A DNA stretch of 64,000 bases from Phycisphaerae bacterium (GTDB taxonomy: Bacteria > Planctomycetota > Phycisphaerae > UBA1845 > Fen-1342), in NCBI GenBank assembly GCA_017999985.1, contig JAGNKU010000004.1, positions 1-64,000 of the forward strand. The letters are read 5' to 3'. Below, one piece after another: positions 1 through 64,000 of the stretch. The first letter of the stretch is position 1. Each line of letters opens with the position of its first letter. A program made the position numbers and the translations under genes. The notes under the pieces are model-generated. The model did not search any database and had not been told where the DNA came from. It was given only the letters and a program-made list of their open reading frames with translations.

Positions 1-1480
1 CGTTGGGACACAGGTCGTCGCAGTCCGGTGTGCCGTCACCGTCGCTGTCGGTGTCGGGGATGCCGCAACCGCAGGCGCCGGGATCGGTCTTCAGCGGGTC
101 GTTAGGACACAGGTCGTCGCAGTCCGGCGTGCCATCGCCGTCGCTATCCGTGTCGGGCACGCCGCAACCACAAACGCCCGGATCAGTCTTGTTAGGATCG
201 GTTGGACAGCCATCAAGGCAGTCCGCTACGCCATCGCCATCTGTGTCATCATCCGCCACGCCGCAACCGCAGGCGCCAGGATCAGTCTTTAGTGGGTCAT
301 TGGGACAAAGATCGTCGCAGTCCGGTGTGCCATCGCCGTCGCTATCGGTATCTGGCACGCCACACCCGCAGATGCCTGGATCTGCCTTGTTTGGGTCGGC
401 AGGGCAGCCATCACACGCGTCAATGAAGCCATCGCCATCGCTGTCGGCTTGGCACTCGTCGGGGATCCCGTTCGTGTCGCAGTCCTGACTGAAGCCGCTG
501 AGAATGTCCTGCGTGTCGTCAATTTGATTCCCGTTGCAGTCGTTTGAAGGGCAGCCGTTCGGATCGACCGGCGTGCCGGGTGGCGTGTCTGGGCAGTCGT
601 CGTTGCAGTCCGCAACGCCATCGCCGTCCGAGTCATCGTCCGCCACACCGCAACCGCAGATGCCAGGATCCGTCTTCAGCGGATCATTGGGACACAAGTC
701 CGTGCAGTCCGGCGTGCCATCGCCGTCGCTGTCGTCGTCCGCGACGCCGCAACCGCAGGCGCCCGGATCAATCTTGTTTGGATCGGTCGGACAGCCATCG
801 AGGCAGTCCGCAACGCCATCGCCGTCCGAGTCATCGTCGGCCACACCACAACCGCAGACGCCAGGATCCGTCTTCAGCGGATCATTAGGACACAGGTCCG
901 TGCAGTCCGGCGTGCCATCGCCATCGCTGTCGGTGTCCGGTACGCCGCAACCACAAACGCCCGGATCAATCTTGTTAGGATCGGTTGGACAGCCATCGAG
1001 GCAGTCCGCAACGCCATCGCCATCTGTGTCATCATCCGCCACGCCGCAACCGCAGGCGCCAGGATCAGTCTTTAGCGGGTCATTGGGGCACAGATCGTTG
1101 CAGTCCGGCGTGCCATCGCCATCGCTGTCGGTGTCGGGGATGCCGCAACCGCAGGCGCCGGGATCGGTCTTGTTAGGATCGGTTGGACAGCCATCGAGGC
1201 AGTCCGCTACGCCATCGCCATCTGTGTCATCATCCGCCACGCCGCACCCGCAGACGCCTGGATCGGTCTTTAGCGGGTCATTGGGACACAGATCGTTACA
1301 GTCCGGCGTGCCGTCCCCGTCGCCGTCATCATCCGCCACGCCGCACCCGCAGACGCCTGGATCGGTCTTCAGCGGGTCATTGGGGCACAGATCGTTGCAG
1401 TCCGGTGTGCCATCGCCATCGCTGTCGGTGTCCGGCACGCCGCAACCACAAACGCCCGGATCGGTCTTGTTGGGATCGGC
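1..1480. repeat. Thirteen 99-bp tandem repeat units inside the TSP3 gene
   Basis: The CGCG-encoding core recurs at about 62, 161, 261, 361, 647, 746, 846, 945, 1044, 1143, 1242, 1341 and 1440, so spacing is 99 bases. A 286-base spacer (361-647) holds a DCNGNxIDD module instead of a repeat. Two unit types, ending CPNDPLKTD and CPTDPNKTD, mostly alternate, suggesting duplication of a 198-bp double unit. These are coding repeats, not CRISPR. Confidence 0.9.
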
Positions 1481-2152
1481 CGGGCAGGCGTCGCAGGCAT
1501 CAATGGCACCATCGCCATCGCTGTCGAGCTGGCATTCATCGGGAATCCCGTTTGCATCGCAGTCCTGACTGAAGCCGCCTAGGATGTCGAGATAATCGGC
1601 GACGCCGTTGGTATTGCAGTCGGGGTAGTGTTCCAGACTAACCGGGTTGAGCAGCACCTGCGCCCACGGAATGATGCTGCGGCCGAGGGCCGCGACTCCC
1701 GTGCTGCTCGGCGCGGGCGTATACGTAATGGACCCGGCCTCGTCGGCGGTCACAGTCACGGTGGCAACACGTGCCCACTCCGGCTCGATGCCGTAAGGAC
1801 TCAGGGTCGAGCCGCCCAACTCGTTGATGAAACCAGGACTGATGGTGCCAGACGGGAACACGGTGTAGATCGACCCGTGGCTGATCGCAGTCGCGGTCGC
1901 GGCCGCTGCGGGCCAGCCCAGGTCGACGTACATGGAGGAGACGCCGGTGTTGAGTGTGCCGACGTCGCTGGTCCACAACTCGAGGTAGTACGTGGAGCCG
2001 ACCACCACCCCCGCGACGGAAGTCGGCAGCGTGACTGTCGTTTCGGCGCCGCTCGGGCTACCGACGGCAATCACCTGCAGAACGACATCCTGGCCCCAAC
2101 ACGCGCCGGCCGCCACGAGCAGCATGAGTACGATCGCAGTCGAATAATGCAT
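1..2152 (-). CDS. Secreted thrombospondin type 3 repeat protein (3' end beyond window)
   Basis: The minus frame is open from an ATG at 2152 to the window edge, at least 717 residues. A signal peptide (MHYSTAIVLMLLVAAGACWG) is followed by a roughly 160-residue beta-sandwich domain that resembles the C-terminal domain of the neighbouring gene at 2225. Next come DCNxNGVxD and DCDxNGIPDEC calcium-binding motifs, then 13 copies of a 33-residue unit with CGCG, DxDGDGxxDC and CPxDP motifs, typical of thrombospondin type 3 repeats. These repeats bind Ca2+ and form stiff extracellular stalks. The start has an AGGAG-like site (CGAGGAG) about 11 bases upstream. It lies 72 bases downstream of the 2225 gene on the same strand, so co-transcription is likely. 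The function is inferred to be surface adhesion or a structural role; no catalytic domain is visible in the part present. Confidence 0.85.
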   Translation of the reverse strand, partial: MHYSTAIVLMLLVAAGACWGQDVVLQVIAVGSPSGAETTVTLPTSVAGVVVGSTYYLELWTSDVGTLNTGVSSMYVDLGWPAAAATATAISHGSIYTVFPSGTISPGFINELGGSTLSPYGIEPEWARVATVTVTADEAGSITYTPAPSSTGVAALGRSIIPWAQVLLNPVSLEHYPDCNTNGVADYLDILGGFSQDCDANGIPDECQLDSDGDGAIDACDACPADPNKTDPGVCGCGVPDTDSDGDGTPDCNDLCPNDPLKTDPGVCGCGVADDDGDGDGTPDCNDLCPNDPLKTDPGVCGCGVADDDTDGDGVADCLDGCPTDPNKTDPGACGCGIPDTDSDGDGTPDCNDLCPNDPLKTDPGACGCGVADDDTDGDGVADCLDGCPTDPNKIDPGVCGCGVPDTDSDGDGTPDCTDLCPNDPLKTDPGVCGCGVADDDSDGDGVADCLDGCPTDPNKIDPGACGCGVADDDSDGDGTPDCTDLCPNDPLKTDPGICGCGVADDDSDGDGVADCNDDCPDTPPGTPVDPNGCPSNDCNGNQIDDTQDILSGFSQDCDTNGIPDECQADSDGDGFIDACDGCPADPNKADPGICGCGVPDTDSDGDGTPDCDDLCPNDPLKTDPGACGCGVADDDTDGDGVADCLDGCPTDPNKTDPGVCGCGVPDTDSDGDGTPDCDDLCPNDPLKTDPGACGCGIPDTDSDGDGTPDCDDLCPN

Positions 2153-2224
2153 GACCAAGTCTCCTCGAAGCCGGCGAACTCGCCGCCCAGACGGTCGGCC
2201 AGCCGCCGGTCATTCTCGTCTTCG

Positions 2225-5200
2225 CTACCTTTCAGTCCCTGGAGCTCCGTCGGTGGTTTCCTGGCCGGGCGCGATCCGGCGCGGGCGGCTCTGCGGATCG
2301 CCGGCTGCAGGCGCCTGGTGAGCCACACTGGTACCGGCCACGTTGACCGCGTCCTCAGGAATCTGCCCCATGCCATAGGCGGCCAGGCCAATCGCACCCG
2401 GCGCGGGCAGGTACACGGCGGTACCGGGGCCAGCCGCGCGGACACGCACCCAGGCCACCCGCGTCCACTCGCCGCTGCCGGTCCCAGGTTCCAGCGTGGA
2501 GCCGCCAACATCTTCAAGCACAGAGCCGGTGGGGCCGCCGCTGGCGAACAGTGGCCACAATGCGCCGACCTCAACCAGCTCCGTACGTGCCGTGTGCGTT
2601 GGCGGCAGCTCCACGTCGACATAGACCGACGTCAGCCCCTGCCCGCCGACGGTGTCGTCCCGGATCCAGACTTCCACGTAGTACGACTCACCGACCAGCA
2701 CGCGGGCCAGAGGCGTCGGCAACTCCGCAGTCGCGTCCGCGCTGGACAGATTGGCCACCGGCACGAGTGCTACGCTGACCGCCGCCGCGCGGTCGCGCAG
2801 CCCGCCCTGTACGCCGCACGTACGGCAGGCCGGGAACGCCAGCGCCGGGTCAAGGATCGACTTCAGCCACGCCGTCGCGAAGTAGGACAAATCGCCCACC
2901 CCGATGAGCGCGTCGCAGTCGAAGTCATAGCTGGCGTCGGCTGGCGGCACGGTCTGCAGCCACGACGTCGCAAACAGCGAGAGATCACCTACGCCCACCA
3001 CGTCGTCGCCGGTCCCCGGTGGGTCGATGTCGTACACCAACCGGGCGGCGAACATCTGGCCGGCTTGATCCGCAGTGAGCGGGCCATAGCTGCGTGACGG
3101 TGGGTCGAACAAGAAGCCGTCGCGGCAGGGCGTGACCGTCTCGGGCTGGCCATACGGCAGCGCCAGCTCGTAGTGGCCGTTCGCGTCGGTCGTCGCGCAC
3201 AGGCCGCTGTTTTCGCCGCAGACCTCTACGTCCGGCAACGGCGCGCCGCTCGCCGAGGTAATGTCTCCTGCAACCGTGACGGGCGTCTCGCACTCGTCCG
3301 GAATGCCGTTGCTGTTGTCGTCCAGACTCGTGCCCGACGCAATGTCGCAGTCGTCCGGAATCAGGTTGATATTGCAGTCCTGGCTCGTGCCGTTGGCGAT
3401 ATCGCAGCTATCGGCAACGTCGTTGCCGTTGCAGTCCACGGGCGGTGGGGCCTCGTCAGCCCCGATGTCCGGCGGGCACAACGGGGCACGGGGCTGACCG
3501 TCGAAGTCGGCGGCCAAGGCCGTGTGGCTCGTCAGCGGCGCGGGCGTCGCCGCGTCAATGGCCGGCGAGCCATTCTCGAGGTGGTAATTGCCGTCACCGA
3601 GTTTCAGCTCCAGGAAGCGCACCGAGATGAAGTTGCCACCCTCGTCCAGCACCGCGGCGGTACGCAGCGTATTCTGGTATTCCGCGACCACCAGCGGGTC
3701 AGCGGAAATGTTGCTCGCGTCATAGCCCGAGGGGTCGGTCAGAAGGCAGTACTCCGGTTGCAGTTGGCTGCCCGGCACACCGCCGGCCACGTGCAGGTCC
3801 CAGTACGGCGGATCCCGCGGCACCAGACCACCGATGAAATCGTTCAACGTACCGTCCCACGAGAATGAACGGTTGTGCCACACAGTGTTGTTGACCAACG
3901 TGGGATCAGAGTAGTCTGGGTCGATCAGATTGCGCAACGCAGCGCCGTGTTGCGCGCCCGCCAGACCGGCAGGTTGCGGGTCGGAAACCAGGAGGTTGCC
4001 GGGCGGGAACGCAACCGACGCGGTGGCCGTGGAGTCGTTGTTGATGATCGTGTTATGAATGATGTTGGCCCGGGCCACATCTTGAAGCGCGATGCCACCG
4101 CCCTGATACGCGGACACGTTGTTCACGATCACGTTGTTGAAGATGTTGAGGACGTTCCACTGGCTGGGATCATTGGGCTCGGCCGCGACGTCGGCGCCGT
4201 TCACGCCAACGGCCCGGATTCCGCCGCCGCTGCCCGAGCCAGCCAGGTTGCCCATGAGCAGATTCGAGTTGATGGTGACAGAGCCTGTGCCGGGGCTCAG
4301 TCCGTCCGCGGCGAATTGCGTACCGACGTACACGCCGCCACCCTCGCCGCCGATGGGGCCGCCGTAGAAGATCTCGTTGAACGCGAAGGTGTTACGGGCA
4401 ATGGTGCCCTCGTCGCTGAGACCGATATGCGCCAGGCCACCCCCGACGTTTCGCGTGAAGCACCCGCACACGAAGTTGTCTTCGAAGCGGTACGTGTCGG
4501 AGCCGCTGAAGATCGTCACCCCCCCGGCGCCGTTGATTCCCCCGTTTTTGGCGATGATGTTGTGGTGAATATACACGTGGTCATTCAGTCCGTTGTTGTC
4601 TGACACGCCACACGCAATGCCGCCCGCGTAGGTCCCCTGGTTATTGACGATCTTGTTGTTGCTGACTTCGAAGTCGTCCGCGAACGCCGCCAGGAAAATA
4701 CCTCCGCCGGACACACCTCCCAACACCGTGAAGCCGTCGATCTGGCCCGGCCCGCCGGTGTCGTCACCCTCGCGGCCGTGGACCAGGATGCCCGGGGCCT
4801 CGGTGGCCTCGAAGAAGTCGCCGCCGATCGGCACGAGATCCCCGGCGGCGATCAGGGCGTTGATCTTGTTGTGCCACTGGATGATGCGCTCGGAAGGCAC
4901 CGGACTGGCGTTGATGAACGTCGAACCGGCTCCGCTGCCCTGGAGCTTCACGTTCTTCCAAACGATCGGGTTCTCGCGGTACGTTCCGGGCTCGACGATG
5001 ATCAGCGTGCCCGGTGCTGCGGCATCAATGGCCGTTTGAATGGGGGCGGGTGTTGACACCGGCGGCTGAGTCACGTGCACCACGTTGCCGCAGTCGCCGA
5101 CGTGCAGCGTGATGCCGATGGGTGATGTGAAACCGGTGTCTTCCCGCGTGATCAGCAGTTCTCCCGTGCTGATCAGGTCTGTGTCGACGAGTGCGACAAT

Positions 5201-8200
5201 CTCCGCGTCGCTCCAGCTTGAGATCAGGACCGGGACGCCGCCGACAGTCACCGTGCCCCCGCCGGCGCCAAATCCGAAGTCACGCGGCACCACCGGCTCG
5301 CTTCCGGGAACCTCGGGGTCGTAGTCCGGGTTTGACACCAAGATCGTGCCGACCGACGTGATCGTCAGCCCATCGTTGTCAGCGCATACCAGCGGCCCGC
5401 CCTGGGGCCCCATCACCGCCTGGATCATCGGTGTACCGGGCGCGGGTTCGCAGTCGAGCGTCCGGTTTGGATAACCCGCGAACGCCGCGACCGGGATGAC
5501 GGGCGTATCCAGGTACGTCGTCCGACCGGATTCGAAATTGAAGGTGTAGGGCGTCTGGCTGTAATGCGGGTCGAAATAGGGGTCGACGATGAACTGGTTG
5601 GGATTGTTGGGGTCGCGGATCGGCCCCGGATGATTCAGCACGAAGTTGATCATGTTCGGCGACACGCCGGTCGGGGTCGGCACGTTGACCGTAAACGTCG
5701 AAGGCAGGAGCGCGTTGTAGACGCCGAACTCGTCGCAATACGTGCGCGTAATCTCGTTACCCGCCCAGTCCTGGAAGGAGATCGGCAGCCACGAGGGGGC
5801 CTGCTTCTCTCCGAAGACCGGGCTGGTCGGATCAAACTCGGCCGCCAGGTCATTATTGATGAAACCGACGGCGCGGGCCGCCTTGGGCACCTCGGTGAAT
5901 ACGAAGAAGTTCACCGCGGTGTTCTGGGTACCTGAGTGAAAGACCTGCTTGCGGTCGCACAGCGGGCGCTCTTCGCCGGCGAACGGTGCCTCCACGCCGG
6001 GGAACAGCGCCAGCTCGGGAGGGACGAGATGTGCGTCACCGACGCATGCCGGTGGCAGTGCCCGATCGCCGGGCTGGTAGGAATCGCCAAAATCGACGTT
6101 CTTATCCTCTTCCTTTACGGTTTCGTAACCCGCGGGCGGGACGGCCTCAACGATATAGGCACCCGGCGGAACTCCTGGGACTTCGACCGAATTGCTGGCC
6201 ATGCCGCCGGGGAAGTGCGATTCGATGGCGAACCCGCCGTCAAATACTCCGGGGCGGATTTGGTTCCAGGTGCCGAAGTTGTCAAAACACTCCGGCGCTG
6301 GCTCGCCGTGCACGACGGGGAGATTCTGGATACAACCGCTGGGCAGGTTGTCATCCCAGCTATCCGTCCACACGATTTGGAGCGCGTCGCCAGGCTCAAA
6401 CTCGCCGTTGCCGTTCCAATCCACGTCCTCGGGACCCTTCGGGCCGGAACCGTCGGCCCAGCCGAGGGGGTAGTTGTCGCGGTCCGCCCGGGTAGGTCCA
6501 GCGTCGCCGTCCAAGTCGTCGATTTGTCCGTCGATCGGCAGCAGGTCCTGGTACAAGACGACCTGTACCCGCGGTACACCAGGCTCCCAATCGTCACCGG
6601 CCGCGTACGCCGGATCGTCTTCCGCGCGGGTCACGGCATAGTAGACGATGCCGCTGATGCCACCACTCTCGCCCGGGCCGTAGTTGGTCTTCCCCCAATC
6701 GATCACATTCGTCTGGCCGAGATACAATTGCATGCCCTGGAGCAGAAATGCGCCGGGAGCCTCATCCGTCCGCATTGCCGTGCGCGACAGGTTGTTGCCC
6801 GTGTTTGGGTTCGCCTCTTCCTGCGGCTGAGGATTGAGCTTGCCGCGCGAAGGCATGTCCCAGCCGTCATCGGGCGGAATGTCGCCACCATAATCAACAA
6901 TGTTCGTGTATCCGGTGTCTTTGAAGCGCGCGAAGTCCACCTCGACTACAAGCCACTTGAAGAACGGGAACACCTCCTCGAAGCTGTAGTCGCCCATCAT
7001 CGTCGTCGTGGTTGCCTGGTAGATGGTGCCGTCGCGGAAACGGAGATTGACCGCCTGGTCCGGCATGCCCATCTCGCCCGGATCCCGAAAGCCATCCTGG
7101 TCTTCGTCAAAGAAGACACTGCCCTCGAGCGTCCCGAACCACGCGAATGCGAGCACATTGCTCAGATCGATATCCCAGTTCCCTTGGGCATCTGGAATCG
7201 TGACGGTGTTGAACCCGAAGATGGAGTCCAGGTACCGGTCCCACGTAACGAGCTGGTACGTTCCGGCCGGCACGCCCGAGATCACGAAGTTGCTGCTGTC
7301 GTCGCATGCGGCGGCGTAGACGCCGCGCCGCGAGAAACTCTCGTTCAGCCCGACCCAGGCGTCGCGTACCGGCGCCCCGGGAAAGAAGCCCTGCAGTTGC
7401 GGGGGGCGCGAGAAGTGATTGTAAACGACTCGGCCGCTGATGGTCCCCGTGGGCTCACCGGGCTGCTGGAGCTCGGCCAGCACGTCGAACTCACGTACGA
7501 AGCCCATGAAGACGTGATACGCGGCGGGCCCAAACTCGACAAACACCGGTGGTTCGTTCGCCTTCACCCAGGCATCAATGGTGGGCGTCCCCTCGATGGT
7601 GGTGGTCTGAATCCAGCCCTCACCCGCCGGCGGAACCAGCACGATTCCGTACTTGCCGGGCGGGAGGTACTTGACCAGCGCTTCACCGGACTGGTCGGTC
7701 GTAATGATGCCGCTGCCCATCATGTCCACGATGGGCGTACCATCATTCGGATCGAGCAGCGGCTGCCCCGCGCCGTCATATGCGTAGGTCGTGCCGAGCG
7801 GGTTGCCGAATGCGTCCTGGCTCAGCGCCCCCAGCAGATCCGAAATGACGACGGTGAATCCTGGCAGACCCTCCTCGGTCGGCACCTCGGGCGCGTTGTT
7901 GATGGGCCAGTTGTCGTGGAACGCGAGAATGGAGATCTGGGCGGTCGGGACCGGAAACGCGTTGACCACCACCCGGACACTCGTCTGGCCGACCGCGACT
8001 GCGGCCCCGCCCATCGTGAACCCTGCGTCGGGCATCACGGACAGGAAATAGCGGCGGTCCGCCGGCGCGTCGATGGAGACCATGCCGGAATCCGAGTGCC
8101 CCGCAGCCACCACTGGCGCGTAACTCTTGTGAATCAGGACCGCCGGCGGGGCAGTCACCAGCGCGCCGGCCACGACCGCATCGGTGTTGTCCTCCTCCAG

Positions 8201-8371
8201 CAGCCAGCGGAATCCACCAACAGGTATGCCCACCCGATCTGTGACCGTGACCTCCAGGGCGAACGCCGGCACTGCGAGCGCGGCCATTCCCAATGCGACA
8301 AGTGCCGCGCACGGCCCACGCGCTCGACGTCCGTGTCGCAGACGTCGTTTCGTTTCGGAGTGCATCACCAT
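2225..8371 (-). CDS. Giant secreted multidomain protein with parallel beta-helix and dockerin-like module
   Basis: About 2,048 residues. Three ATGs lie close together; the one at 8371 sits six bases after an AAAGG site, so I chose it over 8377 or 8365. Order seen: signal peptide (to about residue 40, ending AVPAFA); several SdrD/carboxypeptidase-regulatory-like beta-sandwiches (DEDQDGFRDPGE, GTISGRVVYN); an IPT/TIG-like segment near 1000-1080; a pectate-lyase-like right-handed beta-helix near 1100-1500 (GTYREN, many NNxIxxN turns); TSP3-like DCNGNDVADSCD motifs; a carboxypeptidase regulatory-like domain; a dockerin-like pair (GVGDLSLFATSWLQ and GVGDLSYFATAWLK); and a C-terminal sandwich homologous to the N-terminal domain of the gene at 1-2152. 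Probably a surface or matrix protein. No enzyme active site is evident. Confidence 0.85.
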   Translation of the reverse strand: MVMHSETKRRLRHGRRARGPCAALVALGMAALAVPAFALEVTVTDRVGIPVGGFRWLLEEDNTDAVVAGALVTAPPAVLIHKSYAPVVAAGHSDSGMVSIDAPADRRYFLSVMPDAGFTMGGAAVAVGQTSVRVVVNAFPVPTAQISILAFHDNWPINNAPEVPTEEGLPGFTVVISDLLGALSQDAFGNPLGTTYAYDGAGQPLLDPNDGTPIVDMMGSGIITTDQSGEALVKYLPPGKYGIVLVPPAGEGWIQTTTIEGTPTIDAWVKANEPPVFVEFGPAAYHVFMGFVREFDVLAELQQPGEPTGTISGRVVYNHFSRPPQLQGFFPGAPVRDAWVGLNESFSRRGVYAAACDDSSNFVISGVPAGTYQLVTWDRYLDSIFGFNTVTIPDAQGNWDIDLSNVLAFAWFGTLEGSVFFDEDQDGFRDPGEMGMPDQAVNLRFRDGTIYQATTTTMMGDYSFEEVFPFFKWLVVEVDFARFKDTGYTNIVDYGGDIPPDDGWDMPSRGKLNPQPQEEANPNTGNNLSRTAMRTDEAPGAFLLQGMQLYLGQTNVIDWGKTNYGPGESGGISGIVYYAVTRAEDDPAYAAGDDWEPGVPRVQVVLYQDLLPIDGQIDDLDGDAGPTRADRDNYPLGWADGSGPKGPEDVDWNGNGEFEPGDALQIVWTDSWDDNLPSGCIQNLPVVHGEPAPECFDNFGTWNQIRPGVFDGGFAIESHFPGGMASNSVEVPGVPPGAYIVEAVPPAGYETVKEEDKNVDFGDSYQPGDRALPPACVGDAHLVPPELALFPGVEAPFAGEERPLCDRKQVFHSGTQNTAVNFFVFTEVPKAARAVGFINNDLAAEFDPTSPVFGEKQAPSWLPISFQDWAGNEITRTYCDEFGVYNALLPSTFTVNVPTPTGVSPNMINFVLNHPGPIRDPNNPNQFIVDPYFDPHYSQTPYTFNFESGRTTYLDTPVIPVAAFAGYPNRTLDCEPAPGTPMIQAVMGPQGGPLVCADNDGLTITSVGTILVSNPDYDPEVPGSEPVVPRDFGFGAGGGTVTVGGVPVLISSWSDAEIVALVDTDLISTGELLITREDTGFTSPIGITLHVGDCGNVVHVTQPPVSTPAPIQTAIDAAAPGTLIIVEPGTYRENPIVWKNVKLQGSGAGSTFINASPVPSERIIQWHNKINALIAAGDLVPIGGDFFEATEAPGILVHGREGDDTGGPGQIDGFTVLGGVSGGGIFLAAFADDFEVSNNKIVNNQGTYAGGIACGVSDNNGLNDHVYIHHNIIAKNGGINGAGGVTIFSGSDTYRFEDNFVCGCFTRNVGGGLAHIGLSDEGTIARNTFAFNEIFYGGPIGGEGGGVYVGTQFAADGLSPGTGSVTINSNLLMGNLAGSGSGGGIRAVGVNGADVAAEPNDPSQWNVLNIFNNVIVNNVSAYQGGGIALQDVARANIIHNTIINNDSTATASVAFPPGNLLVSDPQPAGLAGAQHGAALRNLIDPDYSDPTLVNNTVWHNRSFSWDGTLNDFIGGLVPRDPPYWDLHVAGGVPGSQLQPEYCLLTDPSGYDASNISADPLVVAEYQNTLRTAAVLDEGGNFISVRFLELKLGDGNYHLENGSPAIDAATPAPLTSHTALAADFDGQPRAPLCPPDIGADEAPPPVDCNGNDVADSCDIANGTSQDCNINLIPDDCDIASGTSLDDNSNGIPDECETPVTVAGDITSASGAPLPDVEVCGENSGLCATTDANGHYELALPYGQPETVTPCRDGFLFDPPSRSYGPLTADQAGQMFAARLVYDIDPPGTGDDVVGVGDLSLFATSWLQTVPPADASYDFDCDALIGVGDLSYFATAWLKSILDPALAFPACRTCGVQGGLRDRAAAVSVALVPVANLSSADATAELPTPLARVLVGESYYVEVWIRDDTVGGQGLTSVYVDVELPPTHTARTELVEVGALWPLFASGGPTGSVLEDVGGSTLEPGTGSGEWTRVAWVRVRAAGPGTAVYLPAPGAIGLAAYGMGQIPEDAVNVAGTSVAHQAPAAGDPQSRPRRIAPGQETTDGAPGTER

Positions 8372-8449
8372 TACCATCCTTTCCGCCGTAACTCAGGAAC
8401 GTCAGTGTCCGGTCCCTGAGCCCGGTCTCCCGTTCTGGGACGCCTGTCC

Positions 8450-9001
8450 TCAGGCATCCGCGGCACCATCGACATCGCCCCGCTTGAGGTGACCCTCCCA
8501 TTGCGCCCGAGTATGGTGTGCCCGCGCCAGAGCCGCCAAAACCGGCGCGACCTGCTCCGGACTGGCGTTGGGCAAGTACACCGTCGCGCCGGCGGCGCAC
8601 GCCCGCCGTTCAACGTGCTCGCTATGTGGGGCGCCAACGGCGATTATGTGGATGGCGCGCCAGCCACTTGCGAGGAACTGGATTAGCCGCACCGCTTCGT
8701 CCGCCCGGGTGCCCAGATGTACGATCACCACGCCCGCTTGGAGACGCTTGATGTCTCGGAAGGCCTGCTCTGCGTCGGTCGTGCACACCACAGTGCGATC
8801 CGCGGTGGCATCTCGGTTGAGCCCGACGCAATCCAGTCGTACCTCTACGATGGCGACTACATCAGGTCTGTCCTGCACTTGAATGTTCACTTTCTTTTCA
8901 CCGCCACCCAATACCGTTTGGCCTTTCACACCGGGTAGCGGTGCAGCACACGCTGTGCCAACCGCGCGGAAATTGTCGGCGTTGATGCAAATCGCGTGCA
9001 T
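8450..9001 (-). CDS. Receiver-like protein lacking the phospho-acceptor Asp
   Basis: 183 residues. From about residue 47 the fold pattern is that of a response regulator receiver: beta1 VVAIVEVRL, beta3 GVVIVHLGT, beta4 IHIIAVGAP, beta5 GATVYLPNAS, ending in an alanine-rich helix. The position normally Asp (VLLDLxMP) is His here, the beta4 Thr is Val, and the beta5 Lys-Pro is Asn-Ala, so phosphorylation by the usual route is not expected. There is no output domain. It lies between a sigma-54 activator and a giant surface protein gene, all on the minus strand. The start is uncertain: the ATG at 9001 has no clear ribosome site, and GTG codons further in are possible. It may act as a stand-alone partner in the adjacent regulatory cascade. 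Confidence 0.6.
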   Translation of the reverse strand: MHAICINADNFRAVGTACAAPLPGVKGQTVLGGGEKKVNIQVQDRPDVVAIVEVRLDCVGLNRDATADRTVVCTTDAEQAFRDIKRLQAGVVIVHLGTRADEAVRLIQFLASGWRAIHIIAVGAPHSEHVERRACAAGATVYLPNASPEQVAPVLAALARAHHTRAQWEGHLKRGDVDGAADA

Positions 9002-9285
9002 TTAGCTGGTTAGCGCTCGATCGGCGTAGGCCCGTGATGGCGATCCAAGTGCCCGGTTGAGAACGTGATGTACCCTCAGCTCGCGGGCTGATTTGCGGAA
9101 GTGCCGCCAGACGTGCGGTTTAGTGTCGACTGGTAGGTTTCGTGCCCGTGGTGCGTTTTGTTCCAGGGGCGGGCGAGCGGGCGCCAGGATGGCTCCCGCG
9201 GTCTCGATGCGTCGCGATGTGATCGGCAAACAACCCCCAGAGCAGCCGGACGAAGTACTTCAGCGCCCCCGTGCGCCGCCGGGAG

Positions 9286-10314
9286 CTAGCTGGACCGCGC
9301 GCGGTCCAGGTCCTTCAGTTGATGACGCGCGAGCATACGGGCCAGGCGGTGGCGCTCAATGCCCAGCAGCTTGGCAGCGAGCGACTTATTACCGTGGGTT
9401 GTCCGTAGCGCACGACGCAGGAGGCAGCGTTCCGCGGCCTCCAGGGTTACGACGCGTCGCCGCCCACTGCTGGATTCCGCCGCCGCCGGAGCGCTGCGCC
9501 GGAATACGTCCCGCAGCGCGCGCGGCAGATCGGCAGCCGTAATACACTCGGACGCGCAGAATGCAACGGCGTGCTCGACTGCGTTCCGCAGCTCGCGCAC
9601 GTTGCCCGGCCAGCGGTACCCGAGCAAGGCCGCCCGCGCAGTGTCCGCAAGTGATTTGGCGGGCTCGTCATACGTCTGTCCCAGCTCCGCCAGGAAGTGG
9701 TTCGCCAGCGGCAGAATATCGTTGGGCCGGTCCCGCAACGGTGGGACATCGAGACGGACAACGTTCAAGCGAAAGTAGAGATCTGGGCGAAACTGGCCAC
9801 GGGTGACCATTTCGGCGAGGTCACGATTGGTGGCAGCGATGATGCGAACATCGACCGCGATCGGTGCCACGGCTCCGAGTGGCACGACCGCGCCGTCCTG
9901 CAGACAGCGCAGAAGCTTGGCTTGCAGGTCCAGCCGCAGCTCACCGACCTCGTCAAGAAAGAGGGTGCCGCCGTCGGCGGCGCGAAAGAGGCCCAGGGTG
10001 GCGTGCTCCGCTCCCGTGAAGGCGCCCTTGGCGTGCCCGAAGAGCTGCGACTCGAACAGCGTATCGCGCAGGGTGGTGCAGTCCACCGTCACGAACGGTT
10101 TGTCCCGCCGCGGGCCGGCCGCATGGAGGTGACGGGCAGTCAGCTCTTTGCCACTCCCAGACTCGCCGCAGATCAGCACGGTGCTGGAACGACTGCAGAC
10201 CGCCTTGATCCCTGACCACAACTCCAGTACGCAGCCGTCGCTACCGACCAGCCTCGGCACCACTGGGCTGGACGGTGCGCGGGGCGACTCTCGCTGGGCG
10301 CTGACTGCGTACAT
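9286..10314 (-). CDS. Sigma-54-dependent transcriptional activator without receiver domain
   Basis: 342 residues. AAA+ core from about residue 25 to 260 with Walker A GESGSGKE, the sigma-54 contact loop GAFTGA, Walker B GGTLFLDEVGEL and the arginine-containing segment ATNRDLAEMV. A Fis-type helix-turn-helix is at the C-terminus (GNKSLAAKLLGIERHRLAR). It would remodel RNA polymerase-sigma-54 at distant enhancer sites. There is no N-terminal receiver, PAS or GAF domain, only about 25 residues before the core, so control must come from expression level or a partner protein. The start at 10314 has AGGAG nine bases upstream. It lies 300 bases downstream of a FixJ-type regulator gene on the same strand. 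Confidence 0.9.
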   Translation of the reverse strand: MYAVSAQRESPRAPSSPVVPRLVGSDGCVLELWSGIKAVCSRSSTVLICGESGSGKELTARHLHAAGPRRDKPFVTVDCTTLRDTLFESQLFGHAKGAFTGAEHATLGLFRAADGGTLFLDEVGELRLDLQAKLLRCLQDGAVVPLGAVAPIAVDVRIIAATNRDLAEMVTRGQFRPDLYFRLNVVRLDVPPLRDRPNDILPLANHFLAELGQTYDEPAKSLADTARAALLGYRWPGNVRELRNAVEHAVAFCASECITAADLPRALRDVFRRSAPAAAESSSGRRRVVTLEAAERCLLRRALRTTHGNKSLAAKLLGIERHRLARMLARHQLKDLDRARSS

Positions 10315-10491
10315 GGCACCGCTCCTGAAATGTACCTGTGGCCATTGACAAGGGTCCGGACCGATGCTCCGCGGTGTTACCAGACCGCCGGCACCGGCTG
10401 AATCGCTGCCTGACCCTGCTGTTTCCTTCGACCCTCTGTATCGTAGCCTGAGCCAGACCCACCTCCACCAACCACCGGCTCGGAATATTGC

Positions 10492-10508
10492 CTAGGGCAA
10501 CGCCCTAG
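10492..10508. promoter_or_regulatory. Perfect 17-base palindrome, candidate operator
   Basis: CTAGGGC-AAC-GCCCTAG: 7-base arms around a 3-base centre, in the 300-base gap between the FixJ-type regulator (10615) and the sigma-54 activator (10314), about 178 bases upstream of the latter. There is no T-run after it, which argues against a terminator. Its position suits a dimeric regulator, possibly the FixJ-like protein, acting on the activator gene. Nothing else stands out in the gap apart from the AGGAG ribosome site. Confidence 0.4.
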
Positions 10509-10614
10509 CCCGACTACTTGAGACAGCGCGGCCTCCACGGCCCCCAAATCCGCGCCCGCCCGCCGGGACCTCCTCGTCCCCACCGCGCGGGAACCACGGC
10601 CAACGGGACGCCGC

Positions 10615-11283
10615 TTAGTGGATTGGCGGAGGCTGGTCGACGAGCGGGCCGGGCGCGAGGCCGGGGCGGACATCAGCGGCTCGCGACCGCTGCACGAGCT
10701 GCCCCAGCTCGATGATGGACTCCGCGCCGAGCTTGAGCATAATGTGACCGCGGTGAACGTCGACCGTCTTGCGGCTGAGGCCCAGCTCTGCCGCAACTCG
10801 CTTCGCAGGCATTCCGGTCACCAGCAGGTCCAGCACCTCGCGTTCACGGGGAGTGAGCGACCGCAGGCGCTCGGTCGCCGCCGTCCGCTGGGCTGCGGCC
10901 AGTCGCAGGCGCGCGTCGAGTTCCAGCGCGTCACGAACGTGTGTCAAAAGGACCTTGGCCTTGTAAGGCTTCTGAACGAAGTGCACCGCGCCAGCCTTCA
11001 TGGCCCGGACGACCTGTTCCACGTTACCGTGGGCCGAAATGATGATCACCGGGATCGCTGCGCCGGCGCGCCGCAATACGTCTTGCAGCTCCAGCCCGTC
11101 CATGCCTCGCATGCGGATGTCCAGCAGCAGGCAGCCGGGCCGAGACGGATCGTAGTGCTCGAGAAACCTCCGTCCATCCGGAAAGGTTTCGGCGCGCATG
11201 TTGGTGGACTCGATCAGCCGCTGCAGTGACTCGCGCACGGCGTGGTCATCATCCACGATGAATACTGTCGCATCAGGACTCAT
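10615..11283 (-). CDS. FixJ-family response regulator (receiver plus LuxR helix-turn-helix)
   Basis: 222 residues. Receiver at about 5-120 with acidic pocket VDDDHA, phospho-acceptor Asp55 (CLLLDIRM), beta4 IIISAHG and Lys104 (FVQKPY). The 'FVQKPY' pattern and length are typical of the FixJ/StyR subgroup. A LuxR-type DNA-binding domain follows at about 143-205 (LTPREREVLDLLVTGMPAKRVAAELGLS, split here only by reading: LTPREREVLDLL then AAELGLSRKTVDVH). The last 20 residues are proline-rich and unusual. The start overlaps the 3' end of the histidine kinase gene by 11 bases, so the two are translationally coupled and form a cognate two-component pair. Confidence 0.92.
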   Translation of the reverse strand: MSPDATVFIVDDDHAVRESLQRLIESTNMRAETFPDGRRFLEHYDPSRPGCLLLDIRMRGMDGLELQDVLRRAGAAIPVIIISAHGNVEQVVRAMKAGAVHFVQKPYKAKVLLTHVRDALELDARLRLAAAQRTAATERLRSLTPREREVLDLLVTGMPAKRVAAELGLSRKTVDVHRGHIMLKLGAESIIELGQLVQRSRAADVRPGLAPGPLVDQPPPIH

Positions 11284-13846
11284 CTATCGCGCCTCCCGCG
11301 TCGGCCGGCAACGTGAACCGGAACAGAGCGCCCCCGCCCGGCCGGTCGCACGCCCACAGGCGCCCCCCATGGGCCTCGACGATCGACCGGCTGATCGACA
11401 GTCCCAGGCCCATGCCCTCCGGCTTCGTGGTATAGAACGGCTCGAACAAGCGTTCGCGCGTCTCGGGGGGCAGCCCTGACCCTGCATCGCTTATTGCAAC
11501 CTCGACCAACCCATCGCCGGTCCGCGTGGTCTCAATCGTCAGCCGCCGCGCCGCTTGCGGTAGCTCGGACATCGCCTCGATCCCGTTCTGCATCAGGTTG
11601 GTGATTGTCTGAACAATCTGGATGCGGGCGGCATGGACCGCAGGCAATCCCGCGGTCAGCCTCAGTTGCAGCCCCACGTGCCGGTACTGTAGCTCGAAGC
11701 TCAACAGCTCGACGGCCTCGCGCACGAGCGCGTTGACGTCGACGCGGCTCACTCTCGTATCACCCTTGCGTATGAAGGCGCGCAGGTGCTCGATGATTCC
11801 ACCGGCGCGCTCCGCCTGTGCCGCAGCCCGAGCAAGGTCATCGAGCAGAATCTGTGGACGCAGCACCCCGTTCTGGATTCGTGCCCGGCACGCCTCGAGG
11901 TAATTCACAATGGCGACGAGCGGCTGGTTCAACTCGTGGGCGAGCCCCGCGGCCATCTCACCCATCGTGCCCAGGCGCGCCACGTGCGCCAGCTCGGCCT
12001 GCCGGCGGCGCGCTTCCGCCTCGGCACGCACGCGGGCAGTGACGTCCCGGCCGGAACCGATGATGTGCGTGACCTGCCCGGACTCGTCGCAGACCGGCGC
12101 CGCGATCAGTTCGAGCAAGCGCTCGTTGCCCGCGGCATCGGCACACGCGTGTGTAACGGAAACGGGTATGCGTTTTGCCGCTACCTGCGTCGCGAGGCAG
12201 GCTCCTTCCGCAGCCTTCGGTCCACCGGCGGAATCCCGCTCTGTGGCGCTGCAGGTGAACCAACGGAGACCCGCTGGCACGCCGCCGGGGAGATTCTGAG
12301 CGGCCCGGTTCGCGAGCGTGACGCGGTTCTGGCGGTCGATCACAAGCACCGCCTCCGGGATCTGATCAACGATCATCTGAAGAAAGCGCTGCGAGCGGCG
12401 CAGCTCATCTTCTGCGGCCTTACGCTCGCGGATGTCCGTTACCACCGCGAAGCTGCCGCGCCAGCTCCCATCGGCGTCCCACAGTCCGCGCGGCGAGACC
12501 AACACCATCACCGGCCGGCCCTGTCTGTCGGCGAGCACGAGTTCGTACGAACGCGACTGCCCGCGCCGGCGATCCTGGAGCTGGTCCGCGAGAATGGCGC
12601 GATTGGCCTGGTCGAAAACGATTTCGTCGGCCCGCCGGCCGATCAGATCCTGCGGCCGAAACCCCAACATGTCGCACAGGCGGTGGTTTGCGTAGGTGAG
12701 CGTTCCCGACTCGTCTTGCACCGCCAATCCCTCGTTCATCGTTGCTACGAGCGTTTGGAAGCGAGCCTCGCTGGCGAGTAGCTCGTGGGTTCGTGCTTCC
12801 GCCAGATGCCGCGCCGTAACCAGAGCCGGGGTCATGCGGCAGAGAAAGGCGATCGCGCCGCCAAGTAACATGACAATCGCGGCGATCCCCCAGACCGACC
12901 CACGCCCCGGTGCGCCGACGGCCGCGAGCTGCTCCGCTTCATCGTAGAACAGCGCAACGTACCACGGGTCGCCTCCGGGGGCTTTGACCGGAGCCCAGAC
13001 CCCGGTGCGTGACTCCGCATGGAACAGCTGCGGCACTCTTGCGAAGAAGGCCCGGGGCCCGTGCTGCCGCAGCTCGTCGCGGAGCCACGTTTCCAGGTCG
13101 AACGACAAGCGGCCGTTTTGAAGCAGCGTTCCATCCGCGCCCACCAGCACGCAGGCCTGGCCCCGGTCACCGTGCTGCAGAATTTCCGTGAGGTTCGTCA
13201 GCGGCGCCATGCCCGCGACGATTCCCAGCAGCTCTTCCGCCGCGCGCCAGGGGACCGAAACGACGATCCCAGACGCGTCGACACAGAGATTGACCGGCAT
13301 GCTGATCAGCGTTTCCAGCGTCGGGTCCGCGGCGAAGCGGCGGATGTGCTCAATGTGAACCGCATACTCCTCCTGCTCGCGTTCGAGAGCATGCAATTCT
13401 TCGACGCCGCGCAACTCGTCCCCTTTCTCAAAGGTCTTGAAAGGTCGGCGGGTGCCATCGAAGTAACGCTCGATCACGTAGATCTCGGCCAGCCGATGCC
13501 GACGGTAGTTGCCCTCGTAGATCGCCTGGAGGTGGCTGTGCGCGGTCGGAGACTGGTGCGCCAACTCAGGGTCGGCGCTGACCAGCCGAAGCCAGAGAAC
13601 GACTTCATCCAGGTAGGCCGCGACTTCCTGTTGCGTTGCGCTGAGCCGAAGCTGGAAACGTTCTTTCGTTTGGGCCCGGGCGCTGGCACACTCCCGCTCA
13701 TTCATGATCACGATGACGACGGCGACCGCGGCCGCTGACACCGCGCTGACCAATCCGATGCCGTGCAGCACACGTCGCCCCGCGGCCCGCTTCGCCGCCC
13801 CCGACACAGCACCGGTAACTGTGCTCGACGCCGCTACATTCCACAT
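11273..13846 (-). CDS. Membrane PAS sensor histidine kinase (FixL-like)
   Basis: 857 residues from an ATG at 13846 that has AAGGA seven bases upstream; the longer open frame to 13924 lacks such a site. A membrane helix near residues 25-45, a roughly 250-residue extracytoplasmic sensor resembling double Cache domains, a second helix near 295-315, two PAS domains (one starting SEARFQTLVATMNEGLA, one starting RFLQMIVDQIPEAVLV), then the kinase core. H box GLAHELNQPL carries the phosphorylated His; N box TNLMQNGIEAM; G boxes DAGSGLP and GMGLGLSIS. The family senses a small ligand outside the cell and phosphorylates its FixJ-type partner, which is encoded immediately downstream with an 11-base overlap. 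The ligand is unknown. Confidence 0.9.
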   Translation of the reverse strand: MWNVAASSTVTGAVSGAAKRAAGRRVLHGIGLVSAVSAAAVAVVIVIMNERECASARAQTKERFQLRLSATQQEVAAYLDEVVLWLRLVSADPELAHQSPTAHSHLQAIYEGNYRRHRLAEIYVIERYFDGTRRPFKTFEKGDELRGVEELHALEREQEEYAVHIEHIRRFAADPTLETLISMPVNLCVDASGIVVSVPWRAAEELLGIVAGMAPLTNLTEILQHGDRGQACVLVGADGTLLQNGRLSFDLETWLRDELRQHGPRAFFARVPQLFHAESRTGVWAPVKAPGGDPWYVALFYDEAEQLAAVGAPGRGSVWGIAAIVMLLGGAIAFLCRMTPALVTARHLAEARTHELLASEARFQTLVATMNEGLAVQDESGTLTYANHRLCDMLGFRPQDLIGRRADEIVFDQANRAILADQLQDRRRGQSRSYELVLADRQGRPVMVLVSPRGLWDADGSWRGSFAVVTDIRERKAAEDELRRSQRFLQMIVDQIPEAVLVIDRQNRVTLANRAAQNLPGGVPAGLRWFTCSATERDSAGGPKAAEGACLATQVAAKRIPVSVTHACADAAGNERLLELIAAPVCDESGQVTHIIGSGRDVTARVRAEAEARRRQAELAHVARLGTMGEMAAGLAHELNQPLVAIVNYLEACRARIQNGVLRPQILLDDLARAAAQAERAGGIIEHLRAFIRKGDTRVSRVDVNALVREAVELLSFELQYRHVGLQLRLTAGLPAVHAARIQIVQTITNLMQNGIEAMSELPQAARRLTIETTRTGDGLVEVAISDAGSGLPPETRERLFEPFYTTKPEGMGLGLSISRSIVEAHGGRLWACDRPGGGALFRFTLPADAGGAIDES

Positions 13847-14155
13847 GGTCACGTCCTTCGGCGTGTTGACCGGCGACCGGCCCGGGTCCCGGCAAGGGGT
13901 AGAGAACGAAGATGGTGCTCGCACCTTCCAGGGGGCGGCCCCGGAGTCACGCTGTCAAGCCCTTCGACAGAGTATAGTAGCCCAGCCGGTGATGGACGAA
14001 GAATGGCGACTCGCTTCTGAGTACAACCGAAGCCCTGGAGGCTGTCGCCAAGCTCGACGAACCCCTGTGCATACGGAAAATGTCATGCGCGTCCGCCAGC
14101 CGGCGGACCCGGCGCCGGATGAGTCGCCGCAGCGGCGGCTGGTGTGGCCGTAGGG
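13847..14155. other. Intergenic stretch upstream of the histidine kinase
   Basis: 309 bases between the kinase start and the left end of the IS66 remnant. It should hold the promoter of the kinase-regulator operon, but I see no convincing -35/-10 pair in the right orientation, no ORF with codon bias, and no strong repeat. Confidence 0.4.
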
Positions 14156-14630
14156 GTAAGCGTCCGGCGGACCCCATCTTCAATTCGACAATCGGTACGG
14201 GCAGGATGTCTCCGTGATCAGCGGAGACCGGTATGGCGCGCGGCACGCCACGGGATCTGAAGAAAGAAGAGTTCTGGCGACGGCGGCTGGGGGCGCAGGC
14301 CGGCAGCGGGCTGTCGGTGCGGGCCTGGTGTCGGCGGCACGGGGTGCGGGAATCGGCGTTCTACTGGTGGCGAACACGCTTGGCTCGCCGGGACGCGGCA
14401 GCACCGTGCGGGTCAGTCCACGTGCCGCCGCCGCTGGTGCCGGTGCAGGTCATGGCGGACACAGCGCCGGCAGCAGCGCAACGGATTGAGATCGTGCTGC
14501 CCGGCGCGCGGTGTGTGCACGTCTTCGGGCGTGTCGAGCGGCAGATGCTCGCCGAGGTCTTGGCGGTGCTGGCCACCAGCGCCCCCGCGGCGGAGGCGTC
14601 GGGATGCTGAGGCTGCCCAGCTTCGGAGAA
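14156..14630 (+). mobile_element. IS66-family element, left end only
   Basis: Starts with GTAAGCGTCCGGCGGACC, the usual beginning of IS66-family terminal repeats, then an intact tnpA and the first few codons of tnpB (ATG at 14604, overlapping the tnpA stop, reading MLRLPS). After about 14625 the sequence turns into another IS remnant, so tnpB, tnpC and the right end are gone. Confidence 0.75.
14233..14610 (+). CDS. tnpA: IS66 family accessory protein TnpA
   Basis: 125 residues, normal length for the family. The N-terminal half is a helix-turn-helix with the hallmark LSVRAWCRRHGVRESAFYWW-like stretch (seen as VRAWCRRHGVRESAFYWWR), and the C-terminal half has the beta-rich RIEIVLPGARCVHV segment. 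TnpA is needed for IS66 transposition together with TnpB and the DDE transposase TnpC. Start ATG 14233 has GGAG nearby. The partner genes are lost, so it is probably a non-functional leftover although its frame is intact. Confidence 0.85.
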   Translation: MARGTPRDLKKEEFWRRRLGAQAGSGLSVRAWCRRHGVRESAFYWWRTRLARRDAAAPCGSVHVPPPLVPVQVMADTAPAAAQRIEIVLPGARCVHVFGRVERQMLAEVLAVLATSAPAAEASGC

Positions 14631-14639
14631 CTCGATCAG

Positions 14640-14820
14640 GGTCTGGGCGTGAGAAACCGGATACGGGCGTCACGACGAGCGGCGCCAGCTTCCATGTTGA
14701 CGCGTGCGTCGTTTGCGCTCCCGAAACAGCCCCAATCGCAAGTGCCTGCGACAGCGAGAGTTAATCCGCCCGGTACTTGCGCCGATCATCAGAATCATCG
14801 GCGCAAGCACCCGCTGCCGG
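14640..14820. repeat. IS end remnant, copy A of a 180-bp direct repeat
   Basis: About 180 bases nearly identical to 15885-16065. It includes the 11-base-arm hairpin CTTGCGCCGAT/ATCGGCGCAAG at 14776-14807. On the minus strand its inner part encodes the first residues of the same transposase as at 15553 (RIRFL), so it is the terminal region plus gene start of an IS whose body is missing here. Confidence 0.7.
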
Positions 14821-14921
14821 ACAAGTTGATACGAGAGTCCGTTTGGACGCCTGTGAGGCCAGCGCTAGAGCCGCGACGGTCTGGACCGTTTCATCGTCAC
14901 TTGAAGCAGGGCGAGCTGCTG

Positions 14922-15070
14922 TCAGGGGAGATAGTGCTCGGCCGTCAAGGTCGCGCGCGGAAGGAGGGCAGCGCGAAGAAAACCGAGAACCAGCCCGATC
15001 ACGTTCGTCACTGCGCCTCCGTTCAGATTCTGTCAGGCGAAACCGTAGCTGATCGGGTAGCAAGAGGCGA
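14922..15070 (-). pseudogene. Transposase N-terminal remnant (integrase-core IS family)
   Basis: A minus frame reads VTNVIGLVLGFLRAALL then PRATLTAEHYLP and stops at 14922. It matches the start of the fragment at 47167-47600 (VNVIGLMLGFLRAVLLARA), and the upstream bases are similar in both, so both are 5' ends of related elements. Only about 25 codons survive. Confidence 0.55.
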
Positions 15071-15288
15071 AACGCGCAAGTCTCTGCCAGATTACGCGGA
15101 GCGAGTTTGGGGGAGGGGCAGGATCGAGACGCCGTCCACCGACACGGGCAGGCAAGCCACTGTCAAAAATGCGGCAAGATCGCTCGGGTGCCGCATAATC
15201 CCGAGGACTTGTACAATGTCAGAACATCCCCCGACAGCCTAGCCGGGTGGACGTCAAGTGAAGTGGCGAATCAAGGTTGAGACAAATC

Positions 15289-15465
15289 ATGGCGCGAAGC
15301 CTGTCCGTCATCGTCGCGATGAGCGTTCTCGCGGGCGGGCTTGCCAACGCGACTCCACCGACGCCGGCCATAGCGCTGACGCTAATACCGTGCGATCCGC
15401 GACCTCTTCGAGCCGTTCCCGTGCCTGTACCTGCTGGAAGGCGGGTACAGCCCACGCAGCGTTGA
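15289..15465 (+). CDS. Small possible secreted-protein fragment
   Basis: 58 residues starting MARSLSVIVAMSVLAGGLAN, which looks like a signal peptide with an ANA cleavage site, followed by a proline-rich tail with no domain. It sits between IS remnants and may be the severed 5' end of a secreted-protein gene, or chance. No clear ribosome site is present. Confidence 0.2.
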   Translation: MARSLSVIVAMSVLAGGLANATPPTPAIALTLIPCDPRPLRAVPVPVPAGRRVQPTQR

Positions 15466-15552
15466 GCTTGGAATTGACGCCATCTGCGAATAGCCACCGC
15501 GGGCGACGAAGACTGCCCCCAACGCCTGTCACCGGGCAGGTCAATTCGATCC

Positions 15553-15935
15553 TCACGCGCTCTCGGCGAAGGTCGATCGGCAGAACGCCGTAAGTCCTGG
15601 CCCACAGACGGGTCCGCAACTCGCGGGCGGGAGGCCGCGCCGGTACCGCAACCGAACTGCCGATTCAGGCAGGTTCCGGGCAATCGTCGGCCGGCCGACG
15701 CGCCTTGGCTTCCGGCCTGTACGTAGCTCCTCCACCCAGCGAGAATACGCTTGCGGCGTGACGATGCCGATCAATTCCGCGACGTTGTGGTTGAGCTCCT
15801 GGTCAATCGCCAGCAGCCGGGCGCGGTCGTCCGGGCCCGGGATGACCCGGTTGCCGCCCAACTTGCGACGGAGGATCTCGACTTGGGCTTTCAGAAAACG
15901 GATGCGGGCGTCCCGACCGGCGGCGCCCGCTTCAA
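15553..15935 (-). pseudogene. Transposase/integrase N-terminal fragment
   Basis: The minus frame reads RIRFLKAQVEILRRKLGGN, then DDRARLLAIDQELNHNVAEL, IGIVTPQAYSRWVEEL and GRKPRRVGRPTIARNL. This is the helix-turn-helix part of IS3/IS481-like DDE transposases that precedes the catalytic core. The frame degenerates after about 15610 and the core is absent. The gene start lies in the repeat copy at 15885-16065. Confidence 0.65.
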
Positions 15936-16065
15936 GGGTGACGCGCGAGTCGTTTGCGCTCCCGAAACAGCCCCAATCACAAGTACCTGCAGCAGCGAGA
16001 GTTAATCCGCCCGGTACTTGCGCCGATCATCAGAATCATCGGCGCAAGCACCCGCGGCCGGATAG
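15885..16065. repeat. IS end remnant, copy B of the 180-bp direct repeat
   Basis: Nearly identical to 14640-14820, including the hairpin with arms at 16017-16027 and 16038-16048. Here it is still attached to a longer part of the transposase gene running left on the minus strand. Confidence 0.7.
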
Positions 16066-16079
16066 TGAGGTCTTGAAGG

Positions 16080-16158
16080 ACGCCGTCGCGGCGGCGACGG
16101 CAGCGCGGTCACCAAGCACCGCCCGCAGGAAGAACGCGATCGCGCTCGCCACGCGCAT
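16080..16158 (-). pseudogene. Second transposase 5' remnant
   Basis: A minus frame from an ATG at 16158 reads MRVASAIAFFLRAVLGDRAA, matching the start of the 47167-47600 fragment family (VIGLMLGFLRAVLLARAA). It loses similarity after about 25 codons, where repeat copy B begins, so one element appears truncated by another. Confidence 0.45.
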
Positions 16159-16245
16159 CACGGCCTCTCCGTCCGGGTGATGTGAGACCGAAGCGTGCGG
16201 GGCCTGCCAAGCGCCCCTACCCGAGCAAAATTTGGGCTGATCGGG

Positions 16246-19200
16246 CTACTCGATCTCCAATATCGCCGCTGTCTCGATTCGCACCGGACCCAGCAAACCT
16301 GACTCGAGCAGCGGGGAGTCCTGCCTCCACAGGCGCCAACTGGTGAACGTGTAGCGACCCGTGGGACTTGGCTTGTCACCCTGGAGCCAATCGGGCCAGC
16401 GCTTGAGTGTTCCGTCCGGATTGCGCTCGCTGTCTTCGGGCAACTGCTCGTCGCCGATCATGCGGTTAGGCCATAGGTTGGTGACGCGGATTTCCAGTAC
16501 GTTGGCGCCGGCCTGAACAGATGGCGTGACGTCGGCGCGATACGGTGTCTTCCAGAGCGTGCCGACATCCCTGCCGTTCAACCTGACCTCGGCGACGACG
16601 GCTACGCGGCCCAGATCCAGATAGAGCTTCCGGCCCGGGCTCAGCATCTCCGGCGGCACGTCGAAACTGCCGCGATAAATGACGGTGCCCGAGTAGTACC
16701 GAACACCCGGGTCATCGTGCAGAGTCCATGACTTCATCTCAGGAAGCGTTAACCGATCCGGAGCTCCCCAGCCCGCCGCAAAGCTCAGGTCCCACGCGCC
16801 TGTGACCTCCAGCGGCGGCGTGATGGACGGGACTTCGACCACCTGTGTCCGACCGGATGCCCAGCGCACCTCGTACCGACCCGGCTGCGAGGCCGTGAGC
16901 GTCAGGCGACCCTCCGCTGAAACGCTTAAGAGCGCTGGGGTCGGTGGCGGCACAATGAGGCGGATGGTCTCCGGATCGGTCGCGCTTGCCGCCTGCGCGA
17001 CACCGTCCAACGTGTATTCCACGCGCAGGGTCTTCACGACCATGTACGCCGGGTCATCGCCTTCGGCCATCCGGCTCACGCGGAACTCGTAGACGCCTTC
17101 GTTCGCGAGCTGCTGCACCTTGGCAGTCACGTCCCGTGTGCGCTCCTTGTCGCCCGGCACGCCGTAACTCGCGGAGCGCACTGCGATCTCGTGGAGCGCA
17201 GTCTGCAATCGGATGGTCTGTGGATCAGTGCCGGTGGCGACGCGCGGCCGGCCGTCGATGGTGTACTCGATGTGCAGGGTCTTCACGATGCCGTAGGCCG
17301 GATCGCCATCACGGGCCAGCGAAGCAACCTGGAAGGCGCGCGTGCCGCGCTCGACCAGTTGCTGCACTGCCGCGGTCACGTCGCGGGTCCGCGCGGTATC
17401 CCCGGGGACGCCATACGTGGCTTTCTGGACCGTGAGCTTCGCCAATGGTGCGGCGGGCGGCGGAATGGGCTGGCCGTCGCGCGTCAACGCGACGGCGTGG
17501 TCGGTGCTGGCGGTGTCAGCCCGGAAGACAACGAACACGGATTCCGCCGGGCCAAGCCAGAGTGGCATGCGTGTCCGGCCGCCGACTTCCTCGTATATCG
17601 GTGCCGGCTCGATCAGCCCGGTCTCGGGCTGCCAGAGTTCGGGCCGCCGACCCTGCACGCGGAACGTGCACATCGCCGCGGTCGGGCGCGCGTCACCGTT
17701 TGCCACGAAGTAGAGCTCTACGTCGTCGAGCGTGCGATGGATGAAACGCGGCTCGACTGCACCGCCGGCGACCTGTGCCTCGAAGTCCGGCGGTACGCCC
17801 ATATCGGCGAGGACCGCCTCGGCTGACTGGCCACACACGACCTTGCCGGCACCGACAGCATGCGTCACCTGCGTCTTGCCGTCGCACTCACCCCATAGCT
17901 CGCGGGCCAGCTCGGCCACTTCCGCGTCACAGCGCGGGTAGTCCGTCAGGCTCGGCGACTTGAGCGGGCGGTTGCCAAGCACCGTCAGGCCGGCCTCCGC
18001 CAGTTCCTTCACACGCCGCAGCAGCGTCGGCGTCATCGTGTCCACCGGCGGCAGCACCAGCAGCCGATAGCGCATGCTCTCGGAAAGGACGAGGCACTTG
18101 TCCTCCACCCGGCTGCGTGACAGCAGCACCTCCGGCGGACACGCGTCGAAGTTGTAGCCACGCCGGCGCGGCGGGTTGTCCGGCACCATGGCCGTCGGCG
18201 GGACAAAGTGTTGCGGTGAGCCCTCGGGGGCCAGGTAGCAGATGTCGGCGACGAACTGCCCTTGTTGCAGCAGGTATTGGCAGCGCGACAGGTATTCATG
18301 CCACGACCTGGACTGCTCCCACCACGTCTGCGTACGTTCATAGTGCAGGCCCCAGGGTCCCATCGACATGCCGGGGCGGCGATCCGCCCACGGCTGCAAG
18401 GCGTAGCGGTGGAACACAAACCGGTTAACGCCCTCGCAGAAGGCCCAGTCGCCCATCGCCTTGATCGAGCCGGGATGCTCGCGCCATTTCTCGTTGCTGT
18501 CCGCGGTGAACGCCTCGGCCCCCAGAATCGGCTTGCCGTACACGTGGGCCGCCGATGCCATCACCGTGCACGTGTCCGCGGCGCCGTACGGGGCGTAGGA
18601 CCAGAATTCGCACATCGGTTCATCGGCGCGGCCAGCGTAGGCCATGTCGTCCGCGGGCTCGCCGTACGCTTCGATCGACAAGCGCAGGCCGTGCTGGTGC
18701 GCGAGCGTCCGCATGTGGCCGGCGTAGTTCTCCACGAGCAGATCCGAGATCGTCTGGCGCAGGTCCCACAGAAAACGCTCGGAGACCTCGAGGGACTCGA
18801 CCACGCGGCCACTCAAGACCGGCAGAAATGGGAGCAGGTCGTAGCCGCGGAGGCGCTGGAACTCGGCACGCATGCGGGCCGTCCAGTTCTGCGAGCCCAC
18901 CTCCCAGCTGTCGATATGCGTAGCCACCAGCGATTTGCCGGTCAACGGCCCAACATCCGCCACGAGCTTCGCCATCAGACCCGCGAAGTGCGCTTCGATC
19001 CCCTCCCGGCAGAGCTTGTCACACTCCAGTCCGCGGCCGACCGGCGGCGCGGGCAAGTTGACCGCCCCCGTCGTCGTGTGGCCGAAACGCATGATCAGCC
19101 ATTTCCCCTCCGGCGCGGCCCAGGAGAGCTTGCCATCCGGTCCGCACTGGCTGGTCAGGTCGATGATCCGCTCGCGCGCGATGACGGCTTCCAGCGGACT

Positions 19201-19839
19201 CGCTGGCCACGCACTGCGCGGCGGGATTGGCCGCATCGCAAATGCGGCCTTGCCCTCGATGTCCTCGATCCGCTGTGGCGTACTGCCGGCGGCTTCGGCG
19301 CTGGGCACGGGAAACGCGAGCACGACGATATCACGATAGAAGTCCGCCAGCGCCTGGGGTTGCGGCAGCACCTCATCCAAATGGCGCGGCCCCTCGACCG
19401 GCATTTCCGACCAGACTACCTTCTGCATCGACTGCTCCGGCGTGATCCATGGTCCGCCACTGCCGCACCAGCCGGCGTCGTCGTTCATGTTGACCTCGAG
19501 GCCAAGGCGGGCGGCCTCCGCACAGACGTGCTTGAACAGCTCGCGCCAGGGCGGCGTCGCAAAACCCGCCGGCCCCTCCGGCGCGCCTTGATCCACCTCC
19601 ATGATCAGGACGCCACCGATGCCCACGCGTGCCATCGCCTCCAGATCAGCCGTGATGCCCTCCCGCGTGATATTGCCGTTGAGCCAGAACCAGTAGACCC
19701 ACGGCCGCGCGGCGGGCGGTGGATGCTGAAAGCCCTGCGCGAGTTGCACCGGGTCCGGCGCCGCGAGGGTGGCGTGCCCCAGCGCGAGACATACGGCCGC
19801 AGTGCAGGCGATCCCCAGATCTCGTCGCATTAACGCCAT
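16246..19839 (-). CDS. Secreted GH106-type alpha-L-rhamnosidase
   Basis: 1,197 residues from ATG 19839 with GAGGG about ten bases upstream; a much longer open frame to 20313 runs into IS debris and is not credible. Signal peptide to about residue 27 (ending TLAA). The mature start RPWVYWFWLNGNITREGI and VGIGGVLIMEVDQG are the hallmark of glycoside hydrolase family 106, which removes terminal L-rhamnose from plant or algal polysaccharides such as rhamnogalacturonan or ulvan. Unusual insertion: two tandem 80-residue repeats (YGVPGD-RTRDVTA-VQQL) near residues 860-1020, resembling DUF3395. The C-terminal galactose-binding-like sandwich ends with TNLWPNRMIGDEQLPED. It stands alone, flanked by IS fragments on both sides. 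Confidence 0.88.
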   Translation of the reverse strand: MALMRRDLGIACTAAVCLALGHATLAAPDPVQLAQGFQHPPPAARPWVYWFWLNGNITREGITADLEAMARVGIGGVLIMEVDQGAPEGPAGFATPPWRELFKHVCAEAARLGLEVNMNDDAGWCGSGGPWITPEQSMQKVVWSEMPVEGPRHLDEVLPQPQALADFYRDIVVLAFPVPSAEAAGSTPQRIEDIEGKAAFAMRPIPPRSAWPASPLEAVIARERIIDLTSQCGPDGKLSWAAPEGKWLIMRFGHTTTGAVNLPAPPVGRGLECDKLCREGIEAHFAGLMAKLVADVGPLTGKSLVATHIDSWEVGSQNWTARMRAEFQRLRGYDLLPFLPVLSGRVVESLEVSERFLWDLRQTISDLLVENYAGHMRTLAHQHGLRLSIEAYGEPADDMAYAGRADEPMCEFWSYAPYGAADTCTVMASAAHVYGKPILGAEAFTADSNEKWREHPGSIKAMGDWAFCEGVNRFVFHRYALQPWADRRPGMSMGPWGLHYERTQTWWEQSRSWHEYLSRCQYLLQQGQFVADICYLAPEGSPQHFVPPTAMVPDNPPRRRGYNFDACPPEVLLSRSRVEDKCLVLSESMRYRLLVLPPVDTMTPTLLRRVKELAEAGLTVLGNRPLKSPSLTDYPRCDAEVAELARELWGECDGKTQVTHAVGAGKVVCGQSAEAVLADMGVPPDFEAQVAGGAVEPRFIHRTLDDVELYFVANGDARPTAAMCTFRVQGRRPELWQPETGLIEPAPIYEEVGGRTRMPLWLGPAESVFVVFRADTASTDHAVALTRDGQPIPPPAAPLAKLTVQKATYGVPGDTARTRDVTAAVQQLVERGTRAFQVASLARDGDPAYGIVKTLHIEYTIDGRPRVATGTDPQTIRLQTALHEIAVRSASYGVPGDKERTRDVTAKVQQLANEGVYEFRVSRMAEGDDPAYMVVKTLRVEYTLDGVAQAASATDPETIRLIVPPPTPALLSVSAEGRLTLTASQPGRYEVRWASGRTQVVEVPSITPPLEVTGAWDLSFAAGWGAPDRLTLPEMKSWTLHDDPGVRYYSGTVIYRGSFDVPPEMLSPGRKLYLDLGRVAVVAEVRLNGRDVGTLWKTPYRADVTPSVQAGANVLEIRVTNLWPNRMIGDEQLPEDSERNPDGTLKRWPDWLQGDKPSPTGRYTFTSWRLWRQDSPLLESGLLGPVRIETAAILEIE

Positions 19840-20042
19840 GGCTTGACCCTCGCGCGTGCCCGGGCGGCGGCCCCTGCAAAGCGGGATTGCCGGGAAGATG
19901 CCGACCGCGCACTTGGAACCCGGGCGTCGACGCAGTATAGCTGTTGTGGCGCACGTGCGCAAGCGTGATTCGGCGAGGCTATCTTGGCACCGGATGTTTC
20001 GGCGTCGCGAGGTGATCGGCATGCGTGATCGACGGAACGAAG

Positions 20043-20460
20043 TCCGTCCATCCCAATCACCAGCAAGTTGGGGGCATTCGGCGGCCCGGCCGGACGCTGC
20101 CCCTGTTCGTAGGCCTGCACGTCGGCGTCCCGCGCCCTGCGGACAACTTCGCTCAACGCCTCCGCCCAGCGTTGGACCTGCTTGCCGTCCAGGTGCGTGT
20201 CCCAGTCCTCGTTCAACGCCAACGCGGCCTGATCGAAGGAGTGCAGCGCGCCTTCGCGCGCCAGCCGCCGCGCCGCCCGCGGCGTCAGCGGAACTTCTCC
20301 GATCAACCCCCAATCACGCACCTGAGGGGAAAAAAGAACCGCCGCAAGCCCGACAACGCGCGTGCTGCTTACGCACCACCACCCGCCCGTGCCGTGACTG
20401 CACCTCCGGCTGTGTCTCTTCTTTCTCCAAGTACACCTGTCGATACTGAAAATGTCATCC
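20043..20460 (-). pseudogene. ISKra4-like transposase N-terminal remnant, frameshifted
   Basis: The minus strand first reads QVYLEKEETQPEVQSRHGRV and RKQHARCRACGGSFFPSG, a zinc-ribbon of ISKra4-type transposases, and meets a stop near 20325. In the next frame it continues RDWGLIGEVPLTPRAARRLA through HLDGKQVQRWAEAL to NLLVIGMDG, where the catalytic Asp region begins and the similarity ends abruptly at 20043. So the gene is both frameshifted and truncated. Confidence 0.6.
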
Positions 20461-20652
20461 GCCCCTTGTGGAGCAACGGACGCTCGGGTCGGCGCCGCGG
20501 CGCAGCCCGAGCGCGCCGCCCGGTCAGCGTCTCGAGGGCCGCGAAGCGGCTGTCTCTGCGGCAGAGGCGCGCAATGTCCGCGTGTCCTGACTTCAGGACC
20601 GACGAGCGCAGGCTGTGTCAGGCCGCTCGCGTGTACCGATGATGCTGCCCCC

Positions 20653-21235
20653 CTACCTGCGGAATCGCGATGACGCGCCCACGGCTGGGCAGCTCGACGT
20701 TACGCGGTTGGGCGCATTCCGTTCGAGCGACAAGTGGCTTCGCGCTTGGTGATAGTACGCGAAGTAGTCGGTGAGTATCCGCAATAGGTGAGCCTCATTG
20801 AAGACGATCACGTGATCCAAGCACTCGCGCCGGATCGAACCAATCAGTCGCTCGACATACGGGGATTGCCACGGCGAGCGGTACGCGATCACGACCTCGT
20901 CGATGCCCAGGTGCTTGACGCGCTCGCGGAAGTCTTGGCCGTAGATGCCGTCATGATCCCGGATCAGGAAGCGCGGCGCCTCGTCAAAGGGGAAGGCCTC
21001 GACGACCTGCTGCGCGGTCCAGCGCGCGGTCGGACACGGGATGACGTTGAAGTGCACGATCCGGCGCCGGTCATGCCGCAGCACCAGGAAGCAATACAAC
21101 AAGCGCAAGCTCATGGTTGCGACCACGAAGAATTCGATCGCAACGATGTCCGGCACGTGGTTTTCCAGAAACGCCCGCCAGGTCCGGGAGAACGGCTTGC
21201 GGTGGCCGGCGGTGCGATTCCTCACGTTCGAATCG
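20653..21235 (-). pseudogene. DDE transposase C-terminal fragment, copy 1
   Basis: Integrase core from about KPFSRTWRAFLENHVPDI onward, with LLYCFLVLRHDRRRIVHFN, second Asp in LIRDHDGIYGQ, and Glu in ERLIGSIRREC. The first catalytic Asp is Glu (VAIEFFVV). The N-terminal helix-turn-helix half is missing: upstream of KPFSRTW the frame runs into the 5' region of a glycosidase gene copied from 53217. Closely related to 52442-53050, which has the Asp intact. Confidence 0.75.
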
Positions 21236-21506
21236 GCCACGTCGTGTTCGAGCAGAGTCGACTCGAACTGCGTCCGCGGCGCGCCCCCACGCGGCGCACA
21301 ACCTGAATTGGCCGCTCCTTCCAGTTCGCGTCGCCCACGCGGTAGAATCGCCTTTGCCTGTCGTGCTCGATATCGCAGCGGAGGACGATCCGTGAACACT
21401 GCGCGCTGCTTGCTCGTTGTATTGCCATTGTTGCCGCCGACAATGGCAGCCGGGATCGAACCGTCATCACCCGCCATAGCGGCCAGCGAGTTTCTTGACG
21501 CTGCCC
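21175..21506. repeat. 332-bp block identical by eye to 53000-53331
   Basis: Contains the 5' end of the transposase fragment, the intergenic region, and the GTG start plus about 38 codons of the glycosidase gene. The flanking transposase parts have diverged by roughly a tenth, so the block looks recently copied or converted. Confidence 0.85.
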
Positions 21507-21521
21507 GCTTCGGCTGGCCAC
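21392..21521 (+). pseudogene. Beheaded copy of the 5' end of the 53217 glycosidase gene
   Basis: GTG 21392 with GGAGG upstream, signal peptide NTARCLLVVLPLLPP and the first 43 codons match 53217 onward, with two changes near the end (21507 and 21515). It is cut four bases before the left end of the IS1182-like element. The rest of the gene is not on the far side of that element, so this is not a simple insertion. Confidence 0.8.
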
Positions 21522-21524
21522 TAT

Positions 21525-23076
21525 CAGTCCGTTGTAGAAGTCCTTTTTCTTCGCCGGCCTATGCCGCGCGCACGCGTTCGGCCGTCGGCGCGGGTGGAGC
21601 GCCGAACAGCGCCGCGAGTCGGTTCCATAGTCCGTCTGGCCGCCTCAGGGCACGCAGCCAGCCGGCGCAGGCCTCCGCGGCCGCCCGGGCCGCGTCCACC
21701 CAGCCACGCGGCGTCCCAAACCCGGTCACTTTCCGCATGATCAGCCCCAGATTGAACGCGGCCGTGTGGATCAGATAGCGTTTTGCGATCTTCACCCGCC
21801 CCTTGAGCCAGACCCGCCGCATGCCACCATCATCCAGCGCGTGTTCGAACGTCCGTTCCACATATTCGCCACGCCGGCGATGCAGGCGTTTGGAACGCGC
21901 CCGCTTTCGCCGCCGGCGGTTGCGGTACACCGCCTGCTGCCCGCGACGCTTGTATTCCTGCTCATCCGGATCCTCTGCCGTCCAGCGCTGCCGCCCGCGG
22001 TCCGGCTCGGCGATGTAGCCGCGGATGTCCAGCTCTTCCAGGTTCACCAGGGTCTGCGCACTGTGGTAACCCTTGTCCTGCACCGTCGCCTGGAGGTGCA
22101 GCTCGTCCTGTGGATCCGCCACCCCGTGGGCCTGGCAGGTCGCCTGCACCTGGGCGTCTTCGCGGACGTCCTGCAGCGAGGTCGCCGCCTTTTCCAGCGT
22201 ACCCCACATCGCGGTCGTGGCCCCCTCGTTGGCCAGGTGAATTTCGGCCGCCACGATCGCCCCCGTGTCCAGGTCCACCGCGTGCTCGTTCTTGTAGGCG
22301 AAATGCGTGCGGCCATCCTTCATCTTGGTGATCTTCGCTTCGGGATCGTTCGGATTGAACCAGTCATCATTACTCGCGCTCTTGTCCTTCCGCTGGCGAT
22401 CGAACTTCGCCAGCTCCTCCGCCGTCGGCGTTTCAATCCCCGACGCCTTCGCCAACTCCGTCAGGAACTCGCGGTAGCTCTGCCCGCTGTCCCGCCGCAC
22501 GATCGACTTCAACGCCGCATCCGCCTCCAGCGTGCTGGCATCGATGCCCAACGTCTGCCCTTTCAGCAAACCCTGCTCCGTCAGCCGCTTGAGCACCCAG
22601 TCGAACACCGCCTGGTGCGTCTCCAGGTCGATCCGGTTCCGCGTCCGCGACAGGCTGGAATGGTCCGGCGCGCCTTCGTCCACCCGGTAGCCCAGGAAGG
22701 CCCGCAACGCCAGCGAGTCGGCACAGCGCCAGGCGATCTCCCGCTCGCTGTCGAGCTTCTCGAAATAGCCCAGCATCAGCATGTGGAAGTACACCCCCGG
22801 CGGAATCGACGGGCGCCCCAACTTCCGGGCGTAGAATGGCTGACAGGCCGCCGCACAGAACGGGTCGAACCCGGCCGCTGCCCGCAGAGCGTTGAGCTTC
22901 TGGTAGAACGGGTGGGCCGGCGCGGGGGCCAGCCGGTCGGTCGCGATCCAAAAGTCCGCCTGCCGCTGCGCGGGCCGCTGTCCCATCGCCATCACGCCAT
23001 CCTCCGTAACCTTTCGAACGGGCCGCATCCTAGCATTTCTAGTGCCCGCCGTCAAGGGGACTTTTGCAACGGACTG
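21525..23076 (-). mobile_element. IS1182-like insertion sequence
   Basis: Imperfect terminal inverted repeats: left CAGTCCGTTGTAGAAGTCC at 21525, right (reverse complement) CAGTCCGTTGCAAAAGTCC ending at 23076. One complete transposase gene lies inside. I see no target-site duplication (left flank CTAT, right flank CCTG), which fits a later rearrangement. Confidence 0.8.
21559..22992 (-). CDS. IS1182-family DDE transposase
   Basis: 477 residues, start chosen at ATG 22992, eight bases after GGAGG. N-terminal DUF772-like domain (PPGVYFHMLMLGYFEKLDSE, SEREIAWRCADSLALRAFLG), DHSSLSRTRNRI, then the RNase H-like core with GIDASTLEADAA holding the first Asp, YKNEHAVDLDTGAIVAAE holding the second, and a C-terminal YVERTFEHALDDGGMRRVWL holding the Glu. 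The C-terminal helix region resembles the usual transposase end (NLGLIMRKVTGFGTPRGW). The gene is intact and probably active. Basic region RNRRRRKRARSKRLHRRR likely contacts DNA. Confidence 0.88.
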   Translation of the reverse strand: MAMGQRPAQRQADFWIATDRLAPAPAHPFYQKLNALRAAAGFDPFCAAACQPFYARKLGRPSIPPGVYFHMLMLGYFEKLDSEREIAWRCADSLALRAFLGYRVDEGAPDHSSLSRTRNRIDLETHQAVFDWVLKRLTEQGLLKGQTLGIDASTLEADAALKSIVRRDSGQSYREFLTELAKASGIETPTAEELAKFDRQRKDKSASNDDWFNPNDPEAKITKMKDGRTHFAYKNEHAVDLDTGAIVAAEIHLANEGATTAMWGTLEKAATSLQDVREDAQVQATCQAHGVADPQDELHLQATVQDKGYHSAQTLVNLEELDIRGYIAEPDRGRQRWTAEDPDEQEYKRRGQQAVYRNRRRRKRARSKRLHRRRGEYVERTFEHALDDGGMRRVWLKGRVKIAKRYLIHTAAFNLGLIMRKVTGFGTPRGWVDAARAAAEACAGWLRALRRPDGLWNRLAALFGAPPAPTAERVRAA

Positions 23077-23123
23077 CCTGGCAGACCCTGCAGGGGCGCG
23101 GCGAGACGCACGCACCTCTCGAT

Positions 23124-25817
23124 TCATTGGGGAGATTGAGCGGCATCGAGCAGCGCGGTGACCCGCGCCGCTGTCTGCTGCACTTCGAATTCGCGCTGGC
23201 CACTTCGTTTTGCCAGGACGCCAAGGGCGGTGCGCAGCCGCGTGGCGGCTTCGTCGCGCTGCCCGGACAGCGCCAGGCATTCGGCGAGTTGAAGCTCGGA
23301 CAGCGTCGAGGGAACGGACTCGGGGGCCAACTTCTGGCACTGAATCTCCAAGCTGTGGCGCAACAGCTCTTCAGCGGCAGGATACTCTCTTTTGTCCGTG
23401 AGCACGCTACCCAGCGCGGCGAGCGCGTCGGCGATGTCGGGATGCGCATCGGGGAGTCGGGCCTGCAAGATGGCGAGTGCTTGGCGCGCATGGGTCTCCG
23501 CCTCGGTCGTCTCCCCCTGAGCGCGATCGATCCTGGCAAGCAGCACAAGCGCCGTACCCACTTCAGGATGATCTGCACCCAGTCCGCTGCGAAACAAGGC
23601 CAGCCCCTCGGTAGCCAAGGGCGCGGCGCCAAGCACATTCCCTTTCTTGAACAGGATACCGGCCAAGTTCAGCAGGCTCGAAGCGATATCCGGATGCTGT
23701 GGGTGAAGCAGTTTTCGGCGAATTTCCAGAGCAGCGCGATGCAAGCGTTCTGCCCCATCCAGATCGCCGCGCGCCGTCATTAGCAGTGCCAAGTTGCTCA
23801 TGATGGTGGCCACGAACGGATGTTCGGCGCCTTGGGTGCCCTGCCAGGCACCCAGGCCCTGTTCATAAAGCGGCTCCGCTGCGGCGTAGTCGCCACGGGC
23901 ATACAGCACGGTGGCCAGGCTGTTCAGCGTCCTGGCGACGTCCGGATGCTGTTCACCGAGGAGGCTCTTGCGCATTTCCAGCGTGCGCCGTAGGAGGGTC
24001 TCTGCCCGCTCGTACTCCCCTTGGTTGAGCAGGCAGACGGCGAGGCTGTTGAGTGCATCGGCGATGCTCGTGTGCTGCTCGCCCCAGCGCGTCGTACGCA
24101 GCGCGAGCACCTGCTCGTACAGCTGCGCCGCCTGCGCGAAATCGCCCCGCGCGTTGCAGACCCGCGCCAGGCTGGCCAGGGCGTCGGCCCGTGCTACCGC
24201 GGCGCTGGCGCCAGTGGGGTAGCGTGCCAGGGCCTGGCGCAGCGTGCGCTCGGCCTCGGGGTATCGGCCGTTCTCAATCAACACGTCGCCCAAGTCCTTC
24301 AGGACGCCGGCCAAGGCGGCCGCGCCGGCCGCGTGTTCCTGGCGCAGCGCGACACTTTGGCGAAGTTGTCGCTCGGCGGCGTCGTACAGCCCAAGGCGAC
24401 GGTAGGCCTGCCCCAGAGTCTGCTGCACATCGGCAAGGATCTCGGGCTGACCGCGCAATTCGTCGGTGGCGCGAGCGGCAGCGCGGTCCAGCAGCTCGCG
24501 GACCGGCACCGTGTGACCCGATCGCTCGGGGTCAATCGAAGTCAGCGTCTGCTGCAGAAACTGGCTGGCTTGCTGAGCGGCTCGCGCTTCGGACGCGGCG
24601 CGCCCGTACAGCCACGCCATGCCCACGCTGGCGACTACCAACACGAGAAGCAGCGCGCCGAGCAGCGCCGCGGGCGCCTTGTGGCGCGCGACAAGCCTAC
24701 CGAGTAAGTAAAGCTGACCGGGTGGACGGGCCCGAATGGGGAGTTTTGCGAGGTAGCGCTCTAGATCTTCGCGCATGGCAGCCGCGCTGGCGTAGCGGCG
24801 CTGTGGTTCCCTTTCCAAGGCTTTTCGCGTGATGGTATCCAGGTCGCCGCGCAGCCGCCGGTCCACGATGCCGGGCGGCACCGGTTCATGCTCGCAGATC
24901 AGGCGCAGCGCTTCGCGCAGCGAACAGTCCGCGATCTCGACGGGCCGGTGACCGGTGAGGAGCTGGTAGAGGATCACGCCGAGTGCGTACACGTCGGAGC
25001 GCGCATCCACGGAGCCCGAGGTGCCGGCCAGCTGCTCCGGGCTCATGTAGGCGAGCGTGCCAAGGAGCTGACCGTCCTGCGTCATTTCGCCCACCGCGGG
25101 GAGCCCGTCGCGGGTTTCCCGCGCAATGCCGAAATCCAAGACCTTGGGCTGCCCAGCCGCATCCACAAGGACGTTCCCCGGCTTCAGGTCGCGGTGAATG
25201 ATGCCGCGTTCATGCGCGTGTTGGACCGCGTCGCAGACGCGGGCGACCAGCCGAACCCGCTCGGCGAGGCTACATTGCTGGCCCGTGACGTATTCCGTGA
25301 TGGGAATGCCCTCGACGTACTCCATCACGAAGTAGGGCAGTTGCGCGCGGCCGATCTGGGCCGTGCCGGCTTCGTAGATGTGGGCGACCCCCGGATGGTG
25401 CAGGCGACCCAGCAGCTCGACTTCGTGCGCAAAACGCTGTCGCGCCGCGGCCGCCGGCAGGCCCAGCCGGATGAGTTTGAGGGCCACACGCCGATGCGGC
25501 TGGTCCTGTTCGGCCTCGAAGACGATCGCCATCCCCCCCTCCCCGAGTTTTTTGATGATCCGGTAGTGACCGATACTCTGGGGTAGCTGGCTCTCGATCT
25601 CCTCTGGCGCGGCGGCCAGTCCCAACCACGCCTGAAGGCGCGCCGGGTCGCTCAGCGACGAAGGCTGGGCATCAGCCGCCAGCATCTCCGCGACGCTGTT
25701 GCGCATTTGAGGGTCGCGTGCGCTGAGTCGAAGCAGGTATTGGGCCTGACGCTCGGGCGGGAGTTGGCAGGCCCGCAAAAAGGCGTGTTTGACTCGCTGG
25801 TAGCGCTCAGGCGTCAT
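23124..25817 (-). CDS. Membrane Ser/Thr protein kinase with TPR repeats (pair 1)
   Basis: 897 residues; ATG 25817 overlaps the 3' end of the sigma factor gene by 11 bases. PknB-type kinase: glycine loop GEGGMAIV near residue 92, Lys in VALKLI, HRDLKPGNV, DFGIAR, SPEQLAG and [16 protein letters not shown] membrane helix near 390-410 (ALLGALLLVLVVASVGMAWL) is followed by about 450 residues of tetratricopeptide repeats, many ending PEAERTLRQAL or EYERAETLLRR. In the usual topology the kinase is cytoplasmic and the TPR array is outside or periplasmic. A short N-terminal region before the kinase (TPERYQRVKHAFL) is shared with pair 2. Inferred to act on, or upstream of, the co-encoded sigma factor. 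Confidence 0.9.
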   Translation of the reverse strand: MTPERYQRVKHAFLRACQLPPERQAQYLLRLSARDPQMRNSVAEMLAADAQPSSLSDPARLQAWLGLAAAPEEIESQLPQSIGHYRIIKKLGEGGMAIVFEAEQDQPHRRVALKLIRLGLPAAAARQRFAHEVELLGRLHHPGVAHIYEAGTAQIGRAQLPYFVMEYVEGIPITEYVTGQQCSLAERVRLVARVCDAVQHAHERGIIHRDLKPGNVLVDAAGQPKVLDFGIARETRDGLPAVGEMTQDGQLLGTLAYMSPEQLAGTSGSVDARSDVYALGVILYQLLTGHRPVEIADCSLREALRLICEHEPVPPGIVDRRLRGDLDTITRKALEREPQRRYASAAAMREDLERYLAKLPIRARPPGQLYLLGRLVARHKAPAALLGALLLVLVVASVGMAWLYGRAASEARAAQQASQFLQQTLTSIDPERSGHTVPVRELLDRAAARATDELRGQPEILADVQQTLGQAYRRLGLYDAAERQLRQSVALRQEHAAGAAALAGVLKDLGDVLIENGRYPEAERTLRQALARYPTGASAAVARADALASLARVCNARGDFAQAAQLYEQVLALRTTRWGEQHTSIADALNSLAVCLLNQGEYERAETLLRRTLEMRKSLLGEQHPDVARTLNSLATVLYARGDYAAAEPLYEQGLGAWQGTQGAEHPFVATIMSNLALLMTARGDLDGAERLHRAALEIRRKLLHPQHPDIASSLLNLAGILFKKGNVLGAAPLATEGLALFRSGLGADHPEVGTALVLLARIDRAQGETTEAETHARQALAILQARLPDAHPDIADALAALGSVLTDKREYPAAEELLRHSLEIQCQKLAPESVPSTLSELQLAECLALSGQRDEAATRLRTALGVLAKRSGQREFEVQQTAARVTALLDAAQSPQ

Positions 25818-26394
25818 CACTGCGGTCCTTGCGCAACTCGGCCCCCAGCCACGCGCGCGCCGTTCGCCATTCACGTTCGATGGTGGCCTTGGAGGACCCG
25901 ATGACCTTGGCGACCTCGTCGACCGTTAGCCCGGCAAAAAAGCGCAGTTCAACGATTTGGGTTTGCAGCGGGTCGAGCGCCGCGAGCCGCGTCAAGCACT
26001 CGTGCAGATCAAGCAGATCGATTTCCACAGCCTCGTCGGGTGAAATCAAGCCTTCGAGCGCGACTCGGCCGCAACGCCGGCCACGTTTCGCCGTGCGTCG
26101 GGCACGTACATGATCCACAACGATCTGCCGCATCGCCTTGGCGGCGACGGCAAAGAAATGTCCCCGCCCTTCCCACCCACCCGCAGGCGAGCCAGCCAGC
26201 CGCAAGAACGCCTCATGAACAATGGCGGTCGCGTTCAGCGAACGCTCACCGCCGCGCTCGCGCAGGTAACTCTGCGCCAGTGCGCGAAGCTCCTGGTAGA
26301 CTAGTGGCAAGAGCTCCCGGGCGGCCGCCTGGTCGCCGCGGCTGACCAGCTCGAGGCAGTGGGTCACGTCAGGATTGGGTCGCGGTGTTCCCAT
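25807..26394 (-). CDS. ECF-type RNA polymerase sigma factor (pair 1)
   Basis: 195 residues from ATG 26394; the longer frame to 26565 has no support. Sigma-2 region: LLPLVYQELRALAQSYLRER and NATAIVHEAFLRLAG; sigma-4 region: LDPLQTQIVELRFFAGLTVD with the helix-turn-helix TVDEVAKVIGSSKATIEREW. The sequence type is the planctomycete/acidobacterial ECF subgroup often linked to PknB-like kinases. It has no anti-sigma factor next to it; instead its stop overlaps the kinase start (25807-25817), so the pair is translationally coupled and the kinase may regulate it. Confidence 0.9.
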   Translation of the reverse strand: MGTPRPNPDVTHCLELVSRGDQAAARELLPLVYQELRALAQSYLRERGGERSLNATAIVHEAFLRLAGSPAGGWEGRGHFFAVAAKAMRQIVVDHVRARRTAKRGRRCGRVALEGLISPDEAVEIDLLDLHECLTRLAALDPLQTQIVELRFFAGLTVDEVAKVIGSSKATIEREWRTARAWLGAELRKDRSDDA

Positions 26395-26591
26395 CGTCCA
26401 TCTGCCACGTCGCACCCCGGGCAGCAACCATTTTACAGTGCTGGCCGCTCCGACAGGGCGCGGTTCGCGGCGGCCACTCGCCTCTTCGGAACCGCCGGGG
26501 CGACTTCCCGAGTCATTTTTGATGGGGTCTGGGCCTTGTTGACGTGATTGTCCTTGGAGCAGCAAGTCTACGCAGGCTTGGCGTATAAGTG

Positions 26592-26620
26592 TGTAACTAA
26601 TTGTTCGTAATTGAGTTACA
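26592..26620. promoter_or_regulatory. AT-rich inverted repeat before the PEP-CTERM gene
   Basis: TGTAACTAATT and AATTGAGTTACA around GTTCGT: near-perfect arms with one bulged G, 23 bases upstream of the ATG at 26644. A possible -10 TATAAG lies just before it at 26584-26589; I find no matching -35. It could be an operator or a 5' untranslated hairpin. The AT content is striking in this GC-rich window. Confidence 0.45.
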
Positions 26621-26643
26621 GCAGAGCGTCGAGGAGAGGAGTT

Positions 26644-27594
26644 ATGAACAAGCGGATTGTTGGAGCGGTCCTCGGTATCGTGGCCGTCGCGTTTTCCTCA
26701 AGCGTCAGCGGGTTTGCGGGCCCAATCGGAGCAGTCGGAGACTTGTACCTGACCTCGCCCAACAGTGGGCAGGTCCAGCAGTTCGACGGAACGACGTACG
26801 CCTACGTGGGCCCCTTCACCCAGGCCGGCACGCTGAACGCCCCGGTCGGCCTGCTGTTCCGGCCCGATGGGAATTTGCTGGTCGGTGGCGCGGACCCGGT
26901 GTCCGGCAATAACGTCGTCAAGGAATACGACAATCTCGGCAACTTCATCCGCACATTCGCACAGGTAAACGGTCGCGACCTCGCCAACGGACCTGGATCG
27001 GATGTCCTGGTTGCCGCCGCCAGTGACGGCGTGCTGCGCTTCGATGGCTTGACGGGCGCGCCGCTCGGGTCCTTCACGAGCGGCTACACCTTCACATCGG
27101 CCCAGGGAATCGGGTTTGCCGGGCCGAGCGGCAACCTGTTCGCTCTGGACCAGATCGGCACGAGTCCCGCCAGCCGCATCGTCGAGTTCGACGGCAGCAC
27201 CGGTGTGTACATCCGGACTATCGCGACCAACCTGGTTTTTCCCTTCGACCTGGGCGTCGGGCCGAACGGGAACGTGTTTGCCACGCAGCTTCAGGCGTTC
27301 GGCGCACCAGCGGATGTGACCGAATACGACCCTGTCAGCGGGGCCCTCGTCGGCAGTTACGATACGCCCAACAGCACGTTTGGAATTGGCTTGGATTTCA
27401 ATCCCGCGTCGGGCCGTCTGCTGGCGAGCATGCGCAACCCCGACGGCTTTGCCGAATTCGCCGTCGGTGGCGGGTATCTCAATACGTACCTGACGGCCGG
27501 ATTTCAGCCGAACAAGATCGCCTTCAAGGTTCCCGAGCCGGCTACGCTCGGTTTGCTGCTGGTCAGCCTGATTCTGGCCGGGCGGCGACACTAG
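26644..27594 (+). CDS. Secreted PEP-CTERM beta-propeller protein
   Basis: 316 residues. Start ATG 26644 follows a strong GAGGAGAGGAG site; an in-frame codon at 26611 is less likely. Signal peptide MNKRIVGAVLGIVAVAFSSS, then repeats of an NHL/SMP-30-like propeller (APVGLLFRPDGNLLVGG, GPSGNLFALD, GVGPNGNVFATQ, GLDFNPASGRLLAS). The C-terminus is VPEPATLGLLLVSLILAGRRH-like: PEP motif, hydrophobic helix, basic end, which is the sorting signal recognised by exosortase. No exosortase gene is in the window. Likely exported to the outer envelope; ligand unknown. Confidence 0.85.
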   Translation: MNKRIVGAVLGIVAVAFSSSVSGFAGPIGAVGDLYLTSPNSGQVQQFDGTTYAYVGPFTQAGTLNAPVGLLFRPDGNLLVGGADPVSGNNVVKEYDNLGNFIRTFAQVNGRDLANGPGSDVLVAAASDGVLRFDGLTGAPLGSFTSGYTFTSAQGIGFAGPSGNLFALDQIGTSPASRIVEFDGSTGVYIRTIATNLVFPFDLGVGPNGNVFATQLQAFGAPADVTEYDPVSGALVGSYDTPNSTFGIGLDFNPASGRLLASMRNPDGFAEFAVGGGYLNTYLTAGFQPNKIAFKVPEPATLGLLLVSLILAGRRH

Positions 27595-27670
27595 CGGATC
27601 GTCGCGTCCCAGCTGCCGCACGGGACAACGCCGCATCAGTATTCGGCAGAGCACGAATGGAGATCTCAGC

Positions 27671-30600
27671 ATGAGTGCGAGAGGAGTCGCTCTTTGCGCC
27701 GCTGTGGTTGGTTTTGTCCTCACGCCATCGACTTGGGCCAGCACGGTCGCGCTGTACCACCTGGATGAGCTGACAGGGATGACAGTGAGCGATTTCGTCG
27801 GCGGTCATTCGCTGACGCAACTCCAGGACGAACCGACAGAAGGTCAACCTGCGCAGCCGGGCTTCGGAACCGCGGTGGGCGGATGGACGACCTGGGCTGG
27901 GGCCTATCGCACGACCACGTTCCCCAACCTCACGGGAAGCTGGACCATTGAGTTCTTTTTCAACTCCTTCGGAAATCCGATCTTCGACCCGAACCCGGTC
28001 GAATTTGGTGCCAGCGCGGTCGATCGCTTCCGTATCGCGCCCAACCAGGGGCATGCCTTCGAGTATCGGACAAGCAGCTTCGTGCTTACCACGGGCTACG
28101 TGGACTACGACTCCAACTGGCACCATGTCGCGCTGACGTGGGACGCCGCGACCAGCCGTTTCACATTGTTCTACGATGGCGTGCTCAAAGCGTCGCTCAT
28201 CGGCGTGGTCGCAGACACCACCTTCTTGTCCGTCGGCTGTGCGAATGACAGCCAATGGGTTTTCGCAGGGCGGGTCGACGAGGTGCGCGTCTGCGACACG
28301 GTGGTCTACACGGGCGACTTCACGCCCCCGGCCGTTCCCTTCGGAGAAACCGATCTCGGGGCCTGCTGCCACGCGGACGGTTCATGCAGCGACATCGCGG
28401 CGGCCGACTGCACGGGAATCTGGCTGGGCGCTGGCAGCGCCTGCGCGACGAATCCGTGCCTCATGACTGGAGCGTGCTGTCAAGGCGATGGCACCTGCAT
28501 TCTCACCGAAGAATGGAATTGTCCAGGCACGTGGCTGGGGGGTGGCGCGATTTGCGATTCTCTCACGTGCCTGGGGGCTTGCTGTGCCGCGGACTACACC
28601 TGCAGCTTGATGCTACAGCCGGACTGCGGCGGGCAGTGGAACGGCGCCGGGAGTAGTTGCGAGCCCAACCCCTGCCTTGAAACGCTCACGGTCGCCCTCT
28701 ATCACCTGGACGAGCCGTACGGAAGCACAGTCCTGCGGGATGTCCATGGGACTCTACCGCTCTGGCCTATCGCTGCCGGGAGTACTTGTGCTAAGCCCGG
28801 ACAGCCAGGCTTCGGCACTTCCGTCGGGGTGTGGCAGGCCTATGATCAGGCGTATTGGACCCACGCCTTTCCAAACCTCACCGGCGACTGGACCATCGAG
28901 TTTTTTGTCAACGCGCTGGCTGATGGCGGTGCATCGTTTGGCGATCCATGTCCCGTCGAGTTCGGGCCATCGTCGGAGTACCGCTTCCGTTTTGCGCCGA
29001 ACCAGGGCCACGCGTTCGAGTACCGCGGCAGCGAGTTCGTCGTCAGCACGGGGTACGTAGACTATGACGCCAATTGGCATCACGTCGCGCTGACGTACCG
29101 CGAAAGCACGACGGAGTTGTCGCTGTTCTGGGATGGGCAGCTTCGCGGGCAACAGATCGCGATTGTGCCGCAAACGGACTACCTGGCGATCGGAAATTCC
29201 GACGGATCGAACGACGTATTCGCGGGGCTGGTGGACGAACTGCGCGTCTCCCAGCTCGTGCTTTACAGTGGGGATTTCGTGCCACCGACGCAGCCGTTTG
29301 AGTTCCCTGGGTCCAGTGCTTGCTGCCTCGATGACGGTTGGTGCATGATGACTACGGAGGCCGCGTGCACAGGAACGTGGCTGGGCGCGGGAACCAGTTG
29401 CGCTACCAGTCCGTGCCCAGCGCCGACCGGTGCCTGCTGTCTGGTCGACAATACCTGCACGGTTACCACGCAATGGATGTGCGCCGGCGTGTGGCACGGT
29501 GCCGGTACTACCTGTGAAACCGTCCTGTGCCCCTTTAGCACGTTCGTGGGCGGCCTGGGGGATCTGCCGGGTGGCAACTCGATGAGCGAAGCCTGGGCCG
29601 TTTCCGAGGATGGGCTGGTGGTGGTAGGACGGAGCAGTTCCACTCCTGGGGACGCGGAGGCTTTCCGTTGGACTGCTCAATCCGGCATGTCTGGACTGGG
29701 CGCCTTGCCAGGCGGTGGGCTGCACAGTCTTGCCAAGGGCGCGTCGTACGACGGGTCCGTCGTCGTCGGTTTCAGCGCGTCGGCCAACGCATCCGGCGGC
29801 ACGACAGAAGCGTTTCGGTGGACGGCTTCGACCGGCATGGTGGGCTTGGGCGATTTGCCGGGCGGTCCGTTCGACAGCGAAGCCTGGGGCGTATCCGGCG
29901 ATGGCGCGATCGTCGTCGGCGGGGCGAACGGCCTGTACAACGGAGGTTCCTTGTCCGGGGAGCAGGCCTTCCGGTGGGCAGAGGCCGACGGCATGGTGAG
30001 CTTGGGAAACCTCTCCGGCAACCCATACTTCAGTGTCGCTCGCGCGATCTCCAACGACGGCGTCACGATTGTCGGCCAGAGTGACGAAAGCGATTCATGC
30101 CCGTACATGGCCTTTCGCTGGACAGCCCCCGAGGGGATGGTGGGCTTGGGCGATCTGCCAGGTGGCTCATGCCACAGCCTGGCACGCGGCGTGTCCGCGG
30201 ACGGCGCCGTGATCGTCGGGTCGGGCAACGCCGATGCTGGAAACGGCGCATTCGTTTGGACCGCGGCGAGCGGGATGGTCAGCATCGGTGATTTGCCCGG
30301 TGGGTACGTGTACGCCGAGGCTTGGGATGTTTCTGCCGACGGTTCAGTGGTTGTGGGGCTAGGGTCCACGGACGACGGCGAACGGGCGTTCATCTGGGAT
30401 GCGGCGCACGGGATGCGCGAATTGAGCATCGCGCTCGTCACGGAATTCGGTCTTGACCCGGTGAACTTGGAGGGCTGGACCCTGAACGAGGCCCGCGGGA
30501 TTTCCGGTGACGGCAAGACCATCGTCGGCATCGGGCACAACCAACTTGGAAGAACGGAAGCCTGGATCGTTCGCCTGCCGGCCGCACGCGGTGATCTGAA

Positions 30601-30781
30601 TTGTGACGGGCGAGTGAGCTTCGGCGACATCAATCCGTTTGTGCTCTTCCTGTCCAGCTACGACGCCTGGTTGAACGCCTACCCAGGCTGCAACCCGGTC
30701 AACGGCGATATCAACGGCGACGGCGTCTATCCCAGCTTCGGCGACATTAATCCGTTTGTCGCGCTGCTCGCGGGCGGGTAA
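27671..30781 (+). CDS. Secreted LamG/HAF-repeat protein with dockerin-like tail
   Basis: 1,036 residues, ATG 27671 with GGAG upstream. Signal peptide to about 23. Two LamG-like concanavalin A domains (near 25-215 and 335-530), each starting VALYHLDE and ending with a DEVRVC or DELRVS strand. After each come short cysteine-rich units of about 35 residues (GACCxxDGxC, CxGxWLGAGxxC), five in all. Then six HAF-type repeats from about 625 to 955 (GLGDLPGG, VSxDGxVVVG, AFRWT). The last 63 residues are a dockerin-like pair, GDLNCDGRVSFGDINPFV and GDINGDGVYPSFGDINPFV, ending LLAGG. Probably a carbohydrate-binding surface protein; no catalytic residues seen. Confidence 0.85.
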   Translation: MSARGVALCAAVVGFVLTPSTWASTVALYHLDELTGMTVSDFVGGHSLTQLQDEPTEGQPAQPGFGTAVGGWTTWAGAYRTTTFPNLTGSWTIEFFFNSFGNPIFDPNPVEFGASAVDRFRIAPNQGHAFEYRTSSFVLTTGYVDYDSNWHHVALTWDAATSRFTLFYDGVLKASLIGVVADTTFLSVGCANDSQWVFAGRVDEVRVCDTVVYTGDFTPPAVPFGETDLGACCHADGSCSDIAAADCTGIWLGAGSACATNPCLMTGACCQGDGTCILTEEWNCPGTWLGGGAICDSLTCLGACCAADYTCSLMLQPDCGGQWNGAGSSCEPNPCLETLTVALYHLDEPYGSTVLRDVHGTLPLWPIAAGSTCAKPGQPGFGTSVGVWQAYDQAYWTHAFPNLTGDWTIEFFVNALADGGASFGDPCPVEFGPSSEYRFRFAPNQGHAFEYRGSEFVVSTGYVDYDANWHHVALTYRESTTELSLFWDGQLRGQQIAIVPQTDYLAIGNSDGSNDVFAGLVDELRVSQLVLYSGDFVPPTQPFEFPGSSACCLDDGWCMMTTEAACTGTWLGAGTSCATSPCPAPTGACCLVDNTCTVTTQWMCAGVWHGAGTTCETVLCPFSTFVGGLGDLPGGNSMSEAWAVSEDGLVVVGRSSSTPGDAEAFRWTAQSGMSGLGALPGGGLHSLAKGASYDGSVVVGFSASANASGGTTEAFRWTASTGMVGLGDLPGGPFDSEAWGVSGDGAIVVGGANGLYNGGSLSGEQAFRWAEADGMVSLGNLSGNPYFSVARAISNDGVTIVGQSDESDSCPYMAFRWTAPEGMVGLGDLPGGSCHSLARGVSADGAVIVGSGNADAGNGAFVWTAASGMVSIGDLPGGYVYAEAWDVSADGSVVVGLGSTDDGERAFIWDAAHGMRELSIALVTEFGLDPVNLEGWTLNEARGISGDGKTIVGIGHNQLGRTEAWIVRLPAARGDLNCDGRVSFGDINPFVLFLSSYDAWLNAYPGCNPVNGDINGDGVYPSFGDINPFVALLAGG

Positions 30782-30871
30782 TGGCGTGGCACGTTCGGCG
30801 GGCTGCCGACGGTGGCGCCGCTCACAGACTTCAGGGGCTCATCGTGAAGCCGCAGTACGACCAGGATCACC

Positions 30872-32266
30872 ATGAAACGAGCGCGTCAATTACGTCGGCC
30901 ATCCTCGCACCGGACCAGGCGACTTCTTCTACTAGCTGCCGGGATCGGAGGGGTTGCCCTCGCCGTACACATGGGGTGCCTCGAGTCACACCCGCGACCG
31001 CGCGCCCGCGTCGAAGCGCAGGCGAACCCGCGGGCCGTGGATGTCGAGTCGATCCGCATTTGCTACGACCCACATCGCTACTGCAGCCACCCGCGCGAGG
31101 TGCTCTTTCAGTACTTCGGCGACGGCGAAATGATTCTCGGGCATTACCACGCTCCCTGCGCGTACGAGGATCCCGCCGAACTGGATCACTATGCCGTTCA
31201 GGACCGGTGCGTCGTTCTGATGCAGCGCAGTCATGACGGCGGACGCACGTGGCCTCAAGAAGACCAGACTGTCTTGTTTGATCAACGCCTGTCGCCGGAA
31301 CGCAAGCAGGCGTTCCTGTTCCCGGCGCGCGCCCGGCGGCAGACGTTGAACATGTTCCAGCCGAATGCTGTCTTCTTTTTCGGTCGCACCTTCTATCCGC
31401 CGGAGCATGTCCAGACGCCAGTCTGTTTTGCGCTGCGTTCTGCCGACCGCGGCCGCAACTGGGAGGACGTGCCCACGATCATTACCTCTCCAAGCGGTCC
31501 CGGAGTTTGGGTGCATCGCCACGCGCCGCCGGTCATCCGCATGCCAGATGGCAAGAGGCTGCTGGCGGTCTTTCAGGCCGGAGACCCCGACCACCCGACG
31601 CTGGCGGGGGCCGAGCCCGCGATCTTCTCCAGCGTGGACAACGGCGAGTCCTGGCACTATATGAGCCGACCGATCATCGAGCGGTCCGGTGCCGGACGCT
31701 TCACATACGCCGCCCTGTTGCTGTTGCCGGGTGGTGCGCTCCATTGCTACACGCTCCACATCGACCCCGACGCTGAAGCAGTTAGCGGGCTCTGCAACGC
31801 CATCTGCCTGTCGACATCCTCAGACGACGGCGCTACATGGGCGCCACCGGTCGCCATCACGGACGGCCGTGCACTGTGCTGGGGTCGGCCGCGTACCGGG
31901 CCCTACGAGCTGGTGGCCGGCCAGCCACCAACACTCGCCGGCCGTTTCTATCGCTCCCCCTGGCCGATCCGGCTGCACGACGGGCGCATCCTCGTGATTT
32001 TTGCCCGGCGAAGAGTACCCTATGGGATTGGCGGCATCGTCAGCGCCGACGAGGGCCGCACGTGGAGCGCGGAGTTTGTGATCCAGGCCGACAGCGCCGG
32101 GCCTGACATGGGCTATCCGGTTGGTTGCGAACTCGAGGACGGGCAGATCTTCGTGGCCTACTACGCGCAGGCCGATGACGGTAACCGCCTGGGTGGAACG
32201 CGCTACATCGCTGGTGCTCGGTTCCGCATCGAGACGGTATCGGACGCAGGCGCCGTACCGCGCTGA
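30872..32266 (+). CDS. Sialidase-like BNR/Asp-box protein
   Basis: 464 residues. N-terminal basic stretch and hydrophobic segment (RRLLLLAAGIGGVALAVHMG) followed by Cys, which could be a signal anchor or a lipoprotein signal. Five Asp-boxes (S-x-D-x-G-x-T/S-W): SHDGGRTW, SADRGRNW, SVDNGESW, SSDDGATW and SADEGRTW, evenly spaced as in a six-bladed sialidase-type propeller. The family includes exo-alpha-sialidases and related lyases; the arginine triad cannot be assigned by eye. Starts 91 bases after the LamG/HAF gene on the same strand. A degraded AAA ATPase fragment follows it. Confidence 0.75.
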   Translation: MKRARQLRRPSSHRTRRLLLLAAGIGGVALAVHMGCLESHPRPRARVEAQANPRAVDVESIRICYDPHRYCSHPREVLFQYFGDGEMILGHYHAPCAYEDPAELDHYAVQDRCVVLMQRSHDGGRTWPQEDQTVLFDQRLSPERKQAFLFPARARRQTLNMFQPNAVFFFGRTFYPPEHVQTPVCFALRSADRGRNWEDVPTIITSPSGPGVWVHRHAPPVIRMPDGKRLLAVFQAGDPDHPTLAGAEPAIFSSVDNGESWHYMSRPIIERSGAGRFTYAALLLLPGGALHCYTLHIDPDAEAVSGLCNAICLSTSSDDGATWAPPVAITDGRALCWGRPRTGPYELVAGQPPTLAGRFYRSPWPIRLHDGRILVIFARRRVPYGIGGIVSADEGRTWSAEFVIQADSAGPDMGYPVGCELEDGQIFVAYYAQADDGNRLGGTRYIAGARFRIETVSDAGAVPR

Positions 32267-32329
32267 CCCGCGCAGGTTCCGGGTGTCACCGGACAGGTTA
32301 ATTGCGCCACGTGACACATTGGCTTCAGG

Positions 32330-32718
32330 CAGGACGCCCCACCCCAGTTGTTTGTACACGGTGCGCGGCAGCTCGATGCGCTCGATCCCCGCCCGAAGTT
32401 CGACCACGAAGCCGTCCGGATCGTCGAGGTGGCGTCGCAACCAGTGCTCGGCCGTCGTCGCCTCGGCGATCTCCGCCAGGCTGAATCCCTCCAGGTCCAG
32501 GAATACCACCGGTCCGGCGAGCGACTCGCTGGCTGACTTGAGCACCGACCCTTGCGGTGAGCCAGTCAGCACGTACTGGCCGGGGGTTCGCTTGCGGTCC
32601 ACGCGCCGCTTGATCGCCGCCACGAGCTCGGGCGCGAACTGAATCTCATCGAGCACGACTGGCGGAGGGTGGTTACCTGACGTTCGATCATCTTGATGTC
32701 ACCGCCAGGAGTCCAGGC
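32330..32718 (-). pseudogene. Relic of AAA ATPase (DUF4143 type), internally inverted
   Basis: The minus strand at 32656-32350 encodes VLDEIQFAPELVAAIKRRVD, GQYVLTGSPQGSVLK and LAGPVVFLDLEGFSLAEI, the Walker B part of archaeal-type AAA ATPases of COG1373. The Walker A part is missing. At 32671-32718 the plus strand reads GYLTFDHLDVTA, which is the segment normally just before VLDEIQ in this family but in the opposite orientation. So a small inversion has broken the gene near 32665. Confidence 0.6.
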
Positions 32719-32799
32719 GTTAATGACAATCCATCAGCGGGTGGCATACCATTACAGAAACCGCTGGTAGCCCAGGGTCACCGAGGGTCCCGTCCGAAT

Positions 32800-34182
32800 C
32801 TACCGTGGTGGTTGCCCAGCAGCACAACGAACACGGTCCGCGCCCGTGCCGAGCCCCTGCTTTCGGCCGACACAGTACAGTCGTTGGCTCGTTCGGATGA
32901 ATAATTGGCCCTGGGCAACGGCGACTGTGGAGCGGACCATGTCCTCCTCATCCTCCCCCATCGGAATCGTCCGGAGGACCACGCCATTCTCGGCGTTCAC
33001 CACCGACACCGCGCCGCTGGAGTTGATCAAGTAGACCCGCCCATCCGCACCGGTTGGGGAGGCCTCGTACTTGGCGCGCCCCGGTGCTTTGATCGACCAC
33101 TTGACCTTGCCGGTGGCCGGTTCGACGCGCGAGAGGGTCTTGCGCAGATCGCTGAGCACGAAGAAATCGCCCTGATAGAACAAGGGCGTGGGCACGTCCA
33201 CCGACATCGCCTCCTCGGCTTTCCAAACCACTTCCGCATCGGCAGTGCCCGTCGCCCCTCTTGCCCTGACGGCATGAACAGCAGCCCTCGGCGGGCAACC
33301 CAGAATGACCCCAGTCCCGGCCACGGGCGACGCGACCTGACGCCAAATAGTGCTGCGGTCGGGATTCCAGGAGGCGGAGCGCCAAAGCTCTTTGCCGGTG
33401 GCGGGATCATGGCCCGTGAGGCAATCGCCGCCGACCAACAACAACTCCGCCCGATCACCCACCGTAAACGGCAGGGGAGATGCGTACGACTCGCGCGATT
33501 CGGCTACGGCGTCGGTCGGACGGATGTGCCGCCAGAGTTCCTTACCTGTGTCGGGATTCATGGCCAACAGGTACGAATCGTTCGGACCATCCGCCCGTCC
33601 CCGGCCATTCACTGGGACGTCGCGCTGTAGAACCTGCAGATAAAGGACGTTCCCGAACAGAAGGGGCGTGCTTGAGAAGGCCCAGAGGAACGCAAACTGG
33701 CCGTAGTCGGTTTCGATATTGCGGGACCAGAGCTTGACGCCCTGGAAGTCGAAGGCGACCAACTCGCCATTCCCGTAGAAGAAGATGACCCGCTTGCCAT
33801 CGGTGGAAGGGGATGGATTGGCCAAGGTGGTTCGCTCGTCGCGCCGAATTCCGCTGGCTATTTGACGTTGCCACAGCACGGAACCGGTTTTGCGATCCAC
33901 GGCCACCGCCAGGAGCGCCTGGTTCTTCAAGTCGGTGGAGGAGACGAATACGTAGTTGTCCCAGATCACCGGTGTCGCGCCGCTGGGCCCGGGCAACGGC
34001 ACACTCCAAGCGACATTCTCCGTTTTTGACCATTCGGCAGGCAAGCCGGTCTCAGCGCTGGACCCATTGTAGGCTGGGCCACGCCAATGCGGCCAATTCT
34101 CGGCCCAGGCCTTCACCGAGGCGAGCGGGAAGCACGCCGCGACCACCAACAGCCAGCGCAAACCGTGTCTCTTCGGTTCCAT
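32800..34182 (-). CDS. Secreted PQQ-type beta-propeller protein
   Basis: 460 residues from ATG 34182; the open frame to 34614 is ignored because the signal peptide (RWLLVVAACFPLASVKAWA) starts here. The mature start ENWPHWRGPAYNGSS is the hallmark of the planctomycete outer membrane protein assembly BamB/PQQ-like repeat family. Propeller repeats: DRKTGSVLWQRQ, NPDTGKELWRHI, DPATGKELWRSA, EPATGKVKWSIK, NAENGVVLRTI. Such proteins are usually structural propellers, not PQQ enzymes. The C-terminal tail of about 20 residues is low-complexity. Confidence 0.85.
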   Translation of the reverse strand: MEPKRHGLRWLLVVAACFPLASVKAWAENWPHWRGPAYNGSSAETGLPAEWSKTENVAWSVPLPGPSGATPVIWDNYVFVSSTDLKNQALLAVAVDRKTGSVLWQRQIASGIRRDERTTLANPSPSTDGKRVIFFYGNGELVAFDFQGVKLWSRNIETDYGQFAFLWAFSSTPLLFGNVLYLQVLQRDVPVNGRGRADGPNDSYLLAMNPDTGKELWRHIRPTDAVAESRESYASPLPFTVGDRAELLLVGGDCLTGHDPATGKELWRSASWNPDRSTIWRQVASPVAGTGVILGCPPRAAVHAVRARGATGTADAEVVWKAEEAMSVDVPTPLFYQGDFFVLSDLRKTLSRVEPATGKVKWSIKAPGRAKYEASPTGADGRVYLINSSGAVSVVNAENGVVLRTIPMGEDEEDMVRSTVAVAQGQLFIRTSQRLYCVGRKQGLGTGADRVRCAAGQPPR

Positions 34183-34381
34183 CAGCCGACATTTTCCATA
34201 TGACCTGGACCTTTTCAACCTCCGCCTTGTGAGGTCGATGTACTCAATCGCGTGGTCGGTACGGCAGCACGTTTCGGCGATCTCGATGCAGGCCACGGTC
34301 CGCCACAACTGAGGTGAGCAGCGAATCCACTGCCGCGACTGGCGCGGGCGCTTGAGCTCGATTCCCGCGGGCCGGACGGAG

Positions 34382-35299
34382 CTAGTCGGCTGCGTCCGCC
34401 CGCGGCTCGGCAGGTGGGAGGAGTGTAGGACTGGGACGAGGCGCCCCCCTTCGTGCCTCCAGATGCGGGTGATACAGACCGGTCCCCAGGAAGCTCTCGG
34501 AAGCCACGAGGCCATCATAGAACCGCGCGCGCCGAGCCGCCACCGCTCGTGACGCGGACTTGGCAGCACGGGTGGATTCCATGCGCGCGAAGTCCGCCAG
34601 CCCGCGTAGCACATGACGCGTGCGGATCTGCAGTTTGCGTGCCGTGCGCAGGCACGCCCTGACCAGCTTCACCATGCCTGGGCCGGTCTGCGAACCACGC
34701 AACGCGAGCTTTTCAACGACCGCGAGCGCGTTCTCGAATACGCCCATGAGACGATTGAGCACGACAAGTTCCTTGGCCAGGGCCCTGCCCGTTTCGCGCG
34801 AACTACGCGCGGATACGCTTGGGATCGGCTTGCGCAGCAGTACGTCGGCCTTGCCCGTGGCGGCCTTCGCGCGCTGCAGAATGACCAACAGACGCAGCCC
34901 CGTGGGGACGTAGTTATACGTCACCCAACCGGAGCCCGTACAGAAGTCACACGCTGCCACGCCGACGCCGACACAGCGTTCGCAGACCTTCTGATCACGG
35001 TGATAGCCGCGACCGTCGCAGGCGTCACAACGATCGAGCCCGCTCTTGCAGTAGAAGCACTCCTTTAGCGCAAACGCCTTCGCGAGCCGCAGTGTCTCGG
35101 TCCGCCCAACGACCTTCATGAGCCAGCGCGCCAAGTCTGGGCGATCCGGGAGCAGCTCGTGCGCCACGCCGTCCATGAACAGCCGCACAGCCTCGTTCGA
35201 GCGTCCACGCTTGAGGCACGCCTTGAGACGCCGGGCGAATTTCTGCACGGGGTCCTGCCTGGTCGGTCGTGGTGCGTTGTCTGACTGCTCCGCCGACAT
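34382..35299 (-). CDS. Cytosolic protein with four CxxC zinc-finger motifs (DnaJ-like Cys-rich domain)
   Basis: 305 residues, no signal peptide or membrane helix. Cysteine pairs at 81/84 (CFYC), 91/94 (CDACDGRGY), 106/109 (CERCVGVG) and 117/120 (CDFCTGSGW) follow the CxxCxGxG pattern of the DnaJ cysteine-rich domain, which binds two zinc ions. There is no J-domain. The rest is helical and basic, with a long C-terminal stretch rich in Ala, Arg and Pro. I do not recognise the family. It lies 200 bases upstream of the PQQ-propeller gene on the same strand. Confidence 0.7.
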   Translation of the reverse strand: MSAEQSDNAPRPTRQDPVQKFARRLKACLKRGRSNEAVRLFMDGVAHELLPDRPDLARWLMKVVGRTETLRLAKAFALKECFYCKSGLDRCDACDGRGYHRDQKVCERCVGVGVAACDFCTGSGWVTYNYVPTGLRLLVILQRAKAATGKADVLLRKPIPSVSARSSRETGRALAKELVVLNRLMGVFENALAVVEKLALRGSQTGPGMVKLVRACLRTARKLQIRTRHVLRGLADFARMESTRAAKSASRAVAARRARFYDGLVASESFLGTGLYHPHLEARRGAPRPSPTLLPPAEPRADAAD

Positions 35300-35443
35300 G
35301 CCATGTTCCTCGCCCGCGGCTTGTCCACGATTCTACGAGCCGGCGCCGCGGCGCGGAAGGCCTCGCGCGAACGCTACACAGCCGGGGACCGGTCCGTAAC
35401 CCAGGCGGGGACGATCGCGAACTCAGGGGAAGCGAGATACCGA

Positions 35444-37543
35444 TCAGGTCGCGCTCCGCACGTCCAGATCGGCCCGGAGTTCGCTCTCCTCGTGTCGGTG
35501 ATAGACTGTGCGGTGCGGAAACGGGATTTCGATGCCCAGTTCATCGAAGCGCTTCTTGATCCGCCGCAGCAGCTCGCGTTTCACCGTCCACTGCATCATC
35601 GGCCTGGTCTTGATGAAGAACTTGATGAAAACGGCCGAGTCACCAAGTTGGTCCACGCCCAGCATCTCGGGACTCTCGAGGATCAGTCCCCGGAAGTTCG
35701 GGTCGCGTCGCAGCTCCTTGGCCAGTTCAACCAACTCCTGCATCACGCGGTCCACGTCCTCCTTATAGGCCACGCCGATCTCGAACAAGGCCCGGGACCA
35801 GCCGTGTGTCAGATTGCTGACGGTGGTGATGTGGCCATTGGGGATGAAATGCACGACGCCTTCGAGGTCACGCAGCACGGTCATCCGGAGTGTGACGCGC
35901 TCGACCAGGCCAGCCGTGTCGGCGATCTTCACGACGTCGTTCACGCCGTACTGACTCTCCAGCAGGATCATGAACCCGGTGAAGTAGTCGCGGATCAGGT
36001 TCTGGGCACCGAAGGCAACCGCCAGACCCGCGACGGCCGCGCCGCCCAGGAGGGGCACGATGTTCACGCCGAGTTCCGCGATAATCATGAGAATCCCAGC
36101 GGGGATGATGGCCACGCGCACTGCGTTGTGGAACACGTCGAGCAGGGTCTTCGCGCGGTTCTCGCGTTCCTCCTTCGTGCCCTGCTCGCCCCGTCGCGCG
36201 ACGAGTGCCACGACACGCTTCTCGACCAGCCGCGCCACCCAGAGGATTGCGATCATGCCGGCGATGATCCCCAGTACTCGCGGGCCGTGAACCATGCACC
36301 AGCGCAGGAGATTCTGCGGCGACAGCGGGTTTTCGAGTGCTTCGACCTTCTTGCGCGCCGACTCGGCCTCGCTCTGTTTTTGTTCGGCCGCCTGCAGCGC
36401 GGCGATCTGGTCGCCCTGAAGCGTGCTAAGTTCGGACTGTAGCTGGCCGATGCGATCCGTGCGCTCGCGGATTTCCGCGCGCGCTGCGCTCAGCCGCTGC
36501 CGGGATTCAGCCACATTCTGCCGCAGTTCGCCGAGCTCGGCCTGTGGTACGCCCTCCTCCCATTTGCGCTGCAGCTCTTCGTAAAGCGCACGCTCGGTCT
36601 CTTGCGCATTGTCGGCCTGCCGGCGCGCGGTTTCGAGCAACTTGTGCTCCAGCTCGATATTCTTGTGCAGCGCGCCGACGCGTTCGGTGATCGACTGGGC
36701 GTCCTGCTCGGCCTCCTGGGCCTCAGCCTCCTTCTGGGTCGCCTGTTCCCGGGCCCTGCGGAGCTCCTTGCTGACCGGGGCGGCGGACTGCGCGGCCGGC
36801 GGGTTTGGCCCGGCGTCGGCAGCCGAAGGGCCAGCGGGCGTCTCAGGACTCGCTGTCGGGGCCGTGCTCACCCCCGCCGGTCCGGGCGGCGTTTCTGTCA
36901 CCGGTTGGGCGCGCTTCCGGTCCTCGGCAAGAGGACCGGCTGGCGGCGTGATCGGCGCTGAAGGCGTACTCTCGGCTGCGGCGGGTGGAGCGACCGTTGG
37001 TTGTGTCGACGCCGACGGCTCGGTTTCGCCCTTCAGTTTCTTGAGCGCGTCCACGTCCTTCTGGATCTTCTGCTCCAGCACCGCGAACTGCTGTTGAAGC
37101 GTCTTGCGCTCCTTGATCGCCAGATCGAAACGGTCCTTGGCCAGTCGCCATTTCGCCTCGAGAGCCGTCGCATCCGTTTCACGCGCGGTTACGGGCTCCT
37201 CAGCCCCGTCGGCGCGGAGGTCCTGCGACTTCCTCTCCTGTTCGAGCTCGCGGTCCAGGGAGGTGAATTCCGTTTCGGCCTGCGCGTATTCTCCTTCGGG
37301 GTCGTCCAACCTGGCACGCAAACCGTCCAACTGCGCGCGCGACTCGTCGACGGTGCGCTGCAGGCGGGCGATCCTCTCGGCATCGCTGAGTGGCTGCGCG
37401 CGCGCTTCGACGGATTCCTGTGCCACACCCGTCCCGGCCGGCTGCGTTGTGGCCACCGGCGAGCTGGCCGGCTCTTGTGCGCGCCCCGCCGCAGCGTGGA
37501 GCAACAGAGGCAGCAGAGACAGCGACATGATTCGGTGGGTCAT
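35444..37543 (-). CDS. MscS-family mechanosensitive channel with long periplasmic coiled coil
   Basis: 699 residues from ATG 37543 (GAGGG upstream). Signal peptide MTHRIMSLSLLPLLLHAAAG, then roughly 370 residues of charged coiled coil broken by a Pro/Ala/Thr-rich linker near 200-265. Membrane helices near 415-440, 465-485 and 500-520; the last, LLGGAAVAGLAVAFGAQNLI, is the pore-lining TM3 of MscS. The beta domain YGVNDVVKIADTAGLVERVT and VHFIPNGHI follow, then the alpha/beta C-terminus. It opens under membrane tension and releases solutes on osmotic downshock. The long exported N-terminus resembles MscK/MscM-type channels and may contact peptidoglycan. Confidence 0.88.
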   Translation of the reverse strand: MTHRIMSLSLLPLLLHAAAGRAQEPASSPVATTQPAGTGVAQESVEARAQPLSDAERIARLQRTVDESRAQLDGLRARLDDPEGEYAQAETEFTSLDRELEQERKSQDLRADGAEEPVTARETDATALEAKWRLAKDRFDLAIKERKTLQQQFAVLEQKIQKDVDALKKLKGETEPSASTQPTVAPPAAAESTPSAPITPPAGPLAEDRKRAQPVTETPPGPAGVSTAPTASPETPAGPSAADAGPNPPAAQSAAPVSKELRRAREQATQKEAEAQEAEQDAQSITERVGALHKNIELEHKLLETARRQADNAQETERALYEELQRKWEEGVPQAELGELRQNVAESRQRLSAARAEIRERTDRIGQLQSELSTLQGDQIAALQAAEQKQSEAESARKKVEALENPLSPQNLLRWCMVHGPRVLGIIAGMIAILWVARLVEKRVVALVARRGEQGTKEERENRAKTLLDVFHNAVRVAIIPAGILMIIAELGVNIVPLLGGAAVAGLAVAFGAQNLIRDYFTGFMILLESQYGVNDVVKIADTAGLVERVTLRMTVLRDLEGVVHFIPNGHITTVSNLTHGWSRALFEIGVAYKEDVDRVMQELVELAKELRRDPNFRGLILESPEMLGVDQLGDSAVFIKFFIKTRPMMQWTVKRELLRRIKKRFDELGIEIPFPHRTVYHRHEESELRADLDVRSAT

Positions 37544-37828
37544 CCGTTCAGCCCTCACAAGATCGCAGCGACTCAGAGGCCACGTGCTCCAGGCTGGCCG
37601 GCGTGCACAGCGCGCGTTCAGCCGGCGGTGGCGCACCATTGGGCATGAACGCCGGCTCACGAGCCCGTGCGGCGCGAACCACCCGCTTGCCGCCCCCGCC
37701 GCGTGTTGGACACTTGTGCTGTGATACCGTGCTCAACTCCTTGAGTTTCAGTAGGTCCTGCGGACGCAACGCGCGGTGCTGGACGGCTGTGCCGACGGCC
37801 GCACTTGTCCAGTCCCTTCGGATGTCGC

Positions 37829-39328
37829 TTACTGGGGCGCGGGCGGCGTTGTCTCCGCCGAACGGCGGGTGGCGTCTGCCGCTTTTGGCAGGGCAGCGCT
37901 TACGATGGCGGCCAGCCGTTGCAACATCGCGCGCATTAACGTGCGCTCCCACTCATCGAGCTTCGCCAGTTCCCGACGGACGCCCTCCTGCAACGCCGAG
38001 GGCGTCCCGCGCAGGACGCGTTTCCCCTCCTCCGTGATGGCAGCCTGCACCGTGCGGCGATCGGCGCCGCCGCGCGTCCGCGTGGCAAGACCGCGCTTTT
38101 CGAGTCGGTCGAGGATGCCGGTCAGTGTGGGTTGGCTCATCTGGAGTGCCCGGGCCAGCTCTCCGACCACGGTGATCCCGAGTCGATCCAGCTCCTGCAG
38201 CGTCGTGAACTGGGGTCCCGTCACCTGGGTCCGCAGCACGTTGGCGGCCGCAGCAGTGTCGCGCGTGGCAGAGCCCCCGCGCCGAATCAGCGGCTCACCC
38301 TGTCCCAGAAGTGCCTTGCGATCCATGCGAATCGAACTCACGCCGCTCGCAGCCAGCTCCGGCAGCTGAAAATCTAACGTCGCCAGCATTTTGGCCAAGA
38401 TCCGTTCCAGCCCACGAGCGTTGGTGCGGTTGCGAATCGCGATGTCAACGATCGCGTCGAAGGCATCATCGGATAGCAGCAGTTCGACCCCGTGCTGCGC
38501 GAACCACCGGCGCTGCCGCACCAAGGGCGATTCCTCCGTGTCGCGCAGGATGCCCACCAGGTCGTCCCGACTCAGCGATGTGACCGTCGAGATCACCGCG
38601 AACCGTCCCAGAAACTCCGGGATGAAACCGTATGCCTCCAGGTCCTGCAGCTCACCACGCGCGAGCAACTCGTCGTCACTCAGGGCCGACGGATCCTCCT
38701 CGCAGACGCGGAATCCGAACGTGGACCCCGCGCTGATGCGACGCCGAATCAGTTCCGGCAGGCCGCTGAACGCCCCGGTACAAATGAACAGCATCCTGGA
38801 CGTGTTGAGCGTGCATCCGGATACCGAATCGAAGCGAACCTCGACCGGGCAACCATCCAATGGTGCCAGCAGGCTCGTCTGCACGCCCTCGCCGGCGATG
38901 TCCCGAGAATTGACCTCCTGACGACGGACCTTGTCGATTTCATCGAGGAACACGATGCCGCGCTCGGCGAGCTCCGTGCTGCCGCGCGTCGCCGAAAGCA
39001 ATCGGCGAAAAACGGACTCGAGATGTTCACCGACATAGCCGTTCTCGACCAGACTCGCGGCGCTGCCGAAGGCAACCGGCACGCCAAGATGCTCGGCGAG
39101 CGTGGTCACAAGGAAGGTCTTGCCCGCGCCAGTCGGCCCCAGTAACAACACGTGCCGCTTACCGAACGGAGATAGCGAGCCTGGGTGGTTTTCGCCATAC
39201 GCGAGCGCGAGATAATGGCGGTAGACGCACGACGCGAGGTCGCGCTTGGCCCGCGCCTGTCCGCGTACAAAGCGATCGAGGTGCTGCACTATCTCCGCGG
39301 GAGTCGGCAGAGTCTTCCACGCCGGCAT
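37829..39328 (-). CDS. ClpX-like AAA+ unfoldase fused to a MarR-type DNA-binding domain
   Basis: 499 residues in one uninterrupted frame. ATG 39328 is chosen (AGGGG eight bases upstream); ATG 39370 lacks a site. ClpX part, residues 1-350: LPTPAEIVQHLDRFVRGQ, Walker A GPTGAGKT (64-71), pore loop GYVG (97-100), Walker B IVFLDEID (125-132), GEGVQTSLL, IPEFLGR (236-242) and sensor 2 ARGLER (304-309). The N-terminal zinc domain and RKH loop of true ClpX are absent; an FGF triplet (204-206) may correspond to the ClpP-binding IGF loop. MarR part, about 366-478: FTTLQELDRLGITVVGEL, recognition helix MSQPTLTGILDRLEKRG and wing TRGGADRRTVQAAITEEG. MarR proteins are ligand-sensing repressors. I infer a DNA-bound or DNA-releasable remodeller. 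No clpP gene is near. Confidence 0.88.
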   Translation of the reverse strand: MPAWKTLPTPAEIVQHLDRFVRGQARAKRDLASCVYRHYLALAYGENHPGSLSPFGKRHVLLLGPTGAGKTFLVTTLAEHLGVPVAFGSAASLVENGYVGEHLESVFRRLLSATRGSTELAERGIVFLDEIDKVRRQEVNSRDIAGEGVQTSLLAPLDGCPVEVRFDSVSGCTLNTSRMLFICTGAFSGLPELIRRRISAGSTFGFRVCEEDPSALSDDELLARGELQDLEAYGFIPEFLGRFAVISTVTSLSRDDLVGILRDTEESPLVRQRRWFAQHGVELLLSDDAFDAIVDIAIRNRTNARGLERILAKMLATLDFQLPELAASGVSSIRMDRKALLGQGEPLIRRGGSATRDTAAAANVLRTQVTGPQFTTLQELDRLGITVVGELARALQMSQPTLTGILDRLEKRGLATRTRGGADRRTVQAAITEEGKRVLRGTPSALQEGVRRELAKLDEWERTLMRAMLQRLAAIVSAALPKAADATRRSAETTPPAPQ

Positions 39329-39539
39329 GGCCGTTTCCCCTGCGCTGCGCGGCACATCGCGACTCCTCATGGGCCGCCCAAGCCCGCCGAGTACGCGATG
39401 GCGAAGCCGCAGATCGCCATCCTACCCGACGCCGCAAGTGGAATTCGGCGCAGATGCTGGGGCTGTCACGGGAGCGCTTGCGTGGTAATTGACAGGCAGC
39501 GAAGTCCGAGATGTTCTCGCTTGAGCAACATCAGTTCCT

Positions 39540-39549
39540 GACAATTGTC
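39540..39549. promoter_or_regulatory. GACAATTGTC palindrome, candidate MarR-type operator
   Basis: Perfect 10-base palindrome 211 bases upstream of the ClpX-MarR start, in the 345-base gap before it; TAATTGACAG at 39486 is a related half-site. MarR proteins usually bind such AT-centred palindromes next to their own gene. Unproven. Confidence 0.3.
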
Positions 39550-39567
39550 CAGAGCGAAATGGTCGTT

Positions 39568-39618
39568 CAACCCCCTGGGTGTCAACGGCGGTTGCAAAGT
39601 GCAGCGCCTAGGGGGTTG
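39568..39618. terminator. Inverted repeat after the pair 2 kinase gene
   Basis: CAACCCCCTGG and CCTAGGGGGTTG arms, nine paired bases then one mismatch and two more, around a 28-base loop, 56 bases past the kinase stop (39674, minus). There is no T-run. It may end the sigma-kinase transcript or be a second regulator site for the downstream gene. Confidence 0.35.
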
Positions 39619-39673
39619 CCGATGGTCGGTCGAGCAGTGCGGCGCCCTGGCCCCGTCGGCCGCGTCTGCCATC

Positions 39674-42415
39674 TCACGGTTGGAACACCGACTCCACTTC
39701 GCTCCCACTCTCGGTTGCCCGCCGCACCGTCGCTCGGAGCGCTGCCAGCTTCGCTCGCCAGTCGGCGGCCTTCAGCGCATACCCGCACTCCGGGGCCGCT
39801 GCGTTCCACTCCTGGTAGAAGCTCAGCATCGCGCTAGCGACTTGGTGGGCTAGGTCGGAATCAAGCCCGGTGGTTTGCTCGGCCGAGTCCGCCGCCGCCA
39901 GGAAATAGGTCTCCGCTTCCGCGTACTTGCGGCGCTGCGCCAGACACATGCCCAGCCCCAGCGAGGCGCGGGTCCGAATGAGAATCTCCCGCGAACCGCT
40001 GGCCTCCGCAACATTCTGCCGGAAGGCGTCTTCGGCTTCGTCCAGACGCCCGCGATGCTGCAGCACGACCGCCAGCACGTCGCGGGCATAAAGATTGTTG
40101 AAATGACCGGGCTGGAACGCGCGCTCGTAACCCGCCAAGGCGTGCCGCGCCAGGTCTTCGGCGCGCTCCAAGTCGGTGTCCAGGCGCGCCAGGATGCGGG
40201 CCAAGCAGCGCTCCGCGCGATACGTATCGAGGTTCTCATCACCGCTGAATCGTTGGTGGCAGGCCAGGGCCTTCTCGGCGACGTCTCGCGCCTCAGTCAA
40301 CTGGTCGGCCTCACCCAACGAACGCGCCAGATAGACCATCTGGTAGGCGGTGAACGGATGGTCCTCACCGTACTCGGCTATGTAACCGTCCACCACCGCG
40401 CGGCTCGCCTCGGCGGCCTCGCGGTAACACCCCAAGTCGTAGAGCGCGTCAGCGGCACCTTCGGCGGCGCGCAGGTACAGAAGCCGCGATTGTGGACGAA
40501 GGGCCAAGACGCGCATGACGTCGCGGTTGATAGCCAGGGACTCGGCGGCGCGGCCGATGTCGCTGAATGCCGACGCAAGCTCGAAACGCAGTTCGACCAC
40601 CTGCTCGTCGTATTCCTCGCGCGCAGCGGCCGCGGCGCTGGAGAGCTCGCGCAGGAATCCCACCGCTGCTTCGAAGCGCCCGTCGGCTGCGAGCGCGCGG
40701 GCCACGTGGGTGGCGAAGGTGCGGGTCATGACGTCGGCGGGCCCGCGCGCCGCCCGAACGGACTCGTAGTTCGGGCGGGCCAGCGCCAGGGCCTCGACGG
40801 TATGGCCGCTCTGGAACAGGGCGTACGTCAGTCGCTCGACGCTCGCGAGTGTGGCCTCCGCCTGAGGGCCCAACTGCGTCCCCTGAAGCGCGACCGCCTT
40901 CTGCAACTGCGTGACCGCCGGCTCAAACTGGCCGCTTTCCGCCAGTGTCTTGCCGAGGACGTAACGCAGCTCAGCCTCGACGAATGGGTCCAGCTCCGCC
41001 TCATCTAGACGCCGAACGGCCTCCTGCAGTAGATCCACGACCGTCGCAATCTCTCCGTCTTGGCCGGCATAGAACGTCCTGGTTCCGGCCGACGAGCCCC
41101 CGGCGGTACGCCGGCCACTCAGTGGGTTGGCGGAACCAAAAACATCCGTGAGACACGCGAGCACGCGCTGCTTGCGTTGCTCGGCGACCAACGCACGGTC
41201 GCGCTCTTGTGCGGCGCGGTGCTGCGCGACCAGCGCGATCGCCAGCGCGATCGTGAGCGTCACGAGCAAAGCGGCCCCAAACGCCACCGGCACACGGTAG
41301 CGTCCCAATGTCTTGCGCAACACGTACATCGCGCTATCGCCTTTGGCCTCGATGGGTTCGCCCGCCAAGTAGTGGCGGATGTCGTCGGCCAGGTCGGCGG
41401 CCGACTGGTAACGCCGGTCGCGCTCTTTGTGCAAGCACTTCAAGACAATGGTTTCCACTTCGTCGTCGATCTGTTTCGCGACCATGCTGGGGCGCACCGG
41501 CTCGGCTCGCAGGATCCGGTCCAGCACGTCGCGCAGGCCGCCCGTCACGTCGTATGGGAACTTCCCGGTCAGCAGTTGATAGAGAATGACGCCCAGCGAG
41601 TACACATCGGTGCGCACGTCGATTTTACCGGGTTGGCCTTCGGCTTGCTCGGGGCTGGCGTATGCCAGCGTCCCCTGAAACACACCGGGCTCCGTGAGAT
41701 CCGTGTAATCCGCGCCAGGCTCCACGATGCGCGCCAGGCCGAAGTCAAGCACCTTCGGCTGCCCATCGGCCGTGACCAGGATGTTCGACGGCTTGAGATC
41801 GCGGTGGATGACGCCGCGCTGGTGCGCATAGTGCACGGCGTCGCACACACGCCGAAACAGCTCCAGCGTGTCGCGCGGCGACAGCTGGTGGTCCCGCACA
41901 TAGTCCGTCAATGCGGTGCCAGCCACGCGCTCCATCGCAAAGTAGTACCAACCTTCCGGACTGCAGCCGGCTTCGTGAATGGCGGCGACGCCCGGATGTG
42001 CGAGCCGCGCGAGGGCTTGGCCCTCGCGGTGAAACAGGCGCGGCGTAAGCTCATCGAGGTAAGGCAGTGCCCGCATGACCTTCAGTGCGACGGTCCGGCG
42101 AGGGCAATCCTGCTCCGCCTCATAGACCACGCCCATCCCGCCGTGACCGAGAATCCCCTGAATCGTGTAGCCGCCGATGTGCGTACCGGCGGGAGGTGGT
42201 TCCGGGGCGGTGAACCAGGATGATCCGCGGGCGGACGACGGCAATTCAAGAAAACTGCCCGCGCGCGAGTCGCTGGCCAGGAGGTCCTGGAGCTCGGCTG
42301 CGATGGACGGGTCCTCCGCTTCTGCGTCCGCGAACAGCACTTGGCGCTCCGCGGGCTCGAGCTCGAGCGCCGCATGGTAGAGCTCGCGAATTCGTTCCCA
42401 GCGCTGGCTGTCCAT
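39674..42415 (-). CDS. Membrane Ser/Thr protein kinase with TPR-like repeats (pair 2)
   Basis: 913 residues. Short N-terminal helix region ([20 protein letters not shown]), kinase from about 82 to 350: glycine loop GHGGMGVV (90-97), Lys112, HRDLKPSN (204-211), DFG (224-226), SPEQAEG and [16 protein letters not shown] membrane helix at about 376-398 is followed by roughly 500 residues of helical TPR-like repeats ([41 protein letters not shown]). The architecture is that of the kinase at 23124, but the sequences have diverged well outside the kinase core. The gene starts 26 bases after its sigma factor gene, so they form an operon. Confidence 0.9.
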
Positions 42416-42441
42416 GCACTCCTCGAATCCTCAGCCGACAA

Positions 42442-43011
42442 TCAGCCCGCGTCCATCTCGCGCAGCAGCCACGCCCGTGCGAGGCGCCAGTCCCCGCGGA
42501 CCGTGCGCTCGGAGACCTCCAGGAGCTGCGCGGTTTCCGCTTCGGACAGCCCGGCGAAGAACCGTAGCTCGATGATCTGCACCTGGCGCGGCGCGATCTG
42601 CTCGAGCTTCTGCAGCGCGTCGTTAAGCGCGAGCAGGTCGTGGGCGCTGTTCTCATACACGACAAGTTGATCCTCGAGCGGCAACGGTTTCTGGCCGCTA
42701 CCGCGTTTGATTCGCCGGCGCCCGCGCGCGTAATCGACGAGGATGCAGCGCATGACCGCGGCGGCGGCGCAGAAGAAGTGCCGCCGGTTCTCCCACTGTG
42801 GCGGGGATTTCCGTGCGAGGCGCAGCCACGCTTCGTTAACGAGGGCGGTCGGCTGCAGGGTGTGCCGCGCGTCGGCGCGCAGGCGGTCGTTTGCCAGCAT
42901 GCGCAGCTCGTCGTAGACGAGCGGCAGGAGGCGCTCCACGGCTTCGCGGTCGCCCTCGGCGACGCGCCGCAGGACGGTCGTGATCTCGCCGGGCAACGCA
43001 GTCATCTGCAC
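42442..43011 (-). CDS. ECF-type RNA polymerase sigma factor (pair 2)
   Basis: 189 residues; ATG 43011 or the second Met at 43005. Sigma-2 region LLPLVYDELRMLANDRLRAD and PTALVNEAWLRLAR; sigma-4 region IAPRQVQIIELRFFAGLSEA with TAQLLEVSERTVRGDWRLAR. It belongs to the same subgroup as the sigma factor at 25807 and has the same kinase partner arrangement, so the two pairs are paralogous modules. A TATAAT box lies 60 bases upstream. The divergent gene at 43225 is 213 bases away. Confidence 0.9.
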   Translation of the reverse strand: MQMTALPGEITTVLRRVAEGDREAVERLLPLVYDELRMLANDRLRADARHTLQPTALVNEAWLRLARKSPPQWENRRHFFCAAAAVMRCILVDYARGRRRIKRGSGQKPLPLEDQLVVYENSAHDLLALNDALQKLEQIAPRQVQIIELRFFAGLSEAETAQLLEVSERTVRGDWRLARAWLLREMDAG

Positions 43012-43070
43012 GGTTCCTGAGCAGCCGCGCCACGCAGCCCCGGGGGCGTGACGACCCGAACACTCTTTGA

Positions 43071-43076
43071 ATTATA
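43071..43076 (-). promoter_or_regulatory. Candidate -10 box for the pair 2 sigma-kinase operon
   Basis: TATAAT on the minus strand, 60 bases upstream of the sigma factor start, in the only AT-rich spot of the divergent 213-base gap. No good -35 at 17 bases. Confidence 0.35.
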
Positions 43077-43224
43077 TGCGCTCCCGTCCGAGGCCGGCCC
43101 GTTTTGCGCCGTCACTCTTTGCCGCCCAACGCCCGCGACGTCGTCTGTACTGCCGAAGGGACCGCCGGCAGAGCCGTGACGTACGGCGCGAGGCGGTCCG
43201 GAGTTTGCCGAAGGGAAATCAGAC

Positions 43225-44979
43225 ATGTCAACGAAAGGCTTGTGGCTCGATTGGGGCGCGATTGCGCTCGCGATGGTAGGGGTCGCCGCCAGCGCCCAGG
43301 TGCCAGCGGGGAGTGCATTCACGTTTCAGGGGCGCCTCGATGTTTCCGGCGTGCCCGCCAACGGGACCTACGATCTCAGATTCAAGCTATTTGATGACGA
43401 GCTGGGTGGCGCGCAGATCGGTGGAAACCAGCTCGCCGCGGACATTGTGGTTGTTGACGGGCTTTTTTCGACGGTGCTTGACTTCGGTGCCTCCGCGTTC
43501 GATGGGGATGCGCGCTGGCTGGAGATCGGTGTCCGTGAGGGTTCGAGCTCGGGCGCGTACACGCTGCTGAGCCCGCGCCAACGCATCTACGCCGCGCCAC
43601 TGGCGCTCAGGGCGCTGTATGAGAACTGGACGCTGACGGGTGCGGACCTGACGAACAGCAACAGCGGCAATGTCGGCGTTGGGGAGACGATCCCACTGGT
43701 AGAACTGCACGTGCAGGGGGCCGTGAACCTGTCCAACCTGGATGCGTCCGACCTGGGCAATGAACAAATCGTGATCGAAGGCGGCGAGGCGTGGCTCGGT
43801 CTCTACTCAGATGGGCTCGGCACGCCCGGCTCGGGCATCTCGCTCTCCGAGATTGACTCCAGTACCGGGGAGTTGACGAAGTGGTCGCTCATGCAGCGGA
43901 CGACCACCAACGGCGACGACCTCAGCATCACGTACGGCAGCGATCGCCTGCCCAACAACAACGCGCGCTATTTCGTGATCAAGTCGGACGGGGACGTTGG
44001 CATCGGCGTGGAGAACCCGAACTCTCACCTGCATGTAAAGGCGATCGGCACAACGCCGTTCGAGCCACCCAACACGCTGCGGATCACGAGCGAGTTTCCG
44101 TCCACAACCGGCAACACGATTGAGTTCATGGACTTGAACGGCAACGAGATCCACGCGGTGCAGGACAACGTGTTCTCAACGCTCGCGTTGCAGCCTGACG
44201 GCGGCGACGTCGGCATCGGCCTGACGAATGCCTCGGCCAGACTCCATGTCCGGAATGGCGCCGCGGGCTTCTACAGCAGCGATCTGGCGTTCGAGGACGC
44301 GATCATCGAGGACGACGGCAATGCGTGGCTGGGGCTGTACAGCGATGACGTGGGCAACGTGGCCTCGGGCATCACGCTGGCCGAGAAGACACCCAACTCC
44401 GCCGGCGCCGATACGCTGCACAAGTGGGGCATCTATGCCCGCACGACGGACAACGTCGGCGACCTGGTCATCACCTACGGCACCGATGTCAACCCGACGG
44501 TCAATGAGAAGATGCTCCAGATTGACCGGGACGGCACCACGAAGGTGAAGGTGCTCGAGGTGCTTGGCGCCGACGTCTCCGAGCGTTTTCCGACGACCGA
44601 GCGCGTGGAGCCCGGTGCGGTGGTGATGATTGACGCGGACCAGCCCGGCCGGCTGTGCCTGTCGCGCGGTGCCTACAACACGCGGGTGGCGGGCGTCGTG
44701 AGTGGCGCGGGCGATATCCCGGTCGGTGCTATCCTCGGCAACCTGGAGGGCCTGGAAGATGCTCCGCCGATCGCGCTCTCCGGACGCGTGTGGACGCGCT
44801 GCGATGCGACGGCGGCGGGGATCGCGCCGGGCGACCTGCTCACCACCGCCGACACGCCGGGGCACGCAATGAAGGCCGTCGATGCTCAGCGCCGCAGCGG
44901 GGCCGTAATCGGGAAAGCCATGACTGTGCTGCCCAGGGGCGAGAAGGGTCTGGTCCTGGTCCTGGTCAATCTCCACTAG
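43225..44979 (+). CDS. Secreted tail-fibre-like repeat protein
   Basis: 584 residues, ATG 43225 with AAGGGA upstream. Signal peptide to about 24 (ending ASAQ). An N-terminal module FTFQGRLDVSGVPANGTYDL and RFKLFDD is common in secreted proteins of planctomycetes and other phyla. The middle has repeats VGIGVENPNSHLHVK and VGIGLTNASARLHVR, as in bacterial and phage tail fibres. Near residue 448 GADVSERFP begins a segment (PGAVVMIDADQPGRL, RVAGVVSGAG, VWTRCDATAAGIAPGDLL, GKAM) related to the region that precedes chaperone domains in such fibres. No peptidase S74 domain follows. Probably a surface fibre. A broken relative lies at 48578. Confidence 0.75.
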   Translation: MSTKGLWLDWGAIALAMVGVAASAQVPAGSAFTFQGRLDVSGVPANGTYDLRFKLFDDELGGAQIGGNQLAADIVVVDGLFSTVLDFGASAFDGDARWLEIGVREGSSSGAYTLLSPRQRIYAAPLALRALYENWTLTGADLTNSNSGNVGVGETIPLVELHVQGAVNLSNLDASDLGNEQIVIEGGEAWLGLYSDGLGTPGSGISLSEIDSSTGELTKWSLMQRTTTNGDDLSITYGSDRLPNNNARYFVIKSDGDVGIGVENPNSHLHVKAIGTTPFEPPNTLRITSEFPSTTGNTIEFMDLNGNEIHAVQDNVFSTLALQPDGGDVGIGLTNASARLHVRNGAAGFYSSDLAFEDAIIEDDGNAWLGLYSDDVGNVASGITLAEKTPNSAGADTLHKWGIYARTTDNVGDLVITYGTDVNPTVNEKMLQIDRDGTTKVKVLEVLGADVSERFPTTERVEPGAVVMIDADQPGRLCLSRGAYNTRVAGVVSGAGDIPVGAILGNLEGLEDAPPIALSGRVWTRCDATAAGIAPGDLLTTADTPGHAMKAVDAQRRSGAVIGKAMTVLPRGEKGLVLVLVNLH

Positions 44980-45011
44980 GCACAGCGGCCATCTGAAAGG
45001 CAGGTTTGACC

Positions 45012-46547
45012 ATGAAGACGAAATTCGGCAGGGTCTTGGCCGCGCTCGCGGCGCTCACAATCGTGCTGGCCGCCGTCGGGCAGAATCCTGAAGGTCCCCG
45101 GACGCGCTACCCGCTGATCGCGGACGCGTCGCTGGCGGCCCGGGCCACGCGCCCCGTTCCGCCTGAAGCGCTGCCCTTCAGCGTTGACTTCGTCGCGTTG
45201 CGGGCGGTGCATGCCGGCGACCTGATCGCACTCGATAACCTCGTTCCTGGGTTCTTCGGTGTCGCCGAACGCCGCGAAGATCGGAGCGCAACGTCGTTCA
45301 GCATCTTCGGCCGCGTGAACGGCGATCCAGAGAGCCTCATCGTGCTGACCGCACAGGATGATGTAGTTGTGGGGGTCATTCAGTACGTGCACGCTGAAGT
45401 GAACTACAGGTTGCGCTACGCCGGCAACGGTGTGCACGTGCTGTTGCCCGCGATTGCGGGCAACGAGGGATGCGGCGCGGGAGATGTGGCGGCCGCCGGA
45501 ACGCCGTCCCCGTCCGGCGCTCAAGCCCCACACGCCGAGGCCGACGCGGCGGAACGTCCGGGCTCCACGGGTCAGCCGCGCGCCTGCGCCGCGCCGCGCC
45601 GGCGGTTTGACCTTCTAATGTACTACACCGTCGCGGCCGCGAATGCCAACGGCGGCACCTCCGCCGCGATCGCGCTGTGCCAGACGGGCGTCGACCTGGC
45701 CAACCAGGCGTATATCGACAGTAACATCAGCGCACGCATGTTCCTGCTTGACGCGCGGCAGGTTACCTACACCGAGTCCGGTGATCTCGAAACGGATCGC
45801 GACCGTCTCCAGGACGACAACGACGGCTTTCTGGATTTTGCCCCGGTGCAGCGGGACGAGATCGGCGCGGACCTGGTCTGTCTGATGGTCGCGGAATCCG
45901 ACGCAGCGCTGGCGGGCATCGCGTTCTGCACGCCGAACGAAGCCCATGGGTACTGTGTAATCGAAGAGGACGACGTGGACGACGGGACCCACGTCCTGGC
46001 CCATGAGGTCGGACATCTGCAGGGATGCGCCCACAACCACGGCGACGCCGGCACGGGCTGCAACGAGTACTGCTACTCGTTCGGACACCGGTTCACCGGG
46101 TCGAGCGGCACGGGTTGGCGCACGATCATGGCGTACGACGATGCCGGCAATAACTTCGCCAACGTTGTGCCGCGCTTCTCGAATCCCAACCAGACCTGGG
46201 ACGGAGTGTCGCTCGGCGTGGATACATTCCCCTGCGGCGTATTCCCTTCGAACGACGATGCCGACAACGCGCGTTCCATTGACGACAATGCGATGGACGT
46301 CGAGGCGTTCCGCGATCCGGCGATCGAAGTCTGGGTCGACAATGGCTACGCCGGAACCGAACACGGCACCTGGTGGGAGCCCTGGTCCACCTTAGGTGAG
46401 GGGATTACCGCGATCTACGGCGGTTCCAATGCCCCGGTGATCACGCCGACGCTGAAGGTGAAGGCCGGCGACTACACGGCGACGCCTGTGGTTACGAAGC
46501 CGATGCGGATTGAATCGTGCGGCGGCAGCGTGCGCATTGGCGTCTGA
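45012..46547 (+). CDS. Secreted zinc metalloprotease, reprolysin-like
   Basis: 511 residues; ATG 45012 is placed after AAAGGCAGG, and a TTG six bases earlier is less likely. Signal peptide to about 23. A propeptide-like region is followed from about 195 by a metzincin-like domain: RRFDLLMYYTVAAANANGG, then HEVGHLQGCAHNH near residue 331, an HExxHxxGxxH zinc site with the third His, and a TIMAYDD stretch that may supply the Met-turn. Beyond about 420 comes WVDNGYAGTEHGTWWEPW with a parallel-beta-like ending that stops abruptly. No dockerin-like tail, unlike its downstream neighbour 24 bases away, so the two genes may be one operon. Confidence 0.82.
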   Translation: MKTKFGRVLAALAALTIVLAAVGQNPEGPRTRYPLIADASLAARATRPVPPEALPFSVDFVALRAVHAGDLIALDNLVPGFFGVAERREDRSATSFSIFGRVNGDPESLIVLTAQDDVVVGVIQYVHAEVNYRLRYAGNGVHVLLPAIAGNEGCGAGDVAAAGTPSPSGAQAPHAEADAAERPGSTGQPRACAAPRRRFDLLMYYTVAAANANGGTSAAIALCQTGVDLANQAYIDSNISARMFLLDARQVTYTESGDLETDRDRLQDDNDGFLDFAPVQRDEIGADLVCLMVAESDAALAGIAFCTPNEAHGYCVIEEDDVDDGTHVLAHEVGHLQGCAHNHGDAGTGCNEYCYSFGHRFTGSSGTGWRTIMAYDDAGNNFANVVPRFSNPNQTWDGVSLGVDTFPCGVFPSNDDADNARSIDDNAMDVEAFRDPAIEVWVDNGYAGTEHGTWWEPWSTLGEGITAIYGGSNAPVITPTLKVKAGDYTATPVVTKPMRIESCGGSVRIGV

Positions 46548-46571
46548 GCCGTGGACAAGGAGATATCTTTC

Positions 46572-47015
46572 ATGAGAACTCGCACTCGCGAACTGATCCT
46601 CATAGCCGCGGTGCTGGCGATCGTGCTCGTACCAGGCCGCGGATTTGCACAGGAGCTCAACTGGCACACGGTTGATAGCGGCGGAGAGCTCTGGACCGCC
46701 GGCGGGACATATGCGGTCTCCGGGACGGTCGGCCAACCCGACGCGGGCACGGTCATGACCGGCGGCGTCTACCAGGTAGTCGGCGGCTTCTGGGCGCTGC
46801 CGCTCCCCGCGCCGATCCTGATTGGCGACCTGGATTGCGACGGCGCCGTGAGCTTCACGGACATTAACGCCTTCGTGCTCTACCTGTCGAACAACTCGGC
46901 CTGGCAGGCGACGTATTCCGGCTGCCCGCCGCAGAACGGCGACATCGACCAAGATGGGATTTACCCGTCCTTCCAGGACATCAATCCCTTCGTAGCGCTG
47001 TTGACCGGCGGCTGA
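46572..47015 (+). CDS. Small secreted protein with dockerin-like tail
   Basis: 147 residues. ATG 46572 follows a strong AAGGAGATAT site. Signal peptide to about 27 (ending GFAQ). A short domain NWHTVDSGGELWTAGGTYAV, SGTVGQPDAGTVMTGG and YQVVGGFWA occurs in many planctomycete secreted proteins. The last 63 residues are a dockerin-like pair, GDLDCDGAVSFTDINAFV and GDIDQDGIYPSFQDINPFV, ending LLTGG. It looks like a minimal carrier of this tail. Confidence 0.8.
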   Translation: MRTRTRELILIAAVLAIVLVPGRGFAQELNWHTVDSGGELWTAGGTYAVSGTVGQPDAGTVMTGGVYQVVGGFWALPLPAPILIGDLDCDGAVSFTDINAFVLYLSNNSAWQATYSGCPPQNGDIDQDGIYPSFQDINPFVALLTGG

Positions 47016-47037
47016 TGACGATCGCGCTTTACGACTC

Positions 47038-47073
47038 CGGCCGGCGCCGGGCCAGCGTGCCCAGCGCCGGCCG
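47038..47073 (+). terminator. Strong GC hairpin after the dockerin-tailed gene
   Basis: CGGCCGGCGC and GCGCCGGCCG arms (10 pairs) plus inner GGGC/GCCC after one C-A mismatch, 23 bases past the stop. No T-run follows, so a terminator is likely but not certain. Confidence 0.5.
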
Positions 47074-47166
47074 TCTCGACGCACTCTGTCCATACGGGAG
47101 AATTCCCCCGGCCCTGTTTGGCGCCAGACAGGGGCCAGGACGAATCGATCGTTGGCCAACGCTTGG

Positions 47167-47600
47167 ATCCATGTAACGCGCCACGGTCGACTCGGCGCCG
47201 TTGCAGTCGAGCAGCGCCAACTCGGACTGGATCCGCGGCGCGCCCCAGAGCGGGTTCTCCCGCGCCATCCGGCGAATGAGCGCGCGGATCTCCGCCTCGG
47301 TCCTCGGCCGAGCGCGCTTCTTGCGCGACTTCCAGCGCCAATGGAGCCAAAAGCCCGCGCGATGCCAGCGAATCACCGTCTCGGGTTTCACGATCATCAG
47401 GCACGAACGCCAACCCGACCACAGCCGGGACAGCCAAACCCAGAACAGCCGGTCACACTTCCGGAGCTTGGCCCGCTTCATTGACACCTGGAAAACGGCA
47501 AGCTGCCGGCGCAACGCCAGGTTCTCGGCGACTAATGCCGCGCGCGCAAGGAGGACAGCGCGAAGGAAGCCGAGCATGAGCCCGATCACGTTCACGGCGG
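47167..47600 (-). pseudogene. Transposase N-terminal half (integrase-core IS family)
   Basis: The minus frame reads NVIGLMLGFLRAVLLARAAL, ENLALRRQLAVFQVSMKRAK, DRLFWVWLSRLWSGWRSCLM, VKPETVIRWHRAGFWLHW and MARENPLWGAPRIQSELALL, the complete helix-turn-helix half of the IS family whose C-terminal halves are at 20653 and 52442. It breaks off after ESTVARYM at about 47167, before the catalytic core. Confidence 0.75.
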
Positions 47601-47939
47601 CGCCTCCGTCTGGGTTCTGTGAGGCGAAATCGTAGCCGATCGGGCAGCGATGGGCGAAGTGCATAAGTGCTCGCGGCGCAACGCCGACAACGTTTTCGAT
47701 AGGCACAGCCATGGAACGGCCAGCGGGGCCGGTGAACCAGGGAGATTGCCGATCCCGGATGGCCGCCTAGAATACGAGCGGCCGAAGGTTTATAGGCGCT
47801 GAAGTCAGGCATTGGGTGTTCGGGCCACGTGAATCGTTCCAGGTGATGGTTGCGCCACGTTGGCGCGCGAGTCGGTTGGTCGGCGGCGCGGCTGAGGGAC
47901 GTTGCATTCAGTCGTGGCTGTGACCCCAGGAGAAACGTC

Positions 47940-48458
47940 ATGCGGAGTTTCAGGACGGTCATTCGGTACACGCTCTTCACACTTTCCATGTTCTTTCAGA
48001 TCGTTCCCGCCGGGTGCGTCTTCGGTCCGTCCGAGCCGCAACTAGCCGAGCAGCGGGACAACTTCGATGGGACCGTCGATTTCTCGACGGAGAAGACTTC
48101 GTCCTTCACTCTTCAGGGAACAGAGCTGCACATCGGAGAGTACACCGCCCGCGGCGAGGTCACATTTCGTGCCGGCGAGGCAGAAGGGACGTTGATCGGC
48201 GAGGGCGTCGCCGTGTTCGAGACCCCCGAAGGCGATCTGCTGGTCGCGGTCGTAACGTGGGACGTCGCCGCCGAGCAGGACGGCAACCGGGCGAGTGAGC
48301 TGCGATTCTCCTGGCGCGATTCCGTCGAGTTCAGCGATGGGACCGTCGTCGCGAGTACTGGGCGGTTCGCGGACGCGGAAGACCGTCCGCCGGGCCTAGT
48401 GGTCATCGCGATAATCGCAATCCTGATCGGTCTTCTGGTGCCTGCCGTTCAAAAATAG
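47940..48458 (+). CDS. Exported protein ending in a prepilin-like hydrophobic helix
   Basis: 172 residues; ATG 47940 follows AGGAG. N-terminal hydrophobic segment RTVIRYTLFTLSMFFQIVPA then GC, which fits a lipoprotein signal. The middle is a beta-rich, charged domain of unknown family. The last 20 residues, LVVIAIIAILIGLLVPAVQK, are almost the exact N-terminal helix of planctomycete DUF1559 pseudopilins (VVIAIIAILIALLLPAVQ), here at the C-terminus and followed at once by a stop. It may serve as a membrane anchor, or the gene may be fused to or truncated within a pilin gene. Confidence 0.65.
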   Translation: MRSFRTVIRYTLFTLSMFFQIVPAGCVFGPSEPQLAEQRDNFDGTVDFSTEKTSSFTLQGTELHIGEYTARGEVTFRAGEAEGTLIGEGVAVFETPEGDLLVAVVTWDVAAEQDGNRASELRFSWRDSVEFSDGTVVASTGRFADAEDRPPGLVVIAIIAILIGLLVPAVQK

Positions 48459-48577
48459 CGAGACATGGTCGCCCCGGCAATTTGAGGTAACCCCGCGCCG
48501 GGCCGGGCGAGCCAGCTTGTACGCTAACCGAGAAATCTCATTGACCCGCTGAGCACAACCAAAGGAGAAAGACCGCG

Positions 48578-48778
48578 ATGAGGAAGTTTGGAGTTTAGTG
48601 CATCGCCAACGCGTTGCTGGCGATTCTGAGCGTGCCGACACAAGCCCAGACGCCACTGGGCACGCCGTTCGCGTACCAGGACCAGCTCAAGCCGTGCGGC
48701 CAGCCCTTCAACGGCAACGCCAACCTGGTGTTCCGACTCACCCGCCCCACCGCACACCGCTCCGACCAGGCCGGATGA
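48578..48778 (+). pseudogene. Broken relative of the 43225 fibre-protein family
   Basis: AAAGGAG then ATG 48578, but an in-frame TAG comes after six codons (48596). The frame continues CIANALLAILSVPTQAQTPL, then FAYQDQLKPCGQPFNGNANL and VFRL, matching FTFQGRLDVSGVPANGTYDL of the 43225 protein. Similarity ends near 48745, then TGA at 48776. Confidence 0.6.
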
Positions 48779-49198
48779 CATTTTCAGTATGGACAGGAAC
48801 GGCGGCAGCGCGCACGACACCCGTCGCCAGGCTCCGATTGGAATCTTCTGGGGGGAAATTCGGCCGCCGAGCCTCGACAAACCCACGCTCCACGCTAAGC
48901 TGGTAAATAGGACCGAAGTCATCCTATACGCCCGTCGACCTCAAAAGGAGGAGCGGCGGGCGATTGCCAGCGACCGTATGGCACATCGCTGTAAATCCAG
49001 ACGCGTGCATCCTTCGAGGGCGCAACGACGTTGTTCGTCTGCGCCGTCGGGGGTGGTCCGCTCGCGGTGCTGCGTGAACGCCACCAGCCCGCCGGAACAG
49101 TGAATCGAGAGGGTTCGTGGGCAACCCCCCAGCGGGCCCGGTGAACTTGCGTCGCGGCTTGATAGTCGGTCGCTTGGTGCGACCCGAAGGAGACCCCC
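48779..49198. other. Gene-free stretch before the 49199 protease-like gene
   Basis: About 420 bases with no ORF showing planctomycete-like codon use and no recognisable repeat. It must hold the promoter for 49199; only its AAGGAG ribosome site is plain. Confidence 0.4.
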
Positions 49199-52150
49199 AT
49201 GTACAGAAGCGTTCTTTCCTTGAAACCCACGACGCCGCAGTGCGGCCCCTTGGGCCGCACAGCGATTCGGTTGTTCCACGCGTTCCTCTTGGTGCTGTTG
49301 GCAGCGCCGGCGTGGGCGATCCATCCGCACGTAGACTTTGCAGAATTGGTGCAGTCGGCCGATGTCGTCTTCGTCGGGACCGTGATTAGCACCGACGCCC
49401 ACTTCGGGATTAACGACCGGGTGATCGTCACCGATGTCACCTTTCAGGTCGAGGCCCTGGTCCACGCTGGCAGCGCGGTGGCGGTCGACGCTTCCGAGCA
49501 GGTCGTCTTGACCTTTGCCGGCGGGCAGGTCGGCGACCGCGGCGTCACCGTCAGCGGCGTACCTGAATTCGAGGTGGGACAGACCTACGTGGTCTTCTCG
49601 CGACTGGATGGCCAATCGTACATGAATCCGCTGGTCGGGGGCGCTCAGGGGCTTTTCAAAGTCGCACTGGACGCGGCGACGGGCGAGGCCTATCCCCTCA
49701 CGCCGGGCGGACTGGGCATCGCCGCGGTCCGCGATTCCGCACTGGAGTTCACCACCAAAGTCGAGCGTATCGAGGGCGGCGTGGCCACGCTTGTGGCGGG
49801 GGAATTCGTGATGGCTCCGCCGGGGCAGCCGGCGGCCGGCTCCGGTGACTCGGTGGAGGATTCGCTACGCTCCACCGGACCGACTACGCTCGTCAGCCTG
49901 AACCAGTTCATCAGTGAGATTGAGGCGGAACTGCAACAGCCGCCGCCGGCGGACGCCGTTCTCCGCGGTGTGTGGAACGCGATCGAAACGACGCCGAATC
50001 AGGGGCAGACGTCCAACAAGGTGCTCGTGGACACCGACCCGGACGAGGCGGTTGGGCACGCGGCCAAGGGGATCTCGCCTGTGCCGGCACTTGTTCCCGT
50101 GCCGCAAGATGACACGGTTGCGCCGGGCCCCTGGGAGTCGGGGAAAGCGAAAGGGGCGCTGCCCGACGCGACTGCAGACGCAGCCGTTGAAGGTCAGCCG
50201 GGTCAGCCCCCGGCGGGCGACGAGCGTGCGGCGTTGTGCTATTGCGGGGCGTTCAACCTGTTTCTGGTCATGGAGCAGGTCCCCACCAGTTGGTGGGAGT
50301 GGGGCGAGAACAACTACGCAATGGCGTTGTACAACTACTTCATGGACATCTACCGGTATGTGCCCGACGACGGAAGCTACGGCAACAATGACGAGAACGA
50401 GTTCGGTGGCTATCCTTCCAGCCAGGACCTGATCAACAATTACGGTCAGGGGTGGAACGGCGAGCTGGCCATCACCTGGACGTTCTGGAGTGGCTGCCAG
50501 TGCTGCACGATTACCCAGGCAGATGTCTTTTTCAACCCCGCCTATTCCTGGTGGCAGAACTTCAGCGACACATTCAATCAGAGCGGCCGGGTGCTCTACC
50601 GGCCCGTGGTGGACCATGAGCTGGGCCACAGTTGGGGCATGCAGCGCGGTTCCTGCACGGAGGACTACAGCTACTCCCAAATCAGCGTCATGCACGCCTA
50701 CTACTTCAACATCGTGGAGGACGGCTACGGCATCCACCACCCCGAGGCGTATTCCATCCGGCAGACCTACCAGGGGCAGACCGGCATCCTTCCGCTCACT
50801 GACGTAGGGGTGGAGTCGTACTATGCCAGCGGCAGCCTGATCAATTCTACGACCGACACCACCTCCTACCAGGCCGGCGACAGCATCACGATTTCCAACG
50901 TCACCGTTGAGAACAACTCGCATTCGGCCGTCTACGGCATGCGCATTCGTTTCTATCTCGGCGGTTACCAGATGGGAAGCTACTGGTATTGGGACTCGTT
51001 CCCGGCCGAAACCTACAACACGGGCACGTACACGACGACGATACCCGATGTGCCGCCGGGAACGTACTACGTCTGGGCGGTCCTCACGCTCAACGGCGAT
51101 GCGTATAGCTATGACGACCTCAGCTACAACAACACCACCTATCTGGCCAGTACCATTCAGGTTGCGCCCGTCAACGACTACTGCTGGGATTACACGGCAA
51201 TCGGCCTGGGGACTTATTACGGTAGTACGAATGGCGCGGACTACGACTACTGGGGGGCCAGTTGTGGCTCCACCGCGTCGACCCCGGACGTGTTCTATTT
51301 GTTCACCGCGCCGTGCACCGGGACACTGGCTGTGGATAGTTGCGGCTCGTCTTACGATACCGTCCTTTCCGTCCTCACCACCTGCTACGGTACCGAACTG
51401 GCCTGCAACGACGATTGTTACCCTCAGGTTTGCGGCTTACGCGACTCTTGCCTCACGTTGTCGGTGGCTGCCGGTGAGGACTATGTGATCCGCGTCTCCG
51501 GCTACAACGGGGCGTCCGGCGATTTTGTCCTGAATCTCAGCTACGCTGCGCCGGCCAACGACGCATGCGCCTCGGCGACGCCCGTTTCCGACGGAACGAC
51601 GCTGTTCAGCAACTGCGGCGCCACCACCGACGGTCCCGACGAGCCCGCGGCCTGCGATTTCTTCGGTTACACACAGATCGACGCCGACACCTGGTATCTC
51701 TACACCGCCTCGTGCACCGGCGATCTGACCGTCAGCCTTTGCGGCAGCACGTATGACACGAAACTGGCGGTGTACAGCGGCTGCCCGACCAACGGCGGCA
51801 CCATACTCGCCTGCAACGACGACTACTGCGCGTACCAATCGCAGGTCACCTTCCCTGCCGTGGCGTCAACGTCCTACCTGATCCGCATAGGTGGCTACTT
51901 GGGAGAAACCGGCGAAGGCACGCTCGCGGTCACGTGTGGCGGCGGCGCATCCCTCGTCGGCGACCTGAACTGCGACGGCGTGGTTGGCTTCGGCGACATC
52001 AACCCGTTCGTGCTGTACCTGAGCAACTATGCGACGTGGGAGGCAACGTACCCGGACTGCCCGCCCGAGAACGGCGACATCAATGGCGATGGCGCGTATC
52101 CGTCGTTTGCGGACATCAATCCGTTTGTGATGCTGTTGAGTGGCAGCTGA
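49199..52150 (+). CDS. Secreted metalloprotease-like protein with PPC-like domains and dockerin-like tail
   Basis: 983 residues, ATG 49199 after AAGGAG. Signal peptide to about 40 (ending PAWA). A beta domain at 45-170, a linker, then near residue 475 VVDHELGHSWGMQRG, an HExxH zinc motif; the third ligand is not obvious (candidates lie in ISVMHAYYFNIVEDGYGIHH). A CARDB-like sandwich at about 545-655 is followed by two pre-peptidase C-terminal-like domains (DVFYLFTAPCTGTLAVDSCG and DTWYLYTASCTGDLTVSLCG). The final 63 residues are the dockerin-like pair GDLNCDGVVGFGDINPFV and GDINGDGAYPSFADINPFV, ending LLSGS. Likely an extracellular protease, or a relative that has kept only part of the zinc site. 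Confidence 0.82.
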   Translation: MYRSVLSLKPTTPQCGPLGRTAIRLFHAFLLVLLAAPAWAIHPHVDFAELVQSADVVFVGTVISTDAHFGINDRVIVTDVTFQVEALVHAGSAVAVDASEQVVLTFAGGQVGDRGVTVSGVPEFEVGQTYVVFSRLDGQSYMNPLVGGAQGLFKVALDAATGEAYPLTPGGLGIAAVRDSALEFTTKVERIEGGVATLVAGEFVMAPPGQPAAGSGDSVEDSLRSTGPTTLVSLNQFISEIEAELQQPPPADAVLRGVWNAIETTPNQGQTSNKVLVDTDPDEAVGHAAKGISPVPALVPVPQDDTVAPGPWESGKAKGALPDATADAAVEGQPGQPPAGDERAALCYCGAFNLFLVMEQVPTSWWEWGENNYAMALYNYFMDIYRYVPDDGSYGNNDENEFGGYPSSQDLINNYGQGWNGELAITWTFWSGCQCCTITQADVFFNPAYSWWQNFSDTFNQSGRVLYRPVVDHELGHSWGMQRGSCTEDYSYSQISVMHAYYFNIVEDGYGIHHPEAYSIRQTYQGQTGILPLTDVGVESYYASGSLINSTTDTTSYQAGDSITISNVTVENNSHSAVYGMRIRFYLGGYQMGSYWYWDSFPAETYNTGTYTTTIPDVPPGTYYVWAVLTLNGDAYSYDDLSYNNTTYLASTIQVAPVNDYCWDYTAIGLGTYYGSTNGADYDYWGASCGSTASTPDVFYLFTAPCTGTLAVDSCGSSYDTVLSVLTTCYGTELACNDDCYPQVCGLRDSCLTLSVAAGEDYVIRVSGYNGASGDFVLNLSYAAPANDACASATPVSDGTTLFSNCGATTDGPDEPAACDFFGYTQIDADTWYLYTASCTGDLTVSLCGSTYDTKLAVYSGCPTNGGTILACNDDYCAYQSQVTFPAVASTSYLIRIGGYLGETGEGTLAVTCGGGASLVGDLNCDGVVGFGDINPFVLYLSNYATWEATYPDCPPENGDINGDGAYPSFADINPFVMLLSGS

Positions 52151-52175
52151 CCGTTCGTGCAAACTACAAATCGGG

Positions 52176-52205
52176 CCAGCGCCAGACCCTCGTGCCTGGC
52201 GCTGG
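52176..52205 (+). terminator. Hairpin after the 49199 gene
   Basis: CCAGCGCCAG, 10-base loop, CTGGCGCTGG: perfect 10-pair stem, 25 bases past the stop, followed by TCGCTCTTT. Probable terminator. The rest of 52206-52441 shows nothing. Confidence 0.5.
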
Positions 52206-52441
52206 TCGCTCTTTGGTGGTCACGTTCTTCTCTGGCACGAGCAGCGGCGGCCATACCGAGTATTCCATCCGCCGTGGTTGAGGCCGCGAGCGCGGGCTTG
52301 AACGGGCAGGCTGGGCTGATCGGGTCGCGCGAGAACGGCATCTGAAGACTGTTGGTGCAGGGTCTTTCCCCGCGTCAGCGCATCGCCAGCCCGCGAGACG
52401 AGCTCACCGGGCTGGCAGTTGCGGTCGAAACGGCGGGCGCG

Positions 52442-53050
52442 TCACGCCGCTCGCGTGTACCGGTGATGCAGCCCCCCTGCCTGCGGAATCGCGATGACGC
52501 GCCCATGGCTGGGCGGCTCGACCTTGCGGGGGAGCGGCGCGTTTCGTCCGAGCGACAAGTGGCCTCGCGCTTGGTGATAGTACGCGAAGTACGCGGTCAG
52601 AATGCGCACCAAGTGGGCTTCATTCAGCACGAGCATGTGATCCAAGCACTCGCGCCGGATTGAGCCGATCACGCGCTCGACGTACGGGCTCTGCCACGGC
52701 GAGCGGTACGCGATCACGACCTCGTCGATGCCCAGGTGCTTGACGCGCTCGCAGAAGTCCTGGCCGTAGATGCCGTCATGATCCCGGATCAGGAAGCGCG
52801 GCGCCTCGTCAAAGGGGAAGGCCTCGACGATCTGCTGCGCCGTCCAACGCGCCGTGGGACGCGGCGTGACGTTGAAGTAAACCACGCAATGCCGGTCGTG
52901 CCGCAGCATGAGAAAGCAGTAGAGCAAGCGGAAACTCACGGTGGCCACGACGAAAAAGTCGATCGCCGCGATGTCCGGCACGTGGTTTTCCAGGAACGTC
53001 CGCCAGGTCCGGGAGAACGGCTTGCGGTGGCCGGCGGTGCGATTCCTCAC
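52442..53050 (-). pseudogene. DDE transposase C-terminal fragment, copy 2
   Basis: Integrase core with KPFSRTWRTFLENHVPDI, first Asp in AAIDFFVV, second in LIRDHDGIYGQ and Glu in ERVIGSIRREC, so the catalytic triad is present. The N-terminal DNA-binding half is missing, as in copy 1 at 20653. Beyond about 53050 the open frame runs into the 5' region of the glycosidase gene on the other strand. Confidence 0.75.
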
Positions 53051-53331
53051 GTTCGAATCGGCCACGTCGTGTTCGAGCAGAGTCGACTCGAACTGCGTCC
53101 GCGGCGCGCCCCCACGCGGCGCACAACCTGAATTGGCCGCTCCTTCCAGTTCGCGTCGCCCACGCGGTAGAATCGCCTTTGCCTGTCGTGCTCGATATCG
53201 CAGCGGAGGACGATCCGTGAACACTGCGCGCTGCTTGCTCGTTGTATTGCCATTGTTGCCGCCGACAATGGCAGCCGGGATCGAACCGTCATCACCCGCC
53301 ATAGCGGCCAGCGAGTTTCTTGACGCTGCCC
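53000..53331. repeat. 332-bp block identical by eye to 21175-21506
   Basis: Spans the transposase fragment edge, the upstream region and the first 38 codons of the gene at 53217. Offset between the copies is exactly 31,825 bases throughout. Confidence 0.85.
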
Positions 53332-56300
53332 CCTTCGGGTGGCCACTGGCCGAAACGGATGGCAAGTCGTTCGGCGCGCGCTGGGCCGAGCCAAGGAAGA
53401 TCCGGCAACTGGCGATCGAGTTTGCCGACGGGACCGCGCTGCCGCCGACGGAACGCGTACGCGTCGAATACTGGCAGCGCGCCTGGAACGGTCACGCCGA
53501 CCTGCCGTTGGGAGAGCGCAATGCCGGCAATGCCGGCTGGGAGTGGATGGATGACTGGTACAACGGTACGTGGAAGACCGCAGCCGCACACATCGTGGTC
53601 AAACAGTCCGCGTGGGTTGTCACCTTCGACCCGACGAGCGACCGCGAGTTTGAGCAGTTCACCGGTCCGGGCGTGACTTACCGCCAAACCATGCAGACTC
53701 GCCTGGTAGCGGATACGCCGCTGCCCAGGCCCCTGCGGTTCCGGGCCCTGACCGACGCCCGCCTCCAGACGTTGGCCGTGCGTGTGCAGTTCGGTACGCC
53801 GTTGGTCCAGGAGCTGCACTTCGGGGACGCGGAGTCCGGCACCGTCGAGGTCTTCAATGGCACACTGGTCGGGCTCAGCGGTCCCGGTGTGACGGCCCCT
53901 GGCGATTCCGTGGGCCACTGGAGCCTGTCCACGCCGCCGCGCGGCGAGCTGCGCGCCGACCTGCTCATGGCCGCCGATCCGGTGGACGCACGCTACGACC
54001 GCACGATTGTCACGGTCCGGTCGGCGGTGCGGCCGTTTTCGTTCGCGGCGGACGAAGTCGCCCGCGGCGACCGCATCCTGATCGACGACCTGGGAGTGCT
54101 CGTAACGCGTGCCGACGACCCCATTACGTTGGAAGAATGTCGTGCCCGGCAGCGCGAGCAGAACCACAAGACGGTCTATGCCCGTGTGTTCGACGAGCCC
54201 GAGCAAACACTGGCGCGAGCCTGGGCCGACATGCCGCTCAAACATCCGCTCTGGTTCGTCCACGGCCTGCCCGGCGACCGCAACACGGTCCGCCAGTACC
54301 CCGACGGCAGCCTGCTCATCGCGGCCAATCCGCAGTGGTTCAAGAACCCCGCCAGCCCGCGCGACAGCGAGCGCAAGCGCTGGAGTGGCGACCACCTTGG
54401 CCTGCACTTCGGCTTCCCAGCCGAGTTCGTCCCTGGCGGTCGCGCGCTGCGCGAGGGCTGGCTGCCCGTGCTGCGGACGTGGTGGCAGGCGGGCCCGCTC
54501 TACTATGAGCAAACGACCGTCCTCGACACGCTCACGGGCGACCTGACGCGCATCCCACTCGACGAGCCGACGGTCCTGCTGATGTCGGTGCGCATCGTCA
54601 ACACGTCCGACACGGCGATCGGCACAGCTCGGCTGCGCTGCACAAGCAAGGGGCAGGACGCGCCGGAGAAGCTGACGCTCGCCGGCGATCGGGTGCTCGC
54701 CGATTTCGACGGCCGGCCGCGCGTACGCTACCTCCTGGACGCCGGCGGGCGCGGCGACTTCGCGCCAGACGGCGATGCCATCAGCTGGTCCCTGGCCCTC
54801 GCCCCTGGCGCCACCCACGAACTGCAGTTTCGCATTCCGACGATCACGTTGGCCACAGACGAAGAACTGGCGGCACTGCGCGGCACGAAGATCGCCGAGC
54901 GAACCGCACGCCTGTGCGCGTTCTGGCGCGACCTCGCTACCCAGGGCACACAGATCACGACACCCGAGCCCTGGCTGACCGACTTCTACAAAGCCCATCT
55001 GGGGCACCTGTTGATCAATTGCCTGCCGGAACTCGATTCCGACCGCCTGCACGCACACGTCGGCACCTGGTACTATGGCGTGTTCCCCAATGAGTCGGTC
55101 ATGATGATCAGCGACCTTGATCGTCGCGGCCTGCACGACCTCGCGCGCCGTTGCTACGACAGCTTTGTGCACTACCAGGGAACCGTGCGGTTCGAAGGCG
55201 ACTACGAAACGCAGGACGGCCTGTTCTACGGCGCCGGGGGGCACGAGATGGGTTCGTACAACAAGAGCCACGGCTACGTGCTCTGGGGTCTCGCGCAGCA
55301 CTGGTTCTACACCCGCGACCGTGCCTGGATGGAATGCGTTGCCCCCGCGATGGTCAAAGGCTGCGAGTGGGTGATGCACGAGCGCCGCCGGACGATGACC
55401 GACGCGCTGGCCTTGTCCGGCCACACGGGTTTGTCGGAGCCCGCGACCGCCTCCCGGCTGGGAACGGCCGCGAGTGATGCACCGCTCGACTACGGCTGGC
55501 TGCCGAAGGGCGCGCTCGAGGATGTCACCGACTACTGGAACTGGCTCGCGACGAATGCGGCGATGGTCTGGGGCTTCGAGGCCGCCGCCGCCGCGCTGGC
55601 CGACTTCGGCCACCCGCGCGGCCCGGAAATGCAGACGGAGGCGCGGGCCTATCGCACGGATTTCCTGCGCGGCATGCAGGAAGCCCGCATCCGCGCACCC
55701 GTCGTCGGTCTGCGCGACGGTACGTATGTCCCCAAGTTCCCCTCGCGCCTGTACGAGCGCGGCCGGTCCGCCGGGTGGATTCGCGAGACACTCGAAGGGG
55801 CCATGTTCCTCCCGGCGTACGAGCTTCTCCCGGCCGACGCGCCGGAGACCCGCTGGATCCTCGCAGACTACGAGGACAACCTCTACATTTCCGACACGTA
55901 CGGCTATAGCATTCCAGCCTTCGAGAGCTTCTGGTTCTCGCGCGGCGGGTTCTCCATGCAGGCCAATCTGCTGGATGGACCGCTGCCGTACCTGTACCGC
56001 GACGACATCAGACATTACTTGCGCGCGTTCTTCAACGGCTTCGCGTCGGCGTTCTACCCTGAGACGCGCATGTGTAATGAGCACTGCCTGCCTGAGCTTG
56101 GCTACCCCGCGGGTGATCACTTCAAGACGTCCGACGAAGCGCAAGTGACCTACTGGTTGCGGCTGATGTTCGTCCGTGAGTCCGGCCGCGAGCTGTACCT
56201 GGGCCAAGCCATCCCACGGTGTTGGCTGGCTGATGGTCGCACGGTTAGCATCGCGCGGGCCGCGACCCACTTCGGACCGCTGTCGTTTACGATTGAGTCG

Positions 56301-56513
56301 CACACCAGCGGGGGCGAGATCCACGCGACGTTGACGCCACCCGAGCGCAACCGGCCGGACCGGATCTTTGTTCGGCTCCGCCACCCGGACGGACGGCCCC
56401 TCCAGGGCGTGACGGTGAACGGGCGCGAATTCCGGGACTTCGACGTGGCCAGGGAGTGGTTGATCCTGCCCGGCGATGTCACCGGCGTGCAGCAGATCAT
56501 CGCCCGCTATTGA
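53217..56513 (+). CDS. Secreted six-hairpin glycosidase-like protein
   Basis: 1,098 residues from GTG 53217, preceded by GGAGG. The longer frame from 52941 is antisense to the transposase and is rejected. Signal peptide NTARCLLVVLPLLPPTMAAG. The N-terminal 600 residues are beta-rich. From about 580 the pattern is an (alpha/alpha)6 barrel: WLTDFYKAHLGHLLINCLPE, HVGTWYYGVFPNESVMMI, GDYETQDGLFYG, GSYNKSHGYVLWGLAQHW, DVTDYWNWLATNAAM, then a C-terminal sandwich (GVTVNGREFRDF). It resembles GH78/GH95-like enzymes; Glu or Asp residues in EGDYETQDG could be catalytic, but I cannot assign a family. Its 5' end is duplicated at 21392. Confidence 0.75.
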   Translation: MNTARCLLVVLPLLPPTMAAGIEPSSPAIAASEFLDAAPFGWPLAETDGKSFGARWAEPRKIRQLAIEFADGTALPPTERVRVEYWQRAWNGHADLPLGERNAGNAGWEWMDDWYNGTWKTAAAHIVVKQSAWVVTFDPTSDREFEQFTGPGVTYRQTMQTRLVADTPLPRPLRFRALTDARLQTLAVRVQFGTPLVQELHFGDAESGTVEVFNGTLVGLSGPGVTAPGDSVGHWSLSTPPRGELRADLLMAADPVDARYDRTIVTVRSAVRPFSFAADEVARGDRILIDDLGVLVTRADDPITLEECRARQREQNHKTVYARVFDEPEQTLARAWADMPLKHPLWFVHGLPGDRNTVRQYPDGSLLIAANPQWFKNPASPRDSERKRWSGDHLGLHFGFPAEFVPGGRALREGWLPVLRTWWQAGPLYYEQTTVLDTLTGDLTRIPLDEPTVLLMSVRIVNTSDTAIGTARLRCTSKGQDAPEKLTLAGDRVLADFDGRPRVRYLLDAGGRGDFAPDGDAISWSLALAPGATHELQFRIPTITLATDEELAALRGTKIAERTARLCAFWRDLATQGTQITTPEPWLTDFYKAHLGHLLINCLPELDSDRLHAHVGTWYYGVFPNESVMMISDLDRRGLHDLARRCYDSFVHYQGTVRFEGDYETQDGLFYGAGGHEMGSYNKSHGYVLWGLAQHWFYTRDRAWMECVAPAMVKGCEWVMHERRRTMTDALALSGHTGLSEPATASRLGTAASDAPLDYGWLPKGALEDVTDYWNWLATNAAMVWGFEAAAAALADFGHPRGPEMQTEARAYRTDFLRGMQEARIRAPVVGLRDGTYVPKFPSRLYERGRSAGWIRETLEGAMFLPAYELLPADAPETRWILADYEDNLYISDTYGYSIPAFESFWFSRGGFSMQANLLDGPLPYLYRDDIRHYLRAFFNGFASAFYPETRMCNEHCLPELGYPAGDHFKTSDEAQVTYWLRLMFVRESGRELYLGQAIPRCWLADGRTVSIARAATHFGPLSFTIESHTSGGEIHATLTPPERNRPDRIFVRLRHPDGRPLQGVTVNGREFRDFDVAREWLILPGDVTGVQQIIARY

Positions 56514-56730
56514 CGCCTGCGCGCTGCGGCCGGCCACTCCAGAACCAGCGCCAGCTGCTCACGGGGCCAACCGGGCTGCCACAGTCCATAGTCACTGGGC
56601 CGCCCGCGTACCACCTCGTCCAGTCGGCCAGAAACGCCTCCGTCAGCTTGTATGGCCCGTTGTCCTCCCGACGATCCAGCCAACCCGTCAGCCCGTGCGC
56701 CGCAAAACGCCGGATCACACGCGACACCCA
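56514..56730 (-). pseudogene. IS630-like transposase N-terminal remnant
   Basis: The minus strand reads LWVSRVIRRFAAHGLTGWLD then RREDNGPYKLTEAFLADW, which fits the helix-turn-helix region of IS630 transposases. A frameshift moves the likely continuation (GLWQPGWPREQLALVLE) into another frame. No start codon or core remains. Confidence 0.4.
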
Positions 56731-56755
56731 CAGGGGGTGGCTGGGCCTCGCAGGT

Positions 56756-57014
56756 CCGGGGCGCAAGATCGCCGGGTTGATGACGCTGACGGTCGTACGC
56801 CCGGACGACCTCGCCGACCGCATCCTCGATCGTGAGAAGCACCCGCAATGGCAGGGCGAGCGAACCAAGATGGTCTACGCCTGGCCCACGAACGAGGCGC
56901 TGTGGACCCGTTACGCCGAGCTATGGCGACTGGGTATGCAGGCCGATCGCGGGATCTCCGAGGCGACGGAGTTCTACCGCGCCTATCGTGAGGCGATGGA
57001 CGACGGCGCAGTCA
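56756..57014 (+). pseudogene. Phage terminase large-subunit relic
   Basis: The plus frame reads MTLTVVRPDDLADRILDREK, QGERTKMVYAWPTNEALW, RYAELWRLGMQADRGISEAT and EFYRAYREAMDDGA, which matches a helical segment of tailed-phage terminase large subunits. About 80 codons survive with no ATPase or nuclease motifs. It abuts the hemerythrin gene's 3' end. Likely the last trace of a prophage. Confidence 0.5.
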
Positions 57015-57653
57015 GCCGCACACACCTTCGGGGCATTGTCCATGCCCGCACGGCGACGGCGGCACGCGATCAGGATCTGCTGAGTACTCTGCGGGCAGTC
57101 CGGCCGTCGCCCGCAGTTCGCGGGCCAGGGCCAGGTACTTCTCGTGCGATCCGGCCGGAAGTGTCGCGTGGACGGCGCAGTTGAACTTCTGAAGAACCTC
57201 GGTCTTGTCCTGCTCAGTCATGACCCGATCGCCCATCACGAACAGAATCTCGTTCTCCTTGTAGATATGCTGGCGAAGCAGCGCGGCATAGGCCAGCGCC
57301 TCGCGCCGCACCAGCGCTTCGGCCGGCGCATGGTTGTTCGCAGTGGCCCGCAGCGCCTCGCGGATCGCGACCACGTGCGCGCGACCTGTGTCGTGCTCGT
57401 GCAGCATGCAACCGATCGGGCCGCCATCCTGGGGAATGCCCCGCTCCCGGAGTTTGGGAAATAGGTGTCCCTCTTCCTTGGCATGATGGCACTTGTCTGC
57501 GAACGTGGGGAAAAAATCGAACGCCTTCTCGTAGAAGTCCTGCGGAAATGGCAGCACGTTTTCACGCTCGGCCATGGTCTCCAGCGCTTCCAGTACCCCC
57601 AGAATTACGTCGTGCTCATCCGCCAGGATCTGAATCGCCGGTGAGTAATTCAT
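57012..57653 (-). CDS. Hemerythrin-domain protein
   Basis: 213 residues. Four-helix hemerythrin pattern with di-iron ligands: H14 (ADEHDVI), H56/H57 and E60/E61 (CHHAKEEGHLFP), H85/H87 (LHEHDTG), H129 and E133 (RQHIYKENEILF). Cytosolic members bind O2 or NO, or protect iron-sulfur clusters. The C-terminus has a short Cys-rich tail (CGHGQCPEGVCG) that is not part of the core and may bind a metal. It lies 116 bases downstream of the nos operon's cytochrome gene on the same strand, so a role in sensing or buffering NO/O2 during N2O respiration is likely but inferred. Confidence 0.85.
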   Translation of the reverse strand: MNYSPAIQILADEHDVILGVLEALETMAERENVLPFPQDFYEKAFDFFPTFADKCHHAKEEGHLFPKLRERGIPQDGGPIGCMLHEHDTGRAHVVAIREALRATANNHAPAEALVRREALAYAALLRQHIYKENEILFVMGDRVMTEQDKTEVLQKFNCAVHATLPAGSHEKYLALARELRATAGLPAEYSADPDRVPPSPCGHGQCPEGVCG

Positions 57654-57769
57654 GAAATCGTCCTTTCCATATTGCGTGTCACCGACTGTGGCGCGGGCGT
57701 GCAGTCAACGGTATCGCCTGATCCTCACGCGCGAGTCTGCCCGCCTGCGCCGGTCCACGAACCGCGGTG

Positions 57770-59071
57770 TCACACATAAAGCAACCCATGAACCAATCCC
57801 CAGCAGCCCGTGGCCCACCACCAGGCCGCGGTTGCCGCAACGAGTCGCGATGGGACAGCGTACGGCAAACGACGACGGAGCACTGTGACCAGCACCGCCA
57901 TGACCGCACCCAATGCAGCGAGGACATGCAGGCCACCGAATCCCGTCAAGACAAAGAACATGCCAAAATAGTCCTGCGCATCGTCAGGGATCGCCCACTT
58001 GGGGCGCGCGAACCTGGCCAGGTAAGCTGGTGAGAGCCCGGGTGGACCCGGCGGTGCATCCGGGATGTAGGAGCGATGGACGATGAACATCGGCGGCTCC
58101 TCGACTGCCTGCGAAGTTGGCGGCTGACCAGCCACGCTGGTAGCGCGTGACGTCGGTTGCGTCACTACCCCACTACCAGTCGAGGCCGTCGACGTCGCCG
58201 CGAAGCGTTTCTGCATGTCGCGTAGGTACGCCACGACGTCGCGCAGATCGTCGTCGGTTACGCGCGGGTCACCACCACGCCCGGGCATCTGCACCTTGGT
58301 CGTGTTAGCAGGGTCCCAGGGTTGACGTCCCACCCTCAGGAAGTCGACGAGCTTCGCATCGTCGCGACCGGCCACAAACTCATTGACGCGCAGCTCCTTA
58401 CCGGAGCCCGTCATGCCCTCGCCGCGCGGGCCGTGACAACTCGCGCAAACCCGCAGGAACAGCTCGCGGCCGCTAGTAGCGCTGATTTCGCGCTTGACGG
58501 GTGGCGCCGGGGTCGCCGCTACCACCGGCGTGGTTGGGGCCATGGATCGCGTGCTCCAGTCCTTGGGCAACCGCACGCCAAACCGCCGCGCTACGTAGCG
58601 TTCATTAGGCTTGAAGCGCTTGCCAGGAACGAGTCGTCGGGCGAACTTGCTGTCATAGTCGATGGCACCCAAGGCCAGAAATGCGCCGCCGGCGAGCACA
58701 GCTACAAGCAGCGCGACTGCGGACAAACGGAGGCGTCCGCGACGCGCGAATTGCAGCGCCGCGAGGAGTGCCAGGCCGCCCATCGGCAGGACCGCCAGCA
58801 TCCACAGACCGCGTTCCTGGCTCAGCAGATGCTGGCCCCAGGCGAACAACTCGGGATCTCGAAAGCGTGCCACGACGTACGCGACCAGAACGAGCCCGGC
58901 AACAAACAGGTATACCAGCGCGAAGAGTACCCGTTCGAACCATCCCAGCCCCTTTGGCACCGAGTGCGCCTGCCGCGCAACCGTCGCCATAGATGAGGCA
59001 GAGGCCCCGCTCGCGGCAGCGCCGACCCCGTCGGAGCAAACGACCAATGGGATCGTTTCGGCTGTGTTCAT
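57770..59071 (-). CDS. COX3-like membrane protein with inserted cytochrome c domain
   Basis: 433 residues, overlapping nosL by 4 bases (ATGA). Three membrane helices at about 47-68, 89-107 and 115-136, followed by GAIDYDSKFARRLVPGKRF, which matches the region after the central helices of heme-copper oxidase subunit III. Residues 195-290 are a class I cytochrome c: heme site CASCH (209-213) and axial Met in VQMPGRGG (262). After a Thr/Ser-rich linker, the COX3-like part resumes: YFGMFFVLTGFGGLHVLAAL and WWWATGCWGLVHGLLYV. So the heme domain is inserted in a COX3-like scaffold. I infer a membrane-bound electron donor to the N2O reductase. Confidence 0.85.
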   Translation of the reverse strand: MNTAETIPLVVCSDGVGAAASGASASSMATVARQAHSVPKGLGWFERVLFALVYLFVAGLVLVAYVVARFRDPELFAWGQHLLSQERGLWMLAVLPMGGLALLAALQFARRGRLRLSAVALLVAVLAGGAFLALGAIDYDSKFARRLVPGKRFKPNERYVARRFGVRLPKDWSTRSMAPTTPVVAATPAPPVKREISATSGRELFLRVCASCHGPRGEGMTGSGKELRVNEFVAGRDDAKLVDFLRVGRQPWDPANTTKVQMPGRGGDPRVTDDDLRDVVAYLRDMQKRFAATSTASTGSGVVTQPTSRATSVAGQPPTSQAVEEPPMFIVHRSYIPDAPPGPPGLSPAYLARFARPKWAIPDDAQDYFGMFFVLTGFGGLHVLAALGAVMAVLVTVLRRRLPYAVPSRLVAATAAWWWATGCWGLVHGLLYV

Positions 59072-59568
59072 GGCGCCTTGGCTTCCTGCCCCAGACCCTG
59101 GCTGGTCGACCGGGTGAATCGCTTGGCGACCTGATCGAATGTCAGGCGTTCGCCAGGATATCGCTTCAAGAGGTTCTCGGCCTCGTCTGCGGTTGAAGCC
59201 GCGGCGATCTTAGAGGCCATCGGTGTTTCCAGCTTATCACTGCGCACCAGGAAGGCCATTCGCGCGTTCAGCCAGGCGCGCGTATCCAGGTCGTGCGTGT
59301 ACACGCTGTATGAACCGCCTGCCGGATGGTCGGACAGATAACTGAAGACGCAGTTGATGTCGTCGAATACAAGCTTGGTCACATGGCCGTCCCGCTCGAA
59401 CACCAGCGCCGCGGCAAACCGCTCATCGCTCACCAACATGCGGCACGCGTCGCATTCCTGCTCGCCGTAACGGATCTGCGGGGGTGTGGTGTCGGGCTTT
59501 CGACTGCAAGCGCCCCCTCCGAGCACTGCGACAGCGGCTAATGACAAGCACATTAATATGCGGATCAT
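59068..59568 (-). CDS. nosL: NosL copper-chaperone lipoprotein
   Basis: 166 residues from ATG 59568, which overlaps the nosY stop by 4 bases. Signal peptide MIRILMCLSLAAVAVLGGGA then Cys, a lipobox-like end. Copper-binding motif CDACRMLVSDERFAAA and VFDDINCVFSYL are typical of NosL, which delivers Cu(I) to apo-NosZ at the outer membrane or periplasm. The length is normal. The C-terminal tail (about 20 residues after VAKRF) is charged and not conserved. It sits between nosY and the cytochrome gene. Confidence 0.9.
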   Translation of the reverse strand: MIRILMCLSLAAVAVLGGGACSRKPDTTPPQIRYGEQECDACRMLVSDERFAAALVFERDGHVTKLVFDDINCVFSYLSDHPAGGSYSVYTHDLDTRAWLNARMAFLVRSDKLETPMASKIAAASTADEAENLLKRYPGERLTFDQVAKRFTRSTSQGLGQEAKAP

Positions 59569-60440
59569 CGCGAGCCCCTCCACGAGAACGCCAGCACAGC
59601 GAGTATCAGCGGAATCACAACCCAGCCACCGAGTATCATCCCGAGCAACCATGGCAAACGACCCTCAAATGTCTGTGCCGCGTAGATACCCGCTGGACCG
59701 AGCAGATCGAGCGAACGATGGATGCTGCTCACTGCGAGCAGCTTGAACACCTGGAGCGGGTTGGCGAGCGCCGCCGCGAGCAGCTCCTGCGCCGACAGCC
59801 GCAGGGCCATGGTGCCGCCCATCAGACCCAGATCACCCAAGAAGACCAGCGCCAGCCAGCCGAAGATGGCCACCCCCAGGGCCAGGGACGTGCTGCGCGC
59901 GAGCGTCGAGATGAGCAATCCGACACTGAGCATGGACCAGGCCAACAGGACGCTGAAGCCGAAAATCGTGGCATAGCGCCACAGGCCGGCCGAGGCGCCC
60001 CGGGCCCCAAGCAACAGTGCCGTAGCCCCGAAACCCAGTGCCAGGGCCGCCGCCAGGGCCAGTGCCAGCCCCAGCCACTTGCCAAGCAGTACCTCCCAAC
60101 GGGTGACCGGCTGCGCCAGTAGCGTCTCCAGTGTCCCGCGTTCGCGCTCGCCGGCGATGCAACTCGCACCGGCAGTAAGTGCCATAAGCGGCACGATGAG
60201 CAGCACGAGATTGACCAGGCTGGCGGCCGTGCGGCCGAAGCCGGCGAAACCGTAGCGACCAGTGCCGGCCAGTGCGACAAACGACAGGCTCAACGACAGA
60301 AACGCGAAGCACAGGGCGTAGAGGAGAAACCAGCGATTCCGCAGGGCGGCGGCGACTTCGCGGGTCGCCACGACGAGCACGACGCCAGGCGCCCGGCGGG
60401 CGCGCGGCAACGCTGGCGTGAGGCACTCAATCGTGCTCAT
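59565..60440 (-). CDS. nosY: NosY ABC transporter permease
   Basis: 291 residues; ATG 60440 overlaps the nosDF stop (60427) by 14 bases. ABC-2 type permease with six membrane helices: WFLLYALCFAFLSLSLSFVA, LVNLVLLIVPLMALTAGASC, WLGLALALAAALALGFGATA, GFSVLLAWSMLSVGLLI, LALGVAIFGWLALVFLGDLG and WLLGMILGGWVVIPLILAVL. The cytoplasmic coupling segment ERERGTLETLLAQPVTRWE is the family signature. With NosF ATPase and periplasmic NosD it forms the NosDFY complex, which is needed to assemble the CuZ centre of N2O reductase, possibly by supplying copper or sulfur. Confidence 0.92.
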   Translation of the reverse strand: MSTIECLTPALPRARRAPGVVLVVATREVAAALRNRWFLLYALCFAFLSLSLSFVALAGTGRYGFAGFGRTAASLVNLVLLIVPLMALTAGASCIAGERERGTLETLLAQPVTRWEVLLGKWLGLALALAAALALGFGATALLLGARGASAGLWRYATIFGFSVLLAWSMLSVGLLISTLARSTSLALGVAIFGWLALVFLGDLGLMGGTMALRLSAQELLAAALANPLQVFKLLAVSSIHRSLDLLGPAGIYAAQTFEGRLPWLLGMILGGWVVIPLILAVLAFSWRGSR

Positions 60441-62709
60441 GACAATCTGCCTCCAGTTCAAAGTCGTTCACGGCGATGCCGGCGCGCGTCAGCACCTGAA
60501 TAGGCGCGGCCTTGTTGGTGTACGCGATGGCCACGCGCAGGGAGCCGCAATTCGGCTGCACGACATAGCCAGCCGCCCGCAACACGGTCGAAGCCGCGTC
60601 ATGGTGTTCACGGGCAAGCCTCAGCCGCAACATCGGACCCGAGGTAGTCCGGGACATGTGCGCCGCGGTTGGACCGTCGGAAATCACGCGGCCGTGCTCG
60701 AGCACGATGACGCGGTCCGCCAAGGCCGCCACTTCCTCCGAGCGATGTGTCGAGTAGAGCAGTGTCTTCCCGGCCTGTTTCAAGTGCCGCAGCAGGTCGA
60801 GGAAGGACCGTCGCGCGGCGACGTCGAGGTTGGAGGTCGGCTCGTCCAGCAGCAGGAGCGGCGGGTCGGCAAGTAGCGCGACGGCCAGCGCCAAACGCTG
60901 CTTCATGCCGCCGGATAGCGCTCCGACACGCTTCTCTGCGTGTTCCGTCAGGCCGACCTGAGAGAGCACTTCCGCCGCACGCCGCGTCGAGACGCGCTTG
61001 ATCCGGGCGAAGAACGCGGCGGTGCCCAGGGTTGAGATGTCGGGGTCGAAGGCCAGCTCTTGGGAGACGTAGCCCACGAGTCGTCGAGCCTGTTTGCCGC
61101 GGCGCCGCGCGTCGATGGAGCCGATCTGAATGTCGCCCTGACTGCGGTGCAGACCGAGGAGGCACTTGATGATCGTGGTCTTGCCGGCGCCATTGGCACC
61201 CCACAGCGCCACCGCCTGACCGGGAGGCACGCTGAAGGACACATTGTCGACGGCCAGCAGGTTGCGGAAGCGTTTGTGCAGGCCTGCGACAGTGAGGATT
61301 GCTGCGCTGGGGACGACCGGCACACTTGTCGTCACCGTGTGTGCCGACCCGGCGGAAGCACAGCGCACGGAGATTCCGCGCGACGCGGCGAACACCAGGC
61401 TGCCGGCCGCGAGCAACGCCACCCCGAGAATGGACATCGGGCCCTGCACAGCGTGTCGCGGGGCCGCGGCGGTGGTCGCGACGGGTCGCATGAGCGGAGC
61501 TGTGTCGGTGAGGCGCGGCTCGGGGCGCATGACCGGGAACGCGCGGGCCGCGAAATCCACTGCCTGCTGCGCGGGACCGTACAGGAAGAGACGCAGCTTG
61601 GGCTCACGGTCCATGAGGTTTTCAAAGAGGCTGGTGTTGCGGTAGGGCACGTCGCCCAGGCCATCACCGTTGGCGTCGAAACCGGCGTAGTCGCTCCAGT
61701 AATTGCCTCGGCCGTCCACGGTGAAGAGGTTCTCCTTGAACTCCCCGCCGCCCAGAATCGTGATCTGGGCCACATTCTCAACGAACGCGTTCCGGAACAC
61801 GCGGTTACGTCGGACGGATGGCAGGAATGCCAGCGCGATGTCGTTGTACGCGATCACATTGCGGGTGATGTCGTTCCACGTATCGATGCGCTGCGGCGAG
61901 TTGTCGTTGAAGATGCCCACGCGGTTGCCGACGATGAAATTCTCATCGGCCACGACGGAGTCCATGTCCTTCAAGCCCAATCCGTAGCCGCTGGGACCCC
62001 GATTCTGCGCCAGCGTGTTGCGGTGCATTCGGATGCCTCGGCTGTACATTAGGAACACGCCGACCGAATTATCATGCAGGTGGTTATCTTCGAGCACGCT
62101 GTCGTGCGCGTACATGAAGTGCATGCCGTAGCGGCTGTCGGAGACGTCATTACCCACAAGGTGCGTGCCGCGCGAGTACCAGATCACGAGGTCGCGACAG
62201 CCGACGATCGTGTTGTCCTCAATCCGCACGTCGTGGCTGTTCCAGAGGCGAATCGCGTCACCGCGGCGCCCCAGATCCAGTGGCTTGCCGCGGATCCTGT
62301 TTCCGCGTGCCAGCGAACCATCCGCGTCGCGGAAGATGATGCCCAACAGCACGTCATCGATTGTGCAGTTCTCGATCGTGGCCCGTGGACGATTGACCAC
62401 CAGACCGGCGTTCTCGCGGTCCAGGCTGTCGCCGCTGCCGCGCAAGACGAAGCCGCGCAACAGGACGTCGGGCGCGTCGATCCGGACGATGTCGCCCTGG
62501 CCCCCGGCGTCAACGACCACTTCGCCATCGGCGACCAGCGTGAGCGGGCGATCAATGATAAGCGGAGCGGAGTAGCGGCCAGCCGGTACGCGCACGGTGT
62601 CGCCCGGCGTAGCCGTCCGCACCGCGGCGGGCAGGTCGAAGTCGGCCAGGGCGGGCACAGCCAGCAGCGCGGCGAGCGCGAGCGTCAACGTCCGTAGGCC
62701 GCTACGCAT
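60427..62709 (-). CDS. nosDF: NosD-NosF fusion: periplasmic beta-helix joined to ABC ATPase
   Basis: 760 residues in one frame. Signal peptide to about 22 (ending ALAD). NosD part (25-400): right-handed beta-helix with CASH-type repeats (YGMHFMYAHDSVLEDNHLHD, GVFLMYSRGIRMHRNTL) and the NosD stretch NYWSDYAGFDANGDGLGDVP. A hydrophobic helix at about 424-444 (MSILGVALLAAGSLVF) follows. NosF part (470-690): Walker A GANGAGKT (504-511), Q-loop SQELAFDP, signature LSGGMKQ (598-604), Walker B LLLLDEP (618-624) and H-loop STHRSEEV. In known systems nosD and nosF are separate genes. The single helix would place NosD outside and NosF inside, which fits the NosDFY complex. Start overlaps the upstream gene by 8 bases. 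Confidence 0.93.
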   Translation of the reverse strand: MRSGLRTLTLALAALLAVPALADFDLPAAVRTATPGDTVRVPAGRYSAPLIIDRPLTLVADGEVVVDAGGQGDIVRIDAPDVLLRGFVLRGSGDSLDRENAGLVVNRPRATIENCTIDDVLLGIIFRDADGSLARGNRIRGKPLDLGRRGDAIRLWNSHDVRIEDNTIVGCRDLVIWYSRGTHLVGNDVSDSRYGMHFMYAHDSVLEDNHLHDNSVGVFLMYSRGIRMHRNTLAQNRGPSGYGLGLKDMDSVVADENFIVGNRVGIFNDNSPQRIDTWNDITRNVIAYNDIALAFLPSVRRNRVFRNAFVENVAQITILGGGEFKENLFTVDGRGNYWSDYAGFDANGDGLGDVPYRNTSLFENLMDREPKLRLFLYGPAQQAVDFAARAFPVMRPEPRLTDTAPLMRPVATTAAAPRHAVQGPMSILGVALLAAGSLVFAASRGISVRCASAGSAHTVTTSVPVVPSAAILTVAGLHKRFRNLLAVDNVSFSVPPGQAVALWGANGAGKTTIIKCLLGLHRSQGDIQIGSIDARRRGKQARRLVGYVSQELAFDPDISTLGTAAFFARIKRVSTRRAAEVLSQVGLTEHAEKRVGALSGGMKQRLALAVALLADPPLLLLDEPTSNLDVAARRSFLDLLRHLKQAGKTLLYSTHRSEEVAALADRVIVLEHGRVISDGPTAAHMSRTTSGPMLRLRLAREHHDAASTVLRAAGYVVQPNCGSLRVAIAYTNKAAPIQVLTRAGIAVNDFELEADCHEHD

Positions 62710-63394
62710 GCGGTGCTCCCTCGGCCGTGGTGGTTCGGGCAGCCCGGCGCTGCTCGTCCCGCAGCGGTTTGTAGGCCGCCCGATGAAACCAGAGGGCTAC
62801 GAGCACGATGCCGGCCGCCGCCAGCGAGAGCCGCCAGCCATCGCTGACGCGGGCCACCGTCCGAAACTGGCCGATCAGGCCCTCGCCGAGGACCGGCGGC
62901 ACGAACGGCTTGATCGAGCTGGAAAGCGCCGCAGCGGGGTCGAGATGCGTGCCAAAATGCGCCATCCATAGATGCAGGTCGACCAGGAATCCAAAGGGCC
63001 AGAGCAACGCCGGCAACGCGGCCAGCGCGGCCCACGGGCTGTGAACGAAGATCGCCGCGCACAACAGGCACGCCAACACACCAACCAAAATCGCCGACGT
63101 CCGGCGCTCCAGTTGCGCGGCCTCGTTCAGGCGGCGCATGCCGATGTAGTGGTTCAGGCCGTCGATCTCGCGCACGTCACCTTCCAGCCGGTTCAGGTAG
63201 GCCACGACGCGCAGTCCTTTCGGATACTGCGGGGCGTAGAGCCGCATGCGCCAATACGGCTGCCAGAAAGAGACCACCAGAAGGCTGGCCGCCACGAGCA
63301 GAAGCCCGCTGGGCAGCAAATACCGCCAACGGTGCGCCTTGAAGTTGGCGCCGGGCACCCGCGGTCCAACGATGTCCTCGATGGCGTGAATCAT
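62702..63394 (-). CDS. Four-helix membrane protein of the nos cluster (NosB-like position)
   Basis: 230 residues, ATG 63394 with AGGAG upstream, 24 bases after the nosZ stop. Membrane helices at about 26-45, 102-118, 121-140 and 185-203. Conserved-looking motif YPKGLRVVAYLNRLEGDVRE and IDGLNHYIGMRRLNEAA between the first two helices. In clade II nos clusters the gene right after nosZ often encodes a membrane protein named NosB; position and topology fit, but I cannot confirm homology by eye. Possibly an electron-transfer or anchoring partner of NosZ. Confidence 0.75.
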   Translation of the reverse strand: MIHAIEDIVGPRVPGANFKAHRWRYLLPSGLLLVAASLLVVSFWQPYWRMRLYAPQYPKGLRVVAYLNRLEGDVREIDGLNHYIGMRRLNEAAQLERRTSAILVGVLACLLCAAIFVHSPWAALAALPALLWPFGFLVDLHLWMAHFGTHLDPAAALSSSIKPFVPPVLGEGLIGQFRTVARVSDGWRLSLAAAGIVLVALWFHRAAYKPLRDEQRRAARTTTAEGAPHA

Positions 63395-63418
63395 GCACCG
63401 CTCCTGGTCACCCGTGGC

Positions 63419-64000
63419 CTATGACCCGGCGTCTGCGTGCCGGGTTTCATGCGCGTGATCCACGGCCGCGGACTTCGTCGGCTCGATCAGCAGGTAGCCC
63501 ATCATCTCCAGGTGCAGTGCCGAGCAGAACTCCGAGCAGTACCAGGGGAACGTACCGGCGTGCGTCGCATCAAATTGGAACGTCGCGGTTTCACCTGGCT
63601 CCAGCGAGAGATTGACGTTGTAGAGCGGTAGGGCAAAGCCGTGGATCGCGTCTTCGGTGCGCTCGACGTTGGTGATGCGCCAGGTCACCTTGTCGCCCTG
63701 CTTGATCTTCACGTGCTCCGGCGTGAAGTGGCTGCGCGTCGCGGTCATCATGACGGTGACCTGGTTTCCGTCACGCTGCACACCCTCCGCGCCCGGCTTG
63801 GGTGCGGTGGGGTCGACGGCCTGCTTGTGCGGGTCCCAGCCAATCTCCGGGTACACGTTCCACGGCTTGAGCTTGTCCGCCTTGACCATCTGCGCGTAGT
63901 GCGGCTCGCCGACGCCGAGCGGCATGTCGTAGAGCACCGGCATCCTGTCGCCCGGCTGCGAGATGTCGAGCAGTTGCAGGTTCTGCGGGAACAGCGGGCC
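63419..64000 (-). CDS. nosZ: Nitrous oxide reductase NosZ, C-terminal part (5' end beyond window)
   Basis: The minus frame is open from the window edge, giving 193 residues including the C-terminus. It reads MPVLYDMPLGVGEPHYAQM, then a cupredoxin domain ending WYCSEFCSALHLEMMGYLL, which holds the binuclear CuA ligands (two Cys, His and Met) plus HFTPEHVKIKQGDKVTW and DAIHGFALPLYNVNLSLEPG. NosZ reduces N2O to N2 in the periplasm, the last step of denitrification; CuA receives electrons from a cytochrome or cupredoxin. The CSEFCSALHLEMMGYL form resembles clade II (atypical) enzymes rather than the CTWFCHALHMEM form of clade I. First gene of the operon seen here. Confidence 0.93.
   Translation of the reverse strand, partial: GPLFPQNLQLLDISQPGDRMPVLYDMPLGVGEPHYAQMVKADKLKPWNVYPEIGWDPHKQAVDPTAPKPGAEGVQRDGNQVTVMMTATRSHFTPEHVKIKQGDKVTWRITNVERTEDAIHGFALPLYNVNLSLEPGETATFQFDATHAGTFPWYCSEFCSALHLEMMGYLLIEPTKSAAVDHAHETRHADAGS

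Follow-up and report, generated by a model that had tools for sequence, protein, structure and literature searches.

Results

The fusion gene and its neighbourhood

The DNA analysed was a window of 64,000 nucleotides from a Phycisphaerae bacterium. Its reverse strand carries a gene in which a ClpX-type AAA+ motor is joined to a MarR winged helix in one uninterrupted frame (Table 1). An in-frame ATG at position 39328 provides an alternative start that yields a protein of 499 aa; this is also the end of the gene as given in the first-pass annotation, which had described such a fusion. Profile searches matched Pfam AAA_2 to residues 74-259 (1.6e-20) and MarR (PF01047) to residues 384-441 (2.2e-12, above the cut-off). 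In an AlphaFold monomer model of the 499-aa form, a low-confidence linker lies between two well-folded parts. The ORF, the Pfam and NCBIfam matches and the motifs described below thus bear out a single frame containing both domains, and the observation of a ClpX-MarR fusion is confirmed.

Table 1. Coordinates of the fusion gene, its parts and its neighbours in the window, and the related loci beside Roco genes.
Feature	Position	Strand	Basis or remark
ClpX-like AAA + MarR fusion, whole ORF, 513 aa	37829..39370	-	ORF, Pfam/NCBIfam
ClpX-type AAA+ large and small domains, residues ~18-365	38276..39319	-	profiles, alignment, AlphaFold model, motifs
Linker and short helix (RDTAAAANVLR) at the joint	38222..38275	-	in common with the G001 relative to residue 383
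MarR winged helix and next two helices, residues 384-492	37895..38221	-	Pfam, alignment, predicted fold
MscS-type mechanosensitive channel gene, downstream	35444..37660	-	Pfam/NCBIfam
Ser/Thr kinase-TPR gene, upstream	39674..42415	-	Pfam/NCBIfam
ECF sigma factor beside the upstream kinase	42442-43011
Roco-adjacent loci L061/L091, L064/L101, L093, L096, L097			Planctomycetota and Verrucomicrobiota

An operon linking the fusion to the MscS gene was rejected: at the MscS orthologues of eight relatives there was no adjacent ClpX-like gene and no convincing MarR match. Because it is unlinked to ClpX-like or MarR genes in these relatives, MscS is probably not part of the system. Upstream, the kinase-TPR and ECF genes form a pair (39674-43011) that resembles another at 23124-26565 in the window (33% and 45% identical); given this paralogous pair, the kinase and sigma factor have no specific link to the fusion. 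PADLOC returned only generic AAA or HTH matches, and a search for promoter and terminator consensus sequences found none.

Integrity of the frame and constraint on its two halves

Third-position GC is high along the whole gene (0.73-0.83), overall GC has no step at the joint, and the joint is situated deep inside the contig. The parts of a standalone MarR that are missing from the fusion, helix alpha1 and the conserved tail, were sought in other frames on either side and not found. With the frame open, the composition even and the missing MarR parts in no other frame, we conclude that the gene is a true single-frame fusion and not a frameshift. The first-pass annotation had named a frameshift between neighbouring genes as the finding that would overturn it, but in relatives the two genes are not adjacent: the nearest relative of the motor has no MarR gene nearby, and the standalone MarR genes occur in other contexts.

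Evolutionary rates were estimated as dN/dS (NG86). The AAA half gave ~0.25 against its relative in the same-family genome G001, and the MarR half gave ~0.31 against a paralogue in its own genome, each value being an average over both branches, including the unfused one. Judged by these ratios, both halves look to be under constraint.

The motor half compared with canonical ClpX

The NCBIfam clpX models matched residues 18-363 at 1e-79 to 1e-83. The scores fell well below the equivalog cut-offs, at 281 versus 359 bits for NF003745 and 266 versus 371 bits for TIGR00382. The model of the AAA module (mean pLDDT of 89.6) was closest to solved ClpX structures such as PDB 6wsg and 6wrf (Z of 34-38, ~40% identity). 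In sequence, identity of the motor to canonical ClpX is 36-39%, and to a group of ClpX-like proteins from Planctomycetota and Verrucomicrobiota it is ~45%. Its own genome also encodes a canonical ClpX (35% identical to the motor), an HslU-like protein and two ClpP proteins.

All the motor motifs claimed at the outset (Walker A and B, the GYVG pore loop and sensor 2) were found intact. In the numbering of the 513-aa protein, these are Walker A GPTGAGKT (78-85), pore loop NGYVG (110-114), Walker B IVFLDEIDK (139-147) and sensor 2 NARGLER (317-323); FGF (218-220) and the arginine-finger region PEFLGRF (251-257) were also recognized. The protein begins ~20 residues ahead of the AAA module, and the reported absence of the ClpX zinc domain was upheld, as neither a C..C..C..C motif nor an RKHP motif is present. 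The fusion shares with ClpX the large and small AAA+ domains, the Walker motifs, the GYVG pore loop, sensor 2 and an xGF tripeptide at the position of the ClpP-docking loop; unlike ClpX, it has no zinc-binding domain and no RKH motif, carries GRF in place of GRL and a MarR domain at its C-terminus, scores under the curated ClpX cut-off and lies in a separate clade of the tree.

The RKH loops of ClpX contribute to governing substrate recognition, and the I268L substitution in E. coli ClpX already impairs ClpP binding (PMC7112951). At the aligned ClpP-docking (IGF) position, an xGF tripeptide is retained across the clade of the fusion. Pairing of the fusion motor with ClpP is therefore possible as judged from this tripeptide, though its first residue in the fusion is F and not I.

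A zinc-less ClpX-like clade with exchangeable tails

Neither zinc domain nor RKHP motif was present in any of the 15 clade members compared, the fusion included, and all 15 canonical ClpX proteins had both. In the tree, the fusion and all other zinc-less rows formed one clade of 16 apart from canonical ClpX (support 96/99), and this group recurred in 200/200 bootstrap trees. The idea that the motor is a truncated ClpX was rejected because it belongs to this distinct clade. The first-pass annotation had tied the loss of the zinc domain to the fusion; this does not hold, as the whole related clade is without it. Members were found in Planctomycetota and Verrucomicrobiota, and a 97-residue fragment from G001, 63% identical to the fusion, also falls inside the clade; the G001 gene is truncated at its 5' side by the end of its contig.

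Most other members of the clade terminate in a conserved domain of ~95 residues (WWE.FE...EFF.AYVYSNTDNIQANLHYLDY), predicted with a pLDDT of 95 to comprise five helices, which matched nothing in Pfam and no fold in the PDB. The C-terminal extensions of the fusion and of its clade relatives begin at the same place. The five-helix proteins belong to the same motor clade as the fusion, have likewise lost the zinc domain and the RKH motif, and have their tail domain where the fusion has MarR. The five-helix domain is common and not universal in the clade: one member (L053) has a different tail and the G001 protein has only a low-complexity tail. It was not found in the fusion, in the genome of the fusion or in close relatives.

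The same five-helix domain ends a second P-loop ATPase family (L098, L099, L100, L102, L104, L105, L107, L108 and L110), which occurs in Bdellovibrionota/Deltaproteobacteria, Planctomycetota and Verrucomicrobiota. Judged by eye, we take this family to resemble the VirD4/TraG-type coupling proteins of conjugation. Because it is found on two ATPase families, the five-helix domain appears to behave like a portable adaptor.

In five loci, the ClpX-like gene with a five-helix tail directly adjoins a large gene encoding an LRR-Roc-COR (Roco) protein (Table 1). Pfam confirmed Roc and COR in two of these loci, one of which also has TIR; the remaining loci were assigned by homology. Several contain one to four genes of the FGE-sulfatase fold. 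The arrangement has the appearance of a conflict or signalling operon not yet described; the fusion gene, in contrast, has no Roco or FGE neighbours. The open-access literature searched yielded no paper on zinc-less ClpX proteins with Roco neighbours, and the arrangement may still have been described.

Other divergent or broken copies were encountered. In L092, a second ClpX-like gene is present as a fragment of 87 aa (3602-3865) upstream of an intact copy, between FGE-fold genes, which suggests duplication and decay. A very divergent ClpX-like protein of 406 aa (L036:2922-4142, minus strand; G011:C28), 35% identical to the AAA part of the fusion and with no obvious zinc domain, occupies a long branch of its own in the tree. 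A broken ClpX-like copy from the same genome (L035:3160-4023; G011:C4) is 62% identical to the fusion over ~110 residues and runs into a short stretch that looked integrase-like by eye; the region contains repeated similar genes and may be a mobile island.

The MarR half and its standalone relatives

The nearest kin of the MarR half are standalone regulators of one planctomycete subfamily, with winged helices 42-55% identical to that of the fusion; one of them, at 54%, is a paralogue in the same genome. The MarR homology starts at TGPQ and follows directly on a segment (residues 370-383) that the fusion has in common with G001. The description of this half as a full MarR winged helix was correct for the winged helix, which is complete; the MarR protein is incomplete, as alpha1 and the conserved tail are absent. 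In the predicted fold of the 499-aa form, a helix of ~10 residues (358-367) stands in place of alpha1, before alpha2.

The winged helix-turn-helix has a DxR wing (PF01047, predicted fold), with the recognition helix at residues 412-427 and the wing, GGADRRTV, at 434-441. Most residues invariant among nine standalone MarRs are kept, including the DRR arginines of the wing. The departures are L to F after TGPQ, and F to V, L to R and M to I in the last helices. The dimerization domain of MarR proteins, formed by alpha1, alpha5 and alpha6, is not intact: alpha1 is gone and the interface carries substitutions. The standalone proteins thus share the wing and recognition-helix motifs of the fusion and differ in having alpha1 and the conserved tail and no ATPase. 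With the DNA-contacting parts kept and the dimer-forming parts eroded, the AAA ring probably now supplies oligomerization in place of the MarR dimer domain. As alpha1 and residues of the dimer interface have been lost or altered, control by a ligand also appears weaker than the first-pass annotation had proposed.

At six loci (L070-L074 and L076), the standalone MarR gene is divergent from or adjoins an osmoprotectant-type ABC transporter and a conserved gene of ~270 aa. The transporters were identified by similarity among the loci and by eye, and the loci likely represent an osmoprotectant regulon of planctomycetes. The usual neighbours of this subfamily are the sole basis for an osmotic-stress reading of the fusion. 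With respect to operators, no motif was common to the upstream regions of the fusion gene and the standalone MarR genes, and palindromes were at chance level. The sequence GACAATTGTC occurs upstream of the fusion gene and is not in common with the standalone MarRs.

Recurrence

The first-pass annotation had looked to recurrence of the same joint in related genomes, and the search did not return a second ClpX-MarR protein. None was present in the 60 nearest genomes, the 114 genomes of the order, or samples from the class (397 genomes) and the phylum (392 genomes), these sets overlapping. Searching genome contigs with the fusion protein as query found no relative. Phage, plasmid and viral collections contained no ClpX-MarR fusion, and an origin in such elements was rejected: matches were only at the level of canonical ClpX, under 60% identity, and none spanned the fusion. 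The open-access literature searched contained no paper on a ClpX-MarR fusion, although absence there does not prove novelty. The nearest published mention, in a survey of conflict systems (PMC8195603), is of a Clp-like AAA+ protein carrying a bacterial Death-like domain.

Discussion

The reading we favour, as a possibility that falls a little short of probable, is that the protein is a ClpX-like unfoldase of the zinc-less clade whose five-helix tail was swapped for a MarR winged helix and which acts at DNA. In one lineage only, the usual C-terminal domain of the clade would have been replaced by a winged helix from the type of MarR whose standalone relatives often adjoin osmoprotectant transporters. 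The AAA subunits would assemble into a ring, presumably a hexamer, carrying several winged helices on flexible linkers. These may position the motor at MarR-type operator DNA, where it could pull apart or remove proteins bound close by and possibly pass them to ClpP, of which the genome has two genes. For this reading, the AAA module folds as ClpX with all catalytic motifs, and the changes to the winged helix lie mostly in the last helices. It also draws on the place of the fusion in the zinc-less clade, the two ClpP genes and the xGF tripeptide, the retained wing and other invariant residues, the dN/dS values of both halves and the low-confidence linker between folded parts. Against it, the fusion is known from one genome, the first IGF position has changed from I to F, and no operator was identified. 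No close relative has the same joint from which selection on the fused form could be read, and the dN/dS values average over unfused branches. The first-pass interpretation is partly supported. A fuller form of the favoured reading, in which a ClpX-family unfoldase gained its MarR domains by a swap of adaptor tails and is brought by them to promoters to strip or degrade DNA-bound proteins, is tentative and, taken whole, rather doubtful.

The leading alternative is a neutral or degenerate accident: in a gene family that is labile, a ClpX paralogue already without zinc domain and tail would have gained a piece of MarR by illegitimate recombination, the MarR part being without a role or serving only to stabilize the protein. 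We consider this somewhat unlikely. The fusion is a singleton among the 114 genomes of the order, and its MarR half has neither alpha1 nor tail. The gene is labile in the family, as the G001 relative is an AAA module with only a low-complexity tail and the G011 copy is a broken fragment. However, the winged helix is well folded in the model, the DNA-contacting invariants are kept, dN/dS is low and the entire frame of 513 aa is intact.

According to another explanation, the MarR half is a protein-protein adaptor, for dimerization or the capture of substrates, that binds a paralogous standalone MarR, which the motor disassembles or degrades with no tether to DNA. The 54%-identical paralogue in the same genome would provide such a target, and the presence of the clade's usual C-terminal domain on a second ATPase family is what one would expect of an adaptor. 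However, the dimer-forming alpha1 is missing, the interface helices are changed, and the part that was kept is the DNA-contacting residues, which makes this explanation improbable.

In several DNA-binding proteins of the AAA+ class, a winged helix follows the AAA+ domain at the C-terminus. RuvB, Orc1/Cdc6 and NtrC-type activators likewise combine an AAA+ motor with a C-terminal DNA-binding domain, a winged helix or HTH. On this precedent, the protein could be a transcription regulator whose ATPase serves only for oligomerization and nucleotide sensing, as in AAA+ transcription factors, with no unfoldase activity. Those proteins belong to other AAA+ clades, whereas the fusion has a motor of the ClpX/HslU type, which retains features of a translocating machine (GYVG pore loop, Walker A/B, arginine finger and sensor 2); we regard this alternative as most improbable. 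Finally, an assembly or sequencing artefact that joined two genes would suit occurrence in a single genome, but it is scarcely credible and was rejected, given the clean single frame deep in a contig, the even composition, the absence of alpha1 and tail from other frames and the fact that the two genes are not neighbours in relatives.

The Clp-like protein with a Death-like domain (bDLD3; PMC8195603) is also a Clp-type motor with an added small domain, in the context of a conflict system; the added domain of the fusion is instead MarR.

Substrate choice by ClpX normally relies on the zinc domain and on separate adaptors. A clade without zinc domain and RKH loop, and with exchangeable C-terminal domains, shows a second way of addressing the motor. 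The clade also draws attention to a broader group of ClpX-like/Roco gene pairs, apparently not described so far, that resemble conflict or signalling systems. If the favoured reading is true, the MarR fusion would be an unfoldase targeted to sites on DNA and, in the fuller form of that reading, a kind of ClpXP-type remodelling with a DNA address; it would open to experiment the question of whether motors of the Clp type work directly at promoters.
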